A stretch of 62,607 bases of DNA from the NCBI GenBank assembly GCA_949283785.1, contig CASDTR010000065.1:1-62607 (forward strand). Reading direction: 5' to 3'. The position numbers and the translations under genes were made by a program. This document shows positions 1 through 62,607 of this stretch, piece by piece. Numbering within the stretch: the stretch's first letter is position 1; each line of letters opens with the position of its first letter. The notes under the pieces are model-generated. The model saw only the letters and a program-made list of their open reading frames with translations, searched no databases and was not told where the DNA came from. The DNA is from an uncultured Oscillospiraceae bacterium (GTDB lineage: Bacteria > Bacillota > Clostridia > Oscillospirales > Acutalibacteraceae).

Positions 1-55
1 ACCGCTTCAGAAAAAGAATACTTTTTATGTTTGCCGACGCCGCTTAACATAAATT

Positions 56-88
56 GAGCAGGCAAAAGTCTCCGACTTTCGCCTGCTC
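56..88. terminator. Long inverted repeat downstream of glnA
   Basis: GAGCAGGC (56-63) pairs with GCCTGCTC (81-88), and the inner arms AAAGTC and GACTTT extend the stem around a TCC loop. It lies just past the 3' end of the minus-strand glnA, so a transcription-end role is likely. The T-run on either side is poor, so this is a structural call, not a clear intrinsic terminator. Confidence 0.5.
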
Positions 89-134
89 CCCTGCTCCTTT
101 ATTTATTGGCTACCCCAACATTTGACATAGAACC

Positions 135-1466
135 TTAATATTTCACAAGGTAATTATCGAGCTCCCACTGGGAAATTTTAGTTCTGTACTGCTCCCACTC
201 GGCGCTTTTAGCTTCCGCATACTTCTCGTAAACGTGATCACCCAGAGCGTTTCTTGAGAACTTGCTCTTCTTAAAGTGACGCAGCGCTTCCTCCAGCGAC
301 GCAGGAAGGGTTTCGATACCGTCCGCCGCTCTCTCCTCGGGAGTCATGTCGTAAATATTGCGGCTTGTAGATTCCGGAGGCACAAGGCCTCTCTCGATAC
401 CGTCAAGGCCCGCAAAAAGGCAGATTGCCATTTCAAGGTAAGGGTTGCAGGCGGGATCGGCACTTCTGAGCTCAACTCTCGTACCCGCTCCCCTTGCGGT
501 AGGCACACGAATAAGCGAGCTTCTGTTGGAAGCCGACCATGCTATGTAAACGGGTGCCTCATAGCCGGGAACAAGCCTTTTGTAAGAGTTGACAATGGGG
601 TTTGCAATAGCCGTGATGCTCTTAATGTGTTCCATTATTCCCGCTATGAAGTGAAGAGCCGTCTCACTTAAGCCGTAGGGGCCGTTTTCATCGCAAAACA
701 CATTTTTTCCGTTTTTGAAAAGGGACATATTCGTATGCATGCCTGAGCCTGCAATGCCGTAAATGGGTTTCGGCATAAATGTGGCGTGGAGCTTATGCTG
801 CTGAGCCATGATCTTTACAACATATTTGAATGTCATAACATTATCGGCGGTTTTTAGAGCATCGTCATATTTAAAGTCGATCTCATGCTGGCCCTCGGCT
901 ACCTCATGGTGGGAGGCCTCGATTTCAAAGCCCATTTCTTCAAGGGCAAGGCAGATGTCCCTTCGGCAGCTCTCACCTAAATCTATGGGACCCAGATCGA
1001 AGTATCCGCCCTTGTCGTTGGCTATGGTGGTGGGATTGCCTTCTTCATCCGTCTGGAACAGGAAAAATTCACATTCGGGGCCTACCTTAAAGGTATATCC
1101 CATTTTTTCCGCCTTTTCTATGGCTCTTTTAAGCACGTTTCTCGGGTCGCCGCTGAAAGGCGTTCCGTCCGAAAGGTGAACGTCACAGATAAGTCTTGCT
1201 ATTTTTCCGTGTTTTGACTCCCACGGGAAAATCTCAAAGGAATCGTAGTCGGGATAAAGATACATATCCGACTCCTCAATTCTTACAAAGCCCTCAATGG
1301 AAGAGCCGTCAACCATGCACTTGTTGTCAAGGGCTCTCTCAAGCTGGCTCACAGTTATGGCAACATTTTTCAGCGTTCCCAGAATGTCGGTAAACTGAAG
1401 TCTGACAAAGGCAACGTCGTTTTCCTCCGCCAGTCTGAGTATATCCTCTTTAGTATATCTTCCCAA
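135..1466 (-). CDS. glnA: Glutamine synthetase type I (GSI-alpha size)
   Basis: Makes glutamine from glutamate, ammonia and ATP, the main entry of nitrogen into metabolism, as a cytoplasmic dodecamer. The 443-residue length fits the short Firmicutes GSI-alpha class. The N-terminal beta-Grasp segment ([14 protein letters not shown]) and the catalytic-domain signatures ([47 protein letters not shown]) are all present. The start is a TTG at 1466-1464, set 8 nt after AGGAGG (1475-1480 on the complement). No better in-frame ATG exists upstream. It is monocistronic, with its own promoter and a leader holding an intrinsic terminator, which suggests control by antitermination. Confidence 0.97.
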
Positions 1467-1549
1467 ATTCAGATCCTCCTAACCAAAATATGTCATCCTT
1501 TATGTTATCGTGTAAAGCTTTAGAGACAAAGTTCCTGCAATGCTTAACG

Positions 1550-1591
1550 AAAAAAGAGCAAAAACCCAATCCGGATGAAAAGGTTTTGCCC
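1550..1591 (-). terminator. Intrinsic terminator in the glnA leader (attenuator)
   Basis: Read on the minus strand, GGGCAAAACC pairs with GGTTTTTGCTC (one G-U pair and one bulged U) and is followed directly by six U residues. It sits between the glnA promoter (-10 at 1603-1608) and the glnA start at 1466, so full-length mRNA requires read-through. In some clostridia glnA is known to be controlled by an ANTAR-type antiterminator. I could not identify the paired hexaloop hairpins of that system, so the regulator is open. Confidence 0.6.
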
Positions 1592-1602
1592 TATTCAAAG
1601 CT

Positions 1603-1632
1603 ATTTTAATGTTTACGGTATATTGTTGTCAA
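1603..1632 (-). promoter_or_regulatory. glnA promoter
   Basis: On the minus strand TTGACA (1632-1627) and TAAAAT (1608-1603) are separated by 18 bp. The predicted start is about 1596, only a few bases before the leader terminator hairpin. Confidence 0.65.
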
Positions 1633-1672
1633 TATGAAGTTTAAAGTTAAACAAATTTTTTTGAATATTTTA

Positions 1673-1700
1673 TTGACAAAAATTACCAAAATGGTATAAT
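1673..1700 (+). promoter_or_regulatory. Near-consensus sigma-A promoter
   Basis: TTGACA (1673-1678) and TATAAT (1695-1700) with a 16-bp spacer. It drives the small gene starting at 1770, leaving a roughly 60-nt leader with short complementary segments (CCCTG with CAGGG, CGCCT with AGGCG). Confidence 0.8.
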
Positions 1701-1769
1701 TGGCCCTGTAATGTTGTTTTCGCCTTTGGACGCAGGGATACCGTCTGTCAGGCGAGGAGGAAAAATTGA

Positions 1770-2021
1770 TTGAAGCTCGAACGGCATCATACAGCTTCTT
1801 TTCGGGACTGGAATCTGTCTTACTATCTTCTGGTTTCCGATGTTTCACGGCAGCGTTTTGGCGTCGGAGTTATCAGTCAGGGTACAATCGGAGAGAATAA
1901 AGCTTTTTGCTTCGGTTTAACCGACAGCAGAAAAGCCGCTTTGGAATTTCTCGCGGCTGCGGCACGAAACAATGTTCTCCCCAGCAATTTCGGCGAAGTG
2001 GCCGAGGATTGGTTTTGCTGA
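1770..2021 (+). CDS. Small clostridial protein of unknown function (DUF6514-like)
   Basis: An 83-residue soluble protein with no signal peptide or membrane segment. It starts at a TTG (1770-1772) 9 nt after a GAGGAGG ribosome binding site ending at 1760. A stop codon lies directly upstream in frame, so a longer form is excluded. The pattern of a YYLLVSDVS strand, a second strand around FGVGVIS, and a C-terminal helix followed by a VLPSNFGEVAEDW segment recalls the DUF6514 family of small clostridial proteins. That match is from memory only. It has its own strong promoter and a strong terminator, so it is a monocistronic gene. Function is unknown. Confidence 0.75.
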   Translation: MKLERHHTASFRDWNLSYYLLVSDVSRQRFGVGVISQGTIGENKAFCFGLTDSRKAALEFLAAAARNNVLPSNFGEVAEDWFC

Positions 2022-2033
2022 AATCCGAGGAAT

Positions 2034-2090
2034 GCCTCCGTACACGGGTTTCCGGCTTACAGGCGGAAATCTGTGTGCGGAGGTCTTTTT
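2034..2090 (+). terminator. Intrinsic terminator after the small gene
   Basis: GCCTCCGTACAC (from 2034) pairs with GTGTGCGGAGGT (2073-2084), followed by CTTTTT. It lies between convergent genes. The T-run favours the plus strand. Confidence 0.8.
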
Positions 2091-2122
2091 ATCTGTATCT
2101 TATCAGTAAATGACGAAGTGAA

Positions 2123-3475
2123 TTACCTCACAAGTATTCCGTTGTCCCCGTAAAGCAGAAAGTATATATTTTCCTCTTCGCCCGTAGCTGCGTTTATATA
2201 TACCAGAAGTTCCTCGCTGCCAATGCCCTCGCACCAAAATTCATAGCAGAGGACCTCCTTCCCCGAATCCGTCGGAATCACCGCCGTCTTAACATCCTTG
2301 ACAGTCAAATAGGGGCTTAAAGACTTCTCGGCATTTTCGGCTGTCAAAGCAGGGTTTACGTCAGTTCTGGCAAAATGATTCACAAGATAGCCTCTCGCGT
2401 CAACGGAAATCACTTTGCCTGTATCCATGGCGACGCTTATTTTTATAAGGTCCGAATAACAGATGACCCCGTTTTGCACATAGGCGTAATTTACGGTACA
2501 AATTCCGTCGTTTATTGAGTAATAGCTCTCTTTCATATTGTTTATGCCGTGGCTTTCAAGGTAGTCGAGTCCTCTTTCAACGGCCTCCTCTTCCGAGAGC
2601 TTCGCCACTCCCGCATAGCTGCTGCCCAGCATATAGGAAAGATAGCCTCCCCTTTTAGTTATGCTTATAACTACTCCGTCCTCTTCGCTGGAAAAGGTAT
2701 ATGACGCCAGAGAACCGTTTTCATCCTCGCCCCTTTTCAGCTTTTCGATTGCTATTCCAGAAAAGTCAGCGGCAGCCTCAGTGGCCGCAGCTTCCGATAT
2801 CTCCTCCTTGCCCTTTATCATTTCGGGCTCCTTTTGAAGAATATGGTCGGAAAAGGGGCCGTCATATATAAGGGTCGGATAATCCACCAGAGCCTGCTCA
2901 GCATCACTTATGGCCGTTTCAAAATTCAGGCTGTCCGCTTCATCGCTCATTGTCTCTACGGCTTCTTCGGTGCTCTCAAATGTAAGAGAACCGTTTTCAA
3001 GATAAGCGCACATGGTTTCAAGGCGTGAAGTAAGCTCTTTTGAGTATTTTATAAGCTCCGTAAGGCTTTCATACTCCTCCTCGCTGATTTTTTCTCCCCT
3101 CGCTGCCTTTTCGCTCAGGCTGCTGCAAAAGGCTCCCACCTGGGAAAGAAATTTAAAGGTGTTTTCAAGAAGTATATCGGAAACAGGAAGCACGCTCAGG
3201 CAGCTCTTCGCCTGAGTCGCCTCTCTCCAAATTTCCGAAGAGAGCTTTTCGGCCATCGGCGCTGTGGCGGTGTAATATTCCTTACTCAGGCCCTGCTGTA
3301 TATTCGATATGCAGGTGGTAAGCTCCGTAAGGGCTCTCTGCCGTGAGTTTGTGTTTATCCGCTCAAGCTGCTGTGCCCTCGCATAATTTGAAATTGCTGC
3401 AGCGCTCAGTGCCACCACTGCTGCGCATATAAAGCTTATTATCCTTACAAGATTCCTTTTAGACTTTATTACCAT
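2123..3475 (-). CDS. ypeB: Germination protein YpeB
   Basis: In Bacillus, YpeB stabilises the spore cortex-lytic enzyme SleB in the spore. This protein has 450 residues, the family length. A short cytoplasmic start is followed by one membrane anchor (residues 12-33), a long helical region (about 35-200) and C-terminal PepSY-type repeats (about 230-450) ending in YINAATGEEENIYFLLYGD. The usual partner gene sleB is not adjacent: the neighbours are the small gene at 1770 (convergent) and a cysteine desulfurase (divergent). A GTATA..CAGAATA pair near 3529-3556 on the minus strand weakly resembles a forespore sigma-G promoter, but the spacing is short. It implies a spore-forming ancestor or host. 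Confidence 0.88.
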   Translation of the reverse strand: MVIKSKRNLVRIISFICAAVVALSAAAISNYARAQQLERINTNSRQRALTELTTCISNIQQGLSKEYYTATAPMAEKLSSEIWREATQAKSCLSVLPVSDILLENTFKFLSQVGAFCSSLSEKAARGEKISEEEYESLTELIKYSKELTSRLETMCAYLENGSLTFESTEEAVETMSDEADSLNFETAISDAEQALVDYPTLIYDGPFSDHILQKEPEMIKGKEEISEAAATEAAADFSGIAIEKLKRGEDENGSLASYTFSSEEDGVVISITKRGGYLSYMLGSSYAGVAKLSEEEAVERGLDYLESHGINNMKESYYSINDGICTVNYAYVQNGVICYSDLIKISVAMDTGKVISVDARGYLVNHFARTDVNPALTAENAEKSLSPYLTVKDVKTAVIPTDSGKEVLCYEFWCEGIGSEELLVYINAATGEEENIYFLLYGDNGILVR

Positions 3476-3659
3476 AAAATCACTCCCGACAAATAAAGCT
3501 GAATTTAAACGGCAAATCTTCTCCTATATATTCTGCCAAAAATTATGAAAATATACCGTTTATGTAAAATTTGTAAAACGTTCGGTTTATATTTTCTCCT
3601 TTATCTGCATTAAAATCGTATATTGGGCAGAGCAGCATACATTTTTAAAGGTTTGTTCA

Positions 3660-3688
3660 TTGAAAGAACGATTAGTTTGTTGTATACT
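3660..3688 (+). promoter_or_regulatory. Promoter of the cysteine desulfurase-thiI-cinA operon
   Basis: TTGAAA (3660-3665) and TATACT (3683-3688) separated by 17 bp, 35 bp upstream of the TTG start at 3724. No other clear promoter was seen before 12.4 kb. Confidence 0.65.
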
Positions 3689-3723
3689 TTATATGTATAT
3701 CTACATATAACGGAGGCAGTTTT

Positions 3724-4860
3724 TTGGAAGCTTATCTTGATAACAGCGCAACAACGCCGGTTTGCCGAGAGGCAGCCGATAAAATATCTCAGGCAGTAAC
3801 GGTGCTTTACGGGAATCCCTCTTCCCTTCACGAAAAAGGTTTCGAGGCAGAAAAGCTTTTGAAGGAATCGAGAAGCAATGTAGCAAAGGTCATTGGCTGC
3901 GAGGCGGACAGGCTCTTTTTTACGGCAGGGGGAACGGAAGCAAACAATCTTGCCCTTTTCGGTATTGCAAGAACAATGAAGCGAAAGGGAAACAAAATAG
4001 TCACGACGGCCTTCGAGCATCCGAGCGTGGCAAAATGCATTGACTTTCTGGAAGCGGAAGGATTTGAAGTTATCCGTATCGCCCCTGACAGCTCAGGCAA
4101 CATTCCTGCCGAGTCCTTTAAAAAAACAATCGATGAAAATACCGTACTTGTCGCCGTAATGGCAGTCAATAACGAAACGGGAAGCATTCAGCCCATCAAA
4201 GAAATCAGAGAAATTATAGAGGAAAATCATTCGCCTGCCTTCTTCCACTGTGACTGTGTTCAGGCCTTCGGAAAGGTCAATATGCGCACGCTCACACCCT
4301 ATGCCGACACCCTGAGCGTCAGCGCCCATAAAATACACGGTCCGAAAGGCGTAGGCGGACTTTACATAAAAAAGGGAGTGCGTCTCTCCCCTCTCATTTT
4401 CGGAGGCGGACAGGAGCACGATATACGTCCGGGCACGGAACCTATGCCTGCAATAGCAGGTTTCGGAGCGGCGGCCGCCGCCCTTCCGAATCCCGACAAA
4501 ACTCTCGAAAGAATATCGGAGCTTAAGGAAAGGCTCCTTTCAAGGCTTTCGCAGTTTGACGACGTTGTTATCAATTCCCCCGATAACGCCCTTCCTTATG
4601 TGATAAATCTTTCGGTTCTGGGAATACGCTCGGAGCCCATGATAAACTTTCTCTCGGATATGGAAATCTATGTTTCCGCAGGCTCTGCCTGTTCAAAGGG
4701 ACACCGCAGCGAGGCCCTTACGGCTTTAGGCATAAGCCCCGAAAGAATAGACAGCGCCCTGAGAGTGAGCCTTTCGAGATTCACAACGCAAGAGCAAATA
4801 GACATGCTGGCCGAAGGCATAGACAAATGCAGAAAATTTTTACGCAGGAGCAGAAGATGA
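3724..4860 (+). CDS. Cysteine desulfurase (NifS/NifZ-like)
   Basis: A PLP enzyme that takes sulfur from cysteine as an enzyme-bound persulfide. The 378-residue protein shows the N-terminal YLDNSATTP motif, the PLP lysine in SAHK at K203, and the active-site cysteine C323 in SAGSACSKGH. The start is a TTG, 7 nt after GGAGG (3712-3716). The gene overlaps thiI by 4 bp (ATGA). In Bacillus subtilis a dedicated desulfurase, NifZ, sits next to a rhodanese-less ThiI and feeds it sulfur for 4-thiouridine in tRNA. The same arrangement here suggests that role rather than general Fe-S cluster assembly. Confidence 0.93.
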   Translation: MEAYLDNSATTPVCREAADKISQAVTVLYGNPSSLHEKGFEAEKLLKESRSNVAKVIGCEADRLFFTAGGTEANNLALFGIARTMKRKGNKIVTTAFEHPSVAKCIDFLEAEGFEVIRIAPDSSGNIPAESFKKTIDENTVLVAVMAVNNETGSIQPIKEIREIIEENHSPAFFHCDCVQAFGKVNMRTLTPYADTLSVSAHKIHGPKGVGGLYIKKGVRLSPLIFGGGQEHDIRPGTEPMPAIAGFGAAAAALPNPDKTLERISELKERLLSRLSQFDDVVINSPDNALPYVINLSVLGIRSEPMINFLSDMEIYVSAGSACSKGHRSEALTALGISPERIDSALRVSLSRFTTQEQIDMLAEGIDKCRKFLRRSRR

Positions 4861-6029
4861 AAGAAGTAATACTTATAAAAAACGGTGAGCTTGCCCTGAA
4901 AGGTCTCAACCGTTCCACATTTGAGGATATCCTCGTTAAAAACATCCGCAGAAGGCTGAAAAACGCGGGAGATTTTGACTATATAAAGTCCCAGTCCACA
5001 ATAATCATCGAGCCTAAAGACGAAAGCTGCGACTTTGAAGCCGCTCTCGAAGCGGTAAGCAGGATTTTCGGCATCGCAGGCTTTTCCCGCGCTGCAGCCG
5101 TGGAAAAGGATTTTGAGAAGGTAATCGAAATAAGTGGAAACTATCTCCAATCCGCCCTTAAAAACGCCAAAACCTTTAAGGTGGAAGCCAAAAGGTCCGA
5201 TAAAAAATTCCCGCTTACCTCTCCCGAAATCAGCCGGGAAATGGGCGGACATCTCCTTTCCATTTATCCCCACCTTAAAGTAGATGTACACAATCCCGAA
5301 GTCACCGTAATGGTGGAGGTCAGGGACAAATACATTTTCCTCCACGGCACCCAGATAAAGGGCGCGGGCGGCATGCCGGTAGGCACGGGCGGAAAAGCGG
5401 GAATACTTATTTCCGGCGGAATCGACAGCCCCGTCGCCGCATGGATGATGGCAAAGAGAGGCATTGAGCTTACTGCAATTCATTTCGCCTCCCCTCCCTA
5501 CACCAGCAGGAGAGCCGAGATGAAGGTGGTAACGCTTCTCGAAAAGGTAGCAAAATACAGCGGCAGAATGACTATGTTCACCGTGCCTTTCACCGAAATT
5601 CAGGAGCAGATCAAAGACAATTGTCCCGAAGAGCTCTTCACGCTCATTATGCGCAGAGCCATGATGAAGGCGGCGGAAAATATCGCGAGGAAGGAAAACT
5701 GTCAGGCACTTATCACGGGCGAAAGCGTGGGACAGGTTGCAAGTCAGACCATCTACGCCCTTGCCTGCACAGACGCTGCGGCAAATATGCCAGTATTCAG
5801 GCCCCTCATAGGAATGGACAAGGATGAGATAATCGAAATCTCCCGTAAAATCGACACCTTTGAAACCTCCATTCTCCCCTACGAGGACTGCTGTACGGTA
5901 TTTACGCCGAAGCATCCGAAAACGCGTCCAAATCTTGAAGACATAAAGAAAGCGGAGCGGCTTATCCCCATTGACGAGCTGGTGGAAAAAGCCGTAAACG
6001 ATTCTCAGATAAGAACCGTAACCGCCTGA
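4857..6029 (+). CDS. thiI: tRNA 4-thiouridine synthase ThiI (no rhodanese domain)
   Basis: Adenylates uridine 8 of tRNA and inserts sulfur. The 390-residue form starts at the ATG overlapping the upstream stop, preceded by AGGAG (4846-4850). A longer reading from 4827 lacks a ribosome binding site. Residues 1-60 form the ferredoxin-like NFLD start (ILIKNGELALKGLNR), about 60-165 a THUMP domain, and the rest the PP-loop ATPase with the SGGIDSP motif near residue 185. The protein ends at about 390 residues, without the C-terminal rhodanese domain of the enterobacterial enzyme, as in other Firmicutes that use a partner desulfurase. Confidence 0.95.
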   Translation: MKEVILIKNGELALKGLNRSTFEDILVKNIRRRLKNAGDFDYIKSQSTIIIEPKDESCDFEAALEAVSRIFGIAGFSRAAAVEKDFEKVIEISGNYLQSALKNAKTFKVEAKRSDKKFPLTSPEISREMGGHLLSIYPHLKVDVHNPEVTVMVEVRDKYIFLHGTQIKGAGGMPVGTGGKAGILISGGIDSPVAAWMMAKRGIELTAIHFASPPYTSRRAEMKVVTLLEKVAKYSGRMTMFTVPFTEIQEQIKDNCPEELFTLIMRRAMMKAAENIARKENCQALITGESVGQVASQTIYALACTDAAANMPVFRPLIGMDKDEIIEISRKIDTFETSILPYEDCCTVFTPKHPKTRPNLEDIKKAERLIPIDELVEKAVNDSQIRTVTA

Positions 6030-6060
6030 ATTTTTCCTTTACTTTAAGGAGAGCGATAAA

Positions 6061-7335
6061 ATGAAATGTGAAATACTGTCCGTGGGAACCGAGCTGCTGT
6101 TGGGGGATATCCTCAACACCGACGCACAGTTTCTCGCAAGAGAGCTGGCGGCAATGGGCTTTACCATGCAGCATCAGGGCACCGTGGGAGACAATCCCGA
6201 AAGGCTCCGCGAAGCCGTTGAGCACGCCCTTTCGAGGAGCGACATCATAATCACCTCGGGAGGCCTCGGCCCCACCGCCGACGACATAACCAAGGAAATG
6301 TGCGCCGAGGTCATGGGGATTCCCCTTGTGCTCCACGAGGAAAGCCTTCAGCGTATGCTTGACTATTTCAGCCACAGAAAGGGCGGCATGCCCGAGACCA
6401 ACCGCAAGCAGGCGTATCTCCCCGAAGGCGGAGTGGTTTTCAGGAACGATTACGGCACCGCTCCCGGCTGCGCAATGGAAAAGGACGGCAAATGCATAAT
6501 CTGCCTTCCCGGGCCTCCCCGCGAGCTCTACCCCATGTTCAACAATTTTGTAAAGCCCTATCTTTCCGCAAAATCGGGAATGGTCATAATCTCCCACAGC
6601 GTGCGCACCTTCGGAATAGGCGAGTCGCTGATGGCGGAAACCGCAGGCGAACTGCTCAACATGAGCAATCCTACCGTTGCTCCCTATGCCAAGGACGGAG
6701 AGGCACTTCTGAGAGTTACCGCAAGGGCTGAGACAGAGGAGAAGGCCGAAGAGCTCATAAAGCCCGTTATAACCGAAATAGAAAACCGACTCGGAAAGTT
6801 TATATACGGCATAGACGTTTCAAGCATTCAGGAGAAGGTCGTCAAGCTTTTAAAAGAAAAGAAAATGAAAATCGGCCTTGCGGAATCCTGCACCGCAGGC
6901 TACATTGCAAAGAGGATAACGGAAATCCCCGGTTCATCCGAGGTTTTTGACTGCGGCATAGTATCCTACGCCAACCGCATAAAGGAGCAAATTCTCGGAG
7001 TCCCCCATGAGGCGATAGAGAAAAAAGGAGTCGTCAGCCGTGAGGTTGCATGTCATATGGCGAAAGGCGCTTTAAGGGTCAGCGGCGCAGATATTGCGGT
7101 TTCCGTCACGGGAATCGCGGGCCCCGACCCCAGCGAAGGCGGAAAGCCCGCAGGGCTCAGCTACATAGCCCTTGCCGACAAAGACCATGTCTGGTGCATA
7201 AAATTTGAAACAGGCCGCTCAGGCGACAACAGAGAGTATAACCGCTACGTCACCGCTTCAAACGCTCTTAATCTTGCAAGGCTTTATCTTATCGGAAAAC
7301 TTGCCGCTGAAGACGCGGAGCGAGATTTTGATTAA
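6061..7335 (+). CDS. cinA: CinA: molybdopterin-like domain plus nicotinamide-nucleotide amidase domain
   Basis: The two-domain competence/damage-inducible protein A, linked in other bacteria to pyridine-nucleotide recycling (NMN deamidation, ADP-ribose hydrolysis). Residues 1-170 are the MoCF-type domain with GTELLLG (9-15), SGGLGPTADD (66-75) and LPGPP (149-153). Residues 257-415 are the C-terminal amidase with AESCTAG (274-280) and VSVTGIAGP (347-355). All motifs are intact, so the enzyme should be active. It starts 31 bp after thiI with AAGGAG, and a sortase gene follows after 15 bp. Two catalytically degenerate relatives lie three and four positions further on in the operon, which makes this copy the natural reference for them. 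Confidence 0.96.
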   Translation: MKCEILSVGTELLLGDILNTDAQFLARELAAMGFTMQHQGTVGDNPERLREAVEHALSRSDIIITSGGLGPTADDITKEMCAEVMGIPLVLHEESLQRMLDYFSHRKGGMPETNRKQAYLPEGGVVFRNDYGTAPGCAMEKDGKCIICLPGPPRELYPMFNNFVKPYLSAKSGMVIISHSVRTFGIGESLMAETAGELLNMSNPTVAPYAKDGEALLRVTARAETEEKAEELIKPVITEIENRLGKFIYGIDVSSIQEKVVKLLKEKKMKIGLAESCTAGYIAKRITEIPGSSEVFDCGIVSYANRIKEQILGVPHEAIEKKGVVSREVACHMAKGALRVSGADIAVSVTGIAGPDPSEGGKPAGLSYIALADKDHVWCIKFETGRSGDNREYNRYVTASNALNLARLYLIGKLAAEDAERDFD

Positions 7336-7350
7336 GGAGGCAGAATTTAT

Positions 7351-8478
7351 ATGAACAAGGATTTTAAAGACAAAAACAGCCAGCCCGAAAGGGAAGAAAA
7401 CTACAACGAACTGTTTGAAAAAGATACCGAAAGCTATACAGAGCCCGGCAGTCATAAGCCTGCTGAATCCGATACATCCTCTTCGCCCGAGAAGAAGGAA
7501 TCCGCTTTCATCAGATTCCTCAAGTATCTGTTCCCCTGGAAGGGCGACAGCGTCAAGGAGATAATCAGAAAAATCGTATTTCTTGTTGCCCTTATCGTAC
7601 TCGTTGTATGCGCGGTCATTCTCGGCAACAGATTTATCGAACGCAGTAACAGCGACAAAACTTTCGACGAGCTGAACAACTGGAAAACCGAAATGGAAAA
7701 TGTGGACGATAATGAAGAAAACTGGGCTGAGATAAAAGCTTTATATCCGGATGTAGATTTCCCCGAGGGAATGAACATAAAATGGGCAAAAGCCTACGCT
7801 GCAAACCAGGATTTCGTAGGGTGGCTTAACATTCCGGGAACAAACATCTCTTATCCCATCGTTCAGGGTGAGGATAACGACGAATATCTTTATCTTGACT
7901 TTAACCGCACCGATACTAATTACGGAAATCCCTTTATGGATTACCGCAACAGTATAACCGAACTCGATAAAAACACAATTATCTACGGTCACCACATGCG
8001 CGACAACATGATTTTTGCTCCGCTCAAGGAATATACAGATCCCGAAACTTTTAAACAGTCACCCATAATTGAGCTGAGCACCCTTTATGACGATTACACC
8101 TTCAAAATTTACGGCGTATTCATTACAAATGCTCATCCGGAACAGAACAACGGATATGTATTTAATTTCATGCACACTTCCTTCGGTTCCGATGAAAACT
8201 TTATGGAATATATTGAGCAGGTGGATTTGCGAAAGCTTTACACCACCGGCGTAGATATTCAGCCCGATGACAAAATTATCACTCTGAATACTTGCTACTT
8301 CAACTTTACTGAGGCAAGGCTTGTCCTCATAGGCAGAATGGTGCGCGAGGGAGAGGATGCCTCTGTCGATACCTCAAAGGTACAGGTAAACTCCAATCCC
8401 CTCTGGCCCCAGGCCTACTATGATAAAAAAGGCATTAAAAACCCATATTCCGATTATGAAAACTGGTATCTCAACTAA
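7351..8478 (+). CDS. Class B sortase with long cytoplasmic N-terminus
   Basis: A membrane transpeptidase family that anchors surface proteins or assembles pili. The 375-residue protein has a charged cytoplasmic tail (1-70), one membrane helix (about 72-95) and an extracellular sortase domain with GWLNIPGTNISYPIVQ, the catalytic His in IYGHH (about 213), the catalytic Cys in TLNTC (C315) and Arg in ARLVLIGR. The fold order and the TLNTC variant of TLxTC place it with class B. It lies between cinA and a CinA-like membrane protein. No protein in this window has a convincing sorting signal, so its substrates are unknown. Confidence 0.9.
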   Translation: MNKDFKDKNSQPEREENYNELFEKDTESYTEPGSHKPAESDTSSSPEKKESAFIRFLKYLFPWKGDSVKEIIRKIVFLVALIVLVVCAVILGNRFIERSNSDKTFDELNNWKTEMENVDDNEENWAEIKALYPDVDFPEGMNIKWAKAYAANQDFVGWLNIPGTNISYPIVQGEDNDEYLYLDFNRTDTNYGNPFMDYRNSITELDKNTIIYGHHMRDNMIFAPLKEYTDPETFKQSPIIELSTLYDDYTFKIYGVFITNAHPEQNNGYVFNFMHTSFGSDENFMEYIEQVDLRKLYTTGVDIQPDDKIITLNTCYFNFTEARLVLIGRMVREGEDASVDTSKVQVNSNPLWPQAYYDKKGIKNPYSDYENWYLN

Positions 8479-8512
8479 AAATTAAGGTTGCTTTGGGAAG
8501 GAAAGGTATTAT

Positions 8513-10156
8513 ATGAAAACAAATCTTCTCTGTTTGAGAAAAAATGAACTCAGAGGATTGCACGCGGAAATTGCCGTATGCGACGCGGCTGCCCCGTACG
8601 GGCTCGAAGAGGAAAACTGCAAAAGCTTCTCTAACGAGGAAAGCTTTTTCAGGTGCCTTTCCGAAATTTCCGAGGAAGGAACACTGACGATTCTCGCCGT
8701 TGATACAGAGGTTTTCCTCAGCACAAAATCTGCTCTTTTTTCTGCTTTATCTCTTAATTGCGAATACAGCAAAACAATTTCGGAACGTATAAACCCCGAC
8801 ACGGCTGAAAGGAAAAAGCACTGCGAAGTGCCCGCAGGGGCCACCGTACTTCCGTCCGACGACGGTCTCTTTTCAGGCTTTGCCTTTAAAAAAGGAAAAT
8901 ACAATATTGTTTTTCTTCCCCTCGGCGATAAAATTACGCAGCAGTGCCTTGGAGATTCATTCTACAATTATCTTGAGCCGACAGATGAGGTGAAATCGGT
9001 TGCGGAAAATAACGATAATGATATGTCTGACGTGCTGAACGTTATTTCCGAAAGTGCTCTCGATGCATGCCGTATTCTTCGAGACATGGGATTTCAAGCC
9101 GCTTTATCCGTTTCCCTTTCCGCTGAAAAAATCTGCAATCTTCTGCCTAAGATGGATGAAATTAAATTTCTTCACCCCCCCATTGAAAGAAATAATTTTT
9201 CTCCGAAAAATTATGCGGCTCAGCTCGCAAGAGAAGCTGCAGCACGCTCCGGTGTGAAGATAGGAGCAAGTATCACCAATGCTTTCAAGGTCCAGGCAGA
9301 CGGCGAGACAAAGGTGTTCCTTTGTGTTGCCGTAGCCGACAGCGAAGCGGCCAAAGTCAAAAAGATATACGCTCAGCCTAATGAGGCGCCAATTGCTCTT
9401 ACTGTCTGCGCAATTGAAACAGTTCTCGATATGATCAAAGGACAGGCTGTAAGAGGGAAAACCGTAATATCAGAGGACGATGAAGATAAGATAAGTGTGC
9501 TCGCCCCTTCGATCACGAAGAACACTCGCAAAAAAATAACTGCAGGTACTATCTGCGCTGGCGCCACAGCTCTCGTGCTGTGTCTTTCCATAGCTGTCGG
9601 AGCAATCATCATTAATCATAACGATGTCCCCGTCTCCACTAAGCCCGGTACAACCCAGGAAAATATCGGCGCAGATGACGAAATACCTGAGGAATATAAA
9701 AATTTCTGGGACTATTTGTTTTCCTCAGACAAAGATGAAGAATCTGACGATGTAGATTCGGATGAAGATACGCCTTACATTGACGGAGAATCGGATAATA
9801 ACGGAACTTCTCACGGCAATTCTTCGGACGATGAAACTTCGGCTTCCAATGAAACACAGCCGAGCACCAATCCTTCAGAGCCCGGAACGGGAACAACTGA
9901 AAGGCCGACAGAACAGCCTACGGGAGAAAGTCCTACCGAAAGCAGGCCCACTGAACCCGGCACGGAAAAGCCCACCGAAGCTCCTACAGAGCCTACTACC
10001 GAAGCTCCTACAGAGCCTACTACCGAAGCTCCCACCGAGCCTCCCACTCAATCTCCTACAGAACCCACCACTGAGCCTTCAACTGAACCTCCCGCTCCTT
10101 CTTCAGAACCGAGCGCTGAAAACGAGAATATACCCGTCCCTCAGGATTTACAGTAA
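8513..10156 (+). CDS. Membrane protein: degenerate CinA-like cytoplasmic domain, TM helix, Thr/Pro/Glu-rich tail
   Basis: 547 residues, function unknown. I align residues 45-155 with the second half of the CinA MoCF domain: the PAGATVLPSDDGLFSGFAFK stretch (107-126) matches the CinA stretch at residues 121-140, and VFLPL (133-137) matches CLPGP. Residues 180-305 align with the CinA amidase domain: RDMGFQAALSVSLSAEKICN (190-209) sits on the ESCTAG region, and GASITNAFKV (251-260) on SVTGIAGP. The GGLGPTADD and ESCTAG catalytic motifs are both lost. One TM helix follows (342-367), then an acidic and Thr/Pro/Glu-repeat outer region to the end. It has no sorting signal or C-terminal anchor. The start has a GGAAAGG site 8 nt upstream. 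The CinA kinship is my inference. Confidence 0.85.
   Translation: MKTNLLCLRKNELRGLHAEIAVCDAAAPYGLEEENCKSFSNEESFFRCLSEISEEGTLTILAVDTEVFLSTKSALFSALSLNCEYSKTISERINPDTAERKKHCEVPAGATVLPSDDGLFSGFAFKKGKYNIVFLPLGDKITQQCLGDSFYNYLEPTDEVKSVAENNDNDMSDVLNVISESALDACRILRDMGFQAALSVSLSAEKICNLLPKMDEIKFLHPPIERNNFSPKNYAAQLAREAAARSGVKIGASITNAFKVQADGETKVFLCVAVADSEAAKVKKIYAQPNEAPIALTVCAIETVLDMIKGQAVRGKTVISEDDEDKISVLAPSITKNTRKKITAGTICAGATALVLCLSIAVGAIIINHNDVPVSTKPGTTQENIGADDEIPEEYKNFWDYLFSSDKDEESDDVDSDEDTPYIDGESDNNGTSHGNSSDDETSASNETQPSTNPSEPGTGTTERPTEQPTGESPTESRPTEPGTEKPTEAPTEPTTEAPTEPTTEAPTEPPTQSPTEPTTEPSTEPPAPSSEPSAENENIPVPQDLQ
9977..10048 (+). repeat. Three 24-bp tandem repeats encoding EAPTEPTT
   Basis: Two exact and one diverged copy of a 24-bp unit (9977-10000, 10001-10024, 10025-10048) encode the wall-type PTEAPTEPTTE tail. 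The number of units is probably variable between strains. Confidence 0.85.
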
Positions 10157-10230
10157 GGGACATGTGATTTACCTCTTTGATTTAACCAAAAAAGTTACCG
10201 TTAATAAAAGAGCATATGGAGAATAATCCT

Positions 10231-12387
10231 ATGAAATCCTATTTTCTCTGTCTTAGAAAAAAAGATAGCGAAACCTCAAAGGCGGAAGCCGTCATTTTGC
10301 GTTCGGCAGCCTGTATCAGCATAAAAAGAGAAAACTGTCAAAGCTATAATAACGCAAGGGAATTTTTCCTCCGCCTGTCTGAGATTTCATCAGAAGCATC
10401 CGCCGTAATCATGGCCGTCGACAGGGAATTCTTTGTCAACGCCAAGCGCATGGTATGTTCGCTTTTTTCGCTTAAGTGTGCTGAATGCGAAGAGTTGGCG
10501 CGTATTTGCAATAAGGATGAAGATCTTGAAACTCACTGCACCATGCCGGAAAACAGCGCTGTTTTTATGACCGAAGACGGGTTGTTTTCGGGATTTGCAG
10601 TCAAAAAAGATAATCTGCATCTTATATTCCTGCCTCTCGATAACGACAGAATACCTAAATGCGAAAAGGCTGTTAAAAGATACATTTCGGAAAATTTTCC
10701 CTGTGAGAACTCAGATGACTCCTCAAATGACAGCGGAGAATACGGCAGCTCCACAGAGCGGGCTTTTTTTGAGTTGGATGACCTTCTCAGCGAATCACGG
10801 CTTAAAGCCTTTGTCTCCGTTTCGCCCGGCGGGAAAAAGGTCCTTAATAAATTCCCTAAAAAGGAAACAATCAGCTTTTTTACTTCTGAGCTCAAACGAG
10901 ACGGTAATTCACCAAAAACTTACGCCGCCCTTTTAGCGAAGGAAGCCTCTGAACGTTCAGGGTCAAATATAGGAGCAAGCATTACTCACGCTTTTAAAGT
11001 AGAGGGCGACAATCAAGATAAGTGCTTCGTTGTTGTCGCCGTAGCCAACAGCGAAAACGCAAGGGTCAAAAAAGTCTGCGCAGAGGAAGACGAAAGCGTA
11101 GGAGCACTCATATTCCGTGCGGCGGGTATTGCCTTTGAAATGCTGGCAAAAACTCTTCGAAACGGTCTCACAGCAGAAACTGCTTCAGCATCTTCTTCCG
11201 AAACTAAAAAACCTCATGTAAAGCACCGGAAGTTTTTAATAGCGGGAATCTGCGCTGCCGTAATAGCCTTCCTTTCTATCGCTTTAAGTGTTGGATACTT
11301 CATGGCACGGGCAAACAGCAGCTCAGTGCCTTCAAATTCGGAAATCGTTAAAAACTATGACGATACCGATGATCGTCACGGAGAAGTGGCTCTCATACCG
11401 GACACATTCGTATATGAGGATGTCTTGGATACCCAAGGTGATGAAAGCGCGTCCGAAACTAGTGAAACCCAATCGGGAACCGAGAACGAGACTTCCTCCG
11501 AAGAGGAAATCTCCGCGACTGAAGGCACCTCATCGACACATCCCGCGACAGAAAAGCCTGAGCCAACTACCATAAAAGAAACCGCCACCTCCCCCCCTGT
11601 TTCCGACGGCACCTTCTTATTCACTGTCTACGGATACGGTCATGGAGTCGGCATGAGCCAATACGGCGCTGACTACTTTGCGAAACAGGGCTGGAGTTAC
11701 GACAAAATTCTCACATATTATTATACGGGAACAACTGTACTTGATGACCCCAACATGCCCGAAACCTTAAAGGTAAACGGCAAAGACGTGGAAACGAGTC
11801 TCGCCGTTGCAATGGTCGTACAGGGTGAAACGGGACCGAGCTTCCATACGGAGGCACTCAAAGCACAGGCAGCTGCAGCGTATACATACGCCATGAGAAA
11901 CGCAGGCTCCTGTGACGGGCTGTACGCCGTCTCAAATCCGTCACAGACGGTCATAAACGCCGTCAACGCCGTTAAAGGGAAATACGTCTCATATAACGGC
12001 ACCTACATAAACGCCGTTTTCTTCGCCTATTCAGGAGGCAGCACAGTATCCTCTTCTTCGGTATGGGGCTCAACGGTAAATTATCCCTATCTTGTCCCCG
12101 TTGACAGCTCATCGGACCTTAAGCTCAGCAACTGCAAAACTCAGGTGCGCATTTCCGCCTCCGAAATGAAAAAAAGAGCCTATGATTCCTACGGCGTCGC
12201 ACTTACGGGAGACCCTTCCTCATGGCTTAAAATACTGAGCCACGACAACTCCACGGGAACAGGCGTCGGGTATGTTTCTCAAATTTCCATGGGCGGCAAG
12301 GTCTTAAGCGGAAACCAGTTCCGCACCTATGTAATGGACTACGACATACGCTCCCATTGCTTCTCCGTTGAATTTATACCGAATTAA
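10231..12387 (+). CDS. Membrane protein: degenerate CinA-like domain, TM helix, circularly permuted SpoIID/LytB domain
   Basis: 718 residues from the ATG at 10231 (GGAG at 10218-10221). The upstream ATG at 10216 contains that site, and the paralogue also starts MK..xLCLRK. Residues 1-310 repeat the degenerate CinA architecture of the preceding gene (ENCQSYNN, EDGLFSGFAVK, LIFLPL, GASITHAFKV). A TM helix (333-356) and a Ser/Thr/Glu linker (370-455) follow. Residues 462-718 are a SpoIID/LytB domain, the family that trims peptidoglycan glycan strands at sporulation septa or enhances wall amidases. GHGVGMSQYGA (470-480) comes before QGETGPSFHTEALKAQAAAA (531-550), the reverse of the usual order. 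The catalytic-type Glu (E533) is kept. A terminator follows. Confidence 0.88.
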   Translation: MKSYFLCLRKKDSETSKAEAVILRSAACISIKRENCQSYNNAREFFLRLSEISSEASAVIMAVDREFFVNAKRMVCSLFSLKCAECEELARICNKDEDLETHCTMPENSAVFMTEDGLFSGFAVKKDNLHLIFLPLDNDRIPKCEKAVKRYISENFPCENSDDSSNDSGEYGSSTERAFFELDDLLSESRLKAFVSVSPGGKKVLNKFPKKETISFFTSELKRDGNSPKTYAALLAKEASERSGSNIGASITHAFKVEGDNQDKCFVVVAVANSENARVKKVCAEEDESVGALIFRAAGIAFEMLAKTLRNGLTAETASASSSETKKPHVKHRKFLIAGICAAVIAFLSIALSVGYFMARANSSSVPSNSEIVKNYDDTDDRHGEVALIPDTFVYEDVLDTQGDESASETSETQSGTENETSSEEEISATEGTSSTHPATEKPEPTTIKETATSPPVSDGTFLFTVYGYGHGVGMSQYGADYFAKQGWSYDKILTYYYTGTTVLDDPNMPETLKVNGKDVETSLAVAMVVQGETGPSFHTEALKAQAAAAYTYAMRNAGSCDGLYAVSNPSQTVINAVNAVKGKYVSYNGTYINAVFFAYSGGSTVSSSSVWGSTVNYPYLVPVDSSSDLKLSNCKTQVRISASEMKKRAYDSYGVALTGDPSSWLKILSHDNSTGTGVGYVSQISMGGKVLSGNQFRTYVMDYDIRSHCFSVEFIPN

Positions 12388-12417
12388 AATACAAAACAAA
12401 ATCAGACATTATTAACA

Positions 12418-12442
12418 GGGAGATATTTCGTCTCCCTATTTT
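12418..12442 (+). terminator. Intrinsic terminator of the cinA-sortase operon
   Basis: GGGAGA (12418-12423) and TCTCCC (12431-12436) with a TATTTTTATT tail, 30 bp after the last gene of the operon. Confidence 0.85.
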
Positions 12443-12606
12443 TATTAAACGCGATATATAGGATTTCGCCCTGAATACGCCGCGTAAAATAAAAAAGCAA
12501 CTGTCGGTTGACACATTGCATGGCGCCGATTGGTGGAAGCAACTCTGCAATTCGTGTATACTCGCTTTACAAACAGAACAAAATCCATTTTAAAGGAGCA
12601 TTGCTT

Positions 12607-13593
12607 ATGATATTCGCTGATAAGCTCATTGAGCTTCGCAAAAAAAGCGGCTGGTCCCAGGAGGAACTGGCGGAACAGATGAACGTTACAAGACAATCCG
12701 TTTCAAAATGGGAAGGAGCTCAGTCGGTCCCAGATCTTGAAAAAATCATTCAGCTTTCTAAGCTGTTCGGCGTGAGCACCGATTATTTGCTTAAAGATGA
12801 AATAGAGATAAAGGAAAAATCGTCGGAGTCTTTAAAGACGGAGGAAAAGCTTAACGTTCGCCGCGTATCAATGGAGGAAGCAAATAAATTCCTTTACGCC
12901 AAGGTGCAAACGGCCAAGACAATAGCCCTCGGTGTGCTTTTGTGCATCATCTCCCCTATCTGTCTGATGATTTTGGGAGTTATGAGCGAAACCCCTGCTT
13001 ACGGCATATCCGAAAATACAGCGGCAGGCATAGGAATGATTACTTTGCTCATATTTATCGCAGCCGCAGTCACATTATTTATTCTGAGCGGGAGCAAAAC
13101 TTCGGCTTTTGAATTTCTCGAAAACGAAATTTTCGAGACCGTCTACGGTGTGAGCGGCATGGTAAAGGAAAGAAAAGAGGAGTACCGCGAAACCTACACA
13201 AAAAACATAGCCATAGGCGTTTGCTTCTGCGTGCTTTCTTTGATCCCTCTTTTTTCAGCAATCATTATAAGCGAAAAGGACCTATTTATAGCCTCTATGG
13301 CAGCGGTCATGCTGGCGCTTATCGGCGTGGGAGTAAATTTCATCGTTAAAACCTGCATTATATGGGAAAGCTTCGATAAGCTCTTACAGGAAGGCGAGTA
13401 CTCAAAAAGTAAGAAAAAGGAAAAAATCGCCTCGGCAAAGGTCAATACGGTGTACTGGTCAGTCGTGACTGCAGCGTATCTGGCGTACAGCTTTATAAGC
13501 TTTAACTGGCATTTCAGCTGGATAATATGGCCCGTAGCGGCAGTGCTTTATCCAGCAGTGATAGCGATATTTCCCTCGCGCAAAGAAAAATAA
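12607..13593 (+). CDS. XRE-family helix-turn-helix regulator with membrane domain
   Basis: 328 residues from the ATG at 12607, 8 nt after AAAGGAG (12592-12598). A 33-residue longer reading runs through the promoter region and is rejected. Residues 1-66 form a Cro/C1-type HTH (WSQEELAEQMNVTRQSVSKWE, LFGVSTDYLL). After a charged linker come about five hydrophobic helices in the C-terminal two thirds, so the DNA-binding head would sit on the cytoplasmic face of the membrane. This architecture is common in Clostridia and mostly uncharacterised. A TATACT box at 12557-12562 is a plausible -10. Targets are unknown. It is flanked by terminators and so is expressed alone. Confidence 0.88.
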   Translation: MIFADKLIELRKKSGWSQEELAEQMNVTRQSVSKWEGAQSVPDLEKIIQLSKLFGVSTDYLLKDEIEIKEKSSESLKTEEKLNVRRVSMEEANKFLYAKVQTAKTIALGVLLCIISPICLMILGVMSETPAYGISENTAAGIGMITLLIFIAAAVTLFILSGSKTSAFEFLENEIFETVYGVSGMVKERKEEYRETYTKNIAIGVCFCVLSLIPLFSAIIISEKDLFIASMAAVMLALIGVGVNFIVKTCIIWESFDKLLQEGEYSKSKKKEKIASAKVNTVYWSVVTAAYLAYSFISFNWHFSWIIWPVAAVLYPAVIAIFPSRKEK

Positions 13594-13614
13594 TCCCGCT
13601 GCAACAGATTAACA

Positions 13615-13659
13615 ACACAAAGGAGCGGGAAGCTTACACTGTCCCTCCTTTGTGTTTGT
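13615..13659 (+). terminator. Intrinsic terminator of the XRE gene
   Basis: ACACAAAGGAG..GGG pairs with CCCTCCTTTGTGT, followed by a short TTTGT tail. Confidence 0.75.
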
Positions 13660-13722
13660 CGATAATGCGATTTTACTGTTTACAGCGCTGCTGAAAAAAA
13701 TTTATAAGGTTAAAACATTATT

Positions 13723-13750
13723 TTGCAAAGCATAAAAAATATTGTATTAT
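13723..13750 (+). promoter_or_regulatory. Promoter of a stand-alone small RNA
   Basis: TTGCAA (13723-13728) and TATTAT (13745-13750) with a 16-bp spacer. No open reading frame with a ribosome binding site follows on this strand before the terminator at 13948. Confidence 0.55.
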
Positions 13751-13756
13751 GAGGCT

Positions 13757-13981
13757 TTTTCTTATACAATCCCTCTGTCTATATGAAGCTGTCTCGCGGG
13801 CGGGTATAGTTAGTTTTTACCGCAACTCAGTGCGCGACATGCCTGTAAGCTCAGCTTGTCAATCCCTCTGTCACGGTTTGAGCCGCGGCATCTCACTTTA
13901 CACAAGGGAGACAGTGGTTAGTGCTGAATTTTAGTTATTTGGCAGTCAAAAGCGGACAGCTTACGCTGTCCGCTTTTACTT
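13757..13981 (+). ncRNA. Candidate structured small RNA, about 225 nt, 6S-like rod shape
   Basis: A promoter-to-terminator unit without a credible reading frame. The transcript can fold as a rod: CTGTCTC (13789-13795) with GAGACAG (13908-13914), AGTG (13829-13832) with CACT (13894-13897), ATGCC (13839-13843) with GGCAT (13887-13891), and GCTCA (13849-13853) with TGAGC (13879-13883). A small GCGG..CCGC hairpin sits in the large internal bulge. A 13-nt sequence CAATCCCTCTGTC occurs twice, once in the 5' single strand (13767-13779) and once in the apical loop (13860-13872). The closed end, open middle and capped rod recall 6S RNA. The C-rich repeats also resemble the anti-Shine-Dalgarno seeds of Gram-positive regulatory RNAs. 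The family is not identified. Confidence 0.5.
13948..13981. terminator. Terminator between the small RNA and pfkA
   Basis: AAAAGCGGACAGC (13948-13960), TTAC loop, GCTGTCCGCTTTT (13965-13977), then ACTTTT. The stem is symmetric and lies between convergent units, so it can serve both strands. Confidence 0.85.
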
Positions 13982-14000
13982 TTCTGTACGTATATTGAAA

Positions 14001-15077
14001 TCAGTCGCCGAAGCTTATGCCAAGATCACGGGCGGATTTTACAACCTCGCTGTCGGTAGGGACATATTTGAGCTTGCCCGCCACTTCCGAAAGGGGAACG
14101 GGTACGATATTTTCGCCCTTTACGGCCACCATACAGCCGAACTGCTTTTTCTTGACGAGTTCCGCCGCCGCAGTACCCAGCCTTGTGGAAAGGACTCTGT
14201 CATAGGCGTTGGGGTCTCCGCCTCGCTGAATATGGCCCGGAACACAAACCCTTATCTCTCTGCCCATTTCCTTTTCTATCTCGGCCGCCAGCTCATAGCC
14301 TTTTGATGAGAAGGGACTCTGAGCCAGCTTGGCTTTGCGCTCTTTCTTTGAAAGAGCCGCGTCCTCTTTGGAAATTGCTCCCTCTGCTACGGCAATAATC
14401 GAGAAATTTTTGCCTGCTTTCTCTCTGCTCTTGAGAGCCTTTACAACGGATTTGATGTCATATGGGATCTCGGGAAGGAGTATTATGTCCGCACCTCCCG
14501 CTATGCCTGCGTAAAGAGTGAGCCAGCCGACTTTGTGTCCCATGATTTCCACAATGAACACTCTACCATGGGAGGTTGCGGTGGTGTGTATGCAGTCAAT
14601 TACGTTTGTGGCCACTGCCACGGCGCTCTGGAATCCGAAGGTCTCGTCGGTGCCCCAGATATCATTATCTATTGTTTTGGGCATCGTGACAACGTTGAGA
14701 CCCTCTTCCGAAAGCAGGTTCGCTGTTTTATGGGTTCCGTTTCCTCCAAGGATAACTATTGCGTCAAGACCCAGCTTCTTATAGTTTTTCTTCATTTCGG
14801 CGACTTTATCGACACCTGTCTCATCTATGACCCGCATGAGCTTAAAAGGACGGCGGGAGGTTCCGAGAATGGTGCCGCCCCTTGTAAGTATACCCGAAAA
14901 GTCCTCTTTTTTCATAAGTTTCCAGTCGTTTTCAATAAGGCCTCTGTATCCGTCGGCAAAGCCGTAAATTTCAACATCTTCTTCAAATTCAGTATAAAGC
15001 GCTTTCGCCAGACCTCTCAGAGCAGGGTTAAGTCCCTGACAGTCTCCTCCGCTTGTAAGCACGCCGATCTTTTTCAT
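14001..15077 (-). CDS. pfkA: 6-phosphofructokinase
   Basis: Phosphorylates fructose 6-phosphate in glycolysis. The 358-residue protein carries the PFK signatures SGGDCQGLNPALRG (9-22), ILGGNGTHKTA (109-119), PKTIDNDIWGTDETFGFQSA (133-152) and CVPGHIQRGG. Of the two positions that separate ATP from pyrophosphate enzymes, the first is Gly (G114, ATP-type) and the second Lys (K134, pyrophosphate-type). This mixed state is found in some ATP-dependent members of the PPi-related branch. The usual Asp of GGDG is Asn (N113). The phosphoryl donor is therefore not settled by sequence. It follows ppk by 25 bp in one operon. Confidence 0.95.
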   Translation of the reverse strand: MKKIGVLTSGGDCQGLNPALRGLAKALYTEFEEDVEIYGFADGYRGLIENDWKLMKKEDFSGILTRGGTILGTSRRPFKLMRVIDETGVDKVAEMKKNYKKLGLDAIVILGGNGTHKTANLLSEEGLNVVTMPKTIDNDIWGTDETFGFQSAVAVATNVIDCIHTTATSHGRVFIVEIMGHKVGWLTLYAGIAGGADIILLPEIPYDIKSVVKALKSREKAGKNFSIIAVAEGAISKEDAALSKKERKAKLAQSPFSSKGYELAAEIEKEMGREIRVCVPGHIQRGGDPNAYDRVLSTRLGTAAAELVKKKQFGCMVAVKGENIVPVPLSEVAGKLKYVPTDSEVVKSARDLGISFGD

Positions 15078-15102
15078 TTCAACATCCGCTCCTTTTATTT
15101 AG

Positions 15103-17181
15103 TTATTCCTCTTCATAGTCAAGCTCGCGCTTTTTTGCGTATTCGAGGAACAAGTTCTGACTGTTTATTGAGCCTCTGCCTCTTCTGTCAATTAGTTCAT
15201 AGGATGCATCGCTCTTTTGTATTCTCGTATTCACCGTATCGGCAAACATGACCTCAAGTATCTTATTAAGTCTTGCCTGTATCCCCTCATCGTATACAGG
15301 GAACACAAGCTCCACACGTCGGTCAAGGTTTCTGGGCATAAGGTCGGCAGAGCCCAGATATATCTCCCTCTCTCCGCCGTTTTCGAATCTGAAAATACGG
15401 CTGTGCTCAAGGAATCTGCCCACAATGGAGTGAACGGTAATGTTTTCGCTTACCTCGCTCACACCAGGCACCAGAGAGCATATGCCCCTGACAAGGAGAT
15501 CTATTTTTACTCCTGCGCAGGAGGCCTCATAAAGCTTTTTGATAATCTCGCCGTCAAGAAGGGAATTTATCTTAATGGTGATGCCCGAGGGCTTTCCGTT
15601 TTCGGCGTTTTCTATCTCACGGTCGATACAGCGATAGAAAAAGTCCCTCATGTTATCAGGGGCCGTCACAAAGGCCGAATACTGGGGCGGACGGGAATAT
15701 CCCGTCAAAAGATTAAACAACAGCGACGCATCGGCGCCGAACTCCTCACGGCAGGTGAAAAGTCCCATATCCGTATAGAGCTTTGCCGTGTTGTCGTTGT
15801 AGTTGCCCGTTCCCAGATGCAGATACCGCCTTATGCCGTCGGGGTCCTTGCGGACTATAAGGAGGATTTTGCAGTGGGTTTTAAGTCCTGAAAGGCCGTA
15901 GATAACGTGACAGCCCGAATGTTCAAGCTTTTTCGCCCAGTTGATGTTGTTTTCCTCATCGAACCTCGCTTTAAGCTCAACGAGCACGGTGACCTGCTTG
16001 CCGTTTTCCGCCGCCCTCATAAGGGCCTTTATGACGGGAGAATCGCCGCTTACTCTGTAAAGGGTCTGTTTTATGGCCAAAACGTTGGGGTCGTCCGCCG
16101 CACGTTTTATAAAATCTATCACGCAGTTAAAGCTTTCATAAGGGTGATGAACAAACCTGTCCCTTTGGCGTATGGCCTCGAAAATATCGTCGCAGCCGAG
16201 AAAATCAGCAGGCACCGCAGGAGTAAAGGGCTGCACTCTCAAATTATCGTAGCCTGAAATCCCGCTGAGCTTCATCCATGCCGTAAGGTCAAGGGGTCCG
16301 TGACAGCGGTATACCTCCCCCTCTTTTACGTCCAGCATATCGGTTAGGAATTCCTTTACGGCCTCGTCGCAGCCGTAGTTTATCTCAAGGCGCACGGGAC
16401 GTCCTCTTTTTCTCTTTTTAATGGAATTTTGTATTTCGATAAGCAGGTCGTCGGCCTCTTCGTCGATGGTGAGGTCGGAGTTTCTCGTTATTCTGAACTG
16501 GGCGACACTCTTTACCTGGTGCATTTCAAAAAGGGTCTGCAATTTCGCGGTTATAACGTCCTCCAGCATAATAAAGCTGTCGTTTTCGGAATCGGGCAGC
16601 TTCAGAAATCGGGGAAGTATGGACGGAACCTGTACCACCGCAAAATGGCTCTCTCCGTCCTTTTTAAGCCTTACGCAAAGATTGAGGGATTTATTCGAAA
16701 GCAGAGGAAAAGGCCTGCTCTGGTCGATTGCAAGAGGCGTCAGAACAGGAAAAAGGGTGCTTTCATAAAACTTATCCAGATAATCCCTCTGCTCCTCATT
16801 GAGGTCATCGTATTTTAAAATCAAAATACCGTTGCGCTTGAGCATGGGTATTATCGAATGGGTGAGGCAGTTATACTGCTTTGTGCAAAACTCGTGGGCC
16901 CTGATTTCAATGGCCTTGAGCTGCTGGGCCGGGGTCTGGTCCGCCAATGACACTTTCTTATATCCCGAACGCACCTGCTCCTTGAGCCCCGCCACTCGGA
17001 CCATGAAAAATTCATCAAGGTTGGACGCGGTTATGGACAGAAATTTAGCCCGCTCCAAAACGGGATTTTCCTTTTCGTAGGCCTCTTCCAGCACTCTCTC
17101 GTTAAAGCTCATCCAGCTCAGTTCCCTGTCTGTATAAGGAAAAAGATTCTTCTTCGGTTTCTTTTGCTTTTTTTCTGCCAA
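15103..17181 (-). CDS. ppk: Polyphosphate kinase 1
   Basis: Reversibly transfers the gamma phosphate of ATP to polyphosphate. The domains follow the PPK1 order: N-terminal helical domain (RELSWMSFNERVLEEA), head domain, then two phospholipase-D-like catalytic domains with the autophosphorylated His in THCKILL and a second His in HLGTGNYND. I place the start at the TTG at 17181 (692 residues), 8 nt after GGGAG (17190-17194). The longer ATG reading from 17229 (708 residues) has no recognisable ribosome binding site, so it is less likely. pfkA lies 25 bp downstream, so polyphosphate and glycolytic phosphate use may be co-expressed. Confidence 0.95.
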   Translation of the reverse strand: MAEKKQKKPKKNLFPYTDRELSWMSFNERVLEEAYEKENPVLERAKFLSITASNLDEFFMVRVAGLKEQVRSGYKKVSLADQTPAQQLKAIEIRAHEFCTKQYNCLTHSIIPMLKRNGILILKYDDLNEEQRDYLDKFYESTLFPVLTPLAIDQSRPFPLLSNKSLNLCVRLKKDGESHFAVVQVPSILPRFLKLPDSENDSFIMLEDVITAKLQTLFEMHQVKSVAQFRITRNSDLTIDEEADDLLIEIQNSIKKRKRGRPVRLEINYGCDEAVKEFLTDMLDVKEGEVYRCHGPLDLTAWMKLSGISGYDNLRVQPFTPAVPADFLGCDDIFEAIRQRDRFVHHPYESFNCVIDFIKRAADDPNVLAIKQTLYRVSGDSPVIKALMRAAENGKQVTVLVELKARFDEENNINWAKKLEHSGCHVIYGLSGLKTHCKILLIVRKDPDGIRRYLHLGTGNYNDNTAKLYTDMGLFTCREEFGADASLLFNLLTGYSRPPQYSAFVTAPDNMRDFFYRCIDREIENAENGKPSGITIKINSLLDGEIIKKLYEASCAGVKIDLLVRGICSLVPGVSEVSENITVHSIVGRFLEHSRIFRFENGGEREIYLGSADLMPRNLDRRVELVFPVYDEGIQARLNKILEVMFADTVNTRIQKSDASYELIDRRGRGSINSQNLFLEYAKKRELDYEEE

Positions 17182-17398
17182 ATCATTCACTCCCTTTATA
17201 TGTTTTGCAGACTTTTCCGAAACTTTCATCTTAAAGCTTTAAAATTTCGCTTTTTATATGACAACAGCTTACTGGTAAGTTATATAAGCATATTGTAAGT
17301 ATTATATACCTTTTTAAATAGAAATGGAATATTTTAGTCTATTTTTATGAAAATATATCATATTATTATTACTGTAAAAACCTATAAAAAGGTAAAGC

Positions 17399-17432
17399 AA
17401 AGCTCCCCTTTTAACCGTTAAAGGGGAGCTCA
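17399..17432 (-). terminator. Terminator of the typA operon
   Basis: AGCTCCCCTTT (17401-17411) pairs with AAAGGGGAGCT (17420-17430). On the minus strand it is followed by TTTGCTTT. The rest of 17182-17444 is AT-rich and holds the ppk promoter region. No gene was seen there. Confidence 0.7.
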
Positions 17433-17444
17433 ATATATTTTACG

Positions 17445-18122
17445 TTATTCTTTGATGTTTATTCCCAGAATCCTCGCAAGCTCAGCTGCCTGATACACAT
17501 CCACCGTCGCACCTTTCAGCTCAGAGGCGCCGTCGGAAAACCGCACGCCGAATATCTTGCAGGAGGTAAGGTCCATGCCCGAAAGAGAAGTGTAATAAAA
17601 CTCCCCTTCCGAAAAATCCGTTTCGGAAAACTCGGTGTTTTCAAGAGAGCAGCGGGCCAGAAACGCCCCTCGCATATCGCAGGATTCTATTCTCGCCCTT
17701 TCAAAGCGCGACATGGTAAAATTCGCATATCGGAAGCTGCTGTTTTTGACGGTAAGGTCGATAAAGCTGGCCGAAGCAAAATCTCCGCCCACGCTCCGTG
17801 AGCCCGAAAACTCGCAGCGTGAGAATATCCCCCCCGAAAAGCTGCACTTTACAAAGGAACAGTTTTTGAAAACCACGTCTCCGAAGGAACAGCCTTCAAA
17901 ACTGACATTTTCGAAATTGCAGCGGTCAAATATGATTTTATCGAAGGAAATGCGGGCTATTTCCATATCTGCCGCTTGGCAATCTTTAAACAGGCGAAGT
18001 GACAGATCGTCACTGATTCGGTCAGCCTCTTCCAAGGCCTCCCGAAGCCCGCTCTCCTCGTCCATGCCCTCGGGCAAAACGGGAGCCTTTACCGTCTTTT
18101 TCTTTTTTTCGTCCATTCTCAT
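17445..18122 (-). CDS. Pentapeptide-repeat protein
   Basis: 225 residues without signal peptide or membrane segment. From about residue 58 to 200 the sequence follows the A(D/N)LxX five-residue periodicity (for example FDRCNFENVSFEGCSFGDVVF, read in fives), which folds into a right-handed quadrilateral beta helix. The centre positions are mostly Phe and the repeats are rich in Cys and Ser. The N-terminal 50 residues are charged and helical. The start lies 8 bp after the stop of the amidohydrolase gene, so the two are translationally linked. Some pentapeptide proteins mimic DNA and protect gyrase, but no feature here shows that, and the role is unknown. Confidence 0.85.
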   Translation of the reverse strand: MRMDEKKKKTVKAPVLPEGMDEESGLREALEEADRISDDLSLRLFKDCQAADMEIARISFDKIIFDRCNFENVSFEGCSFGDVVFKNCSFVKCSFSGGIFSRCEFSGSRSVGGDFASASFIDLTVKNSSFRYANFTMSRFERARIESCDMRGAFLARCSLENTEFSETDFSEGEFYYTSLSGMDLTSCKIFGVRFSDGASELKGATVDVYQAAELARILGINIKE

Positions 18123-18129
18123 TTTCGGA

Positions 18130-18924
18130 TTATAAGCCCAGAAGCTTTACGGCGTTTTCGGAAAGGATCTTCTCCTTATCCTCATCGGAAATTTTAAGGG
18201 AGCGGACGAAGTTTGCCTCGTCCTCGGTTCTACCCCAGGGCATGTCGCTGCCGAAAAGTATTCTGTCGCTGCCGTGAGCGTTGATGATTTCAGCGGCGTA
18301 ATCGGGGGGCATTCTCGAGGAGGAGAAGGAGGTATCAAAATACAAATTTTCTCCGCACAGATACTTTAAAACGTCTTTCCACATAAGCCAGCCGCCCATA
18401 TGCGCAGCCACAACAGGGGCGTCGCCGAAGGCGGGAAGGGCTTTTTTAAGTCCCTCGGGAGTACAGTGTACGGGCTCGGGATATCCTATATCTATTCCAG
18501 CGTGAAAAACAGTTATAAAGCCCATGGAGGCTATTTTCTCATAGAGGGGAAAGAGCCTTTCCTCATCCACGAAAAAGTGCTGGTAGTCAGGATGAAGCTT
18601 TATGCCCTTTATTCCGTTTTCTTTGAGGAACTCAAGCTCCTCGAAGGCGTCGGGGCTGTCGGGGTGAACGGAGCCGAAGGAAACGATATTGTCTTTGTTT
18701 ATTTCGACTGCAAAACGGTTTACGCTCTTCTCCTGATGGGGATTTGTGGCGATATTGAGAATCACCGCCATATCGCAGCCCTGCTCCCTGATTTTTTCTT
18801 TCAGAGAGGAAACGGTTCCGTCATGGTTTGGCTTTACGCCGCCTGCGGTTTTGGATAAAAGCGGCATGGCTTTAACCGCAAGCTTATCGGGGAAAACATG
18901 AGTGTGAAAATCTATAATCATCAA
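18130..18924 (-). CDS. Amidohydrolase-family metal-dependent hydrolase
   Basis: 264 residues, cytoplasmic, of the amidohydrolase-2 (TIM-barrel) type. The N-terminal metal motif DFHTHVFPDK, the GIKLHPDYQ segment, the conserved His in VFHAG and AAHMGG, and the C-terminal GSDMPWG with the catalytic Asp are all present. Relatives include decarboxylases and lactonases, and the substrate cannot be read from sequence. The start is ATG at 18924, or the next ATG at 18921, after GAAAGGCGG. It lies 20 bp downstream of typA and just upstream of the pentapeptide gene. Confidence 0.88.
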   Translation of the reverse strand: MMIIDFHTHVFPDKLAVKAMPLLSKTAGGVKPNHDGTVSSLKEKIREQGCDMAVILNIATNPHQEKSVNRFAVEINKDNIVSFGSVHPDSPDAFEELEFLKENGIKGIKLHPDYQHFFVDEERLFPLYEKIASMGFITVFHAGIDIGYPEPVHCTPEGLKKALPAFGDAPVVAAHMGGWLMWKDVLKYLCGENLYFDTSFSSSRMPPDYAAEIINAHGSDRILFGSDMPWGRTEDEANFVRSLKISDEDKEKILSENAVKLLGL

Positions 18925-18944
18925 TTGGCGCCGCCTTTCTTAAA

Positions 18945-20783
18945 TCAGTTTTTTCTGAACTGCTGCTTCATGCGCTGTTCCTTTGAAAGAATCTTCTTGC
19001 GAAGTCTGATATTATGGGGAGTTATCTCAAGGAGCTCGTCGTCGCCGATAAACTCCATGGACTGCTCAAGGCTGAGTACGGTGGGCGGAACAAGGCGAAG
19101 GGCCTCGTCTGAACCCGCCGCGCGGGTATTGGTCATCTGCTTTTTCTTGCAGACGTTGCATACAACGTCTTCGTTCTTTGAGCACTCGCCCACTATCATG
19201 CCTTCATATACGGGTACGCCGGGGCCTATAAACAGACGGCCTCTGTCCTGAGTGTTGAAAAGTCCGTAGCCTGTGGATTCGCCTGTCTCATGGACAACTA
19301 TGGAACCGCGCTCCCTTGTCTTTATCTCTCCCTTATAGGGCTCGTAGCCGCTGAAGAGCTGATTGAGAATGCCGTTTCCGTTTGTATCGGTCATAAACTC
19401 TGAGCGGTAGCCGATAAGTCCTCTGGCGGGGATTTTGAATTCAAGGTGGCATGTACCCGAATCTCTCGTACCCATATTTTCAATCTCCGCTTTTCTGGAG
19501 CCTAATTTCTCCATTACTGCACCCACATACTGCTCGGGGACCTCGATTATGAGAAGCTCCATGGGCTCAAGCACAACGCCGTTTTCCTCTTTGAGAATTA
19601 CCTTTGGCCTCGACACCTGGAATTCATAGCCCTCACGGCGCATGGTCTCAATGAGTATGGAAAGGTGAAGCTCGCCTCTGCCCGAAACCTTGAAGGTATC
19701 CGTTGACTCGGTCTCCTCCACCCTCATGCTCACGTTCGTCTCAACCTCTTTAAAGAGCCTGTCCCTGAGGTTGCGAGAGGTGACGTATTTGCCGTCCTGT
19801 CCTGCAAAGGGGCTGTTGTTTACGATGAAGTTCATGGAAAGAGTGGGCTCGTCTATTTTAATGAAGGGAAGGGGCTCGATGCAGTCGGGGTCACATACGG
19901 TCTCGCCGATGTTGATATCCGCAAGTCCCGAAACACAGATGAGGTCGCCTATATCGGCGCTGTTTACCTCAACTCTCTTGAGTCCCTCAAACTGATAGAG
20001 CTTTGAAATCCTTACGTTTTCGTTTGTGCCGTCGCTGTGGCAGAGCACCGCGCTCTGTCCCTCTTTTACTCTGCCTCTCTCAACTCTGCCCACGCCTATT
20101 CTTCCCACATAGTCGTCATAGTCGAGGCTCGAAAAGCGTATCTGCAAGGGAGCATCCGAATCTCCTACTGGCGGGTCGATATTTTCGAGAATGGCGTCAA
20201 GAAGGGGACGCATATCACCCTCTCTTGCCTCAGGGTCAAGGGAGGAATATCCCTCTCTGCCGGAAGCGTACACAACGGGGAATTCAAGCTGGTCATCGTC
20301 GGCGCCGAGCTCGATGAAGAGGTCCAGCACCTCGTCTATAACCTCCGCAGGCCTCGCGCCGGGACGGTCGATTTTATTTACAACCACAATGGCCTTTTTA
20401 TGAAGGCCGAGAGCCTTTTTAAGAACGAATCTTGTCTGAGGCATGCATCCCTCAAAGGCGTCCACAAGGAGCAGAACGCCGTCAACCATCATGAGTATGC
20501 GCTCTACCTCGCCGCCGAAATCGGCGTGGCCGGGAGTGTCCACTATATTGATTTTAGTATCCTTGTAATGAATCGCCGTATTCTTGGAAAGAATTGTAAT
20601 TCCTCTCTCACGCTCAAGGTCGTTAGAGTCCATAACGCGCTCTGCAACCTGCTCGTTTGAACGGAAAATTCCGCTCTGTCTGAGCATCTGATCCACCAAT
20701 GTGGTCTTGCCGTGGTCAACGTGAGCGATAATGGCAATGTTCCTGAGATTTTCTCTTGCTTTCTCCAAAATCTTCACCTTCAT
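18945..20783 (-). CDS. typA: Translational GTPase TypA/BipA
   Basis: A ribosome-binding GTPase involved in 50S assembly and stress growth. The 612-residue length is typical. It shows the G1 motif AHVDHGKTT near residue 20, G2 around [11 protein letters not shown]3 DTPGHADF, and G4 NKIDR. The EF-G-like domains II, III and V and the BipA-specific C-terminal domain ([20 protein letters not shown], read in two parts) follow. It is first in an operon with the amidohydrolase and pentapeptide genes. Upstream on the minus strand is TTGACG within a 12-bp-period direct repeat. Confidence 0.97.
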
Positions 20784-20860
20784 ATTTTTACTCTTTATTA
20801 CACAACTGATTATTATAGCATCATCTTATTTTTTCCGCAACGAGATAATGGAATATAAAT

Positions 20861-20889
20861 AAAATACGTCACAAAATACGTCAAGTAAA
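20861..20889 (-). promoter_or_regulatory. Direct repeat overlapping the likely typA promoter
   Basis: AAAATACGTCA occurs twice with a 12-bp period (20861-20871 and 20873-20883). On the minus strand the second copy contributes TTGACG of a possible -35 box, followed after 17 bp by TATTTA. This could be a promoter with an embedded operator, but no regulator is known. Confidence 0.35.
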
Positions 20890-20965
20890 TTTAAGGCATC
20901 CCCCTATTTTGTCTAATTCGCCTTAAAAACCCTTCATCGGACGCTACTCGCGCACTCCCTTTCCC

Positions 20966-20994
20966 TTGACTCTGCGGCTCTCCTCTGATAAAAT
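20966..20994 (+). promoter_or_regulatory. Promoter of the murL-murD operon
   Basis: TTGACT (20966-20971), a 17-bp spacer ending in TG plus one base (extended -10), and TAAAAT (20989-20994), 48 bp upstream of the murL start. Confidence 0.75.
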
Positions 20995-21041
20995 TTTAGA
21001 GAATAGGTATTTTCACTTTTGAGGAAAGGCGGTGCGCTGCC

Positions 21042-22427
21042 ATGGGATCTCACTCTTTCGAGGAGCTGCGCAGCAAATACGGGACCTTTGTATATGAAGG
21101 CTTTAACGCCGAAAGAAAAGAGACCTGCGTATATATTACCTACAATTTTAAAATAGAGGGCCTGTGCGAATTTCACCCCACCCTCAAGGTCAACACGGAA
21201 AACATGGACGTTATAAATCCGTGGGACAAGGGCGCGGGACGCGAAATCCTTTTTTCCATGGGTCTTGTTGAGCTTGTCAGCTACTGGAAAAGCGCTTGCT
21301 GCCCTAAAGTAAAAATAGAGTGCGGCGCTTTGAGCGACGAGGATAAGCGCTGGTGGAAAAAGCTTTATTTCAACGGGCTGGGAGAATTCTTTTACAGAAA
21401 CTCAATAGAGACGGACTTTGATTCCTTTATGGAAATAGAGTGTACAGAAAGGGAAAAAAGACCTTATTTCAGCGTAAATACATCCGGCCTTAATCTTATC
21501 CCCGTAGGCGGCGGAAAGGATTCAAACGTCACACTGGAGCTTCTTTCTGATTTAAAGGAGCAGAACCGCTGCTATATGATTAATCCCGGCGGGGCAAGGT
21601 CCCGCTCGGCCGCCTGCGCGGGATACGGTGAAGAGGATATATATTTCGTAAAGCGCACAATTGACAGAGAGCTTTTGGAGCTCAACCGTCATGGCTTTTT
21701 AAACGGACACACCCCCTTTTCGGCGGTGGTGGCCTTTTCCGCCCTTTACTGCGCCTATCTTTCGGGAGGGGAATATATAATCCTCTCAAACGAATCCAGC
21801 GCAAACGAAGCCAACATAAGCGGCACCGAAATTAATCACCAGTACTCGAAATCCTATGAATTTGAAGCGGATTTCAGAGATTACGTCAGGCGCAATATCA
21901 CGGATAAAATATATTATTTCAGCCTTCTCAGGCCCTTCAGCGAGCTTCAGATAGCCAAGATGTTCACAAAGATCGAAAAATATTTCGACGTGTTCCAAAG
22001 CTGCAATCTGGGCAGTAAAACGGACGTCTGGTGCGCCGAGTGTCCCAAATGCCTTTTCGTTTACTCAATCCTTTCCCCCTTTATGGAGCCGAAAAGGCTT
22101 GCGGGAATTTTCGGCAGGGATATGCTGGACGCCGAGGATATGAAGGAGACCTTCAGAGGTCTTGTGGGCCTGAGCCCCGTCAAGCCCTTCGAATGTGTGG
22201 GCACCGTTTCGGAAATCGTCTATGCCCTCTCCCTCACCGCCGAAAAGTACAAAAGGGAAAGCCGCGAGCTTCCCGCTCTCCTAAAATATTTTTCGGAGAA
22301 TTTTGATACGGAAAAAATCGCCGAAAGTCAGGCGATGCTCAGGGAGCTCAACGGCGAACACGCAGTACCTGATAAGTTTAAAAAATATATTACGGAGATG
22401 TATAAATATGTTTCAGCCTCTCATTGA
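21042..22427 (+). CDS. murL: UDP-MurNAc-L-Ala-L-Glu epimerase, MurL type
   Basis: MurL, described in Xanthomonas, inverts the terminal L-Glu of UDP-MurNAc-L-Ala-L-Glu to D-Glu with ATP going to AMP. It works after a ligase (MurD2) that adds L-Glu. This 461-residue protein matches the pattern I recall for MurL: a VGGGKDS P-loop-like motif near residue 156, HGFLNGHTPFSAV, ILSNESSANEAN, INHQYSKSYEFE, SLLRPFSEL, a WCAECPKC cysteine cluster and PFECVG near the end. It is cytoplasmic, with no signal peptide. The start codon follows AAAGGCGG. The gene overlaps murD by 20 bp, which strongly supports a peptidoglycan role. The name rests on motif memory plus context. Confidence 0.82.
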   Translation: MGSHSFEELRSKYGTFVYEGFNAERKETCVYITYNFKIEGLCEFHPTLKVNTENMDVINPWDKGAGREILFSMGLVELVSYWKSACCPKVKIECGALSDEDKRWWKKLYFNGLGEFFYRNSIETDFDSFMEIECTEREKRPYFSVNTSGLNLIPVGGGKDSNVTLELLSDLKEQNRCYMINPGGARSRSAACAGYGEEDIYFVKRTIDRELLELNRHGFLNGHTPFSAVVAFSALYCAYLSGGEYIILSNESSANEANISGTEINHQYSKSYEFEADFRDYVRRNITDKIYYFSLLRPFSELQIAKMFTKIEKYFDVFQSCNLGSKTDVWCAECPKCLFVYSILSPFMEPKRLAGIFGRDMLDAEDMKETFRGLVGLSPVKPFECVGTVSEIVYALSLTAEKYKRESRELPALLKYFSENFDTEKIAESQAMLRELNGEHAVPDKFKKYITEMYKYVSASH

Positions 22428-23715
22428 TTATCTGCGGGAAAGGTCCGTTCTCATACTAGGCTTCGGCAGGGAGGGACGCTCCACCTACCGCCTTATAAGG
22501 GAATTCCTCCCCCTCAAGGAAATATCCATAGCGGATAAATTCCCCATAACTCTTGAAGACGAAAACGTAAGCCTTTTCTGCGGCGACGGATATATGTCGG
22601 TCATCAACGACTTCGACGTAGTTATCAAGAGCCCCGGGATTTCCGTAAGGGATGTGGAGATAAAGAGTGGAGTCACCGTCACCTGCCAGACGGACCTGTT
22701 TTTAAGGTTTGCGGGATGCAGATGCATCGGCATAACAGGCACAAAGGGCAAGACCACCACCTCCACCCTTACCTATCTCATCCTTAAAGCCGCGGGAATA
22801 AACACTGCCCTCATAGGCAATATCGGTATTCCCGTTTTCGAGAGCCTCGGCGGAGCGGAAAAGATGATACCCGTCATAGAGCTTTCCTCACATCAGCTTG
22901 AGTTTACAAGGACCTCGCCCCATATCGGCGTTCTCACAAACGTATATCCCGAACATCTTGACCACTATAACGGCTTCAAGGGATATGTAAATGCAAAGCT
23001 CAACATAGTCCGAAACCAGAAGGAGGACGATATTTTCATCTATAACGCGGATCAGGGAATTTCGGAATTTATCGACGAAAACGAAATCAAGTCAAAGAAA
23101 ATCGGCATAGGCGCCTCCATGGCGGAAAGCGATGAATTTTTAAAGGAGCTTGTCTCCTGCAATTCCCGCCTTCTCGGACGCCACAACCGCTTTGACATCC
23201 TCCTTGCGGCCGCTGCTGCAAGAGCACTCGGCATAGAGGATAAATATATCAGGGCAGGCATCGAATCCTTTGACGGCATCCCTCACCGCATGGAAAACGT
23301 GGGTACCTACAAGGGCATAACCTTCTATAACGACTCCATAGCCACAATTCCCGAGGCGGTAATGTGCGCCGTTGAAGCTCTCAGAAAGGTAGGCAGCCTT
23401 ATAATCGGCGGCAACGACAGAGGACTCGATTACAGCGATTTCATAAAGGACCTTTCGGGCTGCAATGTGGAAAACATCATCTGCCTCCCCGAAACGGGTC
23501 ACGCCATAGGAAACAGCCTCATTGAAATGGGCAGCGATAAAAATATAGTCATTGCAAAGGATATGGAGGAGGCCGTAGAAGCGGCCTATAAGTTTACGGA
23601 AAAAGGAAAAATCTGTCTTCTCTCCCCCGCCGCCTCAAGCTACAACAGATATAAAAACTTCGAGGAAAAGGGCGAGCACTACAAGAGCCTTGTCAAAAAA
23701 ATGGGTGACGAATAA
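22408..23715 (+). CDS. murD: UDP-N-acetylmuramoyl-L-alanine glutamate ligase (MurD, probably MurD2-like)
   Basis: Adds glutamate to UDP-MurNAc-L-Ala in the cytoplasm. 435 residues from the ATG at 22408, with CGGAG (22393-22397) inside the end of murL. A 35-residue longer reading lies wholly inside murL and is rejected. The N-terminal Rossmann part (VLILGFGREGRST), the Mur ligase ATP site GITGTKGKTTT, the central motif ELSSHQLEF and NVYPEHLDHY, and a C-terminal domain with GGNDRG are in normal order. Coupling to murL suggests it may use L-Glu rather than D-Glu, but sequence alone does not show this. Confidence 0.92.
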   Translation: MFQPLIDYLRERSVLILGFGREGRSTYRLIREFLPLKEISIADKFPITLEDENVSLFCGDGYMSVINDFDVVIKSPGISVRDVEIKSGVTVTCQTDLFLRFAGCRCIGITGTKGKTTTSTLTYLILKAAGINTALIGNIGIPVFESLGGAEKMIPVIELSSHQLEFTRTSPHIGVLTNVYPEHLDHYNGFKGYVNAKLNIVRNQKEDDIFIYNADQGISEFIDENEIKSKKIGIGASMAESDEFLKELVSCNSRLLGRHNRFDILLAAAAARALGIEDKYIRAGIESFDGIPHRMENVGTYKGITFYNDSIATIPEAVMCAVEALRKVGSLIIGGNDRGLDYSDFIKDLSGCNVENIICLPETGHAIGNSLIEMGSDKNIVIAKDMEEAVEAAYKFTEKGKICLLSPAASSYNRYKNFEEKGEHYKSLVKKMGDE

Positions 23716-24227
23716 TGGATAAAGATTTTCTCACCCTTTCCATGCCCGAAAATGAAAAAGCTGTAGGGGATTACATAGACGCTCTCACATCCTCCTCTCC
23801 CGAGGAGGCTCTGGCCTTTGTAAAGGAATTTCTGAGCTGTCACCGAGATGATTTCGGCGTGCGCGGAAAAAGCGCGGGCACGGCAAGGTGCGTGACAAGG
23901 TTTCTGCTCCACAAAAAATCGAAGGATTTTCTCATACCCGTGATTCTCGATAACCCCGATTTGAAAAAAACGGTTTTCGGAGAGCTCAACACCTATAAAT
24001 ACAGCCTTGTTTTTATTCTGAAAAGACTTGTTAAAACAGGAAATACCGCCGTAATAAAAGAGGTTCTAGACCTGATCTCGGCAAATCCTTTCCGCGACGA
24101 CAGCGCGAAGGATTACTCAGACAGATGGTCACTCTCCTTCATAATAAGGGAAACCCTCTCGGCTCCCGACGATTACCTTAACCTCAGCGAGGAAAACAGA
24201 AAGCTTCTGGAAGGTTATCTTAAATAA
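23715..24227 (+). CDS. Helical protein of unknown function in the mur operon
   Basis: 170 residues, predicted soluble and all-helical, with no motif I recognise. Segments such as SSPEEALAFVKEFLSCH and LVFILKRLVKTG look like amphipathic helices of a small repeat or scaffold fold. Its ATG overlaps the murD stop (TAATG), so it is translationally coupled to murD, and a terminator follows 14 bp after its stop. The tight coupling suggests a role tied to the MurL-MurD step or to expression of those enzymes, but nothing in the sequence shows what it does. Confidence 0.82.
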   Translation: MDKDFLTLSMPENEKAVGDYIDALTSSSPEEALAFVKEFLSCHRDDFGVRGKSAGTARCVTRFLLHKKSKDFLIPVILDNPDLKKTVFGELNTYKYSLVFILKRLVKTGNTAVIKEVLDLISANPFRDDSAKDYSDRWSLSFIIRETLSAPDDYLNLSEENRKLLEGYLK

Positions 24228-24240
24228 AACAGCAGCAAAA

Positions 24241-24285
24241 AACGCACAGCTTTCCGCCCGAAACGGTTTGCTGTGCGTTTTGATT
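24241..24285. terminator. Bidirectional terminator between the mur operon and licD
   Basis: AACGCACAGC (24241-24250) pairs with GCTGTGCGTT (24270-24279). T-runs follow the stem on both strands (TTTTGATTTT on plus, TTTTTTGC on minus). Confidence 0.85.
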
Positions 24286-24302
24286 TTAAGGGTTTTTCCC
24301 TG

Positions 24303-25118
24303 TTACTCTACCCACCACGCAGTATAGCTGTGGTCTGAAATCTGCTTATCCGCAGGAGGCGGAGTCATATAATCACCGAAAAGCCTTGTGAGATATGCAT
24401 CATAGGTCCCGGGAGCGTAAAACTCCTCGTTTTCAAAGGGAAGGAGCACCTTATCCTCAAAGCCTTCTTTCGGCACAACGTTATTCTGTCCCTGACAGAA
24501 AGCGATAACTCCGATATAGGGCGACTCCTCATAGGGATATGTCTGGGCTTCCTTTTCAAGCTCCCTGACAAGCTTTTTCTTGTTGCAGGGCTTATAAAGG
24601 AGCGCCGCCATATTTTTAGCCATGCGAACGGGATTCTTACTGAAAGTAAATTTCTTCATGGCACGCTTTAATTTGCGTATTTTCTTTTGAAGGCTCGCCA
24701 CATGCTCATCTCGTTTCTTTTCGTCTCCCGGAAGACCGTCAAGAGGAAATACGTCTATCCACACGCCGATTCTGTATCCCTTTGGCATGAGCTTTGCTAT
24801 GCCGCTGGTGCGTGTGTCCGTAAGCTTGAGAAACGGAAACGGGTAAAGCTCATAGTTATCGGCGTTCACCATTTTTATGGTAGGTGAAACCGGGTCCGCC
24901 TCCAAAAGCTTCTGAAGCTTAATGTAATCGGGACGGGGCATCACTACGTCTATATCGTCGTCCCAGGGTATGAAGCCCTTATGTCTTACGGCTCCTATAA
25001 GGGTTCCCGCATATAAATAATATCTGAGTCCGTGTTTTTCACAGTAATTGTGAAAATTCTTCATGATTTCAAGCTCGAGGCTCTTAATTTCATCAGCCGT
25101 TAAATACCTTTTTTCCAA
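24303..25118 (-). CDS. LicD-family phosphotransferase
   Basis: 271 residues, cytoplasmic. LicD proteins are nucleotidyltransferase-fold enzymes that attach phosphocholine or similar groups to teichoic acids and other surface glycans. The family signatures are present in the first 90 residues: YYLYAGTLIGAVRHKGFIPW followed by the metal-binding DDDIDVVMPRPDY. The rest is basic and helical, as is common in gut Firmicutes members. An ATTATA box on the plus strand (25167-25172) reads TATAAT on the minus strand and is a likely -10. The acceptor and donor are unknown. Confidence 0.88.
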   Translation of the reverse strand: MEKRYLTADEIKSLELEIMKNFHNYCEKHGLRYYLYAGTLIGAVRHKGFIPWDDDIDVVMPRPDYIKLQKLLEADPVSPTIKMVNADNYELYPFPFLKLTDTRTSGIAKLMPKGYRIGVWIDVFPLDGLPGDEKKRDEHVASLQKKIRKLKRAMKKFTFSKNPVRMAKNMAALLYKPCNKKKLVRELEKEAQTYPYEESPYIGVIAFCQGQNNVVPKEGFEDKVLLPFENEEFYAPGTYDAYLTRLFGDYMTPPPADKQISDHSYTAWWVE

Positions 25119-25208
25119 CTCTGCCGCCCTCCAATTGTTTTATCCTTTTCGGATTTTCTCAGTGCGATTATACACCATTTAACAAAAAATATAAAGCTTT
25201 ACTGCAAA

Positions 25209-25239
25209 ATTCCCCTCGGTCCGATTTTCCGAGGGGAAT
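25209..25239 (-). terminator. Terminator of lacZ
   Basis: ATTCCCCTCGG (25209-25219) and CCGAGGGGAAT (25229-25239). On the minus strand the stem is followed by TTTTGC. Confidence 0.75.
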
Positions 25240-25244
25240 CATAA

Positions 25245-28484
<3,240 letters not shown>

Positions 28485-28514
28485 TTACCATAGAACCTGC
28501 ACTTTATTAAACGG

Positions 28515-28537
28515 ATGTACAAACAAAAGCTGTACAT
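28515..28537. promoter_or_regulatory. Inverted repeat between lacZ and the lectin gene
   Basis: ATGTACA (28515-28521) and TGTACAT (28531-28537) form a 7-bp inverted repeat with a 9-bp spacer in the divergent intergenic region. It could be an operator, but no regulator gene is adjacent. Confidence 0.3.
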
Positions 28538-28570
28538 TTTGTAGAATTTTGACGCCTGTGATTGTGCAAG

Positions 28571-28598
28571 TTGACATTTTTTTATTTTGTGATATACT
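28571..28598 (+). promoter_or_regulatory. Promoter of the ricin-type lectin gene
   Basis: TTGACA (28571-28576) and TATACT (28593-28598) with a 16-bp spacer, 44 bp before the start codon. Confidence 0.75.
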
Positions 28599-28642
28599 TA
28601 ATATTGCGGTATGTAAAATAAGTTCATATAAGGAGAATTAAT

Positions 28643-29371
28643 ATGCCGAAGACTGTAAAAACTGAAAAGAATCTGTTCAGCGAAGAAAAACTCTATAAAA
28701 TCTCAAATGTTCTCAGCGGAAAATTTTTGACCGCAAACGAAGACGGGGAACTCTTTATCGCATCCGCAAGAAAAGACGACAGCCAGAAGTGGAAGTTCGT
28801 ATCGGATAAAGACGCCTACATACTCGTTTCCGCTCTCAGCGGAAAAGTTGCCGACGTTGTGCTTGCGGGCACCGTAAACGGCGCAAGGCTTCACATGTGG
28901 GAAAAGACCGGCGAAGATAATCAGCTTTGGAACGCGGAAAAAATCAAGGTCGGTGTTTACAAGCTCAAAAGCACAAAATCCGGAAAATGTATAGACGTTG
29001 TGGACATCTCCGACGAAGACGGAACTCCCCTCCAGATTTGGGACGACCTTAACGGAGACAACCAGATGTGGAAAATCGCCGCAGTTCCCGTTTCAAAAAA
29101 ATCCGCTGCGAAAGCGGAAACCAAAAGGGAAGAAGCCGTAAAGGAGAAGGCTATCAAGACCGAAATTGCAAAGACAAAGGCTCCTAAAATCCCTGCTGTC
29201 AAAGACGAAACCGTCAAGGCTCCCGCAGTGAAAAAGGAGACCTCAAAGACTCCTGCGATAAAAGACGAAAAAGTCAAGACTCCCGCAGTTAAGGCCGAGG
29301 CTCCCAAGGCTCCCGCCGCAAAGTCTGCTCCCAAGGCTGCCAAAGCTCCCGCCAAAGGAAAAAAGAAATAA
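28643..29371 (+). CDS. Ricin-type beta-trefoil lectin fused to a histone H1-like Lys/Ala/Pro tail
   Basis: 242 residues starting 7 nt after AAGGAG. Residues 12-150 form a ricin-B-like beta-trefoil with its three QxW marks: SQKWKFV, NQLWNAE and NQMWKIA. Residues 155-242 are a disordered, highly basic tail, with five 10-residue repeats of the KxPAVKxExx type (182-231) ending in AKGKKK. There is no signal peptide, anchor or sorting signal. A secreted lectin should have one, so the protein is predicted to be cytoplasmic. The tail resembles bacterial histone H1-like DNA-binding tails, so nucleic acid binding is a fair guess. It has its own promoter and terminator. The function is not known. Confidence 0.88.
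   Translation: MPKTVKTEKNLFSEEKLYKISNVLSGKFLTANEDGELFIASARKDDSQKWKFVSDKDAYILVSALSGKVADVVLAGTVNGARLHMWEKTGEDNQLWNAEKIKVGVYKLKSTKSGKCIDVVDISDEDGTPLQIWDDLNGDNQMWKIAAVPVSKKSAAKAETKREEAVKEKAIKTEIAKTKAPKIPAVKDETVKAPAVKKETSKTPAIKDEKVKTPAVKAEAPKAPAAKSAPKAAKAPAKGKKK
29186..29335 (+). repeat. Five 30-bp tandem repeats encoding the KxPAVKxExx tail
   Basis: Five in-frame diverged units of 30 bp encode residues 182-231 of the lectin protein. The DNA of the units differs at synonymous positions, so the repeats are old rather than newly amplified. Confidence 0.8.
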
Positions 29372-29389
29372 GATAAATTCATACCGTAA

Positions 29390-29428
29390 AAATCAGCTCT
29401 GTGGCTTTTACAGAGCTGATTTGCTTTT
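29390..29428. terminator. Bidirectional terminator between the lectin and GH30 genes
   Basis: AAATCAGCTCTGT (29390-29402) and ACAGAGCTGATTT (29410-29422). U-runs follow on both strands (GCTTTTTC on plus, TTTTTAC on minus). Confidence 0.85.
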
Positions 29429-29438
29429 TCTGAATGAT

Positions 29439-30884
29439 TTACTTTTTTAATATGATCGTCATTACGCTTTTTGGCGGAAGAACGAGACGCGCAGAGTTAA
29501 AATAATCTTCTGCCGTGACTCGCTCAAGGTCATGGTCACTGTCCGTAAGATAGATTTCAGAGACCTTAAAATCTTCTGCGGCAAGCTGCGCCTTCTGAAT
29601 AGTCTCTGACGAATTTACAGCGACGGCCGTAACTTTACCGTCCTTTTCAAAAGCGATGGCTCTTATATCTTTTCCATCAACGCTCGCCTCAACCCTCACG
29701 CTTTCGGGCTCAATGAATTTCGTAAAATTCCCGTAGCCGTAAAGGCGTTTCGTGACGGTGTATTCATGGGTATCCGTATCCACATATATAAGCCCGTCAC
29801 GCCAGTTGTAGCAGGAAACTGCTATCCAGTAGCTCCACGAAACGGCGTCGAGGACCGTAAGGTCGGTGCATATCATATTTGCCATATCCAGGGCGGAATC
29901 CATGCCCGTATCCCTTCCGAGATTTCGCATCTCCGTCCACTCGGTACAGCTTCTTTTAATACTCGGATAATTTTCACTGAGCCAGCGGGCTGTCTCCTCC
30001 TTTTCCCCTTCGGTGCTGTTATAGGAATGCCCCTGAACGGTTTTGATATATTTTCTCAGGGTTTCGTCCTCCATAATGGCCGCAAACCACTTTCTAAACT
30101 CCTCGCCGCCCCACTGTCCCGATTCGAACACGGCTAGGGTAATTTTATCGAGGATACCTCTTTTCTCCATTTTTTCGTAAAACACCTTATACAGCTCCGC
30201 CGTTTCGTCGGGCTCAAAATGACAGCCCTCCTGACCGCCCTGCCACTTCCACTGAGGCTCATTAATAGGAGAAACCTCCGTTATAGGCACACCTTTTGAA
30301 AGAAAATATTCTACTGCATTAAGAACATAATCTGCAAAATCATGGTAACGCTCAGGAGACAGGTTTGTTGTTTTTTTCAGCGATTTATCTCCGTGAGGTT
30401 TGCCGTTTAAGGTCATATTATCAGGGGCACTGTTAGAAAAAAAAACAATATCATCAACGCCCATTTCTATAGCTTTGTCAAGGCACCACAGTGCGTTGGA
30501 ATCGAGGGAATAATCTATATTTCCCTTATCGTCAATAAAGCTCTGACCGGAGCGCCAGTAATGGCAAAAGTCCCCTTTCTTTTTGCCTGTGCCCGTTCCT
30601 GCCGGGAGATTGTGGCGGTAAATATGTATACCTATGCCACTGTCACGGCCGTAGAGGAGCTCCATTATTGCCTCTCTTACAGGAACACCGTTTTTGTCCT
30701 TTTCTTTCCAGCCCCCTACATCTTGGCTCCACCAAGCGCTGCTTGCACCGAAGCCCTCAAAAATCTGATGCTTTACAGATGCATCAATTGTGAGCTTTGC
30801 ACTATTTTCAGAAATATCTCCTTTACAGGACGACATTTCCGACGTTATAAAGGATAAAGACAACTGCGCCACCACCTTCAGCAA
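29439..30884 (-). CDS. Glycoside hydrolase family 30 enzyme
   Basis: A (beta/alpha)8 plus beta-side-domain glycosidase. GH30 members cut beta-glucosyl, beta-1,6-glucan, beta-1,6-galactan or xylan linkages, and the substrate here is not readable. Evidence is the FEGFGASSAWWSQ start, the acid/base Glu in SPINEPQWKW, the nucleophile in CTEWTEM, and the C-terminal beta-domain with TVAVNSS and LPPKSVMTIIL. The start is uncertain. The longest form begins at a TTG and has only a weak hydrophobic N-terminus (ending in a Cys, SSCKG), too short for a standard signal peptide. A second GH30 lies at 60.9 kb and shares these motifs. Confidence 0.85.
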   Translation of the reverse strand: MLKVVAQLSLSFITSEMSSCKGDISENSAKLTIDASVKHQIFEGFGASSAWWSQDVGGWKEKDKNGVPVREAIMELLYGRDSGIGIHIYRHNLPAGTGTGKKKGDFCHYWRSGQSFIDDKGNIDYSLDSNALWCLDKAIEMGVDDIVFFSNSAPDNMTLNGKPHGDKSLKKTTNLSPERYHDFADYVLNAVEYFLSKGVPITEVSPINEPQWKWQGGQEGCHFEPDETAELYKVFYEKMEKRGILDKITLAVFESGQWGGEEFRKWFAAIMEDETLRKYIKTVQGHSYNSTEGEKEETARWLSENYPSIKRSCTEWTEMRNLGRDTGMDSALDMANMICTDLTVLDAVSWSYWIAVSCYNWRDGLIYVDTDTHEYTVTKRLYGYGNFTKFIEPESVRVEASVDGKDIRAIAFEKDGKVTAVAVNSSETIQKAQLAAEDFKVSEIYLTDSDHDLERVTAEDYFNSARLVLPPKSVMTIILKK

Positions 30885-31004
30885 AAATATATGCTTATAT
30901 TAGCATACCGGAACTCAGGTGTGAAGAAATTTAAATAAAATAAAAAAAGAAAATAATTTCAGATTTTTATAACAAACCGTTAAACCAATTATATGAAATA
31001 GCGT

Positions 31005-31041
31005 AAAAAACAATCCCCTGCTTATTGGATGCAGAGGATTG
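31005..31041 (-). terminator. Terminator of the ABC transporter operon
   Basis: CAATCCCCTGC (31011-31021) pairs with GCAGAGGATTG (31031-31041). On the minus strand it is followed by TTTTTTACG. Confidence 0.8.
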
Positions 31042-31062
31042 CTTTAATATCAATTACTAAAT

Positions 31063-33645
31063 TTAGATATTTTCGTCTCTTATTGAGTCGAGGATATTTT
31101 CTTTTTTAAGGCGGTTTGCCGCATAGAGCATAGATATAAAGGTTACGGCAAACACTCCCGCCACTGCACCAATAAGCGAAGCCCACGGCACTATAAAAGC
31201 GGTTTCAAAGCCCTGAGCGATAGCTTTGTGTATCAGCACACAGATAACAGCAGAAACAGGCAGACCGATAATAAGGGCTTTAATGCCGCTTATAAGGCTC
31301 TCAAAGGAAAGGATTTTTACAACGCCTCTGTCGGTCATGCCCACTGATTTAAGCATCGCAAACTCCTTTCTGCGGAGAATGATGCCTGTAGAAACGGTGT
31401 TAAATACATTTGCCACGGCAATAAGTGCAATAAGAGTTATAAAGCCGTAGGCGAAAACCATAATGACAGTCACCATATCACGGTCGCTCTTTACGTTTTC
31501 ATATATATTGGTTACAGAATATCCCACGCCGTCTGCACTGCCGTTACTGAACAGATACTTTTCCAAAGAAGCGGGATTATCTGAGGTAAACAGCAGATTT
31601 ACCGAATAACCGGAAATGCCGTTGAGGCCGAGAGCTTCAATTGCGGAAACAGGGTAAAATACCTCACATACAACATTGGAAGTACTGTAAAAAAGATCCA
31701 TGGGCTCACCTGTAACAGCGCCGATGTAAAAGCTTTTTTCTATACCGTCAGGTGCATCTGACATATAGCAGTATCCGCTTATATAATCGGGATTTTTCTC
31801 AAAAAGCGGATAGCTTTCATACTTTCCCGTAGAGCTGTTCTTTTTTCCTCTCGACTGAGCATGGAGTATCCCCTTAGGATTCTCGTAATCCTTAAGCTCA
31901 TGGGGATCAGCTCCCACTTTTTTCGCATAACTGTCAAATTCCTCATCGCTTACAAATACAATGGCCGGATATACAAAAGTTTCGTCCTCAGGATTTTTAT
32001 AGCTTCCGTTGTTGCTCTGCTCGTTAATATAAAAGCCCATTTCAATCAGATAACTGTCGGCGTAACCCTTATCCAATGTATCCTCAGCCATTTTTCGAGA
32101 ATTGGTAAAGTAGGTTATTCCGTCGGAGGTCTCATTTTTATGTGGAGCGCATAATACATCCGCATTTCCGCTCAGCATCAAATCCCCCGCCGAAGAAACA
32201 AGATTTACCGAAAACGCCCCTGATGAAATAATCAGAATAACGCTCACGGCAAGGGAAACAGTAATGGTTCTGTATTTTTTCTTATCCCGGCCCATGTACT
32301 TTTTAGCCAACATACCGTTAAAACCGAACAGCTTTCCGAAAAGCTTTGATGTTTTAATATCTTTCTGTTTTCCTGTCTTTATATCCTTATTCTGTCTTAT
32401 GGCTTCTATTGCCGTAACACTTGCACAGCGTTTTGAGGGAATATAAGCCGAAATTAGAACCGTAATAAAAGCTATAACAGCAGCAGCAATAACTGAAAGA
32501 GGTGAAAAATCAAGAGCCATTTTTACGCTCTCGTCACCTATACCCATAAATCCAAATTTGTCACCGATAAAATGAAGCGTTACTCCTATTCCACCAAGTC
32601 CGCAGAGAATACCTATGGGTATTCCGATAATGCTCAAAAACACAGCTTCACGGAAAACCATTGATTTCATCTGCTTCTTTGTAGCACCTACTGAAGAAAG
32701 CAGACCGAACTGCTTTGTTCTGGAGCTTACTGAAATTGCAAATGCGTTATAAATAAGCGCCACCGACGCAAAAACTATTATTCCTATAAGAATAGCCGCA
32801 AGGGAATAGAGTACTGTATTAAAATTGTCGTTATTATAAGTTCCCTGGGCAAGAAGCAGATCCGTATTTTCCTGTATATTTACACGCTGCTCCACCATTT
32901 TATTATAAAAGTCAACGGCATATTTTCCAGAATCCATATTATAGTAAAAATCTATGGGCGCATTTTTAACGTTCTGATCCTTTACAATGGCGGTATATCC
33001 CGGCGCAGTGTAAGGCTCAAAGCTCCAGTCGCTTTTACTCGTCCGATCATAAAAGCCGCAAACCGTATAGGTTTTTGTAAAATTCTTTTCTATATATTCG
33101 GGAGTTTCATCCTGATGATAGGCATCATAAAAAGTATCCTGCCAAAGATAGTGACCTTCCGAAACTCTCTTGCCAACCTGAAGGGTTATCTGCTGGCCAA
33201 TTTCCAGCTTAACTCCACCGTCCGTATAAAGATGACTTGGAATGAGAATTTCACTGTCGTTTTGGGGAAGATGTCCCGAAATCACGTTTACGGGCATTTT
33301 TTCAAGGAAGCCCGCATCGGGCTCCAAAAGGAAGATATAGGGCTTTGACTCGTTTTCTATGCCTTCAAATTCCGCATATCCTATGCTGCGACAGGTAAAG
33401 TAATTCTCGAGGTGCTCGTTTTCAGCATATTTTTCGGCTTCCTCTTGTGTAATATTCATTATCTTGCCGTGGAAAAAGCCCTCGGTAGCACCGTATGAAT
33501 TGTACATATAGGTTTGCAGACTCACTATAAGGGTTGTGATAGCCGTAAACATGGCCGCCGAAATTATAATTCCCGCAACAGTGACGAGAGTTCTTGTTCT
33601 GTTTTCCTTTAAGGTTTTAAGGGTAAGCTTTGAAAAAATATTCAT
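31063..33645 (-). CDS. FtsX-type ABC transporter permease (two extracellular domains)
   Basis: 860 residues. TM1 lies at about 15-40, then a roughly 225-residue extracellular domain, TM2-4 (about 275-410) forming the first FtsX domain, TM5 (about 455-480), a second extracellular domain, and TM6-8 (about 725-855) forming the second FtsX domain with the SVGMTDRGV coupling region. This duplicated MacB/LolE-like layout is used in clostridia for peptide antibiotic resistance or lipoprotein-like export rather than nutrient import. It overlaps the ATPase gene by 4 bp. The two-component system just upstream and the phased operator hexamers argue for inducible expression. The ligand is unknown. Confidence 0.92.
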   Translation of the reverse strand: MNIFSKLTLKTLKENRTRTLVTVAGIIISAAMFTAITTLIVSLQTYMYNSYGATEGFFHGKIMNITQEEAEKYAENEHLENYFTCRSIGYAEFEGIENESKPYIFLLEPDAGFLEKMPVNVISGHLPQNDSEILIPSHLYTDGGVKLEIGQQITLQVGKRVSEGHYLWQDTFYDAYHQDETPEYIEKNFTKTYTVCGFYDRTSKSDWSFEPYTAPGYTAIVKDQNVKNAPIDFYYNMDSGKYAVDFYNKMVEQRVNIQENTDLLLAQGTYNNDNFNTVLYSLAAILIGIIVFASVALIYNAFAISVSSRTKQFGLLSSVGATKKQMKSMVFREAVFLSIIGIPIGILCGLGGIGVTLHFIGDKFGFMGIGDESVKMALDFSPLSVIAAAVIAFITVLISAYIPSKRCASVTAIEAIRQNKDIKTGKQKDIKTSKLFGKLFGFNGMLAKKYMGRDKKKYRTITVSLAVSVILIISSGAFSVNLVSSAGDLMLSGNADVLCAPHKNETSDGITYFTNSRKMAEDTLDKGYADSYLIEMGFYINEQSNNGSYKNPEDETFVYPAIVFVSDEEFDSYAKKVGADPHELKDYENPKGILHAQSRGKKNSSTGKYESYPLFEKNPDYISGYCYMSDAPDGIEKSFYIGAVTGEPMDLFYSTSNVVCEVFYPVSAIEALGLNGISGYSVNLLFTSDNPASLEKYLFSNGSADGVGYSVTNIYENVKSDRDMVTVIMVFAYGFITLIALIAVANVFNTVSTGIILRRKEFAMLKSVGMTDRGVVKILSFESLISGIKALIIGLPVSAVICVLIHKAIAQGFETAFIVPWASLIGAVAGVFAVTFISMLYAANRLKKENILDSIRDENI

Positions 33646-34325
33646 GCCCTTATCACCTCGTCCCTTGCGACCCTGCCGTCTTCAATTGAAATAATTCTGT
33701 CCGCCTGAAGGGCGATGCTTTCGTCATGGGTTATTACAATAAGTGTCTGATTGTATTTTTTATTGGAGAACTTTAAAAGCTCCACAATTTCACGGCTGTT
33801 CTTTGAATCAAGATTTCCCGTAGGCTCGTCGGCAAGAACTACTGCGGGAGCGGTCATTAACGCTCTGCCGATTGATACTCTCTGCTGCTGTCCTCCCGAA
33901 AGCTCATTGGGCAGATGCTTTTCTCTTCCCTTTAAATCAAGGGTATCCATAAGCTCCCTAAGGCGCTTCTCATCAACCTTTCTTCCGTCCATGAGAACAG
34001 GCAAAGTTATATTTTCCCTTACATTGAGAACGGGAATGAGGTTATAAAACTGATATATAAGCCCCACCTGCCTGCGGCGGAATACCGCAAGCTGCTCGTC
34101 GTTCCGAGAGTATACGTCGCAGCCGTCCATATACACTTTCCCCGATGTAGGCTTATCAACTCCGCCGATAATATGAAGAAGCGTTGATTTGCCCGACCCC
34201 GACGGGCCGATTATAGCCACAAACTCTCCCTTAGAAACGCTGAACGAAACATTATCAAGGGCTCTCACTTCATTTTCACCCTTACCGTAAACCTTGCACA
34301 GATTTTCCACTTTTAAAATTTCCAT
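33642..34325 (-). CDS. ABC transporter ATP-binding protein (MacB/LolD type)
   Basis: 227 residues, cytoplasmic. Walker A GPSGSGKSTLL (about 40-50), Q-loop in YQFYNL, signature LSGGQQQR, Walker B VVLADEPTGNLDS and the switch His in VITHDE are all intact. The sequence is of the LolD/MacB/BceA subfamily that pairs with FtsX-type permeases. The start has AGGAGGTG upstream. It follows the two-component genes after 162 bp that hold a terminator-like hairpin and four phased hexamers, so it has its own regulated promoter. A TATTAT -10 lies at 34357-34352 on the minus strand. Confidence 0.95.
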   Translation of the reverse strand: MEILKVENLCKVYGKGENEVRALDNVSFSVSKGEFVAIIGPSGSGKSTLLHIIGGVDKPTSGKVYMDGCDVYSRNDEQLAVFRRRQVGLIYQFYNLIPVLNVRENITLPVLMDGRKVDEKRLRELMDTLDLKGREKHLPNELSGGQQQRVSIGRALMTAPAVVLADEPTGNLDSKNSREIVELLKFSNKKYNQTLIVITHDESIALQADRIISIEDGRVARDEVIRA

Positions 34326-34366
34326 AATACACCTCCTGCTTTGATGATTTCATAATACCCCTTTAA

Positions 34367-34408
34367 GGTGACAATCAGGTGACTTTAAAGTGACTGTTTA
34401 GTCACTTT
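34367..34408 (-). promoter_or_regulatory. Phased operator upstream of the ABC transporter genes
   Basis: On the plus strand GGTGAC (34367-34372), GGTGAC (34378-34383) and AGTGAC (34389-34394) recur at exactly 11 bp. A fourth copy in inverse orientation, AGTCAC (34400-34405), follows at the same phase. The last two also make the perfect palindrome AAAGTGACT, GTTT, AGTCACTTT. OmpR-type response regulators typically bind hexamer direct repeats spaced by one helical turn. The -10 TATTAT lies 10 bp away and no -35 box is visible, which fits an activator-dependent promoter served by the adjacent response regulator. Confidence 0.65.
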
Positions 34409-34424
34409 AGCTCCAAATAAGAAA

Positions 34425-34474
34425 ATCCCCGTTTCTTCAAAACAGATAAAATCTGCAATATGAAAAACAGGGAA
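34425..34474 (-). terminator. Terminator-like hairpin after the histidine kinase gene
   Basis: TCCCCGTTTC pairs imperfectly with GAAAAACAGGGA around an inner CAGAT/ATCTG stem. On the minus strand ATTTTCTT follows. It separates the two-component genes from the transporter genes. Confidence 0.6.
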
Positions 34475-34487
34475 TAGCTATATTTAA

Positions 34488-35492
34488 TCAGATAACGCTG
34501 CGGTAAAAGCGGAACACAAATTCCGCTCCGCCATTCTTTGAGTTGGCCGCCGTAAGTGTCCCTCCCTGAGAAACGGTGATAGTCCTGGCAAGGGAAAGGC
34601 CTATACCGGCACTTTGGGACGAGGCGTTTTCCCCTTTATAAAACCTCTCAAATACATGGGGCAAATCTTTTTTTGAAATTCCGCTGCCTGTATCGGAGAC
34701 GATAAGCTCAGTATAAAGCGGATTTTCCGCCGCTTTAACGGTCACCTTTCCCCCGTCGGGAGTGTGTTCGGTACAGTTTTTTATAACGTTTCCCACAGCC
34801 TCCGCAGTCCACTTTAAATCGGCTTCAAGAGTTTCATCATCGCAAATAATTTTCAGGTACTGTCCCTTTATATCCATTGAAATCATAAACGGCTCGCAGG
34901 CTTTATTTATAAGCTCTCTTGCCGATATTTTTTCCTTTGAAAACTTCACGGTCCCCGCATCTATGGCGGAAAGCTTCAAAAGTGAGGAAATGAGCCACTG
35001 CATTCTTTCAATCAGCAGGGTTTGACTGTTTAAAAGTTCCTTGCGTTTTTCTTTTGTCGTATTGTCCGAAGCGGCAATAGAAGATATAAGCCCCATTGAG
35101 GTAAGTGGAGTTTTCAGCTGGTGGGAAATATCGGCGATAAGCTCCGACAGATCCTCCTTGTCCTGTTGGAGAGCGTCCGCCTGTTCCCTGAGCCGCACTG
35201 TCATTTTATATATTTCCGAAGCTAAAACCGAAAGCTCTCCCTCACGGTATTCTTTCATTTCCATTTTTTCATTACGGAAAAGTATACCGTCGATTTTTTC
35301 ACTGAGCCTTTCGATTTCTTTTATACGCTTTACGGTGAGCGAAAAGTATATGAGGCTTATAATGAACGCCGATAAAAAGGAAACGGCGGCGGATACTGTT
35401 CCTCCCAATAATCCCAGAGATCCCGCCACTAAAGTAAGGCAAAGACATAAAACAAAAGCACTTCTGACCTGCGCTTCCCTAAAAATTTTCAC
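34488..35492 (-). CDS. Sensor histidine kinase, intramembrane-sensing type
   Basis: 334 residues. Two TM helices (about 11-30 and 33-53) are joined by a turn of only a few residues, so there is no extracellular sensor domain. Such kinases usually respond through a partner ABC transporter or membrane stress. After a HAMP-like linker the DHp domain has DISHQLKTPL with H124, and the catalytic domain has the N box (NVIKNCTEHTP), G1 (DTGSGI) and G2 (GIGLSLA). It begins 2 bp after the response regulator and precedes an FtsX-type ABC transporter, as in Bce-like resistance modules. Confidence 0.93.
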   Translation of the reverse strand: MKIFREAQVRSAFVLCLCLTLVAGSLGLLGGTVSAAVSFLSAFIISLIYFSLTVKRIKEIERLSEKIDGILFRNEKMEMKEYREGELSVLASEIYKMTVRLREQADALQQDKEDLSELIADISHQLKTPLTSMGLISSIAASDNTTKEKRKELLNSQTLLIERMQWLISSLLKLSAIDAGTVKFSKEKISARELINKACEPFMISMDIKGQYLKIICDDETLEADLKWTAEAVGNVIKNCTEHTPDGGKVTVKAAENPLYTELIVSDTGSGISKKDLPHVFERFYKGENASSQSAGIGLSLARTITVSQGGTLTAANSKNGGAEFVFRFYRSVI

Positions 35493-35494
35493 TT

Positions 35495-36166
35495 TCAGTC
35501 ACCTGCCTTATAGCCGAGTCCGCGAATCGTCTTTATAACTTTCGGATTCTGCGGGTCTTCCTCTATCTTTTCGCGAAGGCGCTTTATGTACACGGTAAGG
35601 GTATTGTCGGTAACGTATTCCCCTGAAAGGCTCCAGATTTCGTCCATAAGCCTATCGCGGGTCAAAACTACCCCCATATTGGAAAACAGCACGAGAAGGA
35701 GCTTATATTCCAAGGCAGAGAGAAAAATCTCCTCTCCGTTTTTTGTGACATTGGCTTTGGATGAATCGAGTTTTACCCCGTTATATTCGATAAATTTATT
35801 TTCGCCGCCGCTTCTGCGCAAAACGCTTTTTATTCTGGAGACCAGCTCCCGAGGCCTGAAAGGCTTCGAAATATAGTCGTCGGCGCCCATATCGAGACCG
35901 GTGACAACGGAATATTCGTCACCCCAGGCGGTCAGGAATATCACCGCCGCAGAGCTGAGCCTTTTAGCGGCGGAACAAACAGAATATCCGCTGCCGTCGG
36001 GGAGAGAGATATCAGCAAGAATGAGGTCGTATTTTTCGGTTTCTATTTTTTTGAGAGCCGTGGTGCAGTCAGGCGCAAAGTCCACGTCGAACCCCTCGTT
36101 TTTAAGAAAGAGACACAAGTTTTCCCCTATACTGCTGTCGTCCTCCACAACCAAAAGTCTCGCCAT
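35495..36166 (-). CDS. OmpR/PhoB-family response regulator
   Basis: 223 residues. The receiver domain (1-115) has the acidic pocket EDD at 8-10, phospho-acceptor D52 in ADISLPDGSG, and the conserved Thr and Lys (FLTAWGDE, YISKPF). The winged-helix DNA-binding domain (about 125-223) ends in TVYIKRLREKI..IRGLGYK. It is first in an operon with its kinase, after a GGAGGTTTCCC ribosome binding site. The family binds hexamer repeats spaced about 11 bp apart, and such repeats stand in front of the adjacent ABC genes. Confidence 0.95.
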   Translation of the reverse strand: MARLLVVEDDSSIGENLCLFLKNEGFDVDFAPDCTTALKKIETEKYDLILADISLPDGSGYSVCSAAKRLSSAAVIFLTAWGDEYSVVTGLDMGADDYISKPFRPRELVSRIKSVLRRSGGENKFIEYNGVKLDSSKANVTKNGEEIFLSALEYKLLLVLFSNMGVVLTRDRLMDEIWSLSGEYVTDNTLTVYIKRLREKIEEDPQNPKVIKTIRGLGYKAGD

Positions 36167-36230
36167 AGGGAAACCTCCTTCGACTTAAACTACGGTCATT
36201 TTACCACATCCTGAAGCCGAAATAAAGAAA

Positions 36231-36254
36231 AACACAGTCCCGAAGGACTGTGTT
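36231..36254 (-). terminator. Terminator of the two-gene membrane protein unit
   Basis: CACAGTCC (36233-36240), CGAA, GGACTGTG (36245-36252). On the minus strand the stem is followed by TTTTTC. A near-identical hairpin stands at 37592-37611. Confidence 0.85.
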
Positions 36255-36290
36255 TTGATATTAGGTATAATTATTCAGTTAATTTAGCAA

Positions 36291-36704
36291 TTACTGATTA
36301 TGTTTTACGCTTACAATAAAACTCCAAATAACGAGGGCAATAGCTGCGGCATTTAAAAGTAATAACAGCACGGACATGACACTGTAAATTGTATAGGTAT
36401 CTCCGCTGCTGAGCATAACTGAAATATCTCTGGCGGTTACAGTTAACCAGCCGCCCAAAACACTCCATACAATAACTGAGCCTTTGACAAAGGCTGGAAC
36501 TTTCCGGCTTTGAAGAATACAGCAGACAATTGCTGCAAAAATGCATACACCCCATATCAAACCTAATCTAACCACTGTGGCTTCATCAAAAGCTGTATTT
36601 TCTACCAAAGAAAAAATCTGAAAATACGACCTGAAACCCAGGCAAAATACATAAACTACCGAAAGTAAAAACAGGAATATGATTTTGAGATTAGACTTTG
36701 CCAT
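36291..36704 (-). CDS. Four-helix membrane protein of unknown function
   Basis: 137 residues, with hydrophobic segments at about 8-28, 45-65, 75-95 and 108-130 connected by short loops. No motif I recognise. The gene lies 32 bp after the hypothetical gene at 36737 on the same strand and ends at a strong terminator, so the two form one unit. The local sequence is more AT-rich than its neighbours. The gene is supported by good start context (ATG preceded by GAGGTAATA) and the hydrophobic pattern, but no role can be assigned. Confidence 0.78.
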   Translation of the reverse strand: MAKSNLKIIFLFLLSVVYVFCLGFRSYFQIFSLVENTAFDEATVVRLGLIWGVCIFAAIVCCILQSRKVPAFVKGSVIVWSVLGGWLTVTARDISVMLSSGDTYTIYSVMSVLLLLLNAAAIALVIWSFIVSVKHNQ

Positions 36705-36736
36705 AAATTATTACCTCTTCAATGACAGTATTTTAC

Positions 36737-37477
36737 TTATGAAATCACGCTTTCAGCGTAAATATTTGGCAGAGTTACAGATGAAGCTGTTTTCTCATTG
36801 ATAATATCAGGTAATGCGATTTGGTCAAACTCTTCCGCTTTTTCCGTAATAAATACATAGCTATCCTCAAGATATAAACAGACAGCTAAATACGCACCGC
36901 TTCTGTCAGCAAAAGGAAAGAGAAATTCAGTACCATCATAGGCAATTGACGAAACAACATAAGCAATCCTGCCACCGGAACAACGGTTAAATCCCGGGCC
37001 TTCCGGAATCTGAGCCTTTTGCTGCTCCAGTTCATTTGAATAAGCTCTTTTAGCTTCTTCACTGTTCGCAAAGGAATGTATTATTATATCAATGCGGCTG
37101 TTTTCGGTATTTAAAATTCTGTGTTCCGTATTATCTTTAACTGAGTTATTAAGTTCCGTTATGGTTCTATTTTCGACTTTTGCATCCGGCATTAAAGCAT
37201 CAGCAACCGCCTGCGCTGAATCAAATCCATAAGCATAGAAATAAAATTTTTCCGTATTGATTTCTGACGCAAAAAGCGCTTCACCCTGGGAAAAATATGG
37301 CTGTCTAAACAAAGTGGAAAATCCGTAAAAAAAGTAACCTCCTGCTATGAGCATTACCGCCAAAAATACCGCTATCATTTTTTTGGAACGCCTTACTATT
37401 GAAATTATGGTTATTATTACAGCGATAACTAAAATTACAAGAGCAACCATTCCAGCACCGTCTGGAAACATTTTCAC
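36737..37477 (-). CDS. Membrane-anchored protein of unknown function
   Basis: 246 residues. Two TM helices close together (about 10-27 and 33-53) are followed by a soluble outer or inner domain of about 190 residues, with alternating beta strands and helices (for example SEINTEKFYFYAYGFDSAQ, IIIHSFANSEEAKRAYSNEL) but no motif I recognise. The start is probably GTG (37477), 8 nt after AAGGGGATG. ATG two codons later is also possible. It precedes the four-helix membrane protein gene in the same unit. The unit lies between the two-component system and dnaJ. Confidence 0.75.
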   Translation of the reverse strand: MKMFPDGAGMVALVILVIAVIITIISIVRRSKKMIAVFLAVMLIAGGYFFYGFSTLFRQPYFSQGEALFASEINTEKFYFYAYGFDSAQAVADALMPDAKVENRTITELNNSVKDNTEHRILNTENSRIDIIIHSFANSEEAKRAYSNELEQQKAQIPEGPGFNRCSGGRIAYVVSSIAYDGTEFLFPFADRSGAYLAVCLYLEDSYVFITEKAEEFDQIALPDIINEKTASSVTLPNIYAESVIS

Positions 37478-37581
37478 AAAATCATCCCCTTATATCTCTT
37501 CTTAAATTTAAGTTATCATAAGTATTGTTTCAAGTCAATAGTTTTTTGCATAATCAAATCATAAAAATATGTTATTTGCAC

Positions 37582-37612
37582 AAATAAAAAACACAGCCCC
37601 GAAGGACTGTGC
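37582..37612 (-). terminator. Terminator of the hrcA-grpE-dnaK-dnaJ operon
   Basis: CACAGCCC (from 37592), CGAA, GGACTGTG (to 37611). On the minus strand TTTTTTATTTG follows. The stem has one G-U compensating change against the copy at 36233-36252. Confidence 0.85.
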
Positions 37613-37632
37613 TAAAACTCATTATTAAACTT

Positions 37633-38781
37633 TTAACCTTTAAATCCGTCTTTAAGTTTATCAAAAATACCCTTTTTATCCTTATTGCCGTGGGCCTCCG
37701 TAGCTGCCGCGTCGGCGTCAAATTTGCGAAGGAGCTCCTTTTGTTCCTCGGTAAGGCGCTTGGGAACCTCAACGGTAATATGGACAAGCTGGTCGCCTCT
37801 GCCTCTGCCGTTGATATACTGGATGCCCTTGCCTTTGAGACGGAAAACGTCTCCCGGCTGCGTACCCGCATTGACGGTGTATTTCACCTGTCCGTCAAGG
37901 GTGGGAACCTTAATTTCTGCGCCTAAGGCAACCTGCGCGAAGGAAAGGGTTACGTTGCAGATAACGTCGTATCCGTCACGCTCAAAGAACGGGTGGGGCC
38001 TTACATTTATGCCGATTCTCAGATCACCCGCAGGGCCGCCGTTTATGCCGCGGTTGCCCTCGCCTCTGAGAGTTACTATCTGTCTGTCGTCAATACCTGC
38101 TGGGATATTTACATTCACTTTATAGGGCTTCTGCACTCTGCCCACACCGTGGCATTTGTGACAGGGATTGTTTATAACTGTTCCCTTACCGCCGCACTTG
38201 GGGCACGGACGTGAAGAGGAGAACACGCCGAAGGGCGTGCGCTGCTGGGTCGTAACCTGGCCTTTGCCGTTGCACTGAGGACAGGTCTGAGGCGAACTGC
38301 CCTTTTCGGCTCCGCTTCCCGAACAGTCGGGGCAGACCTCTATTCTTGAAACCTCAATGACCTTTGAGCAGCCCTTTGCAGCCTCTTCAAAAGAAAGGGT
38401 TACGTTTGCGTTTATGTCGCCGCCTCTCTGGGGGGCGTTGGGGTTCTGCTGTCTGCCTCCCCCGAATCCGCCGCCGAAGAAGCTGCTGAATATATCGCCT
38501 ATATCAAAATCAAAGCCGCCCGCTCCTCCGGGACCGCCTGCGCCGTAATTGGGGTCTACGCCTGCGTGGCCGAACTGATCATAGCGCTGACGCTTATCCT
38601 TATCGGAAAGCACCTCATAGGCCTCATTGGCCTCCTTGAACTTTGCCTCGGCCTCTTTATTGCCGGGGTTCAGGTCGGGGTGGTACTTCTTCGCCTTCTG
38701 ACGGTAGGCCTTTTTAATTTCATCTTCCGAGGCTCCCTTGGAAACTCCCAGGACCTCATAGTAATCTCGCTTATCGGACAA
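37633..38781 (-). CDS. dnaJ: Chaperone protein DnaJ
   Basis: The DnaK co-chaperone that delivers substrates and stimulates ATP hydrolysis. 382 residues: J domain (1-70) with HPD in [10 protein letters not shown], a Gly/Phe-rich linker (about 75-115), four CxxCxGxG zinc-finger repeats ([32 protein letters not shown]), the client-binding beta domains, and a C-terminal KLKDGFKG tail. All parts are intact. Last gene of the heat-shock operon, 88 bp after dnaK with a stem-loop in between. Confidence 0.98.
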
Positions 38782-38827
38782 TTTATACGCTCCTTTCAGG
38801 AAGCAGGAATAAGTACATTACAGACCC

Positions 38828-38855
38828 GAAAGCGGGGCAGTCAAGTCCCGCTTTC
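38828..38855 (-). other. Stem-loop between dnaK and dnaJ
   Basis: GAAAGCGGG (38828-38836) pairs with CCCGCTTTC (38847-38855). The T-run follows only on the plus strand, so on the operon strand it is not a good terminator. It may instead act as an mRNA processing or stability element that lowers dnaJ relative to dnaK. Confidence 0.5.
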
Positions 38856-38869
38856 TTTATACAGGTCAA

Positions 38870-40705
38870 TTACTCGTTCGTAACGTCGGTGTAGTCAACG
38901 TTGATTGAGCCGTCGTCATTCTGTGTGCCTGCCTGCTGAGCGCCCTGTGCACCCTGTGCTCCCGCCGCTGCGGCGTTTGCCTTGTAAAGCTTCTCGGAAA
39001 CCTCATAGAATTTCTTTGTAAGGTCTTCCTGAGTTGACTTGATCTTCTCAATATCGCTGCCCTTGAGAGCCTCTTTAAGAGAGTCAACCTTTGACTGGAG
39101 CTCTGACTTGTCGGCTGCATCAAACTTGTCGCCCTCTTCGGAGAGGATCTTTTCGCACTGATAGATCATCTGGTCTGCGTTGTTGCGGGTGTCAACCTCT
39201 TCGCGGCGCTGCTTGTCTTCCTGAGCGAATTTCTCAGCGTCCTTGACGGCCTTGTCGATATCCTCCTTGGACATGTTGCTGGAGGAGGTGATGGAGATCG
39301 ACTGCTCCTTGCCTGTGCCCAGATCCTTAGCTGAAACATGGACGATGCCGTTTGCGTCTATATCGAATGTGACCTCGATCTGCGGAACGCCTCTTCTTGC
39401 GGGAAGGATTCCCTCGAGACGGAAGTCGCCGAGAAGCTTGTTATCCCTTGCGAATTCACGCTCACCCTGAAGAACGCGGACGTCAACGGAGGTCTGATTG
39501 TCTTCGGCAGTTGAGAAAACCTGGCTCTTCTTTGTGGGGATTGTGGTGTTTCTCTCAATGATCTTTGTATTTATGCCGCCCATGGTCTCAATACCCAGTG
39601 AAAGGGGAGTAACGTCAAGGAGAAGAAGGCCTTTGACCTCTCCGCCGAGAACGCCGCCCTGGATAGCAGCGCCTACTGCGACGCACTCATCGGGGTTGAT
39701 TCCCTTGAAGGGCTCTTTGCCGATAAATTTCTTGATAGCTTCCTGAACGGCGGGGATTCTCGAAGAACCGCCGACCATAAGGACCTTATCTATTTCTCCT
39801 GCGCTCAGGCCTGAGTCGCTCATGGCCTGACGAACGGGTCCCATTGTAGCTTCAACAAGGTCTGCTGTCATCTCGTTGAACTTTGCTCTTGTAAGAGTTG
39901 TTTCAAGGTGCTTGGGGCCTGTGGCATCAGCTGTGATGAAGGGAAGGCTTATTGTAGAGGTTGTTACACCTGAAAGCTCAATCTTTGCCTTTTCTGCCGC
40001 CTCTTTAAGACGCTGCATAGCCATTTTATCGCTGCGAAGGTCGATGCCCTGCTCTTTCTTGAACTCGTCTGCAAGCCAGTCGATAATGCGCTGGTCGAAG
40101 TCGTCGCCGCCGAGACGGTTGTTGCCTGCCGTTGCGAGAACCTCCTGAACGCCGTCGCCCATTTCGATGATTGAGACATCGAATGTACCGCCGCCCAGGT
40201 CATATACCATAACCTTCTGGTCGTTTTCCTTGTCAATACCGTAAGCGAGAGCCGCGGCTGTGGGCTCGTTGATGATTCTCTTTACATCAAGACCTGCGAT
40301 TTTACCTGCGTCCTTTGTAGCCTGACGCTGTGAGTCGGTGAAGTATGCGGGAACTGTGATAACAGCCTCTGTAACTGTCTCGCCCAGATATTCCTCAGCG
40401 TCTCTCTTGAGCTTCTGAAGGATCATAGCGGAAATTTCCTGGGGAGTAAACTTTTTGTCGTCGATTGTAACGGTGTAGCTTGAACCCATATGACGTTTGA
40501 TTGAAGAAATCGTACGCTCAGGGTTTGTAATAGCCTGACGCTTTGCGACCTGGCCCACCATTCTTTCGCCTGTCTTGCCGAAGGCCACTACCGAGGGAGT
40601 TGTTCTTGCGCCCTCTGCGTTTGCAATAACAACGGGCTCGCCGCCTTCAATAACTGCTACACATGAATTTGTTGTACCAAGGTCAATACCTATAACTTTT
40701 GCCAT
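38870..40705 (-). CDS. dnaK: Chaperone protein DnaK (Hsp70)
   Basis: ATP-driven folding chaperone. 611 residues, with the ATPase domain from [13 protein letters not shown] (residue 5 on), the [13 protein letters not shown] and [10 protein letters not shown] signatures and the [14 protein letters not shown] motif. The linker is [12 protein letters not shown], followed by the beta substrate-binding domain and helical lid, and a short Ala/Gly/Gln-rich C-terminal stretch before the DYTDV tail. It lacks the roughly 25-residue insertion of Gram-negative DnaK, as expected for a Firmicute. Ribosome binding site AGGAGGATGG. Confidence 0.99.
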
Positions 40706-40761
40706 AATAAACCATCCTCCTGTGAATGTTTGAATTTATTTTAATTTGAGGTTTGTCTTTT

Positions 40762-41301
40762 TCAGTTTGCCACCTGTACGGTTGCATGGCGAACTACCTT
40801 GTCGCCGATTTTGTAGCCCTTTGCAAAAACCTGAGCCACCGTGTTTTCAGGGAGCTCTTCATCCTCTATATGCATAACGGCATTGTGCATATTGGGATCA
40901 AAGGGGTCTCCCTTTTCTCCGAAGGGCTCAACTCCCAGTTTCTTGAGGACATTGTCAAACTGCTGGAAAATCATTTTGATTCCCTTCTTGTAGTCCTCAT
41001 CGTGAGCGTCCTCGTTCATCGCCGCTCTCTCGAAATTGTCGAGTACGGGAAGAATTTCTGAAATTACGTCCGCCTTGGAGTCCGAATAAGCGGCTTCCTT
41101 CTCGCGCTGTGAGCGCTTTCGGTAGTTGTCATATTCAGCCATTGTTCTAAGAAGCTGATCCTTCGTTTTGTCAAGCTCCGCTTTGAGCTCCTGACACGGA
41201 TCCTTAACCTCTTCGGCAGTTTCCTCTGCCTTTTCGGTCATCTTCTCCTCTGCCGTCTCTTTTTCATTTTCGGGGATATTGTCGTTTTTACTTTTACTCA
41301 T
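40762..41301 (-). CDS. grpE: Nucleotide exchange factor GrpE
   Basis: Releases ADP from DnaK. 179 residues: a charged, low-complexity N-terminus rich in Glu and Lys (1-45), a long coiled-coil helix (LKAELDKTKDQLLRTMAEYD and onward), and a C-terminal beta wing with the family signature around VGVEPFGEKGDPFDPNMHNAV, seen here as LGVEPFG..FDPNMHNAV. It lies between hrcA and dnaK, 15 bp after hrcA. The order is the normal Firmicutes one. Confidence 0.97.
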   Translation of the reverse strand: MSKSKNDNIPENEKETAEEKMTEKAEETAEEVKDPCQELKAELDKTKDQLLRTMAEYDNYRKRSQREKEAAYSDSKADVISEILPVLDNFERAAMNEDAHDEDYKKGIKMIFQQFDNVLKKLGVEPFGEKGDPFDPNMHNAVMHIEDEELPENTVAQVFAKGYKIGDKVVRHATVQVAN

Positions 41302-41316
41302 CGCCCTTTTCCTTTC

Positions 41317-42342
41317 TCAGTCCTCAAGCGCCTCTGACAAAAATTTGCCCACAAGCGCCGTAATATATTCAAGATTTGAAATTACCCTTTCGTAGTTCAT
41401 CCTTACGGGACCTATGATTCCCAGTGAACCGCCCACATTTTCGCCTATATCGTACCTTGCGACTACGAAACTGGAATTTTCCAGCTCCTTATAGGAATTC
41501 TCACGGCCTATAAGCACTTTGAGTCCGTCCCTGGGAAGCACAACGCTCTCAATGGGATGAACTTTTTGAAGAAATCCCAGAAGCTGAGCCGCGTTCATGT
41601 CAAGCTCTCTGTGATTGAGAAGGTTCGTTTCCCCTTCAAGAATTATATCGCACTGCGAGGCGTCACGGGCAAGCTCCGCAAGGGTTATAAGCAGCGGCGT
41701 CATCGCCAGCGCGTTTTCTCCCAATGATGCGGCCAGTGTCTGAATTGTAGCCATACTTATCTCGCACACAGGAACCGACAGAAAGGCTGAACCGACTATG
41801 TGATAAAAGCTTTCGACCATTGCCGGAGTAAGGGCTGTTTCCGTTCTGCAAAGCCTGCTTTTTAAAACTCCCGTAGAAGTGAGGAGTACAAGCATCGCCT
41901 TTCGGCTGCCCATCGGCACAAGCTCAACTCTGCTTATAGCTGCCTGTGCATCTGCGGGCGTTGTTGAAACCGCCGCGTAATTGGTCATTTCCGCGAGCAG
42001 CTCTCCCGCCTGCTCAAGTACGGTCTCAGGATCGACCCATCTGCTTTTAAGAGTCGCATCCATGAGCTTTTTATCCTCTTCGTCGGGTTCACGCCGTGCC
42101 ATAAGGTTGTCGATATAATATCGGTAGGCTTTTTCCGTAGGCACCCTGCCCGCCGACGTATGAGGCTGGTCAAGATATCCCATGGACGCCAGCTCCGCCA
42201 TTTCGTTGCGGACCGTAGCCGACGAAACCGAAAGCTCCGGATGTCCGGCAAGAGCCTTTGAACCGACCGGCTCTCCCGTGGCAATATACTGCTCAACCAC
42301 AGCGGAAAGTATCTTTTGCTTTCTCTCGCTCAAATCTGCCAT
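41317..42342 (-). CDS. hrcA: Heat-inducible transcription repressor HrcA
   Basis: Represses the class I heat-shock operon by binding CIRCE, with GroE-dependent activity in related species. 341 residues from the ATG at 42342, after AGGTGATGTT. A 77-residue longer reading would translate through CIRCE and the promoter and is rejected. Residues 1-75 form a winged-helix domain (MADLSERKQKILSAVVEQYI, VSSATVRNEMAEL), followed by the dimerisation and inserted domains. A perfect CIRCE lies 45 bp upstream, so it is autoregulated. Confidence 0.97.
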   Translation of the reverse strand: MADLSERKQKILSAVVEQYIATGEPVGSKALAGHPELSVSSATVRNEMAELASMGYLDQPHTSAGRVPTEKAYRYYIDNLMARREPDEEDKKLMDATLKSRWVDPETVLEQAGELLAEMTNYAAVSTTPADAQAAISRVELVPMGSRKAMLVLLTSTGVLKSRLCRTETALTPAMVESFYHIVGSAFLSVPVCEISMATIQTLAASLGENALAMTPLLITLAELARDASQCDIILEGETNLLNHRELDMNAAQLLGFLQKVHPIESVVLPRDGLKVLIGRENSYKELENSSFVVARYDIGENVGGSLGIIGPVRMNYERVISNLEYITALVGKFLSEALED

Positions 42343-42386
42343 AACATCACCTGCTTTCCATGAGAGATTTGAACGTTTTTGAGAAA

Positions 42387-42413
42387 TTAGCACTCTTAAC
42401 ACCTGAGTGCTAA
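42387..42413 (-). promoter_or_regulatory. CIRCE operator
   Basis: TTAGCACTC (42387-42395), nine bases, GAGTGCTAA (42405-42413): the exact consensus inverted repeat. It sits downstream of the -10 box, where bound HrcA blocks transcription. Confidence 0.98.
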
Positions 42414-42424
42414 TTCTGTAATAT

Positions 42425-42453
42425 ACTATACAACTCCTTTCACGTTTAGTCAA
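42425..42453 (-). promoter_or_regulatory. Promoter of the hrcA operon
   Basis: On the minus strand TTGACT (42453-42448) and TATAGT (42430-42425) with a 17-bp spacer, directly upstream of CIRCE. Confidence 0.85.
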
Positions 42454-42555
42454 TATTTCAATTGTGAACACTTTGTAAAACCTTTTCGCCCTGTTGTTCA
42501 CAAATAACGTTACCCTTACCTTTCGAGGCGTAAAAAATTTCCCTTCGATTTCAAA

Positions 42556-42581
42556 GCAAAAAGGACGCTTCAAAAGCGTCC
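42556..42581 (-). terminator. Terminator of the gtrA-aldo/keto reductase unit
   Basis: GGACGCTT (42563-42570) and AAGCGTCC (42574-42581). On the minus strand TTTTTGC follows the stem. Confidence 0.8.
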
Positions 42582-42606
42582 CTAAAACTTAAAACTTTAT
42601 TTTAAA

Positions 42607-43596
42607 TCAGCGGCAGATATTGTCGATGATTTTAAGCTCTTCCTCCGAAAGTCCCGCGCCCTCAAGAGCCCTGATATTTTCTCTTATCTGCTCAGGCTTG
42701 GAGCTTCCCACAAGTACGCTGCAAACGGAGTCATTTCTGAGCACCCATTTGAGAGCCATTGCCGCAAGGGTTTCTCCCCTCTCCTGCGCCAGGGAGTTTA
42801 GAGCTTTTATTTTTTCCAGCTTTTCTTCGGTAAGATTTTCCGCCTTCAAAAAGCGTCCGTCGGTTTTAATACGGCTGTCCTCGGGGATACCCTTCAAATA
42901 TCTGTCGGTGAGAAGTCCCTGGGCAAGAGGGCTGAAAGCTATGATGCCCTTGTGCTGCTTTTCGGCAAAATTCAGAAGTCCGTTTTTTTCAACGGTTCTG
43001 TCAAAAATCGAATACCTGTTCTGGTTTATGACATAGGGGCACTTATAGTCCTCTAAAATCCTCATGGCCTTGAGTGCCGTTTCACCGTTGTAATTTGAAA
43101 TTCCCGCATAAAGCGCCTTCCCGCTGTGTACCGCCTGAGCCAGGGCCGACATACTCTCCTCAAGAGGAGTATCAGGGTCCATTCTGTGATGATAAAAGAT
43201 ATCAACATATTCAAGTCCCATTCTTTTAAGGCTCCGGTCAAGGCTCGCAAGCATATACTTTCGGCTGCCGAAATCACCGTAGGGCCCCGGCCACATGAGA
43301 TATCCCGCTTTTGTGCTGATTATCATTTCGTCGCGATAAGGCATAAGATCGCTTTTAAGTATCCTTCCGAAATTCTCCTCCGCCGCTCCCGGATAAGGTC
43401 CGTAGTTATTGGCAAGGTCGAAATGAGTGATACCCGAATCGAAAGCAGTAAAGCACATCTGCTTCATATTGTCAAAATTCCCGTTGGAACCGAAATTGTG
43501 CCAAAGTCCGAGGGAAACCGCCGGAAGCTTCAAGCCGCTTTTTCCGCAGCGGTTATATTTCATATTGTCATATCTTGACTCCCGCGCTGTATACAT
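42607..43596 (-). CDS. Aldo/keto reductase (YghZ-like)
   Basis: An NADPH-dependent TIM-barrel oxidoreductase, cytoplasmic, 329 residues. The N-terminal MKYNRCGKSGLKLP..LGLWHNFG pattern resembles the YghZ group, which reduces L-glyceraldehyde 3-phosphate or methylglyoxal. The catalytic tetrad is visible as Asp in FDLANNYG, the Tyr that follows, Lys in ISTKAG and His in YHHRMD. The C-terminal cofactor segment VLVGSSKPEQIREN is intact. The start at 43596 has GGAGG 8 nt upstream, and relatives also have this extra N-terminal stretch. It lies 17 bp after gtrA. Confidence 0.92.
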   Translation of the reverse strand: MYTARESRYDNMKYNRCGKSGLKLPAVSLGLWHNFGSNGNFDNMKQMCFTAFDSGITHFDLANNYGPYPGAAEENFGRILKSDLMPYRDEMIISTKAGYLMWPGPYGDFGSRKYMLASLDRSLKRMGLEYVDIFYHHRMDPDTPLEESMSALAQAVHSGKALYAGISNYNGETALKAMRILEDYKCPYVINQNRYSIFDRTVEKNGLLNFAEKQHKGIIAFSPLAQGLLTDRYLKGIPEDSRIKTDGRFLKAENLTEEKLEKIKALNSLAQERGETLAAMALKWVLRNDSVCSVLVGSSKPEQIRENIRALEGAGLSEEELKIIDNICR

Positions 43597-43613
43597 ATGA
43601 TATTCCTCCGCAG

Positions 43614-44126
43614 TTACTGAATATTATTATCTATTTTTTCCTCTGCCGTTTTTTCTTCTTCGGCTTTAGCCTGCTTTAAGGCGCTGGCATTGGTGTTCAT
43701 GGATTTCCTGTATACCACAAAGCGGCAATAGAGATATTCGGATACGAGATTTATAAGCATTGTACCGATTAAAACGATATATTCCTGCACTCCCGCATCT
43801 GTAAGGGCCGTGCCCCACCAGGTCGAGAGCGGTGTGAATGCACAGTAAAAGGCCGCGACTTTGAGCATGGCTATAGGTATATTGGTCGCCGACTTAAATG
43901 TAAATTTCCTGTTGAAGGTAAAGTTATACAGCACCGACAAAACAAGGGCGGTGAGATAGCAGAACATGTATTCGAGCTTTAAAATCTCATTTAAAAGAGT
44001 AAATGTTACAAACTGAATTATTCCCGCGCCCGCCGAAAAAAATACAAATTTTACTACCTGTACGGCTGTCTGCTTAGGGGTAAGCTTTGTTTTGCCGCTA
44101 TTGTTTTTATTTTCACTGTTTAACAT
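43614..44126 (-). CDS. GtrA-family membrane protein
   Basis: A small polytopic protein of 170 residues. GtrA-type proteins are thought to move undecaprenyl-linked sugars across the membrane for surface polysaccharide decoration. Four hydrophobic helices at about 25-45, 55-75, 90-110 and 120-140 and the family pattern FxxxRKFTF (FNRKFTFKS) support the call. The C-terminal 30 residues are charged. I start at the ATG at 44126: AGGAGG lies 6 nt before it, and the longer reading would use that site as codons. No glycosyltransferase is adjacent. Confidence 0.88.
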   Translation of the reverse strand: MLNSENKNNSGKTKLTPKQTAVQVVKFVFFSAGAGIIQFVTFTLLNEILKLEYMFCYLTALVLSVLYNFTFNRKFTFKSATNIPIAMLKVAAFYCAFTPLSTWWGTALTDAGVQEYIVLIGTMLINLVSEYLYCRFVVYRKSMNTNASALKQAKAEEEKTAEEKIDNNIQ

Positions 44127-44244
44127 GGGGCTCCTCCTCACTTAATATTTACTTTATTTATTTTACCATAACGCTCCTTATGACACAAACCAAAAAAACA
44201 TTTGGATTTTTATTAAAATTATTGTCGCATTTTAAACTGATTAC

Positions 44245-44253
44245 TGTTATAAT
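44245..44253 (+). promoter_or_regulatory. Extended -10 promoter of the lipid kinase gene
   Basis: TG, one base, TATAAT (44245-44253), about 50 bp before the start codon. No good -35 is seen, which is usual for extended -10 promoters. Confidence 0.6.
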
Positions 44254-44302
44254 AAAAAAGATATACAGAATTATATATATTTACAGAAATAAGGAGTTTC
44301 CC

Positions 44303-45283
44303 ATGGATAACAACACTGCTTTAAAAAAGCTCCTGCTTATTATCAATCCGAAAGCGGGAAGAATGAAATCAAAACAGAAGCTTTTTCAGATCGCAAATGA
44401 ATTTTGCTCTTTAGGATATCAGGTCACTCTCCAGCCTACCACCCGTCCCGGAGATGCCACGGAAATAGTTAAAAACTTCGGAGAAAATTTTGACCTTCTT
44501 GCATGCTGCGGCGGAGACGGCACCCTTAACGAAGTGACCGCGGGCATAATGCAGCTTGACAATCCGCCTCCTGTTGGATACATACCGACGGGAACTACAA
44601 ATGACCTGGCCGAAACTCTGGGTCTTGCCTCCACTATCGAGGAAAACGTCAGAATCGCCGCCACAGGGGTACCTTATAAAATCGATTCGGGCTTATTTAA
44701 CGGCAGAGTTTTCAACTATGTAGCAGCCTTCGGAGTTTTCACCGATGCGGCCTATTCCACTACACAGACTCTGAAAAACCTTTTCGGTCACGCCTCATAT
44801 TTTCTTTTCGGCGCCAAAAGCTTTGCCAATATGCGCAGCTATAATTTAAAAATTGAAACTCCCGAGGAAACATATGAGGGCGAATTCCTTTTCGGAAATA
44901 TAGTAAGCTCCATTTCGGTAGGGGGAATTTTGAAGCTTGACCCCGAACTCGTCAAACTTGATGACGGACTTTTTGAGGTTTTCCTCATCAGAAAGCCGAA
45001 ATCGACCGTTGCCTTTCTTAACTTGGCGGTCAAAGCTCTCCGCGGGGATCTGAGTAACGAAAATATCATCTTCACCCACGCTTCCAGCGTAAAAATCACA
45101 GGTCCTGCCGACATGGACTGGGCTCTCGACGGCGAATACCAGCAGGGCTGCGAAACCGTATTCATAGAAAACAGGAAGCAGGCTCTTTCGATTATACGCC
45201 CTGCCAAAAAGAGCGATGAAGGCAAAAACGAAACCGAAAGTGCAAACGACGAGGCTGAAGTCTGCGAAACGGCGGAAAAATAA
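44303..45283 (+). CDS. Diacylglycerol/lipid kinase (YegS/DgkB family)
   Basis: Phosphorylates diacylglycerol or related lipids on the inner face of the membrane, recycling lipid from lipoteichoic acid synthesis in Gram-positives. 326 residues from the ATG at 44303, after AAGGAG. A 72-residue longer reading runs through the promoter. The catalytic N-terminal domain has LLIINPKAGR (8-17) and CCGGDGTLNEV (about 70-80), followed by PTGTTNDLAETLG. The C-terminal beta-sandwich has DMDWALDGEYQQ. The last 25 residues are acidic. Monocistronic, divergent from gtrA. Confidence 0.93.
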   Translation: MDNNTALKKLLLIINPKAGRMKSKQKLFQIANEFCSLGYQVTLQPTTRPGDATEIVKNFGENFDLLACCGGDGTLNEVTAGIMQLDNPPPVGYIPTGTTNDLAETLGLASTIEENVRIAATGVPYKIDSGLFNGRVFNYVAAFGVFTDAAYSTTQTLKNLFGHASYFLFGAKSFANMRSYNLKIETPEETYEGEFLFGNIVSSISVGGILKLDPELVKLDDGLFEVFLIRKPKSTVAFLNLAVKALRGDLSNENIIFTHASSVKITGPADMDWALDGEYQQGCETVFIENRKQALSIIRPAKKSDEGKNETESANDEAEVCETAEK

Positions 45284-45334
45284 CAGGGCGAACCTAAACT
45301 TTGATTCTTTATAATACATTCCAAATAAACCCAA

Positions 45335-45365
45335 AGAAAAAAGACCGGCGAAATTCGCCGGTCTT
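45335..45365. terminator. Terminator between the lipid kinase and rpmA
   Basis: AAGACCGGCGAA (45341-45352) and TTCGCCGGTCTT (45354-45365). The U-run is best on the minus strand (TTTTTTC), so it mainly ends the L21-Prp-L27 mRNA. Confidence 0.85.
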
Positions 45366-45390
45366 AAATATTTACATTGTTATTCAGTGA

Positions 45391-45675
45391 TTACTGCTCA
45401 ACAGCATAAACGCTGACCTTTTTGCGGTCCTTGCCCATACGCTCAAACTTTACCTTTCCGTCGATAAGAGCGAAAAGGGAATCGTCTGAACCTCTGCCCA
45501 CGTTGTTGCCGGGATGGATGTGTGTTCCGCGCTGCTTTACAAGGATGTTGCCTGCGAGAACAAACTGGCCGTCGGCACGCTTTACGCCGAGACGCTTAGA
45601 CTCTGAATCACGGCCGTTACGGGTTGAACCCATTCCCTTTTTATGAGCAAAAAGCTGAATGTTTATTTTAAGCAT
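45391..45675 (-). CDS. rpmA: Ribosomal protein L27 with Prp-cleaved N-terminal extension
   Basis: 50S protein whose N-terminus reaches the peptidyl transferase centre. 94 residues from the ATG at 45675, after GGAGG. The first nine residues, MLKINIQLF, are the Firmicutes extension that the Prp protease removes before AHKKG, exposing the mature end. The ATG overlaps the end of prp (stop at 45670-45668), so substrate and protease are translationally coupled. A GTG three codons upstream is rejected because it lies inside the ribosome binding site. Confidence 0.97.
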
Positions 45676-46000
45676 TTTGTACACCTCCGTATTTGACTTT
45701 GACGTTTTTAGGATAATCTTCTTCCAAGCCCTTTAAATGAAGCTCCAGCCCTTCGGTCATAGCCTTAGCTTTCAGCGCCTGCGCCCTCGTTTTAAAAACC
45801 AGCTTCAAAAAGCCGTCCTCAACCTCGACATAGGGGTCAAGCCTTAAAACGTCGGTGATTGTATTCACCGCAAGGTACGCCGCAGAAGAGACGGCCGCAC
45901 ACACTATATCGGTGCCCGCCTCGCTCATTGCGGAATGACCTTTTATGCAAAAGCCTGCCGTAAGCTCATCGGAACTCTTTAAAAACTCGGCGATTATCAT
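45668..46000 (-). CDS. prp: Ribosomal-processing cysteine protease Prp
   Basis: Cleaves the N-terminal extension of L27, an essential step in Firmicutes. 110 residues: the catalytic His is in IKGHSAM (about residue 22) and the catalytic Cys in [13 protein letters not shown] (about residue 34), both conserved in the family. It sits in the usual place between rplU and rpmA, 3 bp after rplU and overlapping rpmA. Confidence 0.96.
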
Positions 46001-46003
46001 AGG

Positions 46004-46315
46004 TTACGCGTTGATGGCTGAAATCTCAACCTTTGTGTAGGGCTGTCTGTGGCCCATCTTGCGCTTCTCGTTCTTCTTTGACTTGTAAGTGAAAACGGTG
46101 ATCTTCTTGCCCTTGCCGTTCTTCACTGCCGTAGCGGTAACAGTTGCGCCCTCAACATAGGGTGCGCCAACCTTGATTCCGTCATCGGCGCCCACTGCGA
46201 TAACCTTGTCAAAGGTGATCTCGGAGCCTGCTTCAACGTCAAGCTTTTCGATGAAAACTGTGTTGCCAGCTTCAACCTTGTACTGCTTGCCGCCGGTTTC
46301 GATAATTGCGTACAT
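46004..46315 (-). CDS. rplU: Ribosomal protein L21
   Basis: 50S subunit protein, 103 residues. It has the family start [14 protein letters not shown] and the C-terminal signature [13 protein letters not shown] ([11 protein letters not shown]). First gene of the rplU-prp-rpmA operon, preceded by a structured 90-nt leader and a consensus promoter. The order L21-Prp-L27 is standard in Firmicutes. Confidence 0.98.
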
Positions 46316-46406
46316 TTTGACTAACCTGCCTTATTATAGACTCGCTACCTCCGGGCGGGAATACCGCTTGTTTGCGCATAAAAGCACAGCCCGGGATATG
46401 CGGCAA
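46316..46406 (-). promoter_or_regulatory. Putative L21 leader RNA
   Basis: The untranslated region between the promoter and rplU can form a long stem (CCGGGC with GCCCGG) enclosing a smaller CCGC..GCGG element. Low-GC Firmicutes commonly carry an L21 leader here that is thought to mediate autoregulation. I match it by position and structure, not by an alignment. Confidence 0.5.
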
Positions 46407-46411
46407 AGCTG

Positions 46412-46440
46412 ATTATACCATTGTATGGCCGCCGTGTCAA
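46412..46440 (-). promoter_or_regulatory. Promoter of rplU-prp-rpmA
   Basis: On the minus strand TTGACA (46440-46435) and TATAAT (46417-46412) with a 17-bp spacer: a full consensus. The -35 box overlaps the stop codon of the upstream PspC gene. Confidence 0.9.
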
Positions 46441-46691
46441 CCGTTAAATTGATCGTTATTATCGGCGCCGGGATGATATCCGGAATTATCCACCAGCGGC
46501 TCCTCAGGAATTATAAACATGAGAATAATATAAAGGATTATTCCGGGAAAAGCAGTGGTAAAAAGTGAAAGGGCAATATAGATTATTCTTATTATGGTAG
46601 GATCTATTCCAAAGAATTTTCCTATTCCTCCGCACACTCCTGCAATCATCTTTGCATCGCGTGATCTGTAAAGCTTTTTATCGGTATACAT
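46437..46691 (-). CDS. PspC-domain membrane protein
   Basis: 84 residues. The PspC signature KLYRSRDAKMIAGVCGGIGKFF is followed by IDPTIIRIIYIALSL and one or two hydrophobic segments (about 37-62), then a short acidic tail. In enterobacteria PspC senses membrane stress. The small stand-alone Firmicutes forms are little studied. It lies 23 bp after folD and its last codons overlap the rplU promoter, so the two units are packed tightly. Confidence 0.92.
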   Translation of the reverse strand: MYTDKKLYRSRDAKMIAGVCGGIGKFFGIDPTIIRIIYIALSLFTTAFPGIILYIILMFIIPEEPLVDNSGYHPGADNNDQFNG

Positions 46692-46714
46692 TTCCTGCTC
46701 CTTATTCTATGTAT

Positions 46715-47575
46715 TTATTTAAGCTTATCCTGATTTTGGATTTTAGCTGCCGTAAGGGTGTTTTCCATGAGCATGGCTATTGTCATGGGACCTACTCCGC
46801 CGGGGACGGGGGTAATGGCTCCCGCCGTTTTTTCGGCTGACTCAAAGTCCACGTCTCCGCAGAGCTTTCCGTTTTCGTCACGGTTCATTCCCACATCTAT
46901 GACAACGGCGCCGGGCTTAATCATATCGCCGGTTATGAACTTGGCGCGTCCCACGGCGGCCACCAGTATATCGGCCTGCTTTGTGATTTCGGCAAGATTT
47001 ACGGTCTTTGAGTGACAAATTGTCACTGTAGCGTTTTTATGGAGAAGAAGCATTGCCATGGGCTTACCCACTATATTGCTCCTGCCAACTACGACGCAGT
47101 TTTTGCCCTCGGGGTCAACTCCCGCCGATTTGATAAGCTCCATGACTCCCGCAGGGGTACACGGAAGGAAGGCATAGTCTCCTATCATGATCTTGCCCAC
47201 GTTTACAGGGTGAAAAGCATCTACGTCTTTAATAGGGTCAATAGCGTTAATGACAATATCGGAATTAAGGTGTGACGGCAGGGGAAGCTGGCAGAGTATA
47301 CCGCTTATCTCCTTTTTACCGTTAAGCTCTTTTACAAGATTTAAAAGCTCTTCCTGTGTCGTCTCTGCGGGAAGGGCGTATTTTTCGGAATACATGCCCG
47401 TTTCCGCGCAGGCCTTCTCCTTGTTTCTCACATAGACCTGTGAAGCAGAGTCGTCGCCTACGATTATGACCGCAAGTCCGGGAGTAACTCCCTTTTCCTT
47501 GAGGACCGCAACTTCCGCGGCTACTCTCTCCTTTACCTCAGCGGAAACCTTTTTTCCGTCAATTATCTGTGCCAT
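46715..47575 (-). CDS. folD: Bifunctional methylenetetrahydrofolate dehydrogenase/cyclohydrolase FolD
   Basis: Interconverts methylene-, methenyl- and 10-formyl-tetrahydrofolate for purine and formyl-methionine synthesis. 286 residues with the catalytic Tyr/Lys region [13 protein letters not shown] (about 50-62), [12 protein letters not shown], the cofactor-site motif [13 protein letters not shown] and [14 protein letters not shown] near the C-terminus. The start overlaps the end of lgt by 17 bp, which indicates translational coupling. It belongs to the M16-lgt-folD-pspC run of minus-strand genes. Confidence 0.98.
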
Positions 47576-48602
47576 CTGCTTTTTCCTCCTCTGTCTCTGG
47601 CAGGCCGCTCTCGCTGAGCACTGCGGAATTATCGGGCATAAAGGGAGCAGTCTCTCCCTTTCTCACCATTTCCACACGCTTGCCATCTTTATCAAAATAG
47701 TAATCAACGCCCTCAATGGGTTTGGGGCTCTTTTTGTATTTTCTTAAAAGCACTATAAGTGCCGCGGCGCAAACCAGAGCAAGAACTGCGGAAAGAATTT
47801 GGGAAACTCTGAGGGTAGTACCGGCAATGTAAAGGCTGTCGGTTCTCATGCCTTCAACCACCATTCTCTCGAGTCCGTACCAGACTCCGTAGGTGAGCAT
47901 GATCTGTCCGCTGAATTTGCGGTGGTGCTCACATATATAGAAGAGCACGAAAAATCCGAGAATACACCATACGGATTCATACAGAAACGTGGGGTGGACG
48001 GGAACGCTCGGGTCCATTGTGATACCGTTGGCAGCAAACTGGGCCTGATGACTGTTTATATAATCGACAACTTTTTCGCTGGTCATGCCCCAAGGAAGAG
48101 TGGTGTTTGTGCCGAAGGCCTCCTGATTCATAAAGTTGCCCCAGCGTCCTATGCCCTGTCCTATGAGGAAACTCATGGCCGCCATATCGGCAAGGTTAAA
48201 GAAATTGAGCTTATTGAATCGGCAGACGATAAAGGCCACGATTATGGCTCCTATGAGACCGCCGTAAATGGCAAGTCCACCGTGCCATATTTTGAATATC
48301 TCGGAAGGGTGAGCAGCATAATAATCCCACTCAAAGGCGACATAGTAAAGCCTTGCGCCCAGTATTCCTCCGAATGTACCGAAAATAAGTATGTCCAGCA
48401 TTTTGTCAATGCTCATCTTCCACTTAAAGGCCATGCGGCCGCCGAAAAGCACCGCAAGGGCAAAGCCGAAGGCGATTATGACGCCGTAGAATTTTATGGA
48501 TACCTCCGTGCCTATAAAGGGAAGGGTAAACTCCGCAGCAACGGACGGGATGTCAAAACTCCAGCCCAGACCCGGAAAATACACCGTTGTAAAATCACTC
48601 AT
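47559..48602 (-). CDS. lgt: Prolipoprotein diacylglyceryl transferase
   Basis: Transfers diacylglycerol from phosphatidylglycerol to the lipobox Cys of prolipoproteins. 347 residues with seven predicted TM helices. Conserved motifs are [12 protein letters not shown] (including the essential His) and the Lgt signature [13 protein letters not shown]. The C-terminal 60 residues are hydrophilic and longer than the family minimum. The start is preceded by AGGGAGATAATTT. Coupled to folD downstream. Confidence 0.97.
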
Positions 48603-48637
48603 AAATTATCTCCCTGATTTGAATTTATGTAATCCTT

Positions 48638-49915
48638 TCAGCTGTTCGGAAGAACAACCGAAAGTGAGAAAAGGGACGGCTCAAAGCTTTCGGAAAGGGC
48701 CTTTTCCACATCCTCTTTTTTCATATTGCGAAGTATGCGCACCGTGTCGAAAATAGAGCTGCCCAGGAAATGAGAGGCCACAAAGCCGTTTGCCAGCTCA
48801 TCGATATCGTTAAAGCCCATTATCTCGCTGCCGTACATCTTGCGTCTGACTGTCTCAAAATCCGTGTCACTAATCCCCTTTTCTTTAAGGGCCGCAATTT
48901 CCTTTTTTATCTCCTCAGCCACCTCTTTGGGGTTTGCCGACTCTCCCGAAAAAAGGCTTGCGGAATAGCCGTAGCCTGCGAAATACTCGCTTCCGAAGGA
49001 TGAGTTGATAAGTCCCTTATCGAAAAGGCGCTTATATAAAGGAGAGGTCTTACCGGCGATTATCTGAAGGAGCACGGACATTTCAAGTCTGTGAGCGAGA
49101 AGACGCTGAGCCTCGGGATAGTTTTCCTTGCATCCGAGCATAAACAGCGGCACCGAAACGGCAAGCTTCTGCTCGATATAATCTGTTGCCACCTCATAAG
49201 GCTCATTGTGGGGCATTTTTTCAACTGTTACGTCTTCGCTCTTTTTGAGCATCTTATCGGCCGTTTTAAGGACCTGCTCCGGCGTAACGTTTCCGACTAC
49301 GGCAAGAACCATGTTTTTAAGATTATAGAAAGTATTATAGCAGCGGTAAAGCATTTCCGCGTCTATCTGAGCTATGGACTCCTGAGTTCCCGCAATGTCT
49401 ATTCTCACGGGATGATTTTTATACATTGCCTTCAGGCAGTTAAATTCTACCTGCCACCCCGGCTCATCCTGATACATCCTGATTTCCTGACCGATTATGC
49501 CCTGCTCCTTATCGACGGTCTCCTGGGTAAAATAGGGGGACTGAACAAAGTCCAGCAGAATTTCAAGGGACGCGTCAAAATCTCCCGAGCAGGAGAAAAG
49601 ATAGCAGGTCTGGTCAAAGGAGGTATATGCGTTGGCGCTGGCTCCCGTCTTTGCGTATCTTGCAAAAGCGTCCAGCTCCTCACTCTCAAAAAGCTTGTGC
49701 TCAAGAAAGTGAGCCGTTCCCTCGGGGATCTCCACGAAATCCTTTTCATCGCTTCTCTTAAAGCCTGTATCCGTAGAGCCGTAGCGGGTTCCAAACACCG
49801 CATAGGCCGAAGAGTAATTCTCCTTTGGCATAACATAAATCTGAAGCCCCGTGGGATGCTTTATCGAATAATAAGTTTCGCCCAGCTTTTCAGAAGTTAT
49901 CTTTTCCATGTTCAT
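48638..49915 (-). CDS. M16-family zinc peptidase (YmfH-like, active form)
   Basis: 425 residues, cytoplasmic by sequence. The inverted zinc motif HFLEH (69-73, HxxEH) is intact, with a downstream Glu in the expected helix, so this is the catalytic partner. It overlaps the preceding M16 gene by 4 bp (ATGA). Firmicutes often carry this pair (YmfF/YmfH) near pgsA and recombination genes, and in enterococci related pairs process peptide pheromones. The neighbours here (lgt, folD) give no substrate hint. Confidence 0.9.
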   Translation of the reverse strand: MNMEKITSEKLGETYYSIKHPTGLQIYVMPKENYSSAYAVFGTRYGSTDTGFKRSDEKDFVEIPEGTAHFLEHKLFESEELDAFARYAKTGASANAYTSFDQTCYLFSCSGDFDASLEILLDFVQSPYFTQETVDKEQGIIGQEIRMYQDEPGWQVEFNCLKAMYKNHPVRIDIAGTQESIAQIDAEMLYRCYNTFYNLKNMVLAVVGNVTPEQVLKTADKMLKKSEDVTVEKMPHNEPYEVATDYIEQKLAVSVPLFMLGCKENYPEAQRLLAHRLEMSVLLQIIAGKTSPLYKRLFDKGLINSSFGSEYFAGYGYSASLFSGESANPKEVAEEIKKEIAALKEKGISDTDFETVRRKMYGSEIMGFNDIDELANGFVASHFLGSSIFDTVRILRNMKKEDVEKALSESFEPSLFSLSVVLPNS

Positions 49916-51192
49916 TCCTCTGCCTCCCCGGTTCCCTCAAGCATATACACTGTGTCAAGGGTCACTTTATTCGCACAGCTCACCACGTCCTCACGGGTGA
50001 CTTTCCTTATTTTGGCGGCAAGGTCACCGGGAGTAACGATTTCATCTCTGAGCATCTGGTTCATACACCAATAATCGTAATCCTCAGGCGTATCTCCAAA
50101 GCCGTCAAGGGCGTCTGCGCAGGCCTTTTTGGAGGCCTCCAACTCGTCGTCCTCAAATTGATCGTTCTTTACTATCTCAAACTGCTCCTTTATGGCTGAA
50201 AGGGCTTTTTCCTTGTTTTCGGTCTCTATTCCGCTCTGGATAAGGAGGATACCCTTATCGCTGTTGAGCCTTGCGGAACAGTAATAGCAAAGGCTCAACT
50301 TTTCACGGACGTTTGTGAAAAGCCTCGAATAAGGGCCACCTCCGAAAACATCGCACATGATTGAAAAAGCGGCGCGCTTTTGGGGGTCATAGTCAACTCT
50401 CATGCCCATTACGAGCTTTCCCTGATTTATGGGAAGCTGCTCCGTGACCTCACGGACCTTTTCGGCCTTTCTTACGATTTCAGTAGGCGGAAGCACCGCT
50501 TCCGAGCGGTCAACGCCCTCAAGGCGGCGGCTTATTCCCTCGGCGATTTTATCAGCGTCGGCGGTGCCAACTACGTTTATCTGCACTACGGCCTTTTTAA
50601 GAAGGTTCTGCCAGGCTTCATAAAGTGAATCGGGGGTTATGGAAGAGACGTCCTCGGCGCTACCGAGGCGGTCTATTCCGTAAGCCTCGTTTTCGCACAT
50701 TATCTCTTCGCAGCGCTTCTTGGCATAGCTGCGTTTATCGTTGAGCTCGCTCTCTATCTTTTCGAGCATAAGACGCTTTTCCTGTCCCACATCATGTGGA
50801 AGGAAGGAGCCGTCAACTGTATTGGGCTCAAAAATCATATCGAGAAGCAGCTCCATGCAGTTTTCCGTAATGCTCTCGTCGGTAAGGGAAAAGCGGTCGT
50901 CAATGGCAGTAAGGCTCAGCCTTAAAACCTGCGCCTCCCCTATCTTTGTGACGCTTGCGGAAATAGTGGCTCCGTAAAGATAGGCAAGACGGCTGCTGAG
51001 CTTTGTCATATCGGGATACTTTTTGCATGAGCGGTGAAGGAAATAGACAAGCACCGCATATACCCCCGCTGTCTCCTTTTTAAGGGGGAGGGCCATATTC
51101 ACTGATATTTTCGCTGTTTTAAACCTCTCCGTCGGCGCGGCGCATAGTCTTACCCCCTGCGCAACCTGACGCACACTTATTATATTTTCCAT
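49912..51192 (-). CDS. M16-family peptidase-like protein (YmfF-like, no zinc motif)
   Basis: 426 residues from the ATG at 51192. A 15-residue longer reading lacks a good ribosome binding site. The fold pattern matches M16, but the zinc motif position reads LVYFLHRSC instead of HxxEH, so it is a non-catalytic subunit. M16 enzymes often work as heterodimers of an active and an inactive chain, and the 4-bp overlap with the active partner at 48638 fits this. Conserved late-domain segments such as FGGGPYSRLFTNVREKLSLCY are present. Confidence 0.88.
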   Translation of the reverse strand: MENIISVRQVAQGVRLCAAPTERFKTAKISVNMALPLKKETAGVYAVLVYFLHRSCKKYPDMTKLSSRLAYLYGATISASVTKIGEAQVLRLSLTAIDDRFSLTDESITENCMELLLDMIFEPNTVDGSFLPHDVGQEKRLMLEKIESELNDKRSYAKKRCEEIMCENEAYGIDRLGSAEDVSSITPDSLYEAWQNLLKKAVVQINVVGTADADKIAEGISRRLEGVDRSEAVLPPTEIVRKAEKVREVTEQLPINQGKLVMGMRVDYDPQKRAAFSIMCDVFGGGPYSRLFTNVREKLSLCYYCSARLNSDKGILLIQSGIETENKEKALSAIKEQFEIVKNDQFEDDELEASKKACADALDGFGDTPEDYDYWCMNQMLRDEIVTPGDLAAKIRKVTREDVVSCANKVTLDTVYMLEGTGEAEE

Positions 51193-51436
51193 TATAATTA
51201 CCCTGCGATACTCACAACGCGCCGCGGGATAAAACATGACCCTCGACGCCGTACCGCTCCTTTCGGAAAATTTTTACTCTTTATTCCGCAGACATAAGGC
51301 CGCAGAAATTTATTATATTATTTTACCACTTAAATAAAGGTTTTTCCACACTAATATAAAGTATTGTAGACCCTGTAAAAAAGCCCTTTGTTTTTTCGGT
51401 TAATATCACTATATTTGATTGTCCTTTCGTGGCATC
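51193..51436. other. Intergenic region before the M16 pair
   Basis: AT-rich. It holds a TAAAAT-type -10 candidate for the M16 operon on the minus strand near 51330, and no clear hairpin terminator after the glucan synthase gene. No reading frame with a ribosome binding site was seen. Confidence 0.4.
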
Positions 51437-54400
51437 TCACATGGAAAGCCTCACTTCATGGCGTTTTCCGTTAAGAGGAATTTCCGCTTCACGAGGATTC
51501 CCCTCATCTTTTACAACCTCTATTTCGATTTGAGTCGTCTCGCAGACCATTCTCAGCTTATACTCCTCAACGGCTCCGAAGGGTCTCGGCTTTACGATGA
51601 TTTTGTTCTTTATCCGCTTTATTCCCAGAAAGTCCAGCGCAGCGGTATAGAGCCAGCCTGCCGAACCCGTATAAAGGCTCCAGCCGCCTCTGCCGACTGC
51701 CGCAGGATTTGAAGAAATATCCCCCGCCAGAAAATACGGTTCAAGCCTGTATACCTCGGAAATCTCATCTCTTCGGCATCTTGCGGCAGGATTTATCATC
51801 TCAAAAAGACGATATGCCTCCCTCGTATCACCAAGCCTTAAAAGAGCCATACACAGCCAAACGGCTCCGTGGGTGTACTGTCCGCCGTTCTCCCTTATTC
51901 CCTCGGGATAAGCTGCCACATATCCGGGCCTTTGTCCGTTTCCCGTAAAGGGATTCGCGAAAAGCTTTATTATTTCGTTTTCACTGTCCGCAAGAATATC
52001 CACGGCGTTTCTGACGGCCGATTTCACCCGCTCTTCCTTCGGCATCCCCGAGAACACCGCAAAGGACTGTGGAAGGGAGTCCAGCATACATTCCCCGTCG
52101 CCCGTGCCCATGGATTCCCCGTCATCATAAAAGGCCCTCAGATACCATTCCCCGTTCCAGCAGTGTTCATCCACTGCTTTTTTAAGGCTTTCCGCTTCCT
52201 GAGAAAGTATGCGGCATATCTTTTCGTCGCCCAGCTCAAAGGCTACGGGAATAAACTTTTCCATTACCATTGCGGCAAACATGGAAAGCCATACGCTCTC
52301 TCCCTTCCCCTGTACTCCTACGCGGTTGTATCCGTCATTCCAGTCGCCGTTTCCAATTAAAATCAGATTATGTGAGCCTTTTCTCAGGGCCCTTTCCATG
52401 GCTCTTAGACAATGAGCGTAAACCGTTCCCTTTTCTTCGGATGCTTCGGCCCTCATATATCTTTCGTTCTCGCCTTCTTTGAGCTCTTCACTTCGAAGAA
52501 AGGCTATTTTCCTTCCCAGGAAAGAGGTGTCACCCGTAGCCTCAAAATATTTCGCCGCGGCGTAGGGAAGCCAGAGAAGATCGTCTGAGCATTTTGTCCG
52601 CACGCCTCTTGTGCCCCCCGAATTCTGCGGCAAACGGTGCCACCAGTGAAGCACGTCCCCTTCCCCAAACTGAACGGCGCAGCAGCGGTATATCTGGCGC
52701 AGGGCTGTTTGAGGCTGTGTCAGCAGCAGCGCAAGGGAATCCTGAAGCTGGTCACGGAAGCCCCACGCCCCCGAGCACTGATAAAATCCGGTGCGCCCCT
52801 TTATCCGACAGTTTGAAATCTGAAGCGGAAGCCAGGTATTTACCATAACGTCGAAGGCCTTATCGCCTGTACCTGCACTCAGAAAGCCTCCGCCGCTTTC
52901 CCCTGAGATGTCGATACCGGCCGTCTTTTCAGCGCTGTCCTTCCCCGCTCCGCATGAGAGAACAAATTCCACTTTTTCCGCTCTTCCCGGAGGCAGAATA
53001 AGCCGCCTTCCCACAGCGGCGCAGGGATCGGTTACGACCTTTTTCACTTGCGTAAGGCTCAAATCGAAAAAATCCCCTCGGTTTCCCGCAAGGCATATGC
53101 TTCCCTCTCCCGCCGTCAGATAAGCCGTTGTTCTGATACATTCATTTAAAGGATTCCTGAAAAAAACGCCCTCTTTTCCCTCTTCAAATTTAACGGCGCT
53201 TCTGAAATCCCCGCTTCTTCCCATATACGGCTCAGCATAGTACAAAATTTCCCCGTCAAAGGGTTCGATGCCGCCGTTTTCGCAGAACACATTTACATAT
53301 TTTGCAAAGCCCTTAGGCGATACGGACACCTCCGCTGCCAATTTCAGGCTCTTGTATTTTGACAGATACACCGCTTTTTTCGGAGTGTATCTGACAGCCG
53401 AATTCCCGATGATGTCATATAATTTCCCGTCAGCTTTCAGGAAAAGCCTTTCTCCGCCGAAATCCCTCAGCGGATCGTTGCACCAGGCGGTGAGCTTGTT
53501 TTCCCCTGCGTTTACCGCCCATGTAAAGCCGAGAGACGTATTCGTAAGCAGCGTACCGAAGGAATCGTTTGCAAGGCAAAGGCTCCATGGGACCGTCGGG
53601 CTTCCCGTTACGGTGAAGGCGTTTTCCGAAAAATATCCGTTTTTAACCTCATATTTCTCTTCTTCCTCAAACGGGATGGGGTCGAGAAGGGGCGGGAATG
53701 ATGAGGCATAGGGCTTTTGAGGCCTTCCTATCCGCTCGGCGCTGCGTTTCGGGACTATAAATTTGGCAGCGCTTTTTAAAAGGTTCAATATTTCCGACGG
53801 GGTCTTTTCTCCGTCGATGAGCCTCACTCCGCCCGGACACCCCAGAATGTTTCCGAAGCCCCGGTCACGAATAAACTTTTCAGTTATCAAAACAGCGCTG
53901 TTCCCGCCCTCGCACACAGCCGCAATTTCCGCAAACAGGGAGCATGTGTAAAGGATTTTGCAGATTTTAAGGTAGGGAAGGAGCCGTTCCTCATCGGCGC
54001 CGTAAAGCTCGATATATATAATCGGAAAATCTCCCGAAATACCCGTACTCCACATTTCGCTGCGCTTAAGAGTATTTTCTGCCGCCGCATTCTCATATTC
54101 CCTTGAGTATTCCGTATTCCAGAACAGGTGGGGCAGAGCCTGAAGAGCCAGTACGCTTTCGATGCTTCCTGATACAAAAGGAGAGGCGGCTCCCTTTTCG
54201 CGGGATAAGGTTTCCTTTCTCAGAGAGGTAAAAAGCCTTTTTGCTTCCTGCTCCTCCTCGGCGGCGCACATCGCCGCCCTGACGGTCACTTTCCCGTGAG
54301 GGGGTATCTCCACGGGAACACTTATAGCGCAGCACACGTCCCCGACAGCGCAGGACGAGGTAAATTTTTCGGGGTCCCCGGGCAGGGATCTGTTTCCGAG

Positions 54401-57400
54401 GGGCCTTTTGAGGACCTTTTCCCTGGAGGTCTCAAAGGTGAATTTTTCTTTTCCCAGAAGTCCTGCGGCAAGATACAGGGCTCTCCCGCTTTCACGGCTC
54501 CGCTTTCTGAAAACAAGCATGCCCGAATCCGCACTGTAATCGGCAGTTGTAAAGAGCTTGGCGAAGGCGGGATGAGAGCGCACTTCGCCGTAAGGGGCCA
54601 GAACGGGCTCAAAGTATATCTCGATCTCTCCCCTTATTCTGTACCTGCCCGAATTTTTTACGGTATAGCTTCTCACCTCACACGGAACGGATTTGTGGAC
54701 ATACACCTCCTGAACCAGCTCCGTCTCCTTTCCGGCGGAGACAAAGCGTCCGTAGTTTCCCGCAAATTCACCAGTAAAGCTTTCGGGATTTTCATATCTC
54801 GGGGCATAGGTAAAGCTTTGGACCTTGTCCCCCTGACAGAAAAATGCGAACACTCCCGACGGGTCGTTTCTCAGGTCTTCGCTTCTTCTTATGACGTCGG
54901 CGCCGGTGTAAAGGGAAAACCCGCTGCCGCAGGAGGTTATGACCGTGGTCCACTCGCCGTTTGTGTAAAGGGATACATCTGCAAAATCCGGATTCGGCTC
55001 CGAGAAAAATCCCACCGCTTCATGGACGGTATCGGGCTTGATGGGAGGATTGCCCTTTTTTACGTCCTCAAAGACTGCGGACGCATCGGAAATCTTCTCT
55101 TCAAGAAGTGATTTTGCACTTGCCATTTTTTCATCCTCCATAAATCTTTTCTGCATGATGCCGTCAAAAAGAGCGTTGGCACAGCTGAGCAGGCTCATTC
55201 CCACATGATGAGCCATAAAGCTCCTCACCACCGCCATACCCGCCGAATCGGTTCTCGAGGAGGTAAAATCCACGGCCTCATAAAATCCGCAGCTTCCGCA
55301 AAGCCCCATTTCCTCCAGCTTACGCAGATTTTCCATGGCTCCCTGCTTGTCAAAGGGCAGCACGAGAAAGGTGGAATAAGGTGAAATTACCGTTTCCTCG
55401 TCCGCGCTCCGCTTAAGGGCAAGCTTCTGTGCCCCGTGAGCCTTGTACTGATAGTTGAGTCCGCTGTCGAAGGCGTAATACCCGCTTTCGCTCATACCGA
55501 AGGGAACCCCTTCCCTCTCCGCCTGTTTTTTCTGCATTTTAAGGCAAAAGCCGAGAGCCTCCTCCAAAAGGGAATTGCGGTAAACAGGCAAAAGTATATG
55601 AGGCATATAGTATTCAAACATTGTTCCCGTCCAAGAGACGGGGCCCGAATATCTGCCGCATCTGAGAGCGGTCCTGTTCAGAGCCCCCCAATGCTTTTCG
55701 GGAGCCTGTCCCGTCGCCACGGCAAAATAGCTGGTCATTCTCGCTTCGCTCATAAGCAAATCATAGCAGGATGGGGTAAGGGTGTCGTCCTCTGCGTTCA
55801 GCCCTATATGGAACAGATTTTTCCTGTCATTATAGAGAAACGTCAAATCCGTTTCATCTATAATTTTCTGCAGTCTCTGAGCCGTTTCCCCCAAGGGAGA
55901 AAATTCTCCTTTGAGCTTTAAAAGCCCCGATTTCAAAGCGGTGAGGCAGCAGAGAAAATTTCCGCTGTCAACGCTGGAAACGTATATGGGGCTGATGGGC
56001 TCAAGGGTCTGGGTGCTGTACCAGTTAAACAAATTGCCTTTGTATTTCGGAAGTTTCTCAACGCTGTCAAGGGTCCTGCTAAGCCTTTCGTACAGGCCCT
56101 CACAGTCTATAAATCCAAAGTCCTTTGCCGCAAGAACGCTGAGCATCATCATGCCGATATTTGTAGGAGAGGTCCTTCTCGCCACGGCAAAGACGGGCGA
56201 CTGCTGTACGTTATCGGGCGGAAGGAAATGCTCGCTCTCTCCCGCATATTTTTCGTAATATTTCCACATGGACGCACAGTAGGAAATGAGCTTCTCCCTT
56301 TCGCGGCCCGACAGCTCCCTTTTGCCCGATTTGACCTTTTTCTCGGATAAAGGCTCGTAAATAAGCGGGGCAAAAAAGAAAAAGAGACTGGAAAGCTTAC
56401 CGATTATCCCCGGAGTCAAAAAAAGCACCGCAGCAAATAAGGAAGATGGCAAAAATCTTTTAATACTCTTCGTGCCGTTTTTTTCGCTGTCCGCAGCCGT
56501 TACCCACTCAAGCAAATGACGCCTTGAGACAAAAGTTCTCCAAAGGGCCTTTGCTGCTGCGTCTGCGGCGGCAAAGGCATTTTGAGGGATCAGAATACAT
56601 GAAACAAGAGCTCTCATAAGACCCATGCGGATTTCAGAAGATCCAACGGAGCATCTCTTATGGGTAAATACTGAAAAACCCTTTTTCCAAACTGCCTGAA
56701 CGGCGGCGAATATCTCTCCGGAACAAACGGAAAGCAGCGCGGCGGCGAGGAGCAAGGATGCCGTAAAGGGAGAAAAAAAGCCTGCCGCAAAAATCAGCAC
56801 CGATGCGAAAACGGGAATAAGACTTCTTCTGAGATTATCAAAGAGTTTGTATTTAGAAAGATTGTTAATGGGATTTCTATAGCTCTCCCCTTGCAAACGA
56901 GGTCTGCTGAAAAGCCAGATAATATTCTGCCAGTCGCCCCTTATCCACCTGTGACTGCGGTTCAGATACGCATCTACGGCAGACGGAAAGGAATCTGTCA
57001 CCCACGCTCCCGGCACAAGAGCGGCACGAAGAAAGCCTCCCTCCAGAATATCGTGACTGAGGACCTGTTCCTTTGGGAAAGCCCCCGGCATAAGCCTGTA
57101 AAAGGCATCGACGTCGATGAGCCCCTTGCCCGAAAAAATCCCTTCACCGAACATATTCATATAAAACTCCCAAACTCCCGCGTCATAGGAGGAAATACCT
57201 GCGGCTCCCGTCATCACAAGAGAAAATCGGCTTTTTTCAGCAGATGAAAGTTCCGCTGCGGCACCGGGTACAAAAATCCCGTATCCCTTTTCCACTTTTC
57301 CGCCTGAAATTTCACACTTATTTAAAGGATGCATGGCGGCTCCAACAAGCTTTAAAATGGTATTCATGGGCATTTTGGTGTCGGCGTCCAGCATCATAAG

Positions 57401-58675
57401 ATATTTAGTCTTTTTGAGGTCTTGTGTATCTCCAAATAACATAAGCTCGCGGAGATTTTCCCCTCTCATGGCTTTTATGAGCGACTCAACGGCTCCTCTC
57501 TTTCTCTCTCTCCCGCAAAAACAGTCCTCGCTTTCGGAATACTCTCTGCGGCGCACCGCAAGAAAAAAGCCTCCGCCGTACTTTCTGTTCAACGCATCTA
57601 TGACCCTTTTGCATCCCTTTAAAACCGCTTCATCCTCGGGCATTTCCTCACGATCCCCGCTTCGGTAGTCTCCCAGTACACAGAAGCTTACTTCTCCCTT
57701 TCCGTTGCTTATTTTCATTTCCCTGAGATTTTTATAAAGCTCCCTCCTTCCCTTTTCGTCCGACGGCATCAAAACGGAAACTGCCGCCACGGTTTTTGCC
57801 TCTTCGGGAACGGCGTTTATTTCGACTGAGGGCAGTATTCTCTTAGGAGCAAACCTTCCGCATATATTCCAAACGGCATTTTTTAAAATTTCCCAGAGCG
57901 GAAAAAACAGGCAAAAAGCCGCAATTAAGCTTTCGGAAAGCAGGCCTATCCCGACGCAGAAGGCGGCGGAAAGAAACGGCGAAAGTAAAAGGGCCACCGT
58001 CCCCCACCGCGAATCCTGCCCTTCGGGGATTATATATTTCCCTATATGCTCCCCGTTTCTCTTCGCCTCGTTTAAGGCTTTTACCGCTGCCTGCGTTTCG
58101 GAAATCCCTGTTTTTCTGCTCTTCGTGCCTATTTGCTTTCGATAAAGAGTCTTGGTCTCTCCCGTACACACAGGATAACAGCCCGTGGGGTCCCGCAGAA
58201 GAATTTTTTCCGTCTCGCAGATACGACACATGATATCCTCAAAATCCGTCTCCTCGAGGCTCCTTATACCTTTTATATAATCCGCGGCCTTCTCACTGTC
58301 TGCACATGAAGAAAAAAGAATAATATAAGCGCACTCAGCCATAAGACGCACCAGAGCACACTCATCGCAGGAAAAGCCCTTGTCCGAAAGCTCCGAAACA
58401 AACCTGTCCGGTGTAATGCAGCCGTATTTTTCGGCTATTCTTTCAATTTCGCTATATAGGACGGGGCAGTTATCTCTGCTCGGCAGCTTCGGAGCATTCC
58501 TGAGATTTTTAATACATTCCCTGCCTAAAGTAGCAAGAATATAATAGTTATCGGTAAGAAGGCCGTACCTTTCCTCTTTAATATCCGCAATACAGCTTTT
58601 CCTAATTCTTACCAAAGCGCTTTTTACATTTTTCTCAAGCCTTACAGGCTTTTCAAAGCACACTTGAGCACTCAT
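51437..58675 (-). CDS. Cyclic beta-1,2-glucan synthase-like protein (GT84, glycoamylase-like, GH94)
   Basis: A 2412-residue membrane protein. In rhizobia and Brucella such proteins elongate a protein-bound beta-1,2-glucan and cyclise it, and a homologue from Thermoanaerobacter has been studied. TM segments at about 230-270 are followed by a GT84 domain (about 295-590) with DADTKMP near 430 and RSHRWIRGDWQ near 576. More TM segments follow (about 600-790), then a glycoamylase-like cyclisation domain (about 836-1130, starting TSPTNIGMMM). Two beta-sandwich segments and a C-terminal GH94 phosphorylase domain (about 1900-2412) with GAWGFRDQLQD and the catalytic GDWNDGYN near 2111 complete it. Monocistronic. 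Product not provable from sequence. Confidence 0.9.
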   Translation of the reverse strand: MSAQVCFEKPVRLEKNVKSALVRIRKSCIADIKEERYGLLTDNYYILATLGRECIKNLRNAPKLPSRDNCPVLYSEIERIAEKYGCITPDRFVSELSDKGFSCDECALVRLMAECAYIILFSSCADSEKAADYIKGIRSLEETDFEDIMCRICETEKILLRDPTGCYPVCTGETKTLYRKQIGTKSRKTGISETQAAVKALNEAKRNGEHIGKYIIPEGQDSRWGTVALLLSPFLSAAFCVGIGLLSESLIAAFCLFFPLWEILKNAVWNICGRFAPKRILPSVEINAVPEEAKTVAAVSVLMPSDEKGRRELYKNLREMKISNGKGEVSFCVLGDYRSGDREEMPEDEAVLKGCKRVIDALNRKYGGGFFLAVRRREYSESEDCFCGRERKRGAVESLIKAMRGENLRELMLFGDTQDLKKTKYLMMLDADTKMPMNTILKLVGAAMHPLNKCEISGGKVEKGYGIFVPGAAAELSSAEKSRFSLVMTGAAGISSYDAGVWEFYMNMFGEGIFSGKGLIDVDAFYRLMPGAFPKEQVLSHDILEGGFLRAALVPGAWVTDSFPSAVDAYLNRSHRWIRGDWQNIIWLFSRPRLQGESYRNPINNLSKYKLFDNLRRSLIPVFASVLIFAAGFFSPFTASLLLAAALLSVCSGEIFAAVQAVWKKGFSVFTHKRCSVGSSEIRMGLMRALVSCILIPQNAFAAADAAAKALWRTFVSRRHLLEWVTAADSEKNGTKSIKRFLPSSLFAAVLFLTPGIIGKLSSLFFFFAPLIYEPLSEKKVKSGKRELSGREREKLISYCASMWKYYEKYAGESEHFLPPDNVQQSPVFAVARRTSPTNIGMMMLSVLAAKDFGFIDCEGLYERLSRTLDSVEKLPKYKGNLFNWYSTQTLEPISPIYVSSVDSGNFLCCLTALKSGLLKLKGEFSPLGETAQRLQKIIDETDLTFLYNDRKNLFHIGLNAEDDTLTPSCYDLLMSEARMTSYFAVATGQAPEKHWGALNRTALRCGRYSGPVSWTGTMFEYYMPHILLPVYRNSLLEEALGFCLKMQKKQAEREGVPFGMSESGYYAFDSGLNYQYKAHGAQKLALKRSADEETVISPYSTFLVLPFDKQGAMENLRKLEEMGLCGSCGFYEAVDFTSSRTDSAGMAVVRSFMAHHVGMSLLSCANALFDGIMQKRFMEDEKMASAKSLLEEKISDASAVFEDVKKGNPPIKPDTVHEAVGFFSEPNPDFADVSLYTNGEWTTVITSCGSGFSLYTGADVIRRSEDLRNDPSGVFAFFCQGDKVQSFTYAPRYENPESFTGEFAGNYGRFVSAGKETELVQEVYVHKSVPCEVRSYTVKNSGRYRIRGEIEIYFEPVLAPYGEVRSHPAFAKLFTTADYSADSGMLVFRKRSRESGRALYLAAGLLGKEKFTFETSREKVLKRPLGNRSLPGDPEKFTSSCAVGDVCCAISVPVEIPPHGKVTVRAAMCAAEEEQEAKRLFTSLRKETLSREKGAASPFVSGSIESVLALQALPHLFWNTEYSREYENAAAENTLKRSEMWSTGISGDFPIIYIELYGADEERLLPYLKICKILYTCSLFAEIAAVCEGGNSAVLITEKFIRDRGFGNILGCPGGVRLIDGEKTPSEILNLLKSAAKFIVPKRSAERIGRPQKPYASSFPPLLDPIPFEEEEKYEVKNGYFSENAFTVTGSPTVPWSLCLANDSFGTLLTNTSLGFTWAVNAGENKLTAWCNDPLRDFGGERLFLKADGKLYDIIGNSAVRYTPKKAVYLSKYKSLKLAAEVSVSPKGFAKYVNVFCENGGIEPFDGEILYYAEPYMGRSGDFRSAVKFEEGKEGVFFRNPLNECIRTTAYLTAGEGSICLAGNRGDFFDLSLTQVKKVVTDPCAAVGRRLILPPGRAEKVEFVLSCGAGKDSAEKTAGIDISGESGGGFLSAGTGDKAFDVMVNTWLPLQISNCRIKGRTGFYQCSGAWGFRDQLQDSLALLLTQPQTALRQIYRCCAVQFGEGDVLHWWHRLPQNSGGTRGVRTKCSDDLLWLPYAAAKYFEATGDTSFLGRKIAFLRSEELKEGENERYMRAEASEEKGTVYAHCLRAMERALRKGSHNLILIGNGDWNDGYNRVGVQGKGESVWLSMFAAMVMEKFIPVAFELGDEKICRILSQEAESLKKAVDEHCWNGEWYLRAFYDDGESMGTGDGECMLDSLPQSFAVFSGMPKEERVKSAVRNAVDILADSENEIIKLFANPFTGNGQRPGYVAAYPEGIRENGGQYTHGAVWLCMALLRLGDTREAYRLFEMINPAARCRRDEISEVYRLEPYFLAGDISSNPAAVGRGGWSLYTGSAGWLYTAALDFLGIKRIKNKIIVKPRPFGAVEEYKLRMVCETTQIEIEVVKDEGNPREAEIPLNGKRHEVRLSM

Positions 58676-58775
58676 TTTTTTCGCTCCCTATAATCAGATA
58701 TTCCTATATTTCCCATAATTTAATGAAAAATGCTTTGAAAACGGTAAGGAATTTTGAGTTTTATTTTATTACTCA

Positions 58776-58805
58776 GTGCAAACGCATATAAATTTGTGAT
58801 ATAAT
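58776..58805 (+). promoter_or_regulatory. Extended -10 promoter of yhaM
   Basis: GTGCAA (58776-58781), an 18-bp spacer ending TG plus one base, and TATAAT (58800-58805), 34 bp upstream of the start codon. Confidence 0.65.
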
Positions 58806-58839
58806 ATCCACCGTATAATTTGGAAAGGCGGCTGAGCTG

Positions 58840-59808
58840 ATGAATTTTCTGAAAAACGAGAGAACCGGAACCGTTGAGGGCTTTTGCCTCATTAAATCCT
58901 GCGACGTGAAAAAAACGGCTAAAGGACTGCCGTACCTTGACCTTATAGTGGCGGATTCCGACGGGGAAATTTCCGCAAAATACTGGGATTATAACCCCGA
59001 TCTTCAGGGAACTTACAATCCCAACGAATTAATTAAAATCAGGGGAACCATATCCATGTTCAACGGTGCCGACCAGCTGAGAATTGAGAGGATACGCAAA
59101 TGTGTGCCCTCCGACAATATACGCATAGAGGATTTCGTCCCCAGCGCCGACTATGCTCCGGAAATAATGTATGAGGAGCTTCACAGCATAGCCTCTTCCC
59201 TTTACGACGATACTTACCGCAAGATCACTCTTGAAATTCTGAGCAGAAACAAAGAAAAACTCCTCTACTGGCCCGCCGCCTTTAAGCTCCACCATGCAAT
59301 AAGAAGCGGCCTTTTGATGCACACCCTCTCAATGGTGCGCCTGGCTCAGGAGGCCTGCAAAATATATGATTATGTTAACGATGACCTGCTCCTTGCGGGA
59401 GCAATCCTCCACGATATGGGCAAAATCGGAGAATTTGAGGTCCCGGAAACAGGCCTTGCCTCCGGCTATACCGTTGACGGCACCCTCATAGGACATCTCG
59501 TAAGAGGCGCAATGCTTATCGAAAAAACTGCCGAAGAGCTTCATTTAGACATGGAAAAAGCCATGTTCCTTGAACATATGGTCCTCTCGCATCACGGAGA
59601 GCCCGAATTCGGAGCCGCCGTTCGCCCCATGTTCATTGAAGCTGAGCTGCTTTCAATGATAGATACTCTGGACGCTAAGATGTTCGAAATGGCTCAAGCC
59701 GTTTCTCAGGCTCCAGAAAAGGACTTCAGCCAGCGTCAGTGGGCGCTTGACAACAGGAAGTTCTATAATCCCGGAGGAAACATCCGTCCCAAGGCAAAGC
59801 TTTTCTAA
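58840..59808 (+). CDS. yhaM: 3'-5' exoribonuclease YhaM-like (OB fold plus HD domain)
   Basis: YhaM trims RNA 3' ends in Gram-positives. 322 residues: an N-terminal OB-fold nucleic-acid-binding domain (1-100, VKKTAKGLPYLDLIVADSDG), then an HD hydrolase domain (about 135-300) with metal ligands in HHAIRSGLLMHTLSM, AILHDMGK, EHMVLSHHGE and the final Asp in MIDTLDAKM. Length and domain order match the family. It is monocistronic, with its own promoter and a following terminator. A weak GGAAAGGCGG ribosome binding site precedes the ATG. Confidence 0.93.
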   Translation: MNFLKNERTGTVEGFCLIKSCDVKKTAKGLPYLDLIVADSDGEISAKYWDYNPDLQGTYNPNELIKIRGTISMFNGADQLRIERIRKCVPSDNIRIEDFVPSADYAPEIMYEELHSIASSLYDDTYRKITLEILSRNKEKLLYWPAAFKLHHAIRSGLLMHTLSMVRLAQEACKIYDYVNDDLLLAGAILHDMGKIGEFEVPETGLASGYTVDGTLIGHLVRGAMLIEKTAEELHLDMEKAMFLEHMVLSHHGEPEFGAAVRPMFIEAELLSMIDTLDAKMFEMAQAVSQAPEKDFSQRQWALDNRKFYNPGGNIRPKAKLF

Positions 59809-59830
59809 TCTGAAATAATAACGGCAAAAC

Positions 59831-59868
59831 AAAAGGCTCCGCAGAGACATCTCTCCGCGAAGCCTTTT
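59831..59868. terminator. Terminator after yhaM
   Basis: AAAAGGCT (from 59831) to AGCCTTTT (to 59868), with inner GCAGAGA/TCTCCGC pairing. The symmetric A/T flanks make it usable on both strands. Confidence 0.8.
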
Positions 59869-59900
59869 ATGTTTTCTGTTATATTTATTTGATTCGGGAC

Positions 59901-60014
59901 AAAAAAATAAGAGCCTTTATTCAAGGCTCCCCCGATTTTTACTTCTTTGATAGGCCCTTGCGGCGGCGCCGCACTGGCAAATCGGTGACCGGCTAAGCCG
60001 AATCAGCTCTTATT
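59901..60014 (-). ncRNA. Compact structured RNA overlapping the end of a 39-residue peptide gene
   Basis: On the minus strand AATAAGAGC (60014-60006) pairs with GCTCTTATT (59914-59906) and encloses three elements: a CGGC-UUA-GCCG hairpin, a long helix CCGAUUU with AAAUCGG, and inside it GCC/GGC capped by UGCGGC-GCC-GCCGCA. The 3' strand of the outer helix also forms a terminator, GAGCCTT, TATTC, AAGGCTC (59911-59929), followed by a U-run. The two structures exclude each other, as in a riboswitch or attenuator. The 5' strand of the outer helix contains the stop codon of the peptide gene. It is much more GC-rich than its surroundings. I know no matching RNA family. Confidence 0.5.
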
Positions 60015-60129
60015 TTCCTATTACGCTGCTTACTGCGATTGCCTTGATAAAGGTCTTCCAGCTGAGTGTCTTCTCGCTGAGGAACTCGTCAAGCAGTTCT
60101 CTCTCGAGCTTGTAATCCTTGAATGTCAT
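60010..60129 (-). CDS. 39-residue peptide of unknown function
   Basis: Begins MTFKDYKLERELLDEFL and ends KAIAVSSVIGK. The first half is charged and helical, the second half hydrophobic and helical, and there is no Cys. GTGAGG lies 6 nt upstream of the ATG, with AGGAG overlapping it, and a good promoter (TTGACG, 17 bp, TAGTAT) stands in front. Codon choice (GAG, CTC, AAG, ATC) looks like that of a well-expressed gene. The stop codon is inside the 5' strand of the structured RNA that follows. It could be a leader peptide, a small membrane-active peptide or a signal, and no family is recognised. Confidence 0.65.
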   Translation of the reverse strand: MTFKDYKLERELLDEFLSEKTLSWKTFIKAIAVSSVIGK

Positions 60130-60164
60130 ATTCGTCCTCACTCCTTTCGTTCTTTGTTGTGCTT

Positions 60165-60193
60165 ATACTACCACATATTATGCAAAGCGTCAA
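60165..60193 (-). promoter_or_regulatory. Promoter of the 39-residue peptide gene
   Basis: On the minus strand TTGACG (60193-60188) and TAGTAT (60170-60165) with a 17-bp spacer, 36 bp before the ATG. A second candidate (TTGTGA, 18 bp, TATAAT) lies further upstream near 60310-60340. Confidence 0.7.
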
Positions 60194-60461
60194 GACTTTT
60201 TGCACAATAGCTCGTCTGATTGTTTGTACAAATCGCCGAAAATTTTAGTGGAAAATCAAGTATTACAGTTTACCACAAGAGTAAAACAGGGTTAATGTTT
60301 TTTGTAGGAATTATACAAAAGTTAGGCTTCTGTTCACAAAACGATAATTTTCACAAAATAGCTTTGAAATCTTTTAACTTTGCTGAGTTTAAAAAGTTTG
60401 TTGAGTTTATCCCTGATTTTTACTTTTTGCGGCCCCGAAAAGCCTCTATATATAATGAAAA
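60194..60461. other. Intergenic stretch between two small minus-strand genes
   Basis: AT-rich, with a second promoter-like pair on the minus strand. A plus-strand open frame crosses it but has no ribosome binding site and runs antisense through the small Cys-rich gene, so it is not called. Nothing else was seen. Confidence 0.4.
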
Positions 60462-60489
60462 ACGGACCGAAGCATGCAGCCCGTTCCGT
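60462..60489 (-). terminator. Terminator of the small Cys-rich gene
   Basis: On the minus strand ACGGAACGG pairs with CGGTCCGT (one mismatch), followed by TTTTTC. Confidence 0.7.
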
Positions 60490-60498
60490 GTTTTCCGT

Positions 60499-60672
60499 TC
60501 AGTTTTGTTTCTTTACTATTTCATATTCTCCGCCGTAGGGTCTGAAATAACGGCATTTGTCCCCACCCGAATATATAAACCGCGCATATTCGTCTTCGTC
60601 AAGGTCGAGGGAACAGTAATATTCGTCATTTTCGGAATCGTATTCGTTATACCAGCAATTTTCACAATCCAT
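60499..60672 (-). CDS. Small Cys-rich acidic protein (DUF6472-like)
   Basis: 57 residues, starting MDCENCWYNEYD. The ATG is 8 nt after CGGAG. Four Cys residues (C3, C6, C20, C40) in a CxxC..C..C pattern suggest a small metal-binding site, and the middle is acidic (SLDLDEDEYARF). The pattern, including the C-terminal YFRPYGGEYEIVKKQN, matches what I recall of the DUF6472 family of Clostridia, which has no known function. It has a good promoter (TTGATT, 17 bp, TATAAT) and its own terminator. Confidence 0.8.
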   Translation of the reverse strand: MDCENCWYNEYDSENDEYYCSLDLDEDEYARFIYSGGDKCRYFRPYGGEYEIVKKQN

Positions 60673-60700
60673 ATCATCAGCTCCGTTTTCTGCTGTAAAA

Positions 60701-60729
60701 ATTATAACTCATACCTGCGGAATAATCAA
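60701..60729 (-). promoter_or_regulatory. Promoter of the small Cys-rich gene
   Basis: On the minus strand TTGATT (60729-60724) and TATAAT (60706-60701) with a 17-bp spacer, 29 bp before the ATG. Confidence 0.75.
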
Positions 60730-60854
60730 TTCTGTTTATGTTAAAACAGCAGACCGCAAGAGGCGGACCTACGGACAGCATTTCCCTTATTTTTAAAAAA
60801 CAGAAAAGCAAAAGATTATTTTAAAACATGATTAATAAACTCCCTATAATTTAT

Positions 60855-60882
60855 TTGACTTGTCCTCTTTTTTTGATAAAAT
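60855..60882 (+). promoter_or_regulatory. Promoter of the second GH30 gene
   Basis: TTGACT (60855-60860), a 16-bp spacer ending in TG plus one base, and TAAAAT (60877-60882), directly upstream of the ribosome binding site, so the 5' leader is very short. Confidence 0.65.
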
Positions 60883-60903
60883 AATGGTGAGGAGCTGATG
60901 AAT

Positions 60904-62439
60904 ATGCTATTTTTAAAAAGACTTATAGCGCTGATTTTAACCTTGATTTCACTTCTCTTTGCTTATATTCAGCAGACTGAGTTTGTCGGGGATATAGATA
61001 TGTCTATTGTCAACGGCATCCGTCAAGAGGGCGATTCAAGGTCCATGACTATTAAAGTCAATGAAAAAATCAAGCACCAGACCGTCAACGGCTGGGGCAC
61101 ATCCGCCTGCTGGTGGAGCCAGATGATAGACGGCGACCAGACAAGAGAAGAAATCGCAAAGCTTCTTTTCTCCGAAGAGGGACTGGGACTCAATATCTAT
61201 CGCTACAACATAGGCGGCGGCTACGATCCCGAGGTCGAAAGGGTCACAGACCCCTGGCGCCTTACGGAAAGCTTTTATTACTACAATGAGGAAACAGGAG
61301 AATACGAATACGACTTTACAAGAGACGCAAACGCTCAGAAAATGCTTGAGGAAGCCCTTTCCTATGGCTGCGTTGATACAGTTATTCTCTTCGCTAACTC
61401 ACCTCATTATTCCATGACCGTCACGGGACAGTCTTCCGGAGGCACCGAGGAATACACCTCAAACCTCAGAAAAGAATGCTACGACGACTATGTGGACTAC
61501 CTTCTGACAATCACCGAATACTTTATTGACAAGGGCGTGCCCGTAAAATACATTTCACCGCTTAACGAGCCTCAGTGGAGCTGGGGCGGCAGCTGGGTAG
61601 GTCAGGAAGGCTGCCACTATGAGATTGACGAAATAGTTGAGCTTATGCATCTCTTGGCTGAGGGAATCACCGAAAGAGGCCTTAACGTCAAGATATGCGG
61701 ACCTGAAAGCGGAGAAATGGGCGAAAATACCAAGAACTATTTTGAAGCCCTTCTCAATGATCCCGTCATTGCAGATAAAATCGGCACACTCTCATACCAC
61801 AGCTACTGGTCAGATAACGATATGCTCGGCAGACAGTCCTTTAACCAGTGGCTTAAGCAAAATTGCCGCGGCTACGATATCTCAATGAGTGAATGGTGCG
61901 AGCTTCCGTGCGTGAGCACAACAGACTCCATGGACGCAGCTACAATAATGGCCCGCATTATCTCTCAGGATATGAAATACACGGGAGTAAATTCATGGAC
62001 ATCATGGGTTGCCGTAAACAATTACGGAAATGAAATCCCCGCAGGCGGCGACTATTCCGACGGACTTATTGCCGCTTCCTCCGATTTCAGCAACTATTAT
62101 CTCACAACGAGATATTACGCCATGGCCCACTATACAAAATACATTCCTGTAGGCTCCGTTGTAGTTTCGTCAAATTCAAATATATTCCCCATTATAATGG
62201 ACAGCAACAGAATCGTCACCACTGACGTAAACTATTCGGCATATAAAACGCCTCAGGGCGATATCGTAATAGTTATAGTCAACGAGGGCGACGCCAGAAG
62301 CTTCAGCTTCGATGTTTTCGGAAGCACCATGACCGTTATCCAAAGCGACAGCGAGAAAAAGCTTCAGCAGGTTTATTCGGGAAAGCTTACCTCAATTGAG
62401 CTGCCCTCAAAGAGCATTGCTACCGTAATAGTCAAATAA
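60904..62439 (+). CDS. Membrane-anchored or secreted GH30-family glycosidase
   Basis: 511 residues from the ATG at 60904, 9 nt after AGGAG. The ATG two codons earlier is only 3 nt from it. Residues 1-22 (FLKRLIALILTLISLLFAYI) are a signal peptide or uncleaved anchor, so the enzyme acts outside the membrane. The GH30 barrel has NGWGTSACWWSQ, the acid/base Glu in SPLNEPQWSW and the nucleophile Glu in MSEWCEL. A C-terminal beta-domain ends in ELPSKSIATVIV. It is clearly related to the GH30 at 29.4 kb but differs in having the export signal. The substrate is unknown. Confidence 0.9.
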   Translation: MLFLKRLIALILTLISLLFAYIQQTEFVGDIDMSIVNGIRQEGDSRSMTIKVNEKIKHQTVNGWGTSACWWSQMIDGDQTREEIAKLLFSEEGLGLNIYRYNIGGGYDPEVERVTDPWRLTESFYYYNEETGEYEYDFTRDANAQKMLEEALSYGCVDTVILFANSPHYSMTVTGQSSGGTEEYTSNLRKECYDDYVDYLLTITEYFIDKGVPVKYISPLNEPQWSWGGSWVGQEGCHYEIDEIVELMHLLAEGITERGLNVKICGPESGEMGENTKNYFEALLNDPVIADKIGTLSYHSYWSDNDMLGRQSFNQWLKQNCRGYDISMSEWCELPCVSTTDSMDAATIMARIISQDMKYTGVNSWTSWVAVNNYGNEIPAGGDYSDGLIAASSDFSNYYLTTRYYAMAHYTKYIPVGSVVVSSNSNIFPIIMDSNRIVTTDVNYSAYKTPQGDIVIVIVNEGDARSFSFDVFGSTMTVIQSDSEKKLQQVYSGKLTSIELPSKSIATVIVK

Positions 62440-62470
62440 TCCTTGCTCTTGCAAAAACATCCCAAAAATC

Positions 62471-62543
62471 AAAACCACCAGTAAACTGGTGGTTTGCACA
62501 GCCCCTAAAAGGGGCTATTACGGACTTAACCCCTGGAAGGGGT
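62471..62543 (+). repeat. Array of three perfect short hairpins
   Basis: AAACCACCAG/CTGGTGGTTT (62472-62495), AGCCCCT/AGGGGCT (62500-62516) and ACCCC/GGGGT (62529-62543) follow each other with 4 to 12 bases between. None is followed by a U-run. Such arrays are typical of REP-like or IS200/IS605-end sequences. No transposase lies within the window. Confidence 0.55.
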
Positions 62544-62574
62544 ACTGAAAGTTTGACACCGCATTACAATCTCA

Positions 62575-62601
62575 GGCAGCCGCTAAAGCGGCTGTCTTTT
62601 T
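62575..62601 (+). terminator. Intrinsic terminator at the window edge
   Basis: CAGCCGC, TAAA, GCGGCTG followed by TCTTTTTT. It closes the hairpin array, about 135 bp after the GH30 stop codon. Confidence 0.75.
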
Positions 62602-62607
62602 TGCCTA

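Follow-up and report, generated by a model that had tools for sequence, protein, structure and literature searches.

Two adjacent genes in the window (the whole 62,607-nucleotide stretch of DNA analyzed here) encode P0001 and P0002, membrane-anchored CinA pseudoenzymes of a single family; computation showed that they have the CinA fold without its catalytic residues. CinA, class B sortase (SrtB), and SpoIID look like one module, of which the component families are known and the novelty is the system; literature searches returned no description of a system of this kind, in agreement with the sequence-only reading of this DNA, which knew of none. On balance we consider it probable, if modestly so, that pseudo-CinAs together with CinA (or a short PncC), class B sortase(s), and often SpoIID form a module whose domains assemble and so position or gate the outer enzymes. 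CinA is widespread and recycles NMN released by DNA ligase; what else it does besides recycling pyridine nucleotides is, to our knowledge, not well understood. The gene run in the window contained the following features.

3724..4860, + strand: nifS/iscS-type cysteine desulfurase, opening the recurring run (TIGR03402, E = 5.3e-102, under the equivalog cutoff)
4827..6029, + strand: thiI, tRNA uracil 4-sulfurtransferase (TIGR00342, 389 bits, over the cutoff)
6061..7335, + strand: intact cinA with COG1058, KH, and PncC domains (Pfam MoCF, CinA_KH, and CinA all over the cutoff; PRK00549, 481 bits)
7351..8478, + strand: class B sortase P0004, with a cytoplasmic N-terminal tail, a transmembrane (TM) segment, and an extracellular sortase (TIGR03064)
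8513..9532, + strand: P0001 residues 1-340, cytoplasmic pseudo-CinA domain (COG1058-like plus PncC-like, without KH) and linker
9557..9613, + strand: P0001 TM helix, residues 349-367 (hydropathy window, 2.47)
9614..10153, + strand: P0001 extracellular tail, acidic and then Pro/Thr/Glu-rich; the domain search was empty
10216..11211, + strand: P0002 residues 1-332, cytoplasmic pseudo-CinA domain
11236..11292, + strand: P0002 TM helix, residues 341-359 (hydropathy window, 2.64)
11293..11589, + strand: P0002 extracellular linker, Ser/Thr/Glu-rich in translation
11590..12384, + strand: P0002 residues 459-723, circularly permuted SpoIID domain with catalytic-position Glu538 (TIGR02669, E = 3.4e-41)
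12417..12437, + strand: terminator-like hairpin 3' of the last gene of the run (consensus match only)

Matches to the terminator-like hairpin numbered 16 in the region and 12.9 (standard deviation, 3.9) in shuffles. The cinA gene of the window was the sole PF02464 match found in its own genome. P0001 to P0004 matched 0 defense families in PADLOC (E ≤ 0.01), which left a defense role for these proteins without support.

The cytoplasmic halves of P0001 and P0002 were homologous to CinA over both the COG1058 and the PncC domains (hhalign probability, 99.6%; reversed control, 0.2%), as the sequence-only reading had proposed; an iterative profile that drifted into the TM and SpoIID regions was excluded from the evidence, and a separate clean profile test was relied on. 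The domain was confidently predicted as a two-domain structure, and all Foldseek matches against PDB at E ≤ 0.001 (22 of 22) were CinA-family structures. The pseudo-CinA family has the COG1058 plus PncC fold and the domain order of Thermus thermophilus CinA (PDB 4CT8/4UUX) but differs from it in being membrane anchored and in lacking the KH domain: where CinA has its KH stretch, the family alignment consists mainly of gaps. A single TM helix followed the pseudo-CinA domain in both window proteins, with an Arg/Lys-rich stretch immediately N-terminal to it in the P0001 translation, and the proposed membrane anchoring was thereby upheld; a TM window above 1.8 was not seen in 5 of the 63 family proteins (L083, L084, L086, L088, and L089). 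The further proposal of a wall-acting outer domain in both proteins held for P0002, which carries SpoIID, and not for P0001, which has only a tail without a known domain.

Residues of T. thermophilus CinA that PMC4246079 assigns to Mg/ADP-ribose (Glu12, Asp45, Asp76, and Glu156) and to NMN deamidation (Lys301, Thr340, and Arg377) were transferred onto the columns of the 63-member family alignment. None of the four acidic residues was conserved: the Asp76 column held Asp in 0 of 63 members and the Asp45 column in only 10, the Glu156 column held Arg in 45, and Glu12 fell outside the alignment. The Lys301 column was a gap, the Glu and Cys of the ESCT(A/G)G motif were not conserved, and neither were R391 and R395, one of which was assumed, not aligned, to be the equivalent of Arg377; the Thr340 position was Ser or Thr in 57 of 63 members. 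The residues on which the two CinA activities depend for catalysis are thus not conserved in the family, as had been suspected from the missing motifs. Replacements, scored at positions conserved in 29 to 30 of 30 CinAs, were themselves conserved. The first Asp of GPTxDD was Tyr or Phe in 62 of 63 members, the TAP positions of GTAPG were Leu (53 of 63), Tyr or Phe (54 of 63), and Ser (50 of 63), and the LPGPPRE segment carried Leu (46 of 63), Asp (41 of 63), and Arg (45 of 63). Because these new residues substitute for those of the ADP-ribose site of CinA, the domain has probably been repurposed rather than decaying.

Such conservation could also indicate a ligand sensor, the role suggested by the sequence-only reading and a tentative alternative that we regard as unlikely, in which a nucleotide or pyridine metabolite would occupy a rebuilt COG1058 pocket and a signal through the TM helix would gate SpoIID or the sortase. 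Strongly conserved new residues in the segments that carry the ADP-ribose-site residues of CinA, Ser or Thr at the Thr340 position, and the binding of NMN products and ADP-ribose by true CinA (PMC4246079) would suit a sensor, whereas the lack of conservation of all four acidic residues, the missing KH domain, which closes the ADP-ribose site in CinA (PMC4246079), the fast evolution of the domain, and P0001-type members without a known outer output domain weigh against it.

The outer domain of P0002 shared its fold, the GHGVGMSQ motif, and the catalytic-position Glu with the SpoIID lytic transglycosylase (PDB 5I1T/4RWR). All 3 Foldseek matches at E ≤ 0.001 were SpoIID, the AF2 model was confident (pLDDT, 96.1; pTM, 0.91), and Glu538 was invariant (30 of 30); glycan cleavage is predicted. 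The domain differed from SpoIID in being circularly permuted, with the GHGVGMSQ block at 473 ahead of EALKAQA at 546, blocks that are swapped relative to 5i1t, and in scoring 134.6 bits, below the spore_II_D equivalog cutoff of 234.75. Since a separate SpoIID on contig C1 of the same genome exceeded that cutoff (299.2 bits), P0002 was ruled out as the sporulation SpoIID. Zinc ligands were dropped as a SpoIID criterion because PMC6221140 reports the motif only for Clostridioides difficile SpoIID. The plasmid search turned up nothing beyond weak SpoIID pieces, found in 2 records. In itself, the circularly permuted SpoIID is a useful, separate result.

P0004 matched the class B sortase family (TIGR03064, 181.9 bits; cutoff, 153.75), and catalytic Cys (TLNTC), His (YGHH), and Arg (ARLVLIGR) residues were read in its translation; what distinguishes it from class B sortases as described by that family is that it is encoded beside CinA and, in relatives, fused to CinA. 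The srtB sorting signal TIGR03063 had no match in the same genome at E ≤ 10, and TIGR01167 gave a single match over the cutoff, located elsewhere, in a search made uninformative by its controls, which matched in each of 14 genomes (over the cutoff in 9). The cytoplasmic part of some module sortases was a long low-complexity sequence.

A first contig scan with the P0002 N-terminal domain found no relative. Pseudo-CinA relatives were present in 72 of 300 genomes and 31 of 135 genera searched within the family to which the window belongs, in a recurring run, nifS-thiI-cinA/pncC-srtB-pseudoCinA(-SpoIID). The suggested recurrence of the gene order was confirmed, with srtB directly upstream of pseudo-CinA at 60 of 61 loci (59 scripted, plus L036, where ORFs overlap); the remaining locus had 92 nt of contig. 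The suggested association with true cinA was also found, cinA/pncC lying ≤9 kb upstream at 53 of 61 loci; it was not found at 4 loci despite upstream sequence, and 4 further loci were cut by contig ends. Members of the nifS cluster were present at 41 loci, always on the same strand where position was counted (40 of 40), and members of the thiI cluster at 44 (same strand in 41 of 41 counted). SpoIID was fused to pseudo-CinA at 28 of 61 loci, was the next gene at 9, and was neither at 24, so that, with cinA/pncC missing at the 4 loci above, not every module part is obligatory. A profile search across 295 genomes of the order matched 133, a figure that does not measure the size of the pseudo-CinA family because many of the listed matches lay in reading frames as long as CinA or PncC. 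The frames that were followed up proved to encode either CinA-SrtB fusions or ordinary CinA/PncC; among the matches listed, the pseudo-CinA-TM form was not found outside the window's family.

Elsewhere in the order, 15 ORFs were seen in which a TM segment links CinA to sortase B in one chain. Of these, 10 had both the COG1058 and the PncC motifs intact, and the remainder comprised 2 with only PncC intact, 2 with degenerate CinA (L126 and L132), and 1 without an assigned N-terminal class; at least the deamidase motifs were thus kept in 12 of 15. L132 combined degenerate CinA, SrtB, and SpoIID in a single polypeptide. The sequence-only reading had included neither these fusions nor the permutation of SpoIID. 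PF02464 gave exactly one match per genome in 36 of 36 chosen genomes and adjoined or was fused to srtB in 31. In G458 and G520, intact CinA was unlinked and degenerate CinA was fused to SrtB; CinA was likewise unlinked in G020, G021, and G127, and these cases weigh against the module reading. The N terminus of L229 (G020) appeared by eye to be a degenerate COG1058, and no profile match was obtained.

In an unrooted tree of 52 rows that took in 18 of the 63 family members, all 18 pseudo-CinAs formed a single deep clade separate from all sampled CinAs (support, 100/100), which does not support the earlier suggestion that they arose by duplication of the adjacent cinA inside the operon; rooting of this clade failed, with long branches meeting and a bootstrap that had not settled. 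Only the P0001/P0002 pair goes back to a younger duplication, which 2 of 61 loci show, one in the window and the other in a congener. The ratios dN/dS of 0.11 and 0.21, which are rough because dS was near saturation, indicated purifying selection, and N-domain dN exceeded that of cinA by a factor of 9 to 13. For two congeneric species, identity was 48.9% for the P0002 N-domain, 94.8% for CinA, and 90.6% for SpoIID, and a domain diverging this fast relative to CinA fits a precise CinA interface poorly.

High divergence would also be expected of a passive remnant of an older CinA-membrane fusion that serves only as a cytoplasmic anchor, and the degenerate CinA-SrtB fusions and the module sortases with low-complexity cytoplasmic parts point the same way; this explanation is nonetheless improbable given the low dN/dS, the confident two-domain prediction, the presence of the family in 31 searched genera, and the conserved replacements at formerly catalytic positions. 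That cinA, srtB, and spoIID-like genes share an operon by inherited order and no function is very improbable: close relatives do share the order by descent, and L232 has nifS-thiI-cinA without a detected srtB (its contig ends ~3 kb downstream), but CinA-SrtB fusion requires 5 changes on the tree with its 6 fused rows, at least 3 of them by well-supported branches, pseudo-CinA is fused to SpoIID, and all three are joined in one protein.

In the favored reading, that of an assembling module, pseudo-CinA domains would pair with CinA or with one another through CinA dimer surfaces at the inner membrane face, and this pairing would keep the sortase and the glycan-cutting SpoIID at a single site or gate them there. 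The assembly state of CinA, the recycler of NMN and ADP-ribose, would then determine where the wall enzymes are placed and perhaps also switch them. The CinA dimer was counted in support of pairing through dimer surfaces. More speculatively, CinA might have become, in this clade, the inner half of a machine that spans the membrane: pseudo-CinA receptors might read the pyridine-nucleotide state or the occupancy of CinA and relay it across the membrane to the permuted SpoIID and SrtB, which, if true, would make wall cutting and the anchoring of surface proteins responsive to NAD metabolism and DNA synthesis. A functional analogue of the module would be the inside-out control exerted by FtsEX on a wall hydrolase, in which a cytoplasmic nucleotide-related part governs an outer hydrolase through the membrane; the module differs in having no ATPase and in carrying pseudoenzyme and hydrolase in one chain.

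These results suggest a previously unrecognized link between interior chemistry and the wall in some gut bacteria. If this is confirmed, we know of no earlier case of a CinA-fold protein that acts on the wall from across the membrane, and the module would be a new way for gut bacteria to control a SpoIID-type hydrolase and a sortase from the inside out. That the CinA fold is repeatedly wired to two surface enzymes, in gene runs as well as in fusions, provides a testable handle on the wider role of CinA.

Six forward-strand genes form the run considered here; the first four were named by family model matches.

3724 to 4860, forward strand, nifS
4827 to 6029, forward strand, thiI
6061 to 7335, forward strand, cinA
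7351 to 8478, forward strand, class B sortase gene (srtB)
8513 to 10156, forward strand, P0001 (pseudo-CinA, transmembrane [TM] helix, tail)
10216 to 12387, forward strand, P0002 (pseudo-CinA, TM helix, linker, SpoIID)

The gaps between cinA, srtB, P0001, and P0002 are 15, 34, and 59 nt, in that order. In P0001, about 340 cytoplasmic residues are followed by a single TM helix and a tail that is acidic and then Pro/Thr/Glu-rich, whereas in P0002, about 332 cytoplasmic residues, a single TM helix, and a linker precede a SpoIID domain. Domain-model searches found no known domain in the P0001 tail, so the wall-acting part that the sequence-only reading gave to both proteins was found in P0002 but not in P0001. 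A ypeB germination gene (2123 to 3475, reverse strand) lies divergently before nifS, and a ypeB cluster was found at 17 of the compared loci, on the opposite strand every time.

Searched singly, P0001 and P0002 matched CinA models only below threshold (E = 0.0011 to 0.017). Relatives of the P0002 cytoplasmic part were sought in 300 genomes of the window's family and found in 72 (by genus, 31 of 135); neighborhoods from 60 of these (those with the top scores and most others), with the window, gave a family set of 63 pseudo-CinA proteins at 61 loci. The family profile, truncated before the TM helix for the CinA search, matched all 30 full CinAs (E = 9.6e-24 to 4.9e-10) and all 23 short PncCs, 19 of these at E below 1e-4 and the other four (L045, L050, L090, and L058) more weakly, at E = 0.0034 to 0.11. 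No match came from the 53 reversed control sequences, and five other ORFs matching at E = 4e-4 to 0.016 mark where noise starts. Profile-profile comparison with CinA gave 99.6% (E = 5.1e-24; reversed control, 0.2%) and, with a second alignment, 99.6% again (E = 8.6e-24). Among PDB sequences, Streptococcus mutans CinA matched the profile at E = 3.7e-7, T. thermophilus CinA only at 0.064, and a designed repeat protein at 4.6e-6, via nine weak stretches. An AlphaFold2 model of the domain (51 sequences; pLDDT, 91.1; pTM, 0.64) had 22 PDB matches at E ≤ 0.001, all of them CinA, PncC, or COG1058 structures and the top one T. thermophilus CinA (E = 6.6e-11). Whole-chain TM-scores were low (0.33 to 0.45), and single-domain structures at E ≤ 0.001 scored 0.57 to 0.64 by target length; the KH domain is absent. 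With the profile-profile and structural matches, the homology of both cytoplasmic parts to CinA, first suggested by the sequence-only reading, is regarded as settled.

Active-site residues of TtCinA, as named in PMC4246079, were transferred to the window CinA by alignment and then read in the 63 family proteins. In the pyrophosphatase site, the Asp76 column contained Asp in 0/63 proteins, the Glu156 column contained Arg in 45/63, the Asp45 column contained Asp in 10/63, and Glu12 lay beyond the aligned region. In the deamidase site, Lys301 fell in a gap, neither Glu nor Cys of ESCT(A/G)G was conserved, and R391 and R395, one of which is presumed to be Arg377, were not conserved; Thr340 was the sole residue kept (Ser/Thr in 57/63). 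PMC4246079 also describes closure of the pyrophosphatase site by partner-chain KH residues Lys211 and Glu187, which are missing in pseudo-CinAs because the KH domain is missing. The catalytic motifs are indeed missing in both window proteins, and judging from these residues, pyrophosphatase and deamidase activities are very unlikely in pseudo-CinAs.

Positions conserved in at least 29 of 30 CinAs were also read in the 63 pseudo-CinAs. The first Asp of GPTxDD was Tyr/Phe in 62, TAP of GTAPG was replaced by L (53), Y/F (54), and S (50), and replacements within LPGPPRE were L (46), D (41), and R (45). Between the window and its congener (G123), dN/dS was about 0.11 and 0.21 for the P0001 and P0002 N-domains versus 0.026 for cinA, 0.050 for srtB, and 0.042 for SpoIID, values that are rough because dS is near saturation. 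As gauged by these ratios, the pseudo-CinA domain is under constraint, yet its divergence far outpaces that of its partners. Eighteen pseudo-CinAs sampled for a 52-row tree formed a single clade (100/100) on a long branch apart; its root among CinAs was unresolved, and the bootstrap had not settled.

The gene order beside true cinA recurs across the family. By script, srtB was directly upstream on the same strand at 59/61 loci; at L036 the two ORFs overlap slightly, and at L082 the upstream DNA is just 92 nt. A cinA or pncC gene lay ≤9 kb upstream at 53/61 loci; L036, L055, L081, and L082 are truncated near contig ends, and L057, L059, L062, and L086 showed none within 9 kb upstream. ORFs resembling nifS (41 loci) and thiI (44 loci) were on the same strand in 40/40 and 41/41 cases with position counted. 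A TM window above 1.8 was present in 58/63 proteins, at residues 200 to 480 in 57 and farther along in L080. Two members per locus occurred only in the window and its congener. SpoIID was fused at 28/61 loci, the next gene at 9, and neither at 24.

The P0002 SpoIID has its C-terminal GHGVGMSQYG block first (473) and its EALKAQA block second (546), and its blocks align with solved SpoIID in swapped order. By a motif rule, 30 of 37 module SpoIID ORFs (window 11590 to 12384; L035 to L094) were permuted, 3 looked canonical, and 4 were missing the motif; hence, the permutation seems to have arisen within the family. The Glu at the catalytic position was invariant (30/30). An AlphaFold2 model of the P0002 domain (pLDDT, 96.1; pTM, 0.91) had three PDB matches at E ≤ 0.001, all SpoIID. 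The P0002 copy is probably not the sporulation SpoIID, since the window's genome has a separate one scoring over the spore_II_D cut-off.

Linkage of cinA to srtB was also surveyed more widely. Each of 36 chosen genomes had one PF02464 match. By eye, 31 of these matches lay near srtB or were fused with it, and those of G020, G021, G127, G458, and G520 were unlinked. In many genomes (G251, G175, G040, G271, and others) the single match was a short PncC (frames of about 160 to 207 aa). For 117 genomes sampled evenly from the order (completeness, ≥85%), listings compared by eye placed cinA no more than about 5 kb from srtB, or fused to it, in 17: 4/8 in the window's family, 7/7 in family f26, 3/3 in f4, and single genomes of f9, f15, and f23. 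No link was found in 96 genomes of other families, where draft contigs could hide some. Among 80 named records retrieved with the CinA profile, srtB adjoined or was fused to cinA in 14 (L138, L140 to L149, L151, L153, and L202), named as Clostridia, Oscillospiraceae, Ruminococcaceae, or uncultured bacterium, and pseudo-CinA came after in 12 of them. From such record names, the order sampled is probably Oscillospirales. In L155, srtB was about 4.4 kb from cinA; in the remaining 65, including Clostridium, Caloramator, Lachnospiraceae, and cyanobacteria, no link was detected within the record DNA.

A TM segment joined an N-terminal part to sortase B in 15 ORFs from two collections, so a few could be from the same organism. 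Ten, one of them truncated at a contig end, had intact GGLGPTxDD and ESCT(A/G)G motifs, two had PncC only, and two had a degenerate CinA (L126, where the sortase Cys is also missing, and L132); the L229 N-terminus had no support from any profile. L132 is a single polypeptide in which degenerate CinA (E = 6.3e-12 with the CinA profile) is joined to SrtB and a canonical SpoIID. On the 52-row tree, which includes six fused rows, CinA-SrtB fusion needed five changes, at least three by well-supported branches. These fusions are the strongest evidence that CinA, sortase, and SpoIID activities would work together.

Several module sortases without the catalytic Cys (e.g., TLATP, TLSTS) are apparent pseudo-sortases (L126:8671-11346, L075:6494-9313, L079:6227-8992, L046:9171-10301, and L045:8333-10333), chosen by eye among 19/118 ORFs failing the Cys motif pattern, most of which have Cys. 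In stand-alone module sortases, very long low-complexity Pro/Ala/Glu-rich stretches, apparently cytoplasmic, precede a TM segment starting at residue 652 (L038:4081-6930), 646 (L045:5518-8355), or 483 (L046:6717-9083). The window's genome has a second class B sortase (G000:C64:24174-25258), closely preceded by a 100-aa frame whose match to an LPXTG-type sorting signal is sub-threshold.

Within literature excluding preprints and most subscription papers, no description was found of CinA with sortase or SpoIID, of a CinA pseudoenzyme, or, in searches on class B sortase in Ruminococcaceae, SpoIID with sortase, and NMN, peptidoglycan, and CinA, of the module. PMC4246079 reports CinA to be a dimer, both in its crystal structure and in size exclusion. 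A sensor role for pseudo-CinA, as the sequence-only reading proposed, is a second possibility. The simplest reading is co-assembly, in which pseudo-CinA subunits would associate beneath the membrane with CinA or one another. Such an assembly would gather sortase and SpoIID at one site, and relatives would achieve the same gathering via CinA fused to sortase.
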